Part shown: piece by piece, positions 1 to 28,688 of the stretch
Position numbering within the stretch: the first letter of the stretch is position 1
How the letters are laid out: each line of letters opens with the position of its first letter
IMG/VR virus record: IMGVR_UViG_3300029448_000051
Coordinates: 26,908-55,595 of that record
Source of the DNA: a virus
Length of the DNA stretch: 28,688 bases
Strand: one strand, 5' to 3'
Translations under genes and position numbers: made by a program
The notes under the pieces: generated by a model
The model's database searches: none
What the model saw: only the letters and a program-made list of their open reading frames with translations
What the model was told of the DNA's origin: nothing

Positions 1-2
1 TT

Positions 3-323
3 TCTGATAATGAATGGTTAGAATTAGCATTAGGTTACAATGATATGGCTAGTGTTAGCGATGATGCTAAAATAGCAAAACTTGCTAATATAGCTAATAT
101 ACAAGCTGGTAGAATATTATATCATACTGGTCAAATTGCTATGAATGGTGGTATAGGAACAGCATTCCAACATGAAATGTCATTATATCCTACTGCTAGA
201 GCTAGAGATATGCAACAAAATGTTGGACGTGTGATCCCTAAAAAACTAGGCGATGCGCTAGATAGATTAGAGATACACATATCCAAAGCTAGGAAAAAGA
301 AAACTAAACCAAGTTCTTTTTAA
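3..323 (+). CDS. 3' end of a rightward phage gene of unknown function (partial)
   Basis: An open frame runs in from the left edge with no stop, so the start lies outside the window; at least 106 C-terminal residues are visible. The visible part is predicted mostly helical, rich in Ala, Ile and Asn, and ends in a very basic tail (KARKKKTKP near the C terminus). No family is recognised. Its strand matches the late module at the other end of the window, so in a circular or circularly permuted genome it would be the last gene of the late operon, perhaps a structural or internal virion protein; that is inference. Its stop codon overlaps the stop of the convergent gene on the other strand by 4 nt, leaving no room for a separate terminator. 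Confidence 0.7.
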   Translation, partial: SDNEWLELALGYNDMASVSDDAKIAKLANIANIQAGRILYHTGQIAMNGGIGTAFQHEMSLYPTARARDMQQNVGRVIPKKLGDALDRLEIHISKARKKKTKPSSF

Positions 324-502
324 CTTTTAGCTAATTGATTTGTCATTTCACTTTGAAATCTTTGTAAAATAACAACAATTTTCCCTATCAATTCAATATT
401 TCGTATTAAATGTTCAGGAGAGTTACCATCTTTTTCCATACTGTCTATTACTTGTTTTAATACACTTAACTCATTTATTTCTTTTCTTTTTCTTCCAAAC
501 AT
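320..502 (-). CDS. Small hypothetical protein, 60 aa (last gene of the leftward arm)
   Basis: A 60-residue ORF starting at ATG 502 with a good Shine-Dalgarno (AGGAGA, 4 nt before ATG). The sequence is helical and charged with a basic start (MFGRKRKE) and a central Ile/Val-rich helix; no cysteine motif or membrane span is seen. It overlaps the upstream nuclease gene by 28 nt, as expected in a coupled operon, and is the final gene of the leftward transcript. Function unknown. Confidence 0.65.
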   Translation of the reverse strand: MFGRKRKEINELSVLKQVIDSMEKDGNSPEHLIRNIELIGKIVVILQRFQSEMTNQLAKS

Positions 503-861
503 ACTGTCTCCTTTATTAAGTTAGCAAAGCTATCAAATTCTATAATAGCATATGTTTTTGTTCTATTCCTTTTTATAACTAATACAGGTTCTCTATCTTC
601 GCAATTTGTTTCACATTGTTCTAATGCTTTCCACAAATTAAGTCTTTCTGTATTTTTACATTCAAAGCTGTAAGGAATAAGCTTTTTTGCTATTGGAGAT
701 AGAACAATATCTTCGCCTCCCATACCCATAGTTTGAGATTTTATATCATCATACTCGAGTTGTGGCAACTTAGTCCACATGTCTACGAAGATTAATCGTA
801 GCTTATCCCTTACGTAATTTTGTAAATTTCTACCCTTCGCTTTCGCGCTCTTTATTTTCAT
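475..861 (-). CDS. PD-(D/E)XK superfamily nuclease, possible Holliday-junction or recombination endonuclease
   Basis: The 128-residue protein carries the pattern of small phage PD-(D/E)XK nucleases: an N-terminal basic helix (AKGRNLQNYVRDKL), then G48-G-E50-D51, and E67-C-K69 (SFECKNTERLN), fitting the metal-binding D...ExK core, followed by a helix with LWKALEQCE. In this family the protein cuts branched or damaged DNA during recombination or packaging; the exact substrate cannot be read from sequence. The start at 861 has a strong SD (GGGAGG, 3 nt before ATG). It overlaps both neighbours, so it is translated within the leftward operon that also carries ERF, SSB and primase genes, which fits a recombination role. 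Confidence 0.7.
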   Translation of the reverse strand: MKIKSAKAKGRNLQNYVRDKLRLIFVDMWTKLPQLEYDDIKSQTMGMGGEDIVLSPIAKKLIPYSFECKNTERLNLWKALEQCETNCEDREPVLVIKRNRTKTYAIIEFDSFANLIKETVCLEEKEKK

Positions 862-1051
862 GTTCCTCCCTTATTCTTAGTTTTTCTAATGCATCCCACT
901 TATTTTTATCTGATGTTGAACTATAAGCCCATTCAATACTACCTTTTATTTGTTCTGCTGGTATTATTTCCTCTAAAAACTCATCATACTCAGTACCACA
1001 CTTATCACATACAAACCATAAATCCTTATTTACCGATGATTTTTGTTCCAT
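830..1051 (-). CDS. Small CxxC protein, 73 aa
   Basis: I place the start at ATG 1051, preceded by GGAG with 6 nt spacing, rather than the longer in-frame ATG at 1075, which lacks a good site. The protein has one CxxC knuckle (C15-D-K-C18-G) near the N terminus and an acidic, charged C terminus. A single pair could bind metal only as a dimer or with other ligands. It overlaps the nuclease gene by 32 nt. No family recognised. Confidence 0.6.
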   Translation of the reverse strand: MEQKSSVNKDLWFVCDKCGTEYDEFLEEIIPAEQIKGSIEWAYSSTSDKNKWDALEKLRIREEHENKERESEG

Positions 1052-1253
1052 TTGATTCTCCTTTAATCTTAGCACTAGCTTCTAATATTTCTTTTTGATA
1101 TTCATGAAAATCTTGTACATCTTTTTTAAACTCTATATATTGTTTTAAAGAATTACCTATATTTTCAATCATTTGAATAGCAAGATTATTAACATTAGTT
1201 AGCATCTCTACTTTAGCTACTATTTCTTTAATTGTTGGCTTTTTTCTTTCCAT
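1026..1253 (-). CDS. Small helical hypothetical protein, 75 aa
   Basis: Starts at ATG 1253 inside the end of the preceding ORF, so it is probably translationally coupled. The sequence is almost wholly helical with hydrophobic residues spaced as in a coiled coil (IVAKVEMLTNVNNLAIQMI) and a Lys-rich end. It overlaps the CxxC gene by 26 nt. No recognisable family; part of the small-gene run at the end of the leftward operon. Confidence 0.55.
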   Translation of the reverse strand: MERKKPTIKEIVAKVEMLTNVNNLAIQMIENIGNSLKQYIEFKKDVQDFHEYQKEILEASAKIKGESNGTKIIGK

Positions 1254-1414
1254 TTTTTCTTACCTGACTCCCTTTCTGCACATTTAGCGCATATTCTTAA
1301 TTTTTGTTTAGTAATAAAGCCAATCCACAAATATCTGTCAGTATATTTCATGTCATGGCACATATTACACTTTTCATTAACTTTACCTAAATATTTGACT
1401 ACTCCAAATATCAA
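1220..1414 (-). CDS. Small zinc-ribbon protein, 64 aa, TTG start
   Basis: Two CxxC knuckles (C16-N-M-C19 and C42-A-K-C45) 22 residues apart make a treble-clef or zinc-ribbon fold likely. The C terminus is strongly basic (KKKWKEKSQQLKK), which would suit nucleic-acid binding. The start is TTG at 1414, overlapping the TGA of the upstream gene (TTGA), with an AGAAGG site about 8 nt upstream; an internal ATG before CHDMKY would remove the first knuckle, so TTG is preferred. Function unknown. Confidence 0.55.
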   Translation of the reverse strand: MIFGVVKYLGKVNEKCNMCHDMKYTDRYLWIGFITKQKLRICAKCAERESGKKKWKEKSQQLKK

Positions 1415-1578
1415 AGACCAAGACCTTCTAATCTTTTATGAAGTTTTTCTTTATCTTCATCTGGTAAATTATCAAAATATTCCATAAATATATCATAAGC
1501 ATGTCTATATTTAATTAGGCCTTCTAAGTTGTCAATCTGATCATCTCTTTCGTCAAACATCTGTTTCATATAGCTCAT
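1411..1578 (-). CDS. Small acidic helical protein, 55 aa
   Basis: Reads from ATG 1578 (MSYMKQMFDERDDQ) to TGA at 1411-1413. It is acidic and helical, with an amphipathic stretch and the C terminus HKRLEGLGL. Its start overlaps the stop of the upstream gene as ATGA and its stop overlaps the next TTG start, so the three ORFs form a tightly coupled run. The tight end-to-end overlaps are the main evidence that it is real. No family recognised. Confidence 0.55.
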   Translation of the reverse strand: MSYMKQMFDERDDQIDNLEGLIKYRHAYDIFMEYFDNLPDEDKEKLHKRLEGLGL

Positions 1579-1736
1579 TGTACAGGTTCCTTTCCTCTTA
1601 GTTTACATTGATATAAGTATCTTTGACGTTTATGCGTATTCCACGGTGTAAAATGCGTATAATCATCATTCTTAGGATTTCTACCTAGCTTTAAATCCTT
1701 TCTTGTAACAAAATGTATGTATTCAGTAACTCTCAT
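1575..1736 (-). CDS. Small basic protein, 53 aa
   Basis: Reads from ATG 1736 (MRVTEYIHFVTRKD) to TGA 1575-1577. A site AAGGAAA lies 7-8 nt before the ATG. The product is basic with aromatic residues (PWNTHKRQRYLYQCKL) and would suit nucleic-acid contact, but no known motif is present. It overlaps the upstream ORF by 14 nt and the downstream ORF by 4 nt (ATGA). Confidence 0.5.
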   Translation of the reverse strand: MRVTEYIHFVTRKDLKLGRNPKNDDYTHFTPWNTHKRQRYLYQCKLRGKEPVQ

Positions 1737-1878
1737 TAGGTATTTCCTTTCTTATAAGTCCATATGTAGGCATATCTGGAAGTTTATATACTTTACGCTT
1801 TCTATTCCATTGCCAAACTGTTTTAGTTTTTTCACAATAGTATACTCTAGATTTACCCCAATGTCTTTTTCTTTTCAT
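1723..1878 (-). CDS. Small very basic Trp/Tyr-rich protein, 51 aa
   Basis: I choose ATG 1878, which has a perfect AGGAGG 4 nt upstream, over an in-frame ATG at 1917 without a site. The protein begins MKRKRHWGKSRVYYCEK and contains VWQWNRKRKVYKLP, so it is very basic and aromatic. It overlaps the preceding ORF by 26 nt and the following one by 14 nt. Unknown function; nucleic-acid binding is a guess from charge. Confidence 0.55.
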   Translation of the reverse strand: MKRKRHWGKSRVYYCEKTKTVWQWNRKRKVYKLPDMPTYGLIRKEIPNESY

Positions 1879-1999
1879 TTTTCCTCCTATCCTTATACTT
1901 AAACATAATTGAACCATAAGAATCTGTCATAAATCTCTTATAACGCTTTTTAAGTTTTTCTTTTTCTTTCTGCCTTTTGTTCCAAATCTGCCAATCCAT
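1853..1999 (-). CDS. Small Lys/Arg-rich helical protein, 48 aa
   Basis: Reads from ATG 1999 (MDWQIWNKRQKEKEK) to TAA at 1853-1855. A strong site AAGGAGA lies 4 nt before the start. The product is a highly charged, Lys-rich helix. It begins 10 nt after the stop of the radical SAM gene and overlaps the next ORF by 26 nt. No family recognised; support is the ribosome binding site and tight packing. Confidence 0.5.
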   Translation of the reverse strand: MDWQIWNKRQKEKEKLKKRYKRFMTDSYGSIMFKYKDRRKNEKKKTLG

Positions 2000-2008
2000 A
2001 TTCTCTCC

Positions 2009-2872
2009 TTAGAAGATGTATCTTATTTCTTGCCATGGCAATACAAAGTTATGTAATTCTTTAAACTTTGATATACAACGCCATTTATAATCATACTTAT
2101 ACCTAATATTAACACTTCCATATTGAGATACTTTAGTTTCTTGTATGTTAGGTTTCCATAATAACTCTTCTTGCTCTGTTTTATTATTATCTAAATTGTA
2201 TTTGTGCATTGCTTTATTATGTGTTAAGAATATCACTTCACATTTTACTTTATCTTTAATACTGTTATCAACATACTTATCAACAGTTTCAAATAAATCA
2301 ATATACATATCTCTAGAATCTTCATGTACTATTACTGGTGAATAATTTAAATGCACATCATAACCAGCTTCATAAAAATCATTAACTGCTTTAATTCTGT
2401 CTATAATCTTAGATGTTCCAGGTTCTAACTTGTCAGCTAATTTCTGTGGCATTATACTAAACCTTATTCTTATCTTTCTATCTGCATCATAATCTAACAA
2501 ATCTTTATTAACATATTTAGTAGCAGCAGTACCCATAGCTTTTTCATGATGCTTAAAGTAATCAAATACTAATCTCCAATCATGATACCTAGAATGTAAT
2601 ACAAAATCTTCATTACAACTAAAGTCATAACTGTAATACTCTTGATGTGTTTGATTAGGCTTTTTAGGCCATGAAAGTTCTTCACTATGTTTCTCTATTG
2701 CTATTAGTATATCTTCAGGATTTTGAGCTATTGTAAGCCCATTTGGTACGTGTCTACGCATATAACAATACGTACACTTGTATAAACAACCAAAACCAAA
2801 GCTAGGAGTAATAAAATCACTACTACGCCCTGATTCTCTAATCTTCATTGCTTTTCTATTTACATATTTCAT
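2009..2872 (-). CDS. Radical SAM protein of the spore photoproduct lyase family
   Basis: The 287-residue protein has the 4Fe-4S/SAM motif C29-LYK-C33-TY-C36, the CX3CX2C spacing of radical SAM enzymes, within FGCLYKCTYCYMRR. The later stretch YDVHLNYSPVI matches the conserved strand of spore photoproduct lyase family proteins. In spore-forming bacteria the founding enzyme repairs the UV thymine dimer called spore photoproduct; many relatives occur in non-sporulating bacteria and their substrate is not settled. A conserved cysteine further on (DFSCNEDF) could play the H-donor role, which is inference. SD GGGGAAG lies just before ATG 2872. It sits downstream of the primase-helicase in the same leftward module, so a repair role for phage or host DNA is plausible. 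Confidence 0.8.
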   Translation of the reverse strand: MKYVNRKAMKIRESGRSSDFITPSFGFGCLYKCTYCYMRRHVPNGLTIAQNPEDILIAIEKHSEELSWPKKPNQTHQEYYSYDFSCNEDFVLHSRYHDWRLVFDYFKHHEKAMGTAATKYVNKDLLDYDADRKIRIRFSIMPQKLADKLEPGTSKIIDRIKAVNDFYEAGYDVHLNYSPVIVHEDSRDMYIDLFETVDKYVDNSIKDKVKCEVIFLTHNKAMHKYNLDNNKTEQEELLWKPNIQETKVSQYGSVNIRYKYDYKWRCISKFKELHNFVLPWQEIRYIF

Positions 2873-2890
2873 ATCTTCCCCTTTGTTTCA

Positions 2891-2926
2891 TAATAAGGGA
2901 GCCTCTAAGCATTGACTCCCCTATTA
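2891..2926 (-). promoter_or_regulatory. Leader stem-loop before the radical SAM gene
   Basis: Arms TAATAaGGGAG (2891-2901) and CTCCCcTATTA (2916-2926) pair for 10 bp plus one G-U on the minus strand, with a 14-nt loop. The element fills the only gap between the winged-helix gene and the radical SAM gene and ends 18 nt before the start codon, leaving the SD free. There is no U-run after it on the minus strand, so a terminator is less likely than a leader or processing hairpin. Confidence 0.6.
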
Positions 2927-2935
2927 TATTAGCAA

Positions 2936-3220
2936 TTAATCAGTAACGTAAGTCACTGGCGTAACTAAACGACCTGTGATCCGACACCTACGCTTCTGAC
3001 ATTCTTCAACACTACCAAACTTCTTAAGTTCATTAACCCTACCTGATACGGCATTAATGTCGAATCCTGTAACTCTAGTTAACTCTCGAAGTGTTATGCC
3101 AAAGTCTTTGTCTTGATGAGGTATATCGTATACAAATGATTTAATATAATCACTTTGCGATACTACTGTACCATCTTCATTAATCTCTTTATAAGCTATT
3201 CTCGATGTAACTCGTGCCAT
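2936..3220 (-). CDS. Small winged-helix DNA-binding protein
   Basis: 94 residues. Residues about 42-67 (ITLRELTRVTGFDINAVSGR then VNELKKFG) read as helix-turn-helix with a recognition helix, and residues 70-92 as a two-stranded wing, typical of a small winged-helix regulator or replication accessory. The start at ATG 3220 has GGAGG 7 nt upstream and overlaps the end of the preceding gene by 32 nt. Four positions in the wing are Cys/Arg-rich (ECQKRRCRITGR). Which promoter it acts on is not visible. Confidence 0.55.
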   Translation of the reverse strand: MARVTSRIAYKEINEDGTVVSQSDYIKSFVYDIPHQDKDFGITLRELTRVTGFDINAVSGRVNELKKFGSVEECQKRRCRITGRLVTPVTYVTD

Positions 3221-3605
3221 TATTTACCTCCTTTATTTTTTTTTGTAGTCCCTGTTTTAACATATCTTCAGCTTGTTGCCTGTTTAAGGCTTCCATTTTT
3301 TCTTTAGATTCTATCATTCCCCAGAGTATACATAAATATACTATAGCGTCTGTTAATCTACCTTTTACATTTTCTCTTTGTGATACGTGACCTTTAATAT
3401 AAGATGCAATACCATCTATATGCTTCATAAGATATATCCAAAGAACCATTTCCTGTGCATTCCCTGTTTGATTAGCTATTCTTTGAAAATTAGCAAATAC
3501 ATTATCTTTATTCATTGCATATTCTTTTTGACCTTCAGTATGCATAGTTTTAACTGTGTCAAGTATCCTATCTATTAGAGCTATCATTTCCTTGTGTTTC
3601 ATCAT
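3189..3605 (-). CDS. All-helical DUF1599/MazG-like protein, possible nucleotide pyrophosphohydrolase
   Basis: 138 residues, all helical. The pattern E28-Y-A, N35-VFANF, K61-H62 and G82-RLTDAIVYL resembles the DUF1599 and MazG-like group, in which Glu/Asp residues of a four-helix bundle bind Mg and (d)NTP. In phages such proteins are placed in nucleotide-pool control or base modification. The match is by motif recall only; the canonical MazG EExxE is not obvious. The ATG at 3605 overlaps the primase stop (ATGA), so the two are coupled. Confidence 0.5.
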   Translation of the reverse strand: MMKHKEMIALIDRILDTVKTMHTEGQKEYAMNKDNVFANFQRIANQTGNAQEMVLWIYLMKHIDGIASYIKGHVSQRENVKGRLTDAIVYLCILWGMIESKEKMEALNRQQAEDMLKQGLQKKIKEVNNGTSYIENSL

Positions 3606-5350
3606 TCTATCCTTACATTATTAACATTTAATCTTACGTTAAGAAATTCCTTCTCACGATTCTTATCACTTTTAACATGTATCATTTCTATAAGATTTGT
3701 TTCTTTGTTTCTATATGGTGCTAACGATAACAACTTATTAGCATTATATGCTACACGAAACGAACCTCTAGATGATGATATATCCATACCTTCTTTAAAA
3801 GCTGATTTACTAATCTCACTAACAGCAAACACAACTACGTTGTATTTTACTGCAAGTTCCATAAGAGCTTGAGAAGCTTCCTCTACTTTCATATTATTAT
3901 CTTGACGTTTACTTTTAAATAAACCCATATGGTCAACTACTACAAGTTCAGGTTTGTTTTCCATCATAGATATTTTCTTTTCTATATCACTAGGATATGG
4001 AGAAGAGTAATCTACAGTAAGATAGTCAAACTTATCTTCTTGTCCATTTTGCAATTGACTGTAATGTTGTTCTAATTGCTCATGTGTCCATTTATTTTCT
4101 ATCATTACAAACCTAGACCATATTTGCCTTGGAGACATTTCCATCTCAATAAAATATGTTGGTTTCTTTAATGCAACTATCCAGTTTTGTAATAACATTG
4201 TCTTCATACTTGCAGGTGGAGCTTGTATAATAACTACTTCACCTGGATATATAGGAAAGTCTTGACCATATAAATGTCCTATATTGATAGGGTCTACATC
4301 TTTTGCATAGAATTCTATTAATTCTTTTTCCATAGCAGAAGCACTCATAACATTTTCTGTTCTTAAGCTTTTTCTACCTCTATGCAATTTACATGTACTA
4401 TCACAATAGAATTTAATTATAGGGTCGTCCCAGCCATATGTATATCCTTGTCCACCATGTCCATCATAACAACCTTTGATAATATTCTCCATTTCTTCTT
4501 CTTTAAATGGATGCTGAACACTAACTTTTTGTCGCCATGTTTCCATAATGTTATATACTATATCTTTAGGAAATCTCCATCTAAGATATGCAGCAATACG
4601 TAATGCAACCATATGTCTTTTACCTCTAGGAGCACCTTCCATCATCTTTTGAATGCATGTATGATGCTTACCGTCATCTTTTACTTCTACAGATACAGGT
4701 TTGTTAACTACTTGTTTAACCATAACATCAAATACAGGCTTATCTACAGGATCTACAGGCTCAACGTCTTTTTGTTCTGAAGCATAGTTTTTAATAAACT
4801 CTTTAAAATCTTCTTCATCACAATTCATCATTTTATTAACAAAATCATCTTTTATTTGAACTTTAAATAAACCAGATTTACTATTTCTAGTATTGTTAAT
4901 CCTAATGATTCTAGTTTTATCTGTAACAGATGGGTCGGCTATATTAAATATACCTTTATCTGTTAGCTCTTTCTTTACAGCTATGTGTAAATCTTTATGA
5001 GCTTCCCATTTAAATGCACTTTGATGTATACCTACATGAAACCCAGTACCACTAAAATAAATTTTACTGGGAACATCTAGTTGTTTTAAGAGTTCAAGTA
5101 AACCTCCTAATTTATCTCTTGCATCTAGTGTATTTTCTCCATCAACATCTAATAAGAATTCTTCTGGTATATATATCTTACCATCGAATCCAGACAATGA
5201 TTTATTATCACTATAATAGTTTTTTACATCATCATCATAATCATATAAAGAACAAAATGTATCATTCTCTATTCCTTCCCATTGCTCTATATCATCAGCA
5301 TCTTGAAAGTGATGTCTGTTTGATAATCCAAACGCAAATTCTTTAATCAT
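3602..5350 (-). CDS. AEP-type primase fused to a DnaB/RecA-like helicase
   Basis: 582 residues with three parts. Residues about 1-170 look like an archaeo-eukaryotic primase: D68-V-D70, S100-GTGFH105 and R147-IIRINNTRN. Residues about 230-320 carry cysteines C232, C294, C316 and C320 around GAPRGKRH, like a PriCT/PriL-type linker that may bind zinc or an iron-sulfur cluster. Residues about 365-582 form a RecA fold with Walker B LVVVDHMG (469-476). The P-loop is degenerate: APPASMKT (377-384), with Met where the glycine before Lys is expected. Such fusions prime and unwind the phage fork. It lies just downstream of SSB and ERF. Its leader holds a large folded element (5370-5490). Start ATG 5350 has GGAGA nearby. 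Confidence 0.85.
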   Translation of the reverse strand: MIKEFAFGLSNRHHFQDADDIEQWEGIENDTFCSLYDYDDDVKNYYSDNKSLSGFDGKIYIPEEFLLDVDGENTLDARDKLGGLLELLKQLDVPSKIYFSGTGFHVGIHQSAFKWEAHKDLHIAVKKELTDKGIFNIADPSVTDKTRIIRINNTRNSKSGLFKVQIKDDFVNKMMNCDEEDFKEFIKNYASEQKDVEPVDPVDKPVFDVMVKQVVNKPVSVEVKDDGKHHTCIQKMMEGAPRGKRHMVALRIAAYLRWRFPKDIVYNIMETWRQKVSVQHPFKEEEMENIIKGCYDGHGGQGYTYGWDDPIIKFYCDSTCKLHRGRKSLRTENVMSASAMEKELIEFYAKDVDPINIGHLYGQDFPIYPGEVVIIQAPPASMKTMLLQNWIVALKKPTYFIEMEMSPRQIWSRFVMIENKWTHEQLEQHYSQLQNGQEDKFDYLTVDYSSPYPSDIEKKISMMENKPELVVVDHMGLFKSKRQDNNMKVEEASQALMELAVKYNVVVFAVSEISKSAFKEGMDISSSRGSFRVAYNANKLLSLAPYRNKETNLIEMIHVKSDKNREKEFLNVRLNVNNVRIE

Positions 5351-5369
5351 ATCCTCTCCTTTTGGTTAT

Positions 5370-5490
5370 ATAAGGGGTACTCACATATTCCTTTGCCTGT
5401 GCGCTAGATGTCTTAGTAGGACTTATTACACATCGATTGTACATGATGTTCCCATACAGGACTTATAGGACCAGTTATTGCACCCCTTAT
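5370..5490 (-). ncRNA. Structured 121-nt leader RNA before the primase-helicase gene
   Basis: The gap between SSB and primase (5351-5503) contains no ORF of note but is closed by a perfect 9-bp stem, ATAAGGGGT (5370-5378) with ACCCCTTAT (5482-5490). Inside, on the minus strand, CCTGT/ACAGG and ACATC/GATGT helices are possible. The closing stem ends 19 nt before the primase ATG, so the SD remains outside. It may be a riboswitch-like or processing element; I do not recognise a known class. Confidence 0.5.
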
Positions 5491-5503
5491 CACGTTAAAC
5501 TAA

Positions 5504-6070
5504 TTAAAACGGTATTTCATCAGTCGATGCTGTACTTGTTTCATTAGTCGTAGTGGAGGATACAAAACTAGTATCTGCCGTTGCTTCCTGTGCTTTAGCC
5601 ATTACTTTAGGTTTAATAAACTCTTGATAATACTTTTCGGCTCTGCCTTTCCAGTATATCACATCATCGCTTGTAAACTCTTCAGCAACATTTTTAAACT
5701 CTGTAGGAGCAAACTGTTTTAATATTCTACTATATTTACCATCTTTATATAAGTATATATTAACTTGTTTACTTGCTAAAAGTCCTGGGTTGTCATCCAT
5801 TTTGATCACCATTTTACCATTGTCACCTTCAAGTCCACCTGTTATACCAGCATTAGCAAATCTAAAGACTTGGCCCATAGCCCATTCTTCACCATTACTA
5901 ACATTAGCATAAATTCTAGCGTTGAAATTATCAGGATAGCCTTCAAACCACACATCTATATATTTAGCATCATTATAAACACCATATGCTGCTCTAGATA
6001 TAGTTGCAGTTTTCCAACCTTCACCATAATTAGTTCCACCACCTTTACTTACTGTCATTGTTCTAGCCAT
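5504..6070 (-). CDS. Single-stranded DNA-binding protein with acidic DEIPF tail
   Basis: 188 residues. The last residues, TSTASTDEIPF, reproduce the acidic amphipathic tip of bacterial SSB proteins (DDIPF), which recruits partner enzymes; the preceding region 160-182 is a low-complexity Thr/Ser/Glu linker, also as in SSB. The N-terminal part is beta-rich with aromatic residues (YIDVWFEGYPDNFNARIYAN), fitting an OB-like fold, though it is not a clear match to the canonical SSB family. It binds ssDNA at forks and recombination intermediates. Start ATG 6070 has GGAG at good distance and overlaps the ERF stop by 8 nt, so SSB and ERF are coupled, as expected of an annealase and its SSB partner. 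Confidence 0.75.
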   Translation of the reverse strand: MARTMTVSKGGGTNYGEGWKTATISRAAYGVYNDAKYIDVWFEGYPDNFNARIYANVSNGEEWAMGQVFRFANAGITGGLEGDNGKMVIKMDDNPGLLASKQVNIYLYKDGKYSRILKQFAPTEFKNVAEEFTSDDVIYWKGRAEKYYQEFIKPKVMAKAQEATADTSFVSSTTTNETSTASTDEIPF

Positions 6071-6542
6071 TAGTTACTCCTTGTTTTTGAATTGAATTAC
6101 CATCATCATCTGTTTGTGCTATACCTATCATAGCAGACAAAGAAAATCGTCTAGCATATGTTATTGTAGCACCTACTGCTTGTGCATCTTTCTTACCACC
6201 AACAGGCATTTTTAGTTTAGATTTAATCCATTGACCTGATGAGTGTAATAACATAGTAGTTACATAGAAACTACCTTTATCACAGGTATCATTTCCCTGT
6301 ATTATCGATAAACCATTTTCTGTTAGTTGTGGAAAGCAAGATTTAATTACAGTATCTAAATCAGCGTAATCGGATTTAAAGAATGGATTTACACTACCTT
6401 TTTTAGCACCACGCATTTTAGATTGTGCCTTAGCTAAAGCTGCTGCAAGTTTATCTATTTGTGGTGATTTCCATTCATCAGACCTTCTATCTCCTTCTAC
6501 TTTTTGGGGGACAGAATTCTGTACTTCATTGAGTTCTTCCAT
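6063..6542 (-). CDS. erf: ERF-family single-strand annealing recombinase
   Basis: 159 residues matching the ERF superfamily: an N-terminal helix (KLAAALAKAQSKM), NPFFKSDYADLDTV at 52-65, a beta region (SFYVTTMLLHSSGQWI), then QAVGATITYARRFSLSAMIG at 121-140 and the acidic DDDGN at 146-149. ERF proteins anneal homologous single strands for phage recombination and genome circularisation. Length is short for the family but the whole core is present. SD GGAG lies 5 nt before ATG 6542. It forms a coupled pair with SSB. Confidence 0.88.
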   Translation of the reverse strand: MEELNEVQNSVPQKVEGDRRSDEWKSPQIDKLAAALAKAQSKMRGAKKGSVNPFFKSDYADLDTVIKSCFPQLTENGLSIIQGNDTCDKGSFYVTTMLLHSSGQWIKSKLKMPVGGKKDAQAVGATITYARRFSLSAMIGIAQTDDDGNSIQKQGVTNG

Positions 6543-6586
6543 GAGTTCTCCTGTTTTTTATGTTTTTAGTATCCCTAGATGGGGGT

Positions 6587-6606
6587 TATAATATACGTAT
6601 ATTATA
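6587..6606. promoter_or_regulatory. 20-nt perfect AT palindrome between the E1-like gene and erf
   Basis: TATAATATACGTATATTATA is a perfect inverted repeat with no loop, immediately after the stop of the E1-like gene and 45 nt before the erf start. It contains -10-like hexamers on both strands and could be an operator or promoter separating the ubiquitin-like cassette from the recombination genes. It could also form a weak cruciform or be chance in AT-rich DNA. Confidence 0.35.
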
Positions 6607-6607
6607 T

Positions 6608-7270
6608 CTATTTTGCAAGTATCATTGTAGGAAAATTAAATGAAAATTTCTTCTCGTAAGGCTGGTTAGTTATTAACTTTCTAACTGCGTTACAAATAAA
6701 ACTTCCACTCATATTACTACAATAACTTGTTGCTTTCATTGTGCATGGTTCTGGATCAGATTGACCGTCAGGATACCATGTTTTTAAGTATTGCTTTAGT
6801 GTTGGTTTAGGCAATATATACTGTTGGTAATGTTCTGCACCCATACGACCGTCAATAATAGCAAAAGGTTTGTTTCTATTATTAGATATATGAGTTACTG
6901 CATCTAATCTAGATGTCATACTATCAAAACCAAGTATTACTATGTCATTGTGCTGACTCATAGGTTGATATTCATTGTCTTGTGGAAAATTACCGAAATA
7001 TTTATCGACTGTTTGGGGTTTCCCAGTGATATTTATAATATGATGATACAAACTATCGACTTTACTATTACCTACGTCTTTCATATTATACTGACTCACA
7101 CCTATATTTGGTTGCTCTACTACATCACCATCATATAAAGCAAAGTTTTCTGCTCCCATTCTTGCCAACTGTATGGCTGCAGAGCTACCGATAGCCCCGC
7201 AACCAAGTATGTGGTAAGAATAGTCATTCATATTGCTAACAATATCGCTGAATCTACTATTTCTATCCAT
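6608..7270 (-). CDS. ThiF/E1-like ubiquitin-activating enzyme
   Basis: 220 residues, the size of a lone ThiF/E1 adenylation domain. Motifs: G23-CGAIG28-S (nucleotide loop), D47-G-D49 with N55 and K70 (DGDVVEQPNIG...VGNSKV), and GFD116SMTSR121, all standard for the family. Candidate catalytic cysteines are C176 and C184 in EPCTMKATSYCSNMSG, followed by a helix like the family's C-terminal crossover. ThiF/E1 enzymes adenylate the C-terminal glycine of a Ubl and usually form a thioester. Its ATG overlaps the stop of the JAB gene (TAATG) and carries GGGAGG upstream. Association with Ubl, E2-like and JAB genes argues for protein conjugation rather than thiamin or molybdopterin synthesis, whose other genes are absent. 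Confidence 0.85.
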   Translation of the reverse strand: MDRNSRFSDIVSNMNDYSYHILGCGAIGSSAAIQLARMGAENFALYDGDVVEQPNIGVSQYNMKDVGNSKVDSLYHHIINITGKPQTVDKYFGNFPQDNEYQPMSQHNDIVILGFDSMTSRLDAVTHISNNRNKPFAIIDGRMGAEHYQQYILPKPTLKQYLKTWYPDGQSDPEPCTMKATSYCSNMSGSFICNAVRKLITNQPYEKKFSFNFPTMILAK

Positions 7271-8196
7271 TATATTCCTCCCATGTTAAATGATTGATTA
7301 TAAAAGTCTAACTCTGTATCATCTTCTGGACTTGGATTTAATGATTCATATCCAGGTACACAAGTAATTAATTCATTAGGGCTTATAGTCAACAATTCTT
7401 CAAATGTGCATTCTTCAAGCAATTCAACAGATAAAGGCATTTCAGCTTTCTTTAATCTTCTGTTTAAATCTTTGATTTTATTAGCATACTTCTTATAATT
7501 GTATTCTCCTGCTATAAATCCTGAGTTTACTTTATCTACTTTCTCTATTAACTGTAACCACGCCATTGTTATAATGTTCTCTTCTGACGGATCATTGTTA
7601 AATAGACCTGTTTGTCCAAGATGCCTAGTATATCCATACTTATTAGTTATACCTTTGTAACTTGAACCGCTATTATACCAAGTCTTTTCAGGTTCTTTAC
7701 ATAAAGCTTTAACCTCATTAGTAATAGACTTAGGTACATTATACGAATCATCTTTACCTTGTATTGTCAATTCTACATCTTCATGCATAGCAAATGGTTT
7801 CCACACAGATACTCTACATTTGTATTCTTCTTTAACATTAACAACTAAAGCAAAGCTTAAATCACCATCTTCAAACTCATCTATAGTATTAGTATCTGTA
7901 CCACTCCAGAATGCATCCATCTTAGCATGAGAGTGCCACCAACAGAATCTTATATTGTCTCCACTATATTTCATAGCTGCTTTACTATAATATAGTGCTA
8001 ACTCTGTTTTATCTAATACACATAGAGCTGCTGATACTTCTTGTTTTAGTATAACTGGGTCTAGAATTTGCCAATCACCATCTTTATCTTGTCTAGTTAC
8101 AGCCATACCACCTATTTCTGTGCCCCATTGTTCTTCAGAGCTTCTGGCATAATTTATAATTTTATCCCAGTCTTTTTGTTTTATATATACTTCCAT
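7270..8196 (-). CDS. JAMM/JAB-domain metallopeptidase (Ubl-processing or deconjugating)
   Basis: 308 residues. The N-terminal half is a JAB domain with every zinc and catalytic residue: E27 (GTEIGG), then H88-S-H90, seven residues, S98-G-T-D101, which is the ExnHxHx7SxxD signature. JAMM enzymes cleave after the terminal Gly-Gly of ubiquitin-like proteins. Residues about 150-308 are an extra C-terminal region without a recognised domain, ending NMGGI; it may bind substrate. Start ATG 8196 has GGGAG about 8 nt upstream, and only 1 nt separates it from the E2-like stop. With a Ubl ending GGSY nearby, the simplest role is removal of the Ser-Tyr and/or deconjugation. Confidence 0.88.
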   Translation of the reverse strand: MEVYIKQKDWDKIINYARSSEEQWGTEIGGMAVTRQDKDGDWQILDPVILKQEVSAALCVLDKTELALYYSKAAMKYSGDNIRFCWWHSHAKMDAFWSGTDTNTIDEFEDGDLSFALVVNVKEEYKCRVSVWKPFAMHEDVELTIQGKDDSYNVPKSITNEVKALCKEPEKTWYNSGSSYKGITNKYGYTRHLGQTGLFNNDPSEENIITMAWLQLIEKVDKVNSGFIAGEYNYKKYANKIKDLNRRLKKAEMPLSVELLEECTFEELLTISPNELITCVPGYESLNPSPEDDTELDFYNQSFNMGGI

Positions 8197-8197
8197 T

Positions 8198-9508
8198 TTA
8201 TCGTCTCCCTTGGTTAACTAATTGTAAAGTTGCATGTTCTAACGCTTTTTGAGTTATTTGCTCAGGTGTTAAAGGTTCAGTAGATTGAACGGCTTCTTGA
8301 TAAGCATCACATTTAGCTCTAATAGCGCAGTATTTATCACAGTATGATTCTTCTAAAGGCACTTCATCTTCCACTAAATATCTTAGTTCGCTTATATAGT
8401 TACAATCTTGCCATGACCTTTTACCAACTATTGAATAATACTCAGTACTATTTTCTAAAAAGTTTGGATTGCCATGATAAGCAGTCTCTATCCTGTTTAA
8501 TGGACCTGTATTAGTATCATAATGTGTCATTATTCTATCAAAGAATATTTTTAATGATATAAAATCAAGTGATTTAATACAAGCTTCTATTTCTGTGTCC
8601 ATATTACCCACACATACATATCTAAAATCTGTGTCAGCATGAGTTCTAGTGTAATAACTACCTTGTCTTGCTATATAAGGATGATGTAAATCAGCAAATG
8701 TATTGTAATATCCACCAATATTATACAACCATCTTTTATGATTATTTCTTCTAGATACAACTGAACTTGCAGGTATATTGTTAACGTCCATATTCTTAGC
8801 TAACAATATTGCATTAATAGCTCTTGATACTGATATTTTAATAGTCAAATGACCTTCACCTGGTATCAATATCTCTGCTATATGATCGGGTGCTTCTACA
8901 TGCCTATATTTAATTACTACATCGCCATAATTGTATGTTACTGCTATGTAATAATCTATTATAGTACTATTATCATTATTATTATACACTGTTTCTAGTT
9001 TAAGTCTAAAAGCTTGATTAGATGCTTCATATTGTCGAGATATATGATTCTTTAATACATTCCAAGCCTCTACTACATCATCAGTATTATCCTGCATTAT
9101 CTGACCTTGAGCTCTAAATGATATAAGTATAGCTTCAATTTCTGATATATTATTCATCAAATTTCTCATTCTATAACTCATTGTTTCTCTAGCTCGTTCT
9201 ACTACCTTAGTTAAACTATTAGCTTTTTTATATAACTCTTGCTGATAATAAACAACTTGCTTAATAATATCATAAGCACCAGGTTTCCAGTAAAACTTTT
9301 TAGTAATACCTAGTTCCTTGCCTCCAGTATGATAATAATAACTTCTTCTATAATCATCTCCTACTGGATTATTAATATAATTATCGTTGAATTGTTCTAT
9401 TAATTCTAATACTCTAGCTTGAGGTCCCATCTGTACTTGTTCTATTAACGCTTTTATATCTGGTTCATAATCAAATACATCTTTTTTATAATTTAATTCT
9501 TCTTGCAT
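8198..9508 (-). CDS. E2-like candidate, 436 aa, in the ubiquitin-like cassette
   Basis: I take ATG 9508 (MQEELNYKK), which has AAGGAAAGGA upstream, as the start; an in-frame ATG at 9577 would put 23 residues through a leader hairpin. Residues about 45-160 are helical. Residues about 180-330 look like an alpha/beta E2-like (UBC/RWD) fold: a beta meander (DYYIAVTYNYGDVVIKYR), then H275-H276-P277-Y and, after a short insert, Y298-V-C299-V-G-N. This recalls the HxP...C(L/V)G pattern of divergent bacterial E2 families, with C299 the possible catalytic cysteine. The C terminus has C369, C390-DKY-C394-AIRAK-C400, resembling iron-sulfur or zinc clusters of RecB/Cas4-type proteins. The E2 assignment is inference from motif and position between Ubl and JAB genes. 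Confidence 0.5.
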   Translation of the reverse strand: MQEELNYKKDVFDYEPDIKALIEQVQMGPQARVLELIEQFNDNYINNPVGDDYRRSYYYHTGGKELGITKKFYWKPGAYDIIKQVVYYQQELYKKANSLTKVVERARETMSYRMRNLMNNISEIEAILISFRAQGQIMQDNTDDVVEAWNVLKNHISRQYEASNQAFRLKLETVYNNNDNSTIIDYYIAVTYNYGDVVIKYRHVEAPDHIAEILIPGEGHLTIKISVSRAINAILLAKNMDVNNIPASSVVSRRNNHKRWLYNIGGYYNTFADLHHPYIARQGSYYTRTHADTDFRYVCVGNMDTEIEACIKSLDFISLKIFFDRIMTHYDTNTGPLNRIETAYHGNPNFLENSTEYYSIVGKRSWQDCNYISELRYLVEDEVPLEESYCDKYCAIRAKCDAYQEAVQSTEPLTPEQITQKALEHATLQLVNQGRR

Positions 9509-9529
9509 TTGTATCCTTTCCTTGGTTTT

Positions 9530-9578
9530 GATGTAAGGGGCAGTAAGTGTGAGTAGGTGAGAAACCACCCCTTTCATC
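9530..9578 (-). promoter_or_regulatory. Leader stem-loop before the E2-like gene
   Basis: GATGtAAGGGG (9530-9540) pairs with CCCCTTtCATC (9568-9578), 10 bp with one T-T mismatch; an inner GGTG/CACC helix (9556-9559 with 9566-9569) competes slightly. It occupies the gap between the Ubl gene and the E2-like gene and ends 21 nt before the E2-like ATG. The same AAGGGG/CCCCTT arms close the leader of the primase gene. Possible processing or attenuation site that sets Ubl output above that of the enzymes. Confidence 0.55.
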
Positions 9579-9593
9579 GTTCTTTACACTAAA

Positions 9594-9809
9594 CTAGTAA
9601 CTGCCGCCAGATTTATTATTCTGAACAGCTGCTACTACGGAACCATCTTCAAGTTCATGTGTATCCGCCACATTAGTGCCATTAACAGCTATATCAGCCG
9701 TTGGACTAATTTCTAACTCTGATCTTAATTGAGATACTGTTGATGAAGTCACTTCCTTGTCAACAAATCCACCACCTGCTAACCATCTTATTGTTCTAAC
9801 ATTTGCCAT
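9594..9809 (-). CDS. Ubiquitin-like beta-grasp protein with C-terminal Gly-Gly-Ser-Tyr
   Basis: 71 residues with beta-grasp layout: strand VRTIRWLAGGG, strand KEVTSS, helix TVSQLRSELEI (24-34), strand ADIAVNG (38-44), and ELEDGSVVAAVQ (52-63), as in ThiS/MoaD and bacterial Ubls. The tail NNKSGGSY has Gly68-Gly69 followed by Ser-Tyr, so a protease must remove two residues to expose the diglycine. AGGAGG lies 9 nt before ATG 9809, the strongest SD type in the window, which fits a protein needed in excess over its enzymes. It is the first gene of the Ubl/E2/JAB/E1 set. A sulfur-carrier role is the alternative, less likely given the JAB and E2-like partners. Confidence 0.8.
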   Translation of the reverse strand: MANVRTIRWLAGGGFVDKEVTSSTVSQLRSELEISPTADIAVNGTNVADTHELEDGSVVAAVQNNKSGGSY

Positions 9810-9838
9810 ATTTGGCCTCCTATTCTGTATTTAGTTAA

Positions 9839-9994
9839 CTATTTCCAGCTATTTAACTGATCTACATAGCAATCTTCAGCTATATCAGCTAATTTTTCTA
9901 TTTCTAAATTATTATTCTTGGTATCTTTAAAATTCATAGTATATTCTGTAAGATTACCAGTCTTATCTAACCTTATTACTTTTACTTTTAACAT
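9839..9994 (-). CDS. Small hypothetical protein, 51 aa, upstream of the Ubl gene
   Basis: Reads from ATG 9994 (MLKVKVIRLDKTGNLTEY) to TAG at 9839-9841, with GGAG 5 nt upstream. The first half is predicted beta, the second helical and acidic (KLADIAEDCYVDQLNSWK). Its stop is 29 nt before the Ubl start, so the two are probably co-transcribed. No family recognised. Its own leader is a 10-bp stem-loop (10015-10080). Confidence 0.6.
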   Translation of the reverse strand: MLKVKVIRLDKTGNLTEYTMNFKDTKNNNLEIEKLADIAEDCYVDQLNSWK

Positions 9995-10014
9995 TTACTC
10001 TCCTTTATATAATT

Positions 10015-10080
10015 GTTGGCATACTATTACTTGTAACCGCATATGCTCATCCGAATCACAAGTCTTCACGGTATGCCAGC
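10015..10080 (-). ncRNA. Structured 66-nt leader element before the 51-aa gene
   Basis: GTTGGCATAC (10015-10024) pairs with GTATGCCAGC (10071-10080): 10 bp with one wobble. Inside, ACTTGT (10029-10034) pairs with ACAAGT (10058-10063), and ACCG/CGGT segments could form a pseudoknot. It ends 20 nt before the start codon of the 51-aa gene and begins 11 nt after the preceding stop, so it fills the gap exactly. Known riboswitch classes were not recognised. Confidence 0.5.
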
Positions 10081-10091
10081 GAGGTTCTTTA

Positions 10092-10313
10092 TTAATATTT
10101 AATACCTAATTTTTTCTTTAATTCTTCATGAAATTTTATATCTATCATTTCTTCATCACTTACAACACCAGATTCAAATGTTTTATCCTCAAGTGAATAA
10201 TTAATTAAAATATTCATATACTTAACAGCAATTTCAAAAGCTTCTTTCCATTTTGCTGCTTCACTATAGGCTGCTGATAGTGATGATGCTGATTCTTTAC
10301 TCATTTTGTGCAT
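10092..10313 (-). CDS. Helical hypothetical protein, 73 aa
   Basis: Starts at ATG 10313 with AAGGAG 5 nt upstream. The product is helical throughout, with an Ala/Ser-rich first helix (ESASSLSAAYSEAAKW) and a charged end (KFHEELKKKLGIKY). No motif recognised. It lies directly downstream of the long structured non-coding region, whose last hairpin ends 30 nt before this start. Confidence 0.6.
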   Translation of the reverse strand: MHKMSKESASSLSAAYSEAAKWKEAFEIAVKYMNILINYSLEDKTFESGVVSDEEMIDIKFHEELKKKLGIKY

Positions 10314-11153
10314 TTAATCTCCTTAGTTATATTTATTATTGAAGATAAGGCATACGGCGCATTAAACCCGTACTTTAATCTTGCTCATAGAACCTTATCA
10401 GCAGTATTTGTGAAGATAGGACAGATTACCCTTTCGGAGTTGTCCACTAAATGGCTTTTTGCGTATTCTGCTCACACCTATCTTCTATGTATTACGTCAC
10501 AGGATAGGCCTGCACCAATCAATAATACATGCTTTTCTTTCTCATTTACACACATTTGTTAGATAGCTACCATAACTCTCTTAGGTACCATTTTCTGAAG
10601 AGTTATTAAACCTCCAATAGACCTTTTATATGATTTCTCATATTACCTCACTATCTAAGTTTAATTATGGCTAAGGGGAGGATTATTGTTTACCTCCAAA
10701 GTACTCTGTCTCTAATGGGCTTTTGGCCTCACGACATGAATGATAATAGTTGTCACTACCTTATTAATAACAGGTTGACGCCTATTACATTATAAGATTC
10801 ACTATAAAATACCATTCCCTATACATACCGAGACTACGGTGATATATAATAGTATAGGTTAAATGCCGATAACAAATAGCATAGGATTTCTCCTTATTTT
10901 TTGTTATTCCGTTGCACCTACATATATTTAGTCTGTTAAGACCATATCATTATTATTTAATAACAATATAAGGCAAACCCTCAAATATATTACCTGCGCC
11001 TCTTCATTATAAAAGACATGGGCACTACTAATTACTAAAATAGCCGCTAAGCCTATAGTAATCTTACGGTTACCCCCACAGGTTTCCTTACTTGAATATA
11101 ATGCTTCAGTAGCAACTGATCAGGTCACTACTTAACATTATACTACCACAAAT
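10314..11153 (-). ncRNA. 840-nt gene-free structured RNA region, candidate large ornate phage RNA
   Basis: No plausible ORF lies here on the operon strand, yet stems are dense. Arms: 10344-10350/10393-10399 (7 bp), 10412-10420/10477-10485 (9 bp), 10559-10566/10651-10658 (8 bp, enclosing 10572-10579/10599-10606 of 8 bp and 10628-10633/10638-10643 of 6 bp), 10744-10787 (14 bp in one imperfect hairpin), 10818-10824/10852-10858 (7 bp), 10869-10875/10901-10907 (7 bp) and 11031-11036/11057-11062 (6 bp). Read on the minus strand, three hairpins have GAAA tetraloops (CC-GAAA-GG near 10433, 10634-10637, 10887-10890); on the plus strand the same loops would be UUUC, so the minus strand is the likely RNA. 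Size, phage setting and a nearby tRNA-like element recall GOLLD and ROOL RNAs. True ends and class are unknown. Confidence 0.55.
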
Positions 11154-11450
11154 CTATACTTCTTCCCTCTTAATTGTTCCTACTACACCAGTATATCTAA
11201 CAGTGTTATCATACAAATCTTCTGATTTCTTATTATATACTCTGGTGCCACACCTCTTGTGTAATGCTTCAGTGTGTTTAGTTAATATTTCTTCACAATC
11301 AGCGCTCAATTCTTTTAAATCTTTACTAGATACAGGTTGATTGGCTACTGCTTTTAATAATAACTCTCTTTGTACTATAATAAATGCTATTAAATGCATA
11401 GCGGTAGTACTTTGTAACATTGTTGTGTCTAACTTTAATTTATTTGCCAT
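11154..11450 (-). CDS. Hypothetical helical protein, 98 aa
   Basis: Starts at ATG 11450 with GGAGG about 9 nt upstream, 3 nt after the stop of the gene before it. Residues about 10-75 form helices with a hydrophobic face (AMHLIAFIIVQRELLLKAV) too polar for a clear membrane span; the C terminus is mixed. Two cysteines (C52 and C67) are isolated. No family recognised. It is the last gene before the long structured region. Confidence 0.6.
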   Translation of the reverse strand: MANKLKLDTTMLQSTTAMHLIAFIIVQRELLLKAVANQPVSSKDLKELSADCEEILTKHTEALHKRCGTRVYNKKSEDLYDNTVRYTGVVGTIKREEV

Positions 11451-11453
11451 CGA

Positions 11454-11663
11454 TTATTCCTCCTCAGTTATATTTAATTTAGTGTATTTATCTTCATGAC
11501 AAGGTACACAATGTCTTTCTTTAACATTGTTATGTACTCTACTATCATGACTTATGTCATATTCTGTTACTACTAACTCTTTCCATAGGTAAATGTTTTT
11601 ACACTCATTACATTCACTTTCAAACATTGTTCCTGCACTTCCACCCACCATATATCTTATCAT
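11454..11663 (-). CDS. Small four-cysteine zinc-binding protein, 69 aa
   Basis: C18-N-E-C21 and C52-V-P-C55 with neighbouring His residues (H51, H56) give a probable zinc site, as in zinc-ribbon or DksA/HNH-like knuckles. The C terminus is acidic (ITEEE). ATG 11663 has GGAG 5 nt upstream; the tRNA-like element ends 16 nt before this ATG, so both are in one transcript. Function unknown. Confidence 0.6.
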   Translation of the reverse strand: MIRYMVGGSAGTMFESECNECKNIYLWKELVVTEYDISHDSRVHNNVKERHCVPCHEDKYTKLNITEEE

Positions 11664-11679
11664 ATACTCTCCAGTTTAT

Positions 11680-11781
11680 TGCCGTGGTAGGAGTCGAACC
11701 TACAGATATGCTTTAGATATTACATTTATAGGTGTAATAACATTAGTTACTATAATAACTACATATCAGCCTGTTCACGGC
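11680..11781 (-). ncRNA. tRNA-like element with canonical T arm but no D stem
   Basis: On the minus strand the 5' end GCCGTG (11781-11776) pairs with CACGGC (11686-11681), followed by discriminator A. The T arm is canonical: GTAGG-TTCGACT-CCTAC (11703-11687), stacked directly on the acceptor. Where a D arm should be there are only eight unpaired bases containing GG. A helix GATATG/CATATC (11767-11762 with 11710-11705) then encloses two hairpins: TAGTTA/TAACTA (6-nt loop) and TATTACA/TGTAATA (8-nt loop). No ordinary 7-nt anticodon loop fits. The shape is closer to the tRNA-like domain of tmRNA than to a decoding tRNA, but there is no tag reading frame. A decayed long-variable-arm tRNA is the alternative. 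Confidence 0.5.
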
Positions 11782-11792
11782 TAGTTTTAATC

Positions 11793-11864
11793 CTAAACGT
11801 ACATCAACGAACTATGACCCCAGATTAGAATTATTGGGTTAGTTCTATTACAGATGGTGTTTAG
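11793..11864 (-). ncRNA. Stem-loop element upstream of the tRNA-like element
   Basis: CTAAAC (11793-11798) pairs with GTTTAG (11859-11864); inside, GAACT (11809-11813)/AGTTC (11841-11845) and CCCA (11819-11822)/TGGG (11835-11838) stack with a small internal loop. The span is 72 nt. The gene-free stretch 11,664-11,965 otherwise holds the tRNA-like element and a low-complexity AC/AT tract at about 11,880-11,925. Class unknown. Confidence 0.35.
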
Positions 11865-11965
11865 TGTAAGTTTATACTATAAATACACACATATACACAC
11901 AGTTACTATATATACATATGCATTTACTATAACATTATGTGTCCTTTATCAAGAAAAACTACAGA

Positions 11966-12232
11966 TTACTCTGTAGTCTTTCCATCAAATGGTGATACAT
12001 ACTCAGATTCAGGGTCAGTGAATTCTATATCTATACCAAAACACTTTGCTTCATTCAATATTTGCTGAAGTACCACATCTCTCTGCTTGATGACATCATA
12101 CTGTGACGCTGTCTTCTGCTTAAAGATAGGATCCCAACCACCCTTACTAGGCGCTGCTTCAATCCTTGGACGAAACTTAGCAAAACAATCTCTTAATAAC
12201 TTCATATAATACTCTTTTCCACCTGTATTCAT
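11966..12232 (-). CDS. Hypothetical protein, 88 aa, first gene of the leftward arm
   Basis: Starts at ATG 12232 with AAGGAG about 6 nt upstream and is the first gene after the candidate leftward promoter. The N-terminal half is basic (KLLRDCFAKFRPRIEAAPSK), the middle helical (YDVIKQRDVVLQQILNEAKCF), and the end acidic (DPESEYVSPFDGKTTE). As a promoter-proximal early protein it could be a host-takeover or regulatory factor; that is position-based guesswork. No family recognised. Confidence 0.65.
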   Translation of the reverse strand: MNTGGKEYYMKLLRDCFAKFRPRIEAAPSKGGWDPIFKQKTASQYDVIKQRDVVLQQILNEAKCFGIDIEFTDPESEYVSPFDGKTTE

Positions 12233-12250
12233 GTCTATCTCCTTTATTAT

Positions 12251-12280
12251 TTATATCATATTAATTTATATCATATTAAT
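12251..12280. repeat. Two perfect tandem 15-nt repeats before the first leftward gene
   Basis: TTATATCATATTAAT occurs at 12251-12265 and again, immediately adjacent, at 12266-12280. Each copy contains a minus-strand -10-like hexamer TATGAT. The repeat may be a duplicated operator or twin -10 region of the leftward promoter. Confidence 0.7.
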
Positions 12281-12299
12281 CTAAATATTATTTAATCAA
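12255..12299 (-). promoter_or_regulatory. Candidate leftward early promoter
   Basis: On the minus strand TTGATT (12299-12294) is followed after 18 nt by TATGAT (12275-12270), with a second TATGAT at 12260-12255 from the tandem repeat. This sits 23-40 nt before the first leftward gene. The hexamers match sigma-70 consensus only in part and the region is very AT-rich, so the call is tentative. Confidence 0.35.
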
Positions 12300-12341
12300 A
12301 AAAATCTAAATGATTTTTAACTAAAATTTCCTTTTGGAAAT

Positions 12342-12357
12342 CCGCCCGATAGGGCGG
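12342..12357. terminator. Strong GC hairpin in the divergent control region
   Basis: CCGCCC (12342-12347), loop GATA, GGGCGG (12352-12357): a perfect 6-bp GC stem standing out in AT-rich DNA. A second small hairpin, ATTTCC-ttt-GGAAAT type, abuts at about 12327-12341. On the plus strand it is followed by TTATATATC rather than a true T-run. It may insulate the two arms or be a protein-binding site; terminator is a best guess. Confidence 0.35.
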
Positions 12358-12496
12358 TTATATATCTAAAAGACCACACGATAAAATGGCACAATTTTTA
12401 AACCTTTCTCGTCGTGAAACATCATAATATTTTGACTCTCTCTTCGACAAAACCTTGGATTGGTTACACAAAGCATATTAGATATAAGTCTATTTA

Positions 12497-12525
12497 CGTA
12501 AGTCCTTGTAAATAAGGCACTTACG
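12497..12525. promoter_or_regulatory. 11-bp hairpin upstream of the rightward promoter
   Basis: CGTAAGT (12497-12503) pairs with ACTTACG (12519-12525); CCTT/AAGG extends the stem by 4 bp past a single bulged C, leaving a 6-nt loop. It ends 15 nt before the candidate rightward -35 box, so it could be an operator or a terminator for upstream transcription. No other gene-sized feature is seen in 12,360-12,540. Confidence 0.4.
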
Positions 12526-12540
12526 GGTTTAAAATAACAC

Positions 12541-12567
12541 TTGATTATTTAAAATAAAGTATATAAT
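12541..12567 (+). promoter_or_regulatory. Candidate rightward late promoter
   Basis: TTGATT (12541-12546), 15-nt spacer, TATAAT (12562-12567), 37 nt before the first rightward gene. The -10 is perfect; the spacer is 2 nt shorter than ideal. It precedes the whole packaging and head gene cluster. Confidence 0.45.
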
Positions 12568-12604
12568 ATATAGACATAAATTTTTAAGAAAGGAGTTAAT
12601 TGAT

Positions 12605-12793
12605 ATGGCTATAAAAAAGTATATACTAACTATTGAGTTTGATGATAACGGAGATAATTGCGAGTATATAGAAGAACAAATAATCGATGATACTCCTAAT
12701 CAAACAAAGATAATATACGAGGCTAACGTGAATAACTACTTTAGTGATTCGGACATAGCATGTTTACTAGATGATGATATAGCGGAAGCATAA
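12605..12793 (+). CDS. Small acidic protein, 62 aa, first gene of the rightward arm
   Basis: ATG 12605 has AAGGAG about 9 nt upstream. The product is very acidic (Asp/Glu in TIEFDDNGDNCEYIEEQIIDD and again near the C terminus) with a beta-like start. Small acidic early-positioned proteins in phages can mimic DNA or bind host enzymes, but no family is recognised. A GC-rich hairpin follows 7 nt after its stop. Confidence 0.6.
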   Translation: MAIKKYILTIEFDDNGDNCEYIEEQIIDDTPNQTKIIYEANVNNYFSDSDIACLLDDDIAEA

Positions 12794-12799
12794 GTAAGC

Positions 12800-12815
12800 G
12801 GCCGCTGGCGCGGCC
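12800..12815 (+). terminator. GC-rich hairpin between the first two rightward genes
   Basis: GGCCGC (12800-12805), loop TGGC, GCGGCC (12810-12815): a perfect 6-bp all-GC stem. It is followed by TCGTTAATAA, not a long T-run, so it may attenuate rather than stop transcription, or serve as an mRNA processing or stability hairpin. Confidence 0.4.
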
Positions 12816-12837
12816 TCGTTAATAAACGGGAGAAACA

Positions 12838-13056
12838 ATGGACACATGGACATTAACAGAGAAGCTTAAAGTTAAGGACGAAGAGGTGCGACTACTAGAA
12901 AAGAGGGTTAGCCATATTGAGAGTCATTTAAAGAACTTAAATTCGAAATTAACAATAATCAATGAGGTTTCAAATGAGGCAGTACAGGATAAGAAAGATA
13001 AACCATCGCGTGTACGAACCAAGCGATCAACTGCCAAAAAGCCTAAAGGTAGTTAA
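12838..13056 (+). CDS. Coiled-coil protein with basic tail, 72 aa
   Basis: ATG 12838 has GGGAGA 5 nt upstream. Residues about 5-50 show heptad spacing of Leu/Val/Ile (VRLLEKRVSHIESHLKNLN), a clear coiled coil; residues 52-72 are Lys/Arg-rich (KKDKPSRVRTKRSTAKKPK), suited to DNA contact. Its end overlaps the TerS reading frame by about 80 nt. It could be a TerS accessory or a nucleoid-type protein; this is inference. Confidence 0.6.
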   Translation: MDTWTLTEKLKVKDEEVRLLEKRVSHIESHLKNLNSKLTIINEVSNEAVQDKKDKPSRVRTKRSTAKKPKGS

Positions 13057-13708
13057 AGACTGGAGGAATGGTCACATAGGAGATTGGGTCTTAGCAGACG
13101 ATGAATGTGTGATTCAAGTATTAAGGCGAGGGCAGATGTTACGCTCGAAAGGTAAAAATAAGGTCAGAGAATATATAGGAACGTGCACTGGTACATTCCC
13201 TATAGGGTCAAATGCTAAGATGGACACGTCTAAACGTGTTAACATTTATTCATTTGGAGGACATAAAAGTCCAGATCAGATTCTCTTGGATCGGACTAAG
13301 CTTAGTAAGGCAGAACAAGTCTTCGTCTTGTATTTATCTCAAGGTCTTAGAGCAGAGGAAGCATATATTAAAGCATTTCCTACTAATAATATTAGGTATG
13401 CTAAAGAAAAGTCTACAGACTTAGTAAAAACAGAAAGGATTAGAACAGCTATGAAAGAAGAATTAAAGCCAGTCTTAGAAGAACTAGGAGTAAATGAGAC
13501 ATATATATTAAAAGGCATTAAAAGTGAAGCCGAAACAGCTGATAAGTCTGATACTAGATTAAAAGCATTGTTTAAATTATCTGATATAATGGATTTAGAA
13601 GATAAAAGCCAAACTAAAGTTACACAAATATCAGGAGCAGTATTTAAAGGGTTTGATGGTACTAAATTAGAAGAAGTTCAACGACCAAAGGAGATAGAAA
13701 ATGAGTAA
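12974..13708 (+). CDS. Terminase small subunit candidate (TerS)
   Basis: The frame is open from 12962. ATG 12974 has GAGG 6 nt upstream and is preferred; GTG 13010 (VYEPSDQLPK) is a reasonable alternative. The N-terminal domain (about 35-100) is beta-rich (GDWVLADDECVIQVLRRG). Then KLSKAEQVFVLYLSQGLRAEE and AYIKAFP form a helix-turn-helix of the type used by small terminase subunits to bind packaging sites, followed by long helices typical of TerS oligomerisation. A two-gene gap separates it from TerL, which is a little unusual. TerS recognises phage DNA and regulates TerL. Confidence 0.65.
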   Translation: MRQYRIRKINHRVYEPSDQLPKSLKVVKDWRNGHIGDWVLADDECVIQVLRRGQMLRSKGKNKVREYIGTCTGTFPIGSNAKMDTSKRVNIYSFGGHKSPDQILLDRTKLSKAEQVFVLYLSQGLRAEEAYIKAFPTNNIRYAKEKSTDLVKTERIRTAMKEELKPVLEELGVNETYILKGIKSEAETADKSDTRLKALFKLSDIMDLEDKSQTKVTQISGAVFKGFDGTKLEEVQRPKEIENE

Positions 13709-14123
13709 TTTTATGTTTGACCAACTAAAAAGATTAGATAAATATGATAGTCTGGCTAATAGAACTAAAAAAAGACCAATGGCAAAACCAATGACAATAA
13801 ATAGAGAGCCTCAAGCAATAGAAAATATTGACCAACCTCTTAATTATGAATCTTGGTTGCAAACACAAGGCCCAGGAGCTGGTAATATTTCTCCATTTCA
13901 ATCACAAGGCACTGATTACTGGCAAGAGCAGTATAATGATTATGTAATGGGATTTAATGCTAAATTTGGTAGTAATCAAGGTATGGGCATGCCAAATATG
14001 GGTAATAATTCAGGAATGGGCAGTAATTCAACGATGAGAAAGCCTGGTTCAGGTGGCCCTAGAGACATGGGAACACCTTCTATGGGCAACTTATTAAATG
14101 GTAAGCCTAACAAAATGTATTAA
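13701..14123 (+). CDS. Met/Gly/Asn-rich low-complexity protein, 140 aa
   Basis: Starts at ATG 13701, overlapping the TerS stop by 8 nt, with GGAGATAG upstream. The first third is basic; residues about 95-130 are a low-complexity run of Gly, Met, Asn and Ser (NQGMGMPNMGNNSGMGSNS) with repeating MG units. Likely disordered. It may be a minor structural or packaging accessory. Its stop overlaps the next start (TAATG). Confidence 0.6.
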   Translation: MSNFMFDQLKRLDKYDSLANRTKKRPMAKPMTINREPQAIENIDQPLNYESWLQTQGPGAGNISPFQSQGTDYWQEQYNDYVMGFNAKFGSNQGMGMPNMGNNSGMGSNSTMRKPGSGGPRDMGTPSMGNLLNGKPNKMY

Positions 14124-14305
14124 TGGATTTTTTTAAAAACTTTGTTGGTTATTTTAAAGCCGATAAAGATATTGTAATTAGTAGACTCAAGTATTGTAGT
14201 AATTGCCCGTATATAACGCCAAAATTTAGGTGCACACAATGCGGATGTTTTATGAAAATTAAAACGACATTAGCACATGCTAAATGTCCAATAGGAAAAT
14301 GGTAA
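14123..14305 (+). CDS. Six-cysteine zinc-binding phage protein, 60 aa
   Basis: Cysteines C25, C28, C37, C40, C42 and C55 lie in YCSNCPY, RCTQCGCF and AKCPIGKW. This pattern recurs in small proteins of many T4-like and marine phages and probably binds zinc; function is not known. It starts at the overlap with the upstream stop and its own stop overlaps the next ATG (TAATG), so translation is coupled on both sides. Confidence 0.7.
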   Translation: MDFFKNFVGYFKADKDIVISRLKYCSNCPYITPKFRCTQCGCFMKIKTTLAHAKCPIGKW

Positions 14306-15090
14306 TGGAAGAAGAAAGAAACGTAGGAATACTTGGATTAGTTAAATCTGGCATTATGGATCAATTAAGTAAATTTACTGGGATTGGTTCTGGTGGTAAT
14401 TTAATGGATTATGTTAAAGAAAATGCAACATCAGAAAAAGATTTAGAATATTTACGTAATAAAGCAGGATTAATAGGCAGCGATTATGCTACTGCTTTAA
14501 TTGGGAATACATTGACTGGCTTGACTAATTTAGACGATTTAATATTTAATAAACGAGGCACTTACAGAGGTCAAACACAAGATATTACTGATTTAATGGT
14601 GCCTGGATTTTATGAAAGACAGTTAGAGAAGCATAATGTAAATTCTGCTCCAGATTTATTAAGTATATATTTAGGTGACGTTACTCCTGAAAGCCAAGGA
14701 TTAAAAATGCACGATAAAAGTCCTTCTAAAGGTTATCGATTTAGTCCTGGACCTGTATATGATGTAGAAGAGTATGTATCTTTTGATGGAATTAAAACAG
14801 ATAGAGCCTTATTAAATAAAATTTTACGAATGAAAACAGGTGATGCAATTAAATTAAATGAAGATGATGTTTTTAAGTATAGTTCAATAGATATGGGTAG
14901 ACAAAACTGGAGCATTGGTAAAGAAAAAAATGGTCAATACTATGTTGCACTAGCTGATGTATGGGATTTTGCAGGAGATGATTATGGGGGACAAGGAGAA
15001 TTAATGGAGTATATAGGCGCTAAACCTATAAATATGTATGGTAGGTTTCCACTAATATTAGAGGAACATTTGCAAATTGAGCAATATTAA
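14305..15090 (+). CDS. Hypothetical protein, 261 aa, between TerS and TerL
   Basis: I place the start at ATG 14305 (MEEERNVG), which overlaps the preceding TAA; an in-frame ATG at 14284 would overlap more and lacks a site. Residues about 1-110 are helical and Gly-rich, and 150-260 look alpha/beta with the conserved-looking stretches MKTGDAIKLNEDDVFKYSS and YVALADVWDFAGDDYGG. No domain recognised. Similar proteins sit beside packaging or internal-virion genes in some podovirus-like genomes, so a virion role is possible. Confidence 0.55.
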   Translation: MEEERNVGILGLVKSGIMDQLSKFTGIGSGGNLMDYVKENATSEKDLEYLRNKAGLIGSDYATALIGNTLTGLTNLDDLIFNKRGTYRGQTQDITDLMVPGFYERQLEKHNVNSAPDLLSIYLGDVTPESQGLKMHDKSPSKGYRFSPGPVYDVEEYVSFDGIKTDRALLNKILRMKTGDAIKLNEDDVFKYSSIDMGRQNWSIGKEKNGQYYVALADVWDFAGDDYGGQGELMEYIGAKPINMYGRFPLILEEHLQIEQY

Positions 15091-16633
15091 TTTACACAAC
15101 GTATCAAAAGAAGAACAAGCATTAGAGTTAGCTAAGAATGATATGATTGCATTTGGTAAATTATTTTTACCTGATGATTATATGCGTTCTGAAACACCTT
15201 TTTTCCATTATCAAGTAGCTGATACAATATCAGATTTATCTAAAAAACAAGTAGGAGTAATACTTCCCAGAGGTCATGGAAAAACTGTGCTTACAAAATG
15301 CAATATTATGCAAGATTTTTGTTTTGCAACAGATCCACTGTTTTATGGTTGGGTTGCAGCCTCTTCTAAAATATCCGTACCTAATCTTGATTATATTAAA
15401 TATCACTTGGAATATAATGATAAAGTATTGTATTATTTCGGTAATTTAAAGGGAAGAAAGTGGACTGAAGATGATATTGAGCTTAAAAACGGTTGCAAAC
15501 TTATTAGTAAATCCAACCTTTCAGGAATTAGGGGAGGTGCTAAACTTCATAAAAGATACGACCTTATCGTACTTGATGACTTTGAAGATGAAAATAATAC
15601 CGTTACGCCAGAGTCTCGTGCTAAAATCAGCAATCTTGTTACGGCTGTTGTGTTTCCTGCTCTTGAGCCTGGTACTGGTAGGCTTAGGATTAATGGTACT
15701 CCTGTTCACTTTGACTCCTTTATACAAAATATTCTCATTGGTAATGAGCAAGCTAAGAAAAAAGGTAACCCATATAGTTGGGATGTTATAACCTATAAAG
15801 CCATTCAAGATGATGGCACACCTCTTTGGCCTAGTTGGTTTGGTGAAAAAGAGATGGCAAGAAAGAAAAAGTTTTATGCAGACTCTGGGCAGCCACAAAA
15901 ATTCTATCAAGAATATATGATGGAAGTCCAGTCTAAAGACGATGCAATATTTACAAGGGAGCATATAATATTTTATGAGGGGAAGTTTAGACATGATGAA
16001 GAACAAGGTATTTCATATCTTATCACAGATAAAGATGGAGAAATTCCAGTTAATGTATTTGCGGGGGTCGATCCTGCTACTGATAGCGTTAGGCGTGATA
16101 CTGATTTCTCCGTTCTTGTTTTTGTGGCGGTTGATGCCTTTAATAATATATATGTTCTTGATTATTTGCGAAAAAGGTCTATTCCTGTTTTGGGGATTCC
16201 TGGCGATAACAAAAAAGGTATTGTGGATTATATGTTTGAGTATAACAAAATTTATCATCCTTCCTTATACGTTGTTGAGGACACGAGTATGTCCAAGCCA
16301 GTTTTCCAATCGTTGGTATCAGAAATGCGTAGAAGGAACGACTTTGGAGTTAAATACTGCGCTGAAAAACCTGGTACAAGGATGTCGAAACGTGATAGAA
16401 TTCAAGAAATTTTGGCACAAAGATTTGCAATAAAAAGTGTATATATGAAAAAAGATCATTATGAATTGCAACATGAAGTTTTAACATTTGGTCCTAGAAT
16501 GGGACATGACGATACAATAGATGCGTTGGCATATGCTTGTAAACATGCACATCCACCTAAATCTATGCAGCAAAATAAAAAGGGAAATTGGTTTAAGAAT
16601 AAGCCAAAAGCTAGAAGTTGGATAACAGCATAG
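15077..16633 (+). CDS. terL: Terminase large subunit (TerL): packaging ATPase and nuclease
   Basis: 518 residues from a TTG start at 15077 that overlaps the upstream gene by 14 nt. The ATPase has Walker A P64-RGHGKT70 and Walker B LIVLDDFED (D167, D168, E170). The nuclease is RNase H-like with D332 (FAGVDPATD), E401/D402 (VVEDTSM) and D478/D479 (GHDDTIDALAYA). TerL drives DNA into the prohead and cuts the concatemer. All key residues are present. Leucine codons shift from TTA-rich at both ends to CTT-rich in the middle (roughly 15,260-16,290), which hints at a mosaic history. Confidence 0.95.
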   Translation: MSNINLHNVSKEEQALELAKNDMIAFGKLFLPDDYMRSETPFFHYQVADTISDLSKKQVGVILPRGHGKTVLTKCNIMQDFCFATDPLFYGWVAASSKISVPNLDYIKYHLEYNDKVLYYFGNLKGRKWTEDDIELKNGCKLISKSNLSGIRGGAKLHKRYDLIVLDDFEDENNTVTPESRAKISNLVTAVVFPALEPGTGRLRINGTPVHFDSFIQNILIGNEQAKKKGNPYSWDVITYKAIQDDGTPLWPSWFGEKEMARKKKFYADSGQPQKFYQEYMMEVQSKDDAIFTREHIIFYEGKFRHDEEQGISYLITDKDGEIPVNVFAGVDPATDSVRRDTDFSVLVFVAVDAFNNIYVLDYLRKRSIPVLGIPGDNKKGIVDYMFEYNKIYHPSLYVVEDTSMSKPVFQSLVSEMRRRNDFGVKYCAEKPGTRMSKRDRIQEILAQRFAIKSVYMKKDHYELQHEVLTFGPRMGHDDTIDALAYACKHAHPPKSMQQNKKGNWFKNKPKARSWITA

Positions 16634-16641
16634 GAGAAAAT

Positions 16642-16680
16642 ATGAAACAAAGAATGCATAAATATAAGGAAGGAAAATAA
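16642..16680 (+). CDS. Possible 12-aa basic micropeptide or leader peptide
   Basis: ATG 16642 (MKQRMHKYKEGK) has GGAG at good spacing, and its TAA overlaps the next ATG (TAATG). It may be a translated micropeptide or simply a coupling device for the next gene. The evidence is only the SD and the overlap. Confidence 0.35.
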   Translation: MKQRMHKYKEGK

Positions 16681-17069
16681 TGATTGAAAATAAAATTATA
16701 GAGTCTATGCTATCAGAAGAAGAATTGCTAGATATAGCAATGGGCGTAACTCCTATAGGAGCTGCTGGTTCAATAAAAAATATTTTTAAATTAGGGAAAC
16801 CAGGGTTACAATTAGCAAAAAATTATATCCAAAAAATTGGAAAACTACCTAAAAAACAAGGCAATATAAAATTGTACAATAAAGCATCTGATGTAATAAA
16901 AAAAGAATTAAATACTAACAGACCTATATCACAAATATATGATATGGCTAGAAGTAGAATAGCTCTTGAAAATCAAATTGAAAAAGTAGCAAAAGGTAAC
17001 AAATTATATGCAAAACTTAAATTGAAGAAAAAATTAAAACAATACGAATATTTAGAAGAATTAAAATAA
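16680..17069 (+). CDS. Lys-rich helical hypothetical protein, 129 aa
   Basis: Starts at ATG 16680 overlapping the upstream TAA, with AAGGAAGG upstream. After an acidic start there is a short hydrophobic Gly/Ala stretch (IAMGVTPIGAAGS), then a very basic helical body ending KLKLKKKLKQYEYLEELK. The charge suits DNA or internal-virion association. No family recognised; placed between TerL and portal. Confidence 0.55.
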   Translation: MIENKIIESMLSEEELLDIAMGVTPIGAAGSIKNIFKLGKPGLQLAKNYIQKIGKLPKKQGNIKLYNKASDVIKKELNTNRPISQIYDMARSRIALENQIEKVAKGNKLYAKLKLKKKLKQYEYLEELK

Positions 17070-17122
17070 TGATTGATAAAAAAATTATTAATGGATTTAG
17101 AATAAAGGATTATAATGGCTAA
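17069..17122 (+). CDS. Possible 17-aa micro-ORF before the portal gene
   Basis: ATG 17069 overlaps the preceding TAA (TAATG) and the ORF (MIDKKIINGFRIKDYNG) ends 8 nt into the portal gene. Its first residues resemble the start of the previous gene (MIENKII), so it could be a remnant duplication or a coupling ORF. Weak evidence. Confidence 0.25.
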   Translation: MIDKKIINGFRIKDYNG

Positions 17123-19415
17123 AAAAATGACAAAAGCAGTACAAAGAATACATGATATGTTTAATATTGCAAACGGAGAAAATAGAAGTCAATGGGAATA
17201 TATTAATCAAAAAGGTGTAGACTTTGCAAATGATAACCAATTAACTGATGAAGAGAGGGTCGCATTAGAAGAACAAGGTATGCCCACCTTCACAATAAAC
17301 CGCATATTACCTGTAGTAGAAATGTTAAATTTTTACGCCACAGCAAACAAACCTAGATGGCAAGCTGTTGGAGTAGATGGTAGCGATACTGATGTTGCTG
17401 CTGTATTCTCTGACATGGCCGATTATATATGGGACCTTTCTGATGGGTCCTCTCTTTATGCTAATTGTGTTAATGATGCTGTGACTAAAGGTGTTGGTTA
17501 CATGCATGTTACTGTAGACCAAGATTCTGATCATGGTATGGGAGATGTAGTTATTAAACAGCCTGAACCATTTGATATATTTATTGACCCTAAATCTAGA
17601 GATATATTATTTAGAGATGCATCGTTTGTAATGCTTAGAAAAATACTACCTAAATCTCATTTATTAAAAGTATTCCCTGATTTAGCAGCAAAAATTAGAA
17701 AATCAAGTAGTTTAAATGATAATGATTATAATTACTCTGAAAAGTCTAGAGATAAGTATATGAAAGATTTTGGGTATAAAGATATTGATACAGATGAAAG
17801 CCCAAATAAAAAAGCAGAAAGAGATGAAGTTGTAGAATTTTTTGAAACTTATGAAAAAATTAAAATTAAATATGTTAATGTATTTTATCAACAACCTTTA
17901 ACTAAAGAGGTTCTTCAACAAATAGAACAGCAAGTTAAAGTTCAAATGCAAGAAATGGCTAATGAACTTCAAGTTAAATTCTTAGAACAGCAAAAGTCTA
18001 TGGAGCAAGCTGTTCAGTCTGGAGAAATGATACCTGAAAGATATGAATTAGAAATACAAAAATTACAACAGGGTATGCAACAGCAATTACAGCAAGCTCA
18101 ACAGCAAATGACAGCTGAATTACAACAACAAGCTACTATTGTTCAAAATATGGTTATTAGTGATAAAGAATATAAAGTTATTATTCAAGACGCTAAGTTT
18201 GCAAATACTATAGTAGAAGTTGTAGAGTTTTATGGAGATAGAATAAAGTTATGTTGTACTGCTGGAGATACAATGTTATATGAAAGAATATTACCTGAAG
18301 GAATAACAGAATATCCTTTAGTTCCATTTCATTATAAATGGACAGGAACCCCATATCCTATTAGTGCTGTTTCACCTTTAATGGGTAAACAAAGAGAAGT
18401 TAATAAAGCACATCAATTATTAGTTCACAATGCATCATTAGGTAGTTCTTTACGATTTTTACATGAAGAAGGTTCTATAGATACAGATTATTGGGAAAAA
18501 TATTCTTCAGCTCCTGGAGCATTATTACCAGTAAGACCAGGTGCACAAGCACCTACTCCTATTCAACCTGCTCCTTTAAATAGTGCATTTTTTAATATTG
18601 TTCAAAACTCTAAATCAGATATGGAGTATTTAGCAGGTATATATTCATCTATGATGGGAGATACTGGTTCTCAGCATGAAACATATAGAGGTATGTTAGC
18701 AATGGACGAGTATGGAACTAGAAGAATTAAACAATGGATGCAAAATGCATTAGAACCAGGGTTAAAGCAATTAGGAATAGTAATTAAGCAATTTACACAG
18801 AGTGTATATACTGCACAAAAAACATTTAGAATTGTTCAGCCTAGCGCATTACAAGAACAAAGACAAGTAGAAATTAATATTCCAATATATAATGACTTAG
18901 GTGAAGCTATAGGTAAAATTAAAGATTATAGTTCTGCTAAGTTTGATGTTAGAATTATAGCTGGTTCAACAATGCCAGTTAATAGATGGGCATATATTTC
19001 TGAATTAAAAGAAATGATGCAAATGGGTATTGTAGATGATATAGCCGTTTTAGCAGAAACTGATTTAAGAAATAAAGAACAAATAGCTAAAAGAAAGAGT
19101 GTTTATTCTCAATTACAAGGACAAGTTCAAAGTATGGAAGGTCAACTTAAAAAACAATCTGGAACAATTGAGACTCTAGAAAGACAACTAGTACAAGCAG
19201 GTATAAAAGATAAAGTAAATCAAGCTGAAGTAGAACTAACTAAGAAAAAATCTCAAGTAGGTTCTAAATTAGAAAAACAATATCTTGAAACCGAAGCAGA
19301 ACAAAAACTTGCACAGAAAATGTTTAGAGATAATGCAAACTTACAAAAGCAAAGAATTAAGATGGAAGCAGATAATTTAATAAAAGACTTGACTCCAAAG
19401 GATGAAAGTAATTAG
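17115..19415 (+). CDS. Portal protein, P22-like
   Basis: 766 residues, the size and style of P22-type portals. The N-terminal region has the family layout (ending PTFTINRILPVVEMLNFY, then KPRWQAVG) followed by a helix-rich wing and the conserved GDTGSQHETYRGMLAMDEYG region near residue 515. Residues about 255-348 are unusually rich in Gln and read as a long coiled coil, and residues about 660-766 as a second coiled coil, which would form the barrel. The dodecameric portal is the DNA gate at the unique vertex and docks TerL. ATG 17115 has AAAGGA 5 nt upstream. Confidence 0.88.
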   Translation: MAKKMTKAVQRIHDMFNIANGENRSQWEYINQKGVDFANDNQLTDEERVALEEQGMPTFTINRILPVVEMLNFYATANKPRWQAVGVDGSDTDVAAVFSDMADYIWDLSDGSSLYANCVNDAVTKGVGYMHVTVDQDSDHGMGDVVIKQPEPFDIFIDPKSRDILFRDASFVMLRKILPKSHLLKVFPDLAAKIRKSSSLNDNDYNYSEKSRDKYMKDFGYKDIDTDESPNKKAERDEVVEFFETYEKIKIKYVNVFYQQPLTKEVLQQIEQQVKVQMQEMANELQVKFLEQQKSMEQAVQSGEMIPERYELEIQKLQQGMQQQLQQAQQQMTAELQQQATIVQNMVISDKEYKVIIQDAKFANTIVEVVEFYGDRIKLCCTAGDTMLYERILPEGITEYPLVPFHYKWTGTPYPISAVSPLMGKQREVNKAHQLLVHNASLGSSLRFLHEEGSIDTDYWEKYSSAPGALLPVRPGAQAPTPIQPAPLNSAFFNIVQNSKSDMEYLAGIYSSMMGDTGSQHETYRGMLAMDEYGTRRIKQWMQNALEPGLKQLGIVIKQFTQSVYTAQKTFRIVQPSALQEQRQVEINIPIYNDLGEAIGKIKDYSSAKFDVRIIAGSTMPVNRWAYISELKEMMQMGIVDDIAVLAETDLRNKEQIAKRKSVYSQLQGQVQSMEGQLKKQSGTIETLERQLVQAGIKDKVNQAEVELTKKKSQVGSKLEKQYLETEAEQKLAQKMFRDNANLQKQRIKMEADNLIKDLTPKDESN

Positions 19416-19450
19416 ATTACATACAAATTTCTTAACAAAAAGGAGAAATA

Positions 19451-20344
19451 ATGGCAGAAGAACAAGCAGGTAACTCAATTCCAGCAACTGCAGCTAAGGC
19501 TGAAGAGGCTGTTTTTGACTCAGGCGACTTCTTTTCCGAACTAGAGCATTCTGTAAATGGAATGCAGACAGATGGAGAAGCTAGACAACCAGAAGTAACC
19601 CAGCAAGATGTTGGCCCTGAACAGGTAACCCAAGATACATCTAATGGCACTTCGACTGACTGGGATGACGAGAGCAATCCTTATAAACAGAGGTACAAAG
19701 ATTCAAGTAGAGAAGCTGTTCGTATGAACGATGAGCTGAAAGACTTAAAACCTTTTGTTCCAGTTCTCGAAGCAATGAAACGAGACAGTGGTCTTGTTGA
19801 TCATGTTCGTACATATTTGCAAGGTGGCGGTAAGCCAGAAGCAGGTATATCAAATCAATTGAATCTTCCTGAAGATTTTGAATTTGATGCAGATGAAGCT
19901 TTAAAAAACCCTGAGTCTAACTCAGCAAAAGTTCAGAATGCACACATTGACAAAATAGTTCAAGGTAGAGTTAATCAAATGATGGGTAGAGAAAAAGAGA
20001 ATGCTAAAAAAATGCAAGCTCAATTCATGTATAAAAAACAAGAAGAGGATTTCAAAGCTAGACATAAAATGTCTAATGAGAAATTTGAGCTATTTAAAAA
20101 AGCAGCATCTCAAAAAACAATGACTTTAGATGATGCATATTATTTAATTAATAAAGATATGCAAGCTAAAAACATTGCTAACAATACCAAGAAAGATATG
20201 CTTGATCAAATGAAAAATGTACGTAACATCCCAGCAAGTGCTTCTGACTCTAACAATCAAGGCGATTCAAATCAAACACCTGATAATAAGTTGTTTGACC
20301 AAATGGCTGGTCTTGATGAAGATGTAGATAACTTGTTCGGGTAG
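19451..20344 (+). CDS. Head scaffolding protein candidate
   Basis: 297 residues between portal and major capsid genes, the usual place for a scaffold. The sequence is acidic and disordered at the N terminus (Glu/Gln/Asp rich, about 1-75), then helical with Met/Lys/Gln-rich coiled coils (GREKENAKKMQAQFMYKKQE), and ends in an acidic tail (MAGLDEDVDNLFG). No protease motif is seen. Scaffolds guide capsid assembly and leave. SD AAGGAG precedes ATG 19451. A hairpin spans the stop codon. Confidence 0.75.
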   Translation: MAEEQAGNSIPATAAKAEEAVFDSGDFFSELEHSVNGMQTDGEARQPEVTQQDVGPEQVTQDTSNGTSTDWDDESNPYKQRYKDSSREAVRMNDELKDLKPFVPVLEAMKRDSGLVDHVRTYLQGGGKPEAGISNQLNLPEDFEFDADEALKNPESNSAKVQNAHIDKIVQGRVNQMMGREKENAKKMQAQFMYKKQEEDFKARHKMSNEKFELFKKAASQKTMTLDDAYYLINKDMQAKNIANNTKKDMLDQMKNVRNIPASASDSNNQGDSNQTPDNKLFDQMAGLDEDVDNLFG

Positions 20345-20370
20345 ATGCTTCGATAGATCATCTTCCGAAC
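20335..20370 (+). terminator. Hairpin across the scaffold stop codon
   Basis: GTTCGG (20335-20340) pairs with CCGAAC (20365-20370) and AGATG (20343-20347) with CATCT (20359-20363), 11 bp with an 11-nt loop. The TAG stop lies within the stem. There is no T-run afterwards (GTAATTTAATAAAA), so it may be an attenuator or processing site that lets capsid mRNA accumulate apart from scaffold mRNA. Confidence 0.5.
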
Positions 20371-20387
20371 GTAATTTAATAAAAGCA

Positions 20388-20428
20388 AACCTGACCGAAG
20401 GCACATTAAGTGCAGCTGAGTGATGGTT
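20388..20428 (+). promoter_or_regulatory. Leader stem-loop before the major capsid gene
   Basis: AACC (20388-20391) can pair with GGTT (20425-20428), enclosing a GCAC-attaa-GTGC hairpin (20401-20413). The element ends 16 nt before the capsid ATG. The pairing is modest; together with the hairpin at 20335-20370 the whole 100-nt gap is structured. Confidence 0.35.
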
Positions 20429-20444
20429 AAAAGGAGATGGTCAA

Positions 20445-21968
20445 ATGTCTGATATATTTAACTTAGAAAACTATTCAGACGTTAATGCGACGAATGGTGT
20501 CACATCTGGTTCCCGACACGGAACTGGACTTGATACTGGTGATCTTCGTAGAAAGTTTAATTTTGGTGATAGAGTATCTGAGCTTAATATAGCTCAAGAT
20601 CCTTTCTTTAGATTTGTTAGTAAGGTAGCTAAGAAATCTACAGATGATCCAAGTTTTAAGTTTACTGAGAAGAGACCTTCGTGGCATAAGCGTTATGCAT
20701 ATGTAGCAGCACACGGTGCAAGTGCACCTGCTGCAGTAACTGATGAGGCAACTGTTGCTTCAGGGTTATTAGATGCTGGAGACACATATTACTTTGGTTT
20801 CATGGGAGATTATTTATCTGCTGGAAATAGAGGAAACGTGTTTGGTCAAGCAACTGGAAAAGTACAAGTAGGAGCTGCTGGAACACAACCTACTTTTTTA
20901 ATTCCAGGTCAATTAATAAAAGTTCCTTACGGTTCTTCAAGTGCTACTTTCAGTGGTGGAAAAATTTCTTCTATTGATGGTTATGTAGTAGCTAAAGTAG
21001 AATCTGTAGACTCTACTTCAGTAAGTGAAATGGTTGTATGTAGAACCACTATTGTAAAAGGTGAATCTGCTGCTATAGAACTTGCTGCTTATCATGGTGC
21101 ATCTGATGCAATTAATGCACAAGATATTCATGCAATGAATATTCATGATGAAATAGAGCCTAAAAGATCTTACGTTGTTGGTTCAGCTTTCGCAGAAGGT
21201 TCTGGTTACCCAGAAACTTGGAAAGATCAGCCATACACAACTGGACAAGGTCAAACACAAATCTGGAAAACTACATGCGCTATGACAAATACTGCAAGAG
21301 CTACGGTTCTTAAGTATGAAGCAAATGAGTGGGCTAGAGTGTGGAAAGAAAAACTAGTTGAGCATAAGTTTGATATTGAGCAATCTTTATTATTCGGCTC
21401 TCAATATTCATCTGGTGGTGTTAATTACACTCAAGGTGCTATAGATTGGGTGTCAACTTATGGAAATAGTTTCTCATTAGCTATTGGTACTAAAACAGCT
21501 GATGATTTCCTAGATGACTTGTCTAACTTGTTAGATCCAAGATACAATAATAGCAAAGCAACTGTATTCTTCTGTTCAACTGAAGTTTATAATTGGTTAC
21601 ATAAATTAGGTGGATACTTCCAAAATAATTTGGAAATTTCAACTAACTTTAGAGCTGATTTAGCTGTAACAGGTAGAAAAAAGGTTCTTGGCTTAGATAC
21701 TACAACTATTTCAACAGTATACGGTGATATGAATGTTGTTAGAAATATTCACTTAGATGGAACTAATGTTTCAATGCTAGGTGTTAATATGAAACATTGT
21801 GCATATAGACCACTTGCTGGAAATGGTTTAAATAGAGATACGTCCGTCTATGTTGGTGTGCAAACACTTGAAAACTCTGGGGTCGACAGAAGAGTAGACA
21901 TGATTTTAACTGAAGCTGGTATGCAGTGGGAGATGCCTGAATCTCATGCTGTGTGGATTAAAGCTTAA
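20445..21968 (+). CDS. Major capsid protein
   Basis: 507 residues, directly after the scaffold and before small decoration-type genes. It shows features common to large HK97-fold capsid proteins: N-terminal arm (DLRRKFNFGDRVSELNIAQDPF), a long helix region (NTARATVLKYEANEWARVW then KEKLVEHKFDIEQS), and a conserved C-terminal strand region (LTEAGMQWEMPESHAVWIK). Asp/Gly/Thr-rich beta segments in residues 80-220 may be an inserted domain. No prohead protease is seen nearby, so the delta domain may be absent. GGAG lies 8 nt before ATG 20445. Confidence 0.85.
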   Translation: MSDIFNLENYSDVNATNGVTSGSRHGTGLDTGDLRRKFNFGDRVSELNIAQDPFFRFVSKVAKKSTDDPSFKFTEKRPSWHKRYAYVAAHGASAPAAVTDEATVASGLLDAGDTYYFGFMGDYLSAGNRGNVFGQATGKVQVGAAGTQPTFLIPGQLIKVPYGSSSATFSGGKISSIDGYVVAKVESVDSTSVSEMVVCRTTIVKGESAAIELAAYHGASDAINAQDIHAMNIHDEIEPKRSYVVGSAFAEGSGYPETWKDQPYTTGQGQTQIWKTTCAMTNTARATVLKYEANEWARVWKEKLVEHKFDIEQSLLFGSQYSSGGVNYTQGAIDWVSTYGNSFSLAIGTKTADDFLDDLSNLLDPRYNNSKATVFFCSTEVYNWLHKLGGYFQNNLEISTNFRADLAVTGRKKVLGLDTTTISTVYGDMNVVRNIHLDGTNVSMLGVNMKHCAYRPLAGNGLNRDTSVYVGVQTLENSGVDRRVDMILTEAGMQWEMPESHAVWIKA

Positions 21969-21983
21969 GAAAGGAGTTAAATT

Positions 21984-22373
21984 ATGGCAAATCCATTATA
22001 TGGACAAAATAAAGCTGATAGTGAATTAGCAAAGGTTGCTGATAAAAGTTCTTACTTAGGATCTATATCTGCAACTGGCACTATCGATAGCAGTCTTGTT
22101 AGATGTATTGAAATAGCTGGTGCTGGCTCTGGAGTTATTGCTGTTACTGGTGTTAAAGGTACTGACTGGAAAGGTCAATTTGTTACTGTAATTGATATGA
22201 GTTCGAGTGGTACAGATGCTCATACAGTTACTATCACAGATGGCACTTGGGACGGTACTAATAATACATTAACTTTTAATGCTCCGAAGGAATTTATTTG
22301 TTTTTATTTTAATAATTCTGGAGTGGGTACTATTGTTGAGAATGTCGGCAGTGTCGCATTGTCATCAGTATAG
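21984..22373 (+). CDS. Probable head decoration protein, 129 aa
   Basis: Small beta-rich, Gly/Ser/Thr-rich protein immediately downstream of the capsid gene, the usual place for a decoration or cement protein. It lacks long helices and ends in alternating hydrophobic strands (GTIVENVGSVALSSV). SD AAGGAG precedes ATG 21984. Function is inferred from position and composition. Confidence 0.5.
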   Translation: MANPLYGQNKADSELAKVADKSSYLGSISATGTIDSSLVRCIEIAGAGSGVIAVTGVKGTDWKGQFVTVIDMSSSGTDAHTVTITDGTWDGTNNTLTFNAPKEFICFYFNNSGVGTIVENVGSVALSSV

Positions 22374-22385
22374 GAGGTTAACTAG

Positions 22386-22922
22386 ATGGCTAATAAATAC
22401 TGGATAGCTAATAATCCTAATAGTCAAGTAACTGATGCTGAGGCACAAAAGATAGAAGAGCTTTCAGCAACTACAGTTAGTTTAGCAGAGTTAAATATGT
22501 TAGATGCTAGTAATACTGAACCAGCTGATGGTCCTATGTCTTTAAGTAGATGGGCTAAAGCTGAGTATGACTTTGCTGTAGACGGTGGTGCTATAAGTGC
22601 AATTGACCTTGGTGTAACTATACCTGATAACGCTATCATTGTTGGTGGTTTTATTGAAGTAGTTACAACATGTACAACTGCAAGCACTGATGCTGGCACA
22701 ATTGCAATATCTGTAGAAGGTGCAAACGATATAGTTACTGCAACTGCTGTTTCAGCAGGTGGTAATATATGGGATGCAGGTATACATGACGTTATACCTG
22801 ATTCTACAGGAAGTACTGCTGTTAAAACTACTGCTGCAAGAGCTGTTACTGCTACTATAGCAAGCCAAGTTGTTGAGTCTGGTAAGTTTAACGTGTGGTT
22901 AGAATACGTTATAGGTGAATAA
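22386..22922 (+). CDS. Probable head-associated structural protein, 178 aa
   Basis: Starts at ATG 22386 with AGGAGG 8 nt upstream. The N-terminal third is helical (AEAQKIEELSATTVSLAELNM); the rest is Ala/Thr/Val-rich beta sheet (IAISVEGANDIVTATAVSAGG). Such beta-rich proteins after the capsid gene are often decoration or fiber-like head proteins. No specific family recognised. Confidence 0.5.
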   Translation: MANKYWIANNPNSQVTDAEAQKIEELSATTVSLAELNMLDASNTEPADGPMSLSRWAKAEYDFAVDGGAISAIDLGVTIPDNAIIVGGFIEVVTTCTTASTDAGTIAISVEGANDIVTATAVSAGGNIWDAGIHDVIPDSTGSTAVKTTAARAVTATIASQVVESGKFNVWLEYVIGE

Positions 22923-22948
22923 TAGCTGGTAAACATTTGGGGGCTGTG

Positions 22949-23024
22949 ACTGCGGAGAGCTTCCCCTCCCTGTAGTCGCAGTTCCTGAATTTAACAATAA
23001 TCTCATTCACGGGAAGTCAATCCC
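22949..23024 (+). promoter_or_regulatory. Hairpins in the gap before the connector gene
   Basis: ACTGCG (22949-22954) pairs with CGCAGT (22977-22982); GGGA (23011-23014) pairs with TCCC (23021-23024) 18 nt before the TTG start of the connector gene. GGAG/CTCC segments between them offer alternative pairing, so the 120-nt gap could switch between folds. No ORF is seen here. Confidence 0.35.
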
Positions 23025-23042
23025 TTAGAGAGGAAGGAAAAA

Positions 23043-24125
23043 TTGGCAACATTTGAAACACAGATAGAAAACTTAACTAAGATTGATATTGGAACATCTG
23101 AACAACCAATGGTTACACAGTGGTTAAGAGATGGAGTAAGAGAAATAGTTAATAGAGTTAGCACTATCAGTCCAGGTGATATGGTTAAATTCACTACAAC
23201 AACTGTATCTAGTTCTAATGATAGTTTAGTTGTAAATGGAAAAATATTATCAGTAATGAGAAATCAATTTATTGCTTCAGATAATAAATTACGTAAAGCT
23301 GATATTATAGATACTTCACAAAGATATAATGCTACAGATAAGGATAGTTTATCTTATAGGTCAGCATATAATCCTGGATATTATATATTAAATGGAACAT
23401 TAAATGTAGTTCCTGACCCATCAACATCAGATTTTATTAGTTTAACTCAAATTGCATATGATCAAGAACTTACATACGCATCAGAAAGTGTGGAACATTT
23501 TCCATATGAATATGAGCATTTAGTACCTTTATATGCATCTATTAAATTAATCTTTAGACAGTTCTCAGTAGTAGAAGAAGAAATGGGAGTATTTAATGCT
23601 CCTGCATTACCAAATGCACCTTCTGTACTTGAAAGCGAAGGGAATTTAAACCAATACATAACTCCTCAATTTACATCTCCTACTTTTAGTCACTTAGATT
23701 TTGTTGATACAAATAACTGGATTTCTGTAGAAGAAGATAGTGAAATGTTAGCAGCAAGAATGAGTGAAATAGATGGTAAAATGAAAGAATTTCAATTAAA
23801 ATTAGAATTAGAAAAAACTAAATTTGAAGAAGCTAATAATAAATTTCAAGCTGACTTACAAATAGAAATAGAAAATATTAGAAGTAAAAACGATAAAGGG
23901 GCTAGAGACATACAGTTATATTCTCAAGAAGTTGCAGAGTATGAACAAGAAGTTGTCAAGGAAGTTCAAAGATTTCAATACGAAGTAATTACAAAGAGTA
24001 CTAAAAAATACGAATGGCTTGGTAGTAGATATTCTGCATTGCTTAAAGATTATAATGATGCTTTTGCTTTAATGGGTAATTTATCAAGTAAACAACAGAG
24101 TTCTAACCAAGGAAAGGGACAATAA
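23043..24125 (+). CDS. Probable head-tail connector/adaptor protein, 360 aa
   Basis: TTG start at 23043 with GGAAGG 5 nt upstream; no better ATG is in frame. Residues about 1-175 resemble phage adaptors: a helix beginning MVTQWLRDGVREIVNRVS, a beta region with ADIIDTSQRYNATDKDSLSYR, NPGYYILNGTLNVVPDPS and the typical HFPYEYEHLVPLYASIKLIF. Residues about 233-355 are a long charged coiled coil (ELEKTKFEEANNKFQADLQI). Adaptors close the portal after packaging and receive the tail. The coiled-coil tail is an extension beyond the usual core. Confidence 0.6.
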   Translation: MATFETQIENLTKIDIGTSEQPMVTQWLRDGVREIVNRVSTISPGDMVKFTTTTVSSSNDSLVVNGKILSVMRNQFIASDNKLRKADIIDTSQRYNATDKDSLSYRSAYNPGYYILNGTLNVVPDPSTSDFISLTQIAYDQELTYASESVEHFPYEYEHLVPLYASIKLIFRQFSVVEEEMGVFNAPALPNAPSVLESEGNLNQYITPQFTSPTFSHLDFVDTNNWISVEEDSEMLAARMSEIDGKMKEFQLKLELEKTKFEEANNKFQADLQIEIENIRSKNDKGARDIQLYSQEVAEYEQEVVKEVQRFQYEVITKSTKKYEWLGSRYSALLKDYNDAFALMGNLSSKQQSSNQGKGQ

Positions 24126-24497
24126 ATGGCAAATGAAGTAAAGATTAGTTTATCTATTACTGCTGAAAAAAATGGCGCTAAATTTACAAGAACCGAATCA
24201 TTTATGGATGATATGACTGGAGATGCGTGGAGTACAGGAGTTAAAGATATTACAGCAGCTGGAGAACAGTTGACTGATTTAGATGTAGGAACATATGGAT
24301 GGATATTTGTTAAAAATCTAAACACTGACAATGCATTATATATAGATATACAAAGTAGTCAAAATACAGCAGACGATAATTTGTGTAGATTATATGGAGG
24401 TGAATCTACTATATTAAAAACTGCAGGTTTAACTCAATTATGGGCAGATTCTAGCTCAGGTACACAATCAGTTGAATATGCAATAATAGAATTATAG
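24126..24497 (+). CDS. Probable minor head or tail protein, 123 aa
   Basis: Starts right after the connector stop (TAA then ATG). Beta-rich, with KISLSITAEKNGAKFTRTES and an Asp/Thr/Gly-rich middle; C terminus QSVEYAIIEL. It looks like a small beta-sandwich virion protein. No family recognised. Confidence 0.5.
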   Translation: MANEVKISLSITAEKNGAKFTRTESFMDDMTGDAWSTGVKDITAAGEQLTDLDVGTYGWIFVKNLNTDNALYIDIQSSQNTADDNLCRLYGGESTILKTAGLTQLWADSSSGTQSVEYAIIEL

Positions 24498-24505
24498 GAG
24501 TTATA

Positions 24506-24787
24506 ATGACTATTAAACAAATAATGGATAGAGCAGGAATATCAGAAACTGGTAGAGGATTAGCTTATATTAAAGATGGGTTAGAAGAAATTAATTTAAT
24601 TTCAGAAACTCATTTAAAAACATCTAGGCATGATATTACAAAGGATAAAAGATTGTATGCTATTCCTAATGAAGCTTTACAAGTAAAAGATGTAAGAGTA
24701 AAGAATCATTTTAATAGTAAAGACGAATATAGAAGTGTACCTAGATTAATACATAATCCTTTAATTAAAGACGCAGACGGAGTATAA
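24506..24787 (+). CDS. N-terminal part of a split connector-type protein, 93 aa
   Basis: Begins TIKQIMDRAGISETGRGLAY and continues IKDGLEEINLISE, typical of gp4-like head-completion proteins in which a bundle of helices is followed by a beta region (RLYAIPNEALQVKDVRVKN). It stops at TAA 24785-24787, and the next ORF continues in the same frame immediately afterwards. The family usually has one longer protein, so this gene and the next may be its halves. SD GGAG precedes ATG 24506. Confidence 0.6.
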   Translation: MTIKQIMDRAGISETGRGLAYIKDGLEEINLISETHLKTSRHDITKDKRLYAIPNEALQVKDVRVKNHFNSKDEYRSVPRLIHNPLIKDADGV

Positions 24788-25471
24788 ATGGCTGAAGCAA
24801 AAGAATACGGATATTATATAGAAGGTAATAAAATAGCAATAGTTCAAAGAGATACTTCATTTGATAACGATGCTAATTCAAGAGATTATGGTCCAGGCTC
24901 TGATAAATTTCAATGGAAATCACCATTAGAAGCTATAGACCAAGGTATAGAATTACAATATTCATATTCTCCAGAATATAAAGAACTAAATTCTGGAAGC
25001 AGAGTTTCTTCACAGCCTGTGTCCTACAAAGGAGCAGGAGCTACTGGTAATGTTAGATTTGACTTAAGCAATGGCATAGATTGGAGTTCATATATAGGTC
25101 AATATATTTTATTATTTAGCGCAGGAAGATGGAATGGAATTCATAAAATAGCTGCTAATTCTACTGTAGATGTAATATATACAGAAACTCCTTATTCAGA
25201 TGCTGATAATACATCTGTTAATTTTGAAAGCGGAATTCAATATTCTACAAATGTATCGTTTATGGAAGATGAATCTTATAATGTAGATTTACCAGTATAC
25301 TTACAAAAAGCTTTAGTATCTTATTTAAAATCAAGATTATTTGAAGATATTGGTAAAATGGATATGAAAGATTATTATTACAAAGAATTTACAAGACAAC
25401 TAGAAAAACATAATAACAGCAAAGTTTCAGGAGTAAGAATGATTATCCCTGGAGCAAATGCAATAAAATAA
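24788..25471 (+). CDS. C-terminal part of a split connector-type protein, 227 aa
   Basis: The ATG at 24788 is the codon directly after the previous TAA and in the same frame; GGAG lies 5 nt upstream, so independent initiation is plausible. It starts AEAKEYGYYIEGNKIAIVQR, which reads like the continuation of a connector protein's beta region, then a Ser/Gly-rich insert and a helical end (YLQKALVSYLKSRLFEDIG then KMDMKDYYYKEFTRQLEK) like a head-completion protein's last helices. Either two subunits or one polypeptide made by stop read-through. Confidence 0.6.
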   Translation: MAEAKEYGYYIEGNKIAIVQRDTSFDNDANSRDYGPGSDKFQWKSPLEAIDQGIELQYSYSPEYKELNSGSRVSSQPVSYKGAGATGNVRFDLSNGIDWSSYIGQYILLFSAGRWNGIHKIAANSTVDVIYTETPYSDADNTSVNFESGIQYSTNVSFMEDESYNVDLPVYLQKALVSYLKSRLFEDIGKMDMKDYYYKEFTRQLEKHNNSKVSGVRMIIPGANAIK

Positions 25472-25483
25472 CAATAACAACGA

Positions 25484-25514
25484 ACCCGTTCACGCACTTG
25501 CCAGTGCTTAGGGT
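25484..25514 (+). promoter_or_regulatory. Leader hairpin before the 119-aa structural gene
   Basis: ACCC (25484-25487) pairs with GGGT (25511-25514) around an inner GCACT-TGCC-AGTGC hairpin (25494-25507). It ends 12 nt before ATG 25527 and sits just upstream of the AGGAGG site. Confidence 0.4.
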
Positions 25515-25526
25515 AGGAGGTAAATA

Positions 25527-25886
25527 ATGGCACATGATATACATAATTTAACAGTTCAAGAAGCACAGAACTTTCAACTAGGACAAGGAAAAAGCGCACA
25601 TTTAGATAGTACTGAAGCTTTTTTTGGATTACCAAATAATGAAGTAGTAATTGCAATACAAGTAATACAAGATTGCACATTTGCAGCTTTAGAAGCAGAA
25701 GACCCATATAAATGTTTTGATACAACATCTACTAACGATGATACGCATGATTCTACTAATGGAGTATATCTTACTGGAGATAAAGTTGGTACATCTACAA
25801 CGTTTGTTGCAGGATTAGTATTGTATGGTAGATGGACTAAAGTTGATTTAAGTACTGGTGTAGTTAATCTTTACATAGGTAAATAA
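25527..25886 (+). CDS. Small virion-type protein, 119 aa
   Basis: ATG 25527 is preceded by AGGAGG. The product is beta-rich (EVVIAIQVIQDCTFAALEAED; later TFVAGLVLYGRWTKVDLST) and resembles small structural proteins placed before host-contact proteins. It overlaps the next start (TAATG). No family recognised. Confidence 0.5.
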   Translation: MAHDIHNLTVQEAQNFQLGQGKSAHLDSTEAFFGLPNNEVVIAIQVIQDCTFAALEAEDPYKCFDTTSTNDDTHDSTNGVYLTGDKVGTSTTFVAGLVLYGRWTKVDLSTGVVNLYIGK

Positions 25887-26821
25887 TGTTAGGCTTAGGA
25901 TTAAAAGTCACAAATTCTGACAGAACAGCATTTGATATGAAAGGATATTTTTTCGATACTTCTACTTACTGGACTCATGATATAGCTGGAAGTTCTACAA
26001 GTTTAGATAGCTTAGCTAATGTTACTGTTTTAATAAATTGCAGCTATGCTGCTGTTAAACCAATATATACTGGATATAATATACCAACTTTACTTCATGC
26101 TATAGCAGACCAAACTAATGATACAGGATTTCAAATATCACCTGAGAATTTATCGAAGCATAATCCTACTTATGGAGCAGGGCAAACAAATAATAAGGTA
26201 ATTATGGCTGATGGAAGTGGAGTGGGGACTACATTGGCAACTAATGCTGAAAAAGTATCTAGATGGGGTTATAATACAAACGGAGATATTAAAAAGCAAG
26301 AAGGATGTCCTCATTTTTGTTATGTAGTAAGATTTAAATCTGGAGCTACTAATGAAATGCAAAGCATGGTTATTTCTAACAATGCCATACAATATACAGA
26401 GGGCAATAACGATGTTGCTGATTTAGGTGAAATATCTGGTAAAACAAATATTCAAATTGGAAACAACAACAATTTCGGAGGTTATAATTCAGCTGCATTT
26501 ACTCAAGGTACAATTTTAATGCATAAAGTAGCTATATGGAATACGGCTTTAGCTGATTCTGATATAATGAAATTAACAGGATTTAATCATACTTCTGTTG
26601 CAACTACTGCTAGAGCTGACCTTGACGGATATTATCATGATGCTGTTAGATTTAAAAATTATTCTGATTTAAGTGTTGATGAACCTGAGCATTTGTGGGA
26701 TTTTAGTAAAAAAACACCTGCTAGTTATTCAAGTGGTACAACTTCTGATACAGGTGGTACAGGAGGTTTGACTATGACTGCAGTAGGGGCTCCTGTTATA
26801 TCTTCTAGGGGAATGAAATAA
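25886..26821 (+). CDS. LamG/concanavalin-like structural protein candidate, 311 aa
   Basis: Coupled to the previous gene by TAATG. The whole protein is beta-rich with Gly/Asn/Ser loops. The stretch FTQGTILMHKVAIWNTALAD followed by SDIMKLTGF is a familiar end of LamG-like domains found in phage tail or receptor-binding proteins, as is the central SMVISNNAIQYTEGN part. Such domains bind glycans or polymers, so an adhesion or decoration role is plausible. No catalytic motif is seen. Recognition is moderate and by pattern only. Confidence 0.5.
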   Translation: MLGLGLKVTNSDRTAFDMKGYFFDTSTYWTHDIAGSSTSLDSLANVTVLINCSYAAVKPIYTGYNIPTLLHAIADQTNDTGFQISPENLSKHNPTYGAGQTNNKVIMADGSGVGTTLATNAEKVSRWGYNTNGDIKKQEGCPHFCYVVRFKSGATNEMQSMVISNNAIQYTEGNNDVADLGEISGKTNIQIGNNNNFGGYNSAAFTQGTILMHKVAIWNTALADSDIMKLTGFNHTSVATTARADLDGYYHDAVRFKNYSDLSVDEPEHLWDFSKKTPASYSSGTTSDTGGTGGLTMTAVGAPVISSRGMK

Positions 26822-27045
26822 TGAAAAAATATTTTATAATAATCCCTAAAAATGAAGTTACGGAAGAAATGAAATCAGAGTTTATTGACTACAGAAACTG
26901 CAACGATAATAATGATACTATGGGTATTATATGCGGTAATCTTTCAGAAATATTTAATAGTTATACCGTATTAAGTAAAGAAGAGTATCACAAATTACTA
27001 GGAGATGAACCTGAAAAATGGGTTCATTCATCAATAAGAAACTAA
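26821..27045 (+). CDS. Small hypothetical protein, 74 aa
   Basis: Starts at ATG 26821 overlapping the preceding stop. A beta strand (KKYFIIIPKNEV) is followed by a mixed acidic region (NDNNDTMGIICGNLSEIFNSY) and a helix (LSKEEYHKLLGDE). Unknown function; the lysis genes follow directly. Confidence 0.55.
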   Translation: MKKYFIIIPKNEVTEEMKSEFIDYRNCNDNNDTMGIICGNLSEIFNSYTVLSKEEYHKLLGDEPEKWVHSSIRN

Positions 27046-27054
27046 AGGAGAGTT

Positions 27055-27213
27055 ATGAAAAACAAGGGGAAAAAGGAAGCCTTAACTAAAGAAGAAAGAT
27101 TAGTTAATTTAAAAAAACAATTAAAAGAATGTGAAATCTTTTATCAAAGGCTACAAGGGGCAATAGAATTACTTGAAGAAATGATAAAGGAAGACAATGA
27201 AAAAACAGATTAG
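27055..27213 (+). CDS. Small coiled-coil protein, 52 aa
   Basis: ATG 27055 is preceded by AAGGAG at 5 nt spacing; the ORF (MKNKGKKEALTKEERLVNLK...) ends at TAG 27211-27213 and overlaps the lysozyme-like gene by 17 nt. It is a charged helix with leucines in heptad spacing. Possibly a lysis accessory or chaperone-like protein; evidence is the SD and operon packing. Confidence 0.5.
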   Translation: MKNKGKKEALTKEERLVNLKKQLKECEIFYQRLQGAIELLEEMIKEDNEKTD

Positions 27214-27643
27214 GGAAATTATTGAATGGAGTCTAAAAGAAATGGATCTCTATTCAGAAGACGCAGTAGACTTAGTCTACAAAACAGGGAATGCTGAAAC
27301 AGGATATAGGCATTTAAAACAAATGGGAGGTGGACCAGCAATTGGGTTCTGGCAAGTAGAACCTGCAACGCTTATTGACATAATAGATAATTACGTGAAA
27401 TATCGTCCTAAGCTCGAAAAACGCCTCAAATCGCTAGGTTTTGATAAAAGGGATATGCAAGTAAGGGTAATGAGTAGTATTGCTTTACAAGCAGCGTTTT
27501 GTCGCTTAAAATATAGAAGAGACAAATATCCACTACCAAAAGCTAATGATTTAAAAGCACAAGCTGAATGTTGGAAACGAGTATATAATACTCACCTTGG
27601 AAAAGGAACTATTAAACATTTTATGGAGGCTAACGATGAATAA
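27197..27643 (+). CDS. Lysozyme-like peptidoglycan hydrolase candidate, 148 aa
   Basis: Residues about 29-57 read KTGNAETGYRHLKQMGGGPA then IGFWQVEPAT. A Glu followed by Thr-Gly (E34) and a downstream G-F-W-Q fit the lysozyme-like fold of transglycosylases and endolysins, where the Glu is catalytic. The rest is helical, as in that fold. It stands next to a holin-like gene, supporting a lysis role; a virion-associated hydrolase is the alternative. No signal peptide is seen. ATG 27197 has AAGGA 5 nt upstream. Confidence 0.6.
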   Translation: MKKQIREIIEWSLKEMDLYSEDAVDLVYKTGNAETGYRHLKQMGGGPAIGFWQVEPATLIDIIDNYVKYRPKLEKRLKSLGFDKRDMQVRVMSSIALQAAFCRLKYRRDKYPLPKANDLKAQAECWKRVYNTHLGKGTIKHFMEANDE

Positions 27644-28403
27644 GATTGTAAAAACAGCAATAGTAACACCAGACAAACACTTTCCGTTGCATGATCAAAA
27701 AGCTATGAATATAGTATGTCAAGCAATAGAAATAGTAAAACCTGATACTTATATTGACTTGGGTGATACTGGTGAATGGGAATACTTTAGTACTCATTAC
27801 TGGAAAGGACGTTCTGCTAAACCAATGGAAGATTTAATTCCTTTGCTTGATAAAGATGTCGAGGCAGTTAATAAAGGAATGGATCAAATTGATAAGGTTT
27901 TAGATAAAGTCGATTGCAAAGAAAGACATTTTGTTCAAGGCAATCATGAAGTATGGTTAGATAAATTTGTTACTAGGTATCCTTACTTAGATAGATATAT
28001 GACATACAATGCTTTAAATTTAAAAGAAAGAGGGTATGATTATCATCCATACAATAGGCAGCAAGGGTTAAAAATAGGAAAACTTAATTTTACTCACGGA
28101 AAGTTTACTTCTAAATATCATTCTTTTAAACATTTAGATGTCTATGGTGAAAGTATTATGTATGGACATACACACGATTTGCAAAGACATACTAAAACTC
28201 ATCGAGGTGGTACAATAAGTGCTTGGAGTTTAGGATGCTTAAAAGATATAGAAGCAGATGAAGATTGGTTAAGAGGTAGTTTAACTAACTGGAATCACGG
28301 ATTTGCTATTGTAGATTTTTTTAAAAATGGCAATTTCAATGTGCAGGTTGTTGAAATAATAAAAGGAAAGACAACATTATGGGGGAAATTAATTGAGGGT
28401 TAA
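27636..28403 (+). CDS. Calcineurin-like metallophosphoesterase, 255 aa
   Basis: I choose ATG 27636 with GGAGG 6 nt upstream over an ATG at 27597. All metal motifs are present: D13-K-H15, G43-D44, G102-NHE105, H154-G and G177-H-T-H180. The family hydrolyses phosphomono- or phosphodiesters, including nucleic acid ends, nucleotides and protein phosphates; the substrate here is unknown. Phage relatives are widespread. It overlaps the lysozyme-like gene by 8 nt and the holin-like gene by 1 nt, so it is translated with the lysis cassette. Confidence 0.85.
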   Translation: MNKIVKTAIVTPDKHFPLHDQKAMNIVCQAIEIVKPDTYIDLGDTGEWEYFSTHYWKGRSAKPMEDLIPLLDKDVEAVNKGMDQIDKVLDKVDCKERHFVQGNHEVWLDKFVTRYPYLDRYMTYNALNLKERGYDYHPYNRQQGLKIGKLNFTHGKFTSKYHSFKHLDVYGESIMYGHTHDLQRHTKTHRGGTISAWSLGCLKDIEADEDWLRGSLTNWNHGFAIVDFFKNGNFNVQVVEIIKGKTTLWGKLIEG

Positions 28404-28688
28404 TGATGGATTGGTTACAAATATTAGAACAGTACGGAGTCCCTCTTGTAGTAGCTGCAGCATTTTGGTGGTTTATACAAAAGCAAAATAAGTACATACA
28501 GGAAGAACTTTCTAAAGAAATGAGGGAAAGTTTTGGTAGAGTTGAGTCTATTATAGTAAAGCTAATAGATCAGCAAAAAAGAATGCAGTTAGAACAAAAA
28601 GGCTTAGAGAATAGTTACAAAACATTGGTTGAGGTAATAGCATCTTTAAGTGGCAACGGGTTAAAAGATAAATTTTTAAGAATGCAAG
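28403..28688 (+). CDS. Holin-like membrane protein (partial, runs off the window)
   Basis: Starts at the TAATG overlap (28403; a second ATG at 28406). A short N terminus (MMDWLQILEQYG) is followed by one hydrophobic span (VPLVVAAAFWWFI, about residues 13-25) and then a long charged coiled coil. This one-span plus coiled-coil plan matches BhlA-type and other small phage holins. Position after the lysozyme-like gene supports a lysis role. At least 95 residues are visible; the C terminus is outside the window. Confidence 0.6.
   Translation, partial: MMDWLQILEQYGVPLVVAAAFWWFIQKQNKYIQEELSKEMRESFGRVESIIVKLIDQQKRMQLEQKGLENSYKTLVEVIASLSGNGLKDKFLRMQ

Follow-up and report, generated by a model that had tools for sequence, protein, structure and literature searches.

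A phage-borne cassette of Ubl, E2-like, JAB and ThiF/E1 genes: a candidate virus-encoded ubiquitin-like conjugation system

Four consecutive genes in a phage genome are best explained, with a probability that we put at about 60%, as a virus-encoded system for the reversible conjugation of a ubiquitin-like protein (Ubl) to other proteins, serving phage replication or takeover. Ubiquitin-like conjugation in bacteria came to light as a host defence; a complete phage-owned set of Ubl, E1, E2-like and JAB genes, if true, would mean that viruses run a protein-tagging programme of their own. What phages tag, and to what end, then becomes a question open to experiment, and the history of the ubiquitin system may gain an E2 family not known before.

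Layout and conservation of the cassette

The window, that is, the whole stretch of DNA analysed here (28,688 nucleotides), comprises bases 26908-55595 of the IMG/VR record IMGVR_UViG_3300029448_000051, which is 55,595 bases long. Given that terminase, portal and capsid genes lie on the plus strand of this virus record, the carrier of the cassette is a phage; the closest relative of its terminase shared only 25% identity. The cassette genes lie consecutively on the minus strand in the order Ubl, E2-like, JAB, ThiF (window coordinates, with the neighbouring genes):

9594..9809, minus strand: Ubl, predicted 71-aa beta-grasp protein (Pfam ThiS, AF2 model, Foldseek)
8198..9508, minus strand: E2-like candidate, 436 aa; the ORF may begin at 9577, giving 459 aa (motif, alignment, AF2 model)
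7270..8196, minus strand: JAB/JAMM metallo-isopeptidase (PADLOC JAB, catalytic residues, hhalign)
6608..7270, minus strand: E1/ThiF-like adenylating enzyme (Pfam ThiF, PADLOC E1-E2)
6063..6542, minus strand: neighbour, Erf-type ssDNA-annealing protein (Pfam ERF, 5e-24)
5504..6070, minus strand: neighbour, SSB-like protein with the C-terminus DEIPF (tail and position only)
3602..5350, minus strand: neighbour, primase-helicase with a DnaB_C domain (Pfam DnaB_C, 9e-12)

The original prediction had named four leftward genes in tight order, carried by the phage beside its recombination and replication genes. The four genes were indeed present on the minus strand at these coordinates, and the genes for Erf, the SSB-like protein and the primase-helicase adjoin them; the DEIPF protein is presumed to be an SSB from its tail and position. 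The longest ORF of the E2-like gene starts at 9577 and encodes 459 aa. Because the ATG at 9508 has AAGGAAAGGA just before it and leaves a gap of 85 nt to the separate Ubl gene, a gap that is alike in close relatives, the predicted length of 436 aa is probably right. Shine-Dalgarno sites were present at many genes, and a scan for promoters and terminators gave signals no better than chance.

ThiF relatives were collected on 58 IMG/VR contigs, and gene profiles were built from them. JAB lay upstream of ThiF in all 43 contigs that extend 1 kb or more on that side, the E2-like gene was present in all 31 contigs with at least 3.2 kb, and the four genes were found in the same order on one strand in every one of the 23 contigs with at least 5 kb. 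This co-occurrence is far beyond chance. Insertions of other genes between Ubl and the E2-like gene occur, and the cassette stays together. When the genes were compared with those of seven relatives, dN/dS was 0.07-0.18 for Ubl, 0.10-0.15 for ThiF, 0.14-0.33 for JAB and 0.32-0.43 for the E2-like gene; all are well under 1, which shows purifying selection on all four genes. The E2-like protein was the fastest-evolving member (44-61% identity, compared with 81-90% for ThiF). The neighbourhood was also conserved: an SSB-like protein was near ThiF in 51/55 loci, with the -PF tip in nearly all, and a primase-helicase was near in 41/42. An Erf relative lay downstream of ThiF in 32/56 loci, with a different protein in that slot in the others. 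A prophage or host origin was considered and rejected, as ThiF relatives were absent by exact peptides from 84,980 genomes; by alignment, the sole full-length ThiF match in these genomes lay on a contig of a crAss-like phage that had been binned with a Spirochaetia MAG.

Conserved residues and predicted folds

In Pfam, the Ubl matched ThiS best (E=4e-4). Its AF2 model (pLDDT 81) has the order strand-strand-helix-strand-strand of a beta-grasp fold, and by Foldseek the model matched the ThiS-like protein Mth1743 (2.9e-4) and the ubiquitin of the archaeon C. subterraneum (6.8e-4); the Ubl is thus modelled as a beta-grasp protein. A search of PDB sequences with the Ubl profile gave no significant match. 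The Ubl of the window ends in ...NNKSGG-SY. The GG was invariant in 29/29 relatives, and in all 29 JAB-linked Ubls it was followed by a variable tail of at least one residue; the C-terminal Gly-Gly would be exposed by processing.

JAB matched PADLOC JAB (1.9e-6) and Pfam Prok-JAB (0.0037). Residues E27, H88-S-H90, S98 and D101 make up the full E-HxHx7SxxD set of a JAMM enzyme, and all five catalytic positions were invariant in the aligned relatives covering them (46/46 or 47/47). ThiF matched Pfam ThiF (6e-16) and PADLOC E1-E2 (1.4e-15), and the E1 domain of CBASS Cap2 (7tsx) was among its nearest solved structures by sequence (3.6e-5). Its invariant residues (R6, G23, G25, D47, D49, N55, K70 and D116) include the catalytic Arg, Lys and Asp expected of an E1/ThiF enzyme, and the nucleotide motif is G23-C-G-A-I-G28. 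Cys176, in the sequence CTMK, was conserved in 57/57 relatives and aligns with the PSCS Cys of PRTRC ThiF, which makes it a candidate thioester Cys. The Ubl with a GG end, the JAMM enzyme with its complete signature and the ThiF/E1 domain with GxGxxG that had been called at the outset were thus all borne out by family matches and invariant residues, and the Ubl by its model as well.

The E2-like label was borne out in part. Pfam searches with 29 members of the family returned no E2 match and no credible family, so that the label was at first a guess; the family profile gave no significant match to PDB sequences, and no E2 was among the matches listed when the AF2 model (pLDDT 82, pTM 0.76) was compared with the PDB by Foldseek. 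The profile searches and structure predictions that had been proposed as checks thus found ThiF, JAB and a ThiS-type beta-grasp Ubl, but neither Pfam nor PDB folds identified a UBC fold in the E2-like protein. Its model runs through a helix, antiparallel strands, the HP...Cys segment and two helices, which is UBC-like as an order of elements and not as a fold match. An invariant Cys of the kind expected at an E2 active site was present: Cys322 (459-aa numbering), conserved in 34/34 relatives, lies within HP(Y)I...CxG. Further invariant residues in an alignment of 29-36 relatives were P300, G324, Cys392, Cys417 and Cys423, of which the C-terminal cluster C392/C417/C423 may bind zinc. The model was also linked to proteins at the same position in other phage cassettes, as in BFVD it matched a crAss-like virus protein (1.5e-3) and, at 3e-3, a protein of 420 aa, the size seen in FpV4. 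When profiles were compared by hhalign, the alignment with PRTRC-B E2 proteins fell exactly on the Cys motif and was weak (P=0.011); those with a jumbo-phage protein and, after trimming, with crAss gp78 also fell on the motif, and none was significant. A match to XseA (0.0027) was rejected, given that it covers the helical region 117-236 and lies far below the cut-off. By its motif and topology the protein is likely to be E2-like in function, and we call it E2-like rather than E2.

Related cassettes in other phages

A search with ThiF retrieved 82 phage records, from Steigviridae crAss-like phages, Flavobacterium FpV-type phages, Xanthomonas/Erwinia jumbo phages and a few others. The original prediction was to be abandoned if homologs of the four genes never co-occurred in other phages; they do co-occur. 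The layout of the window cassette was found in crAss001 (gp79-gp76), eight other crAss-like genomes and FpV4, where a protein with a Ubl-like N-terminus and an extension is followed by a ~400-aa HSH...CxG protein, JAB and ThiF. The JAB profiles of the window family and of the crAss phages aligned over 299 columns (hhalign, E=3.6e-38), and the crAss-type ThiF was linked to the window ThiF by tblastn. crAss gp79 and gp78 matched PHROG families of FpV4 proteins (5e-4 and 3e-7), all annotated as of unknown function. The crAss-like Ubl is a longer protein with the junction SG-A/T instead of GG, and it matched the window Ubl family weakly (30 columns, probability 22%). Searches of the linked records for Prok_Ub and Prok-E2_D gave no match, and neither did the controls. 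The block is flanked by the genes for DNA primase and UDG in crAss-like genomes, whereas FpV4 has its UDG gene upstream. The cassette is not universal in crAss-like phages: primase was found in 138 records, JAB in 74 and Ubl in 45, the last with a query that misses the FpV group. In their records, the crAss cassette genes carry labels such as 'thiamine biosynthesis protein' and 'hypothetical'. The present reading would correct this annotation, which is repeated across dozens of phage records and extends to culturable human-gut crAss phages.

The Ubl of the Xanthomonas/Erwinia jumbo phages PhiXhv-12, PhiXhv-15 and Ep032 has GG as its very last residues, and its neighbours are a ThiF and an 892-aa protein containing HPHM...HGSLCLG. 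No Prok-JAB match was found in the PhiXhv-12 genome, and one each in crAss001, DAC15 and FpV4. The Ubl tail was present with JAB, whereas a bare GG occurred without JAB, a contrast that comes from one jumbo-phage lineage.

Interpretation and comparison with known systems

In the mechanism that we propose from families and residues, the Ubl would be made with a few residues past GG and JAB would trim the tail. The ThiF-like E1 would then adenylate the exposed Gly-Gly and load the Ubl onto Cys176 as a thioester, and the divergent E2-like transferase would relay it through Cys322 to lysines on a small number of targets, perhaps a single one, forming isopeptide bonds from which JAB may afterwards take the Ubl off. 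The targets would most likely be proteins of DNA replication, recombination or ssDNA binding, whether of the phage or of its host; this is a guess from gene position, which need not reveal targets, and it is favoured because the cassette is invariant in the replication/recombination block of at least two phage lineages. More tentatively, and at somewhat less than even odds, several unrelated phage lineages (the 55-kb IMG/VR phages, Steigviridae crAss, FpV4-type and jumbo phages) may share a core virus-owned Ubl system that includes a divergent E2 family peculiar to it and would reversibly tag replication or recombination proteins during infection as a phage counterpart of the control of the eukaryotic replisome by SUMO and ubiquitin.

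Three other readings were weighed. Ubl conjugation could be real with the 436-aa protein acting as its principal substrate, as an adaptor or as a scaffold, in which case the E1 would transfer the Ubl directly, as has been proposed for archaeal SAMPs. The failure to find an E2 in Pfam (29 members) or among the PDB fold matches listed fits this idea, as do the rapid evolution of the protein and its conserved, possibly zinc-binding Cys cluster. The invariant Cys in HP...CxG with UBC-like element order, the convergence of the (non-significant) profile comparisons on that Cys and the recurrence of the motif in the jumbo-phage system speak against it, and we consider it unlikely, if with an appreciable chance. 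Ubl, JAB and E1 are also used together by sulfur carriers, as in the thioquinolobactin (QbsE/C/D) and CysO/Mec+ pathways; here JAB would trim the Ubl, ThiF would adenylate it, and a thiocarboxylate would serve as the sulfur donor for a metabolite, tRNA or DNA base. The same three parts are present, the Ubl has ThiS as its best Pfam match, the top NCBIfam score of ThiF was to ThiF of thiamine synthesis (far below the cut-off), and the tail after GG resembles that of QbsE, a short one cut off by JAB. However, neither rhodanese nor cysteine desulfurase was found in the 55.6-kb record (the host could still provide sulfur), no thiamine or molybdopterin genes were seen among the genes scanned, the neighbours are replication genes, and a sulfur carrier leaves no role for a fourth protein with an invariant Cys that was kept in 31/31 contigs. 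This reading is distinctly unlikely.

Least probable of all, in our estimate, is counter-defence, in which the phage machinery would act on host immune proteins (such as those of Bil- or CBASS-type Ubl defences) by tagging, masking or decoying them, and JAB would strip defensive Ubls from virion proteins. Of the three roles that the original prediction had put forward, namely the tagging of host or phage proteins, counter-defence and self-modification, each is compatible with the sequence. Counter-defence genes usually sit in variable regions, whereas the present cassette belongs invariably to the replication block, which favours a core role in replication or takeover over an accessory one; moreover, its own Ubl and E1 would be needless for mere stripping. 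In its favour, the E1 matches PADLOC E1-E2 defence models, and host Ubl systems do act against phages (CBASS Cap2, PMC10097602; Bil, as relayed in PMC12135933).

A literature search, with subscription journals outside its scope and an earlier description therefore possible, turned up no published phage cassette for Ubl conjugation. None is mentioned in the main text of a jumbo-phage survey (PMC7824862) by the authors of PMC1779556, or in that of three crAss papers (PMC7886860, PMC6235969, PMC10172136). Bacterial Ubl/E1/E2/JAB operons were described by Iyer, Burroughs and Aravind (PMC1779556). Their type 6d (PRTRC-like) resembles the window cassette in that a small Ubl, a JAB, an E1-like and an E2-like protein each have their own gene within a single cluster, in the invariant Cys in CxG of the E2 candidates and in an aligned ThiF Cys; the window cassette differs in being phage-borne and set in a phage replication block, its JAB and ThiF score far below PRTRC cut-offs, and the extra alpha-helical gene of type 6d was not seen. 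Membership of PRTRC was rejected, given that PF14460 (Prok-E2_D, PRTRC-B) was unmatched in 29 members and hhalign with three PRTRC-B proteins was not significant. Bil has the same four functions (Ubl, E2, JAB, E1) in four genes, but it defends the host by tagging phage tails (via PMC12135933), whereas here the phage owns the set; in PADLOC, the window E1 and JAB matched no more than generic models, and the Ubl and E2-like protein matched none. CBASS Cap2/Cap3 (PMC10097602) has a related E1 domain and JAB-type reversal, but Cap2 is a fusion of E2 with E1, and what it conjugates is a cyclase rather than a Ubl, and no cyclase was seen here. Borg JAMM de-SAMPylases (PMC12660748) are likewise JAMM proteases of a virus-like element, one Borg also having SAMP; Borgs, however, are archaeal elements with multicopy proteases and not a four-gene cassette. 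Lambda-type tail assembly also employs a phage-encoded Ubl (TAPI) and a JAB/NlpC protein (TAPK; PMC1779556), but as tail genes without E1 or E2, whereas the window set has an E1 and adjoins replication genes. Bacterial Ubl/E1/E2/JAB operons, their defence uses and lambda-type Ubl/JAB tail genes were thus already known; what appears to be new is a phage-owned cassette within a replication block.

Additional genes of the window's phage

The spore photoproduct lyase-family gene of the window had a counterpart in only 3 relatives. An ORF carried on a further stretch (L117) of the same phage was without match in a Pfam search and presumably encodes a virion protein.

Window 2009-2872 (-): radical-SAM protein of that lyase family, matching Pfam SPL at 1e-24
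L117:2386-11013: 2875-aa ORF

Cassette-related genes on other phage contigs

In Flavobacterium phage Fpv1, the JAB gene was found to be interrupted by a homing-endonuclease gene, and an Rfam search at the split gene returned no intron match.

L118:1897-2646 (Fpv1 66396-67145): LAGLIDADG homing-endonuclease gene (Pfam 3e-10)

SABI01000248.1 (L082), a contig of a Spirochaetia MAG, is crAss-like phage DNA binned with a bacterial genome. A JAB-ThiF pair of a different type, with the motif QGHSHVNMATNPSGVD, was located on a human-gut phage contig (L078:5015-6624), with a reverse-transcriptase-like ORF nearby.

A plasmid-borne gene pair

As judged from sequence, Emticicia plasmid pEMTOL01 carries a Type 6A-like gene pair (L080:3732-7176):

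First member: metallo-beta-lactamase-like protein
Second member: apparent E2-E1-JAB fusion
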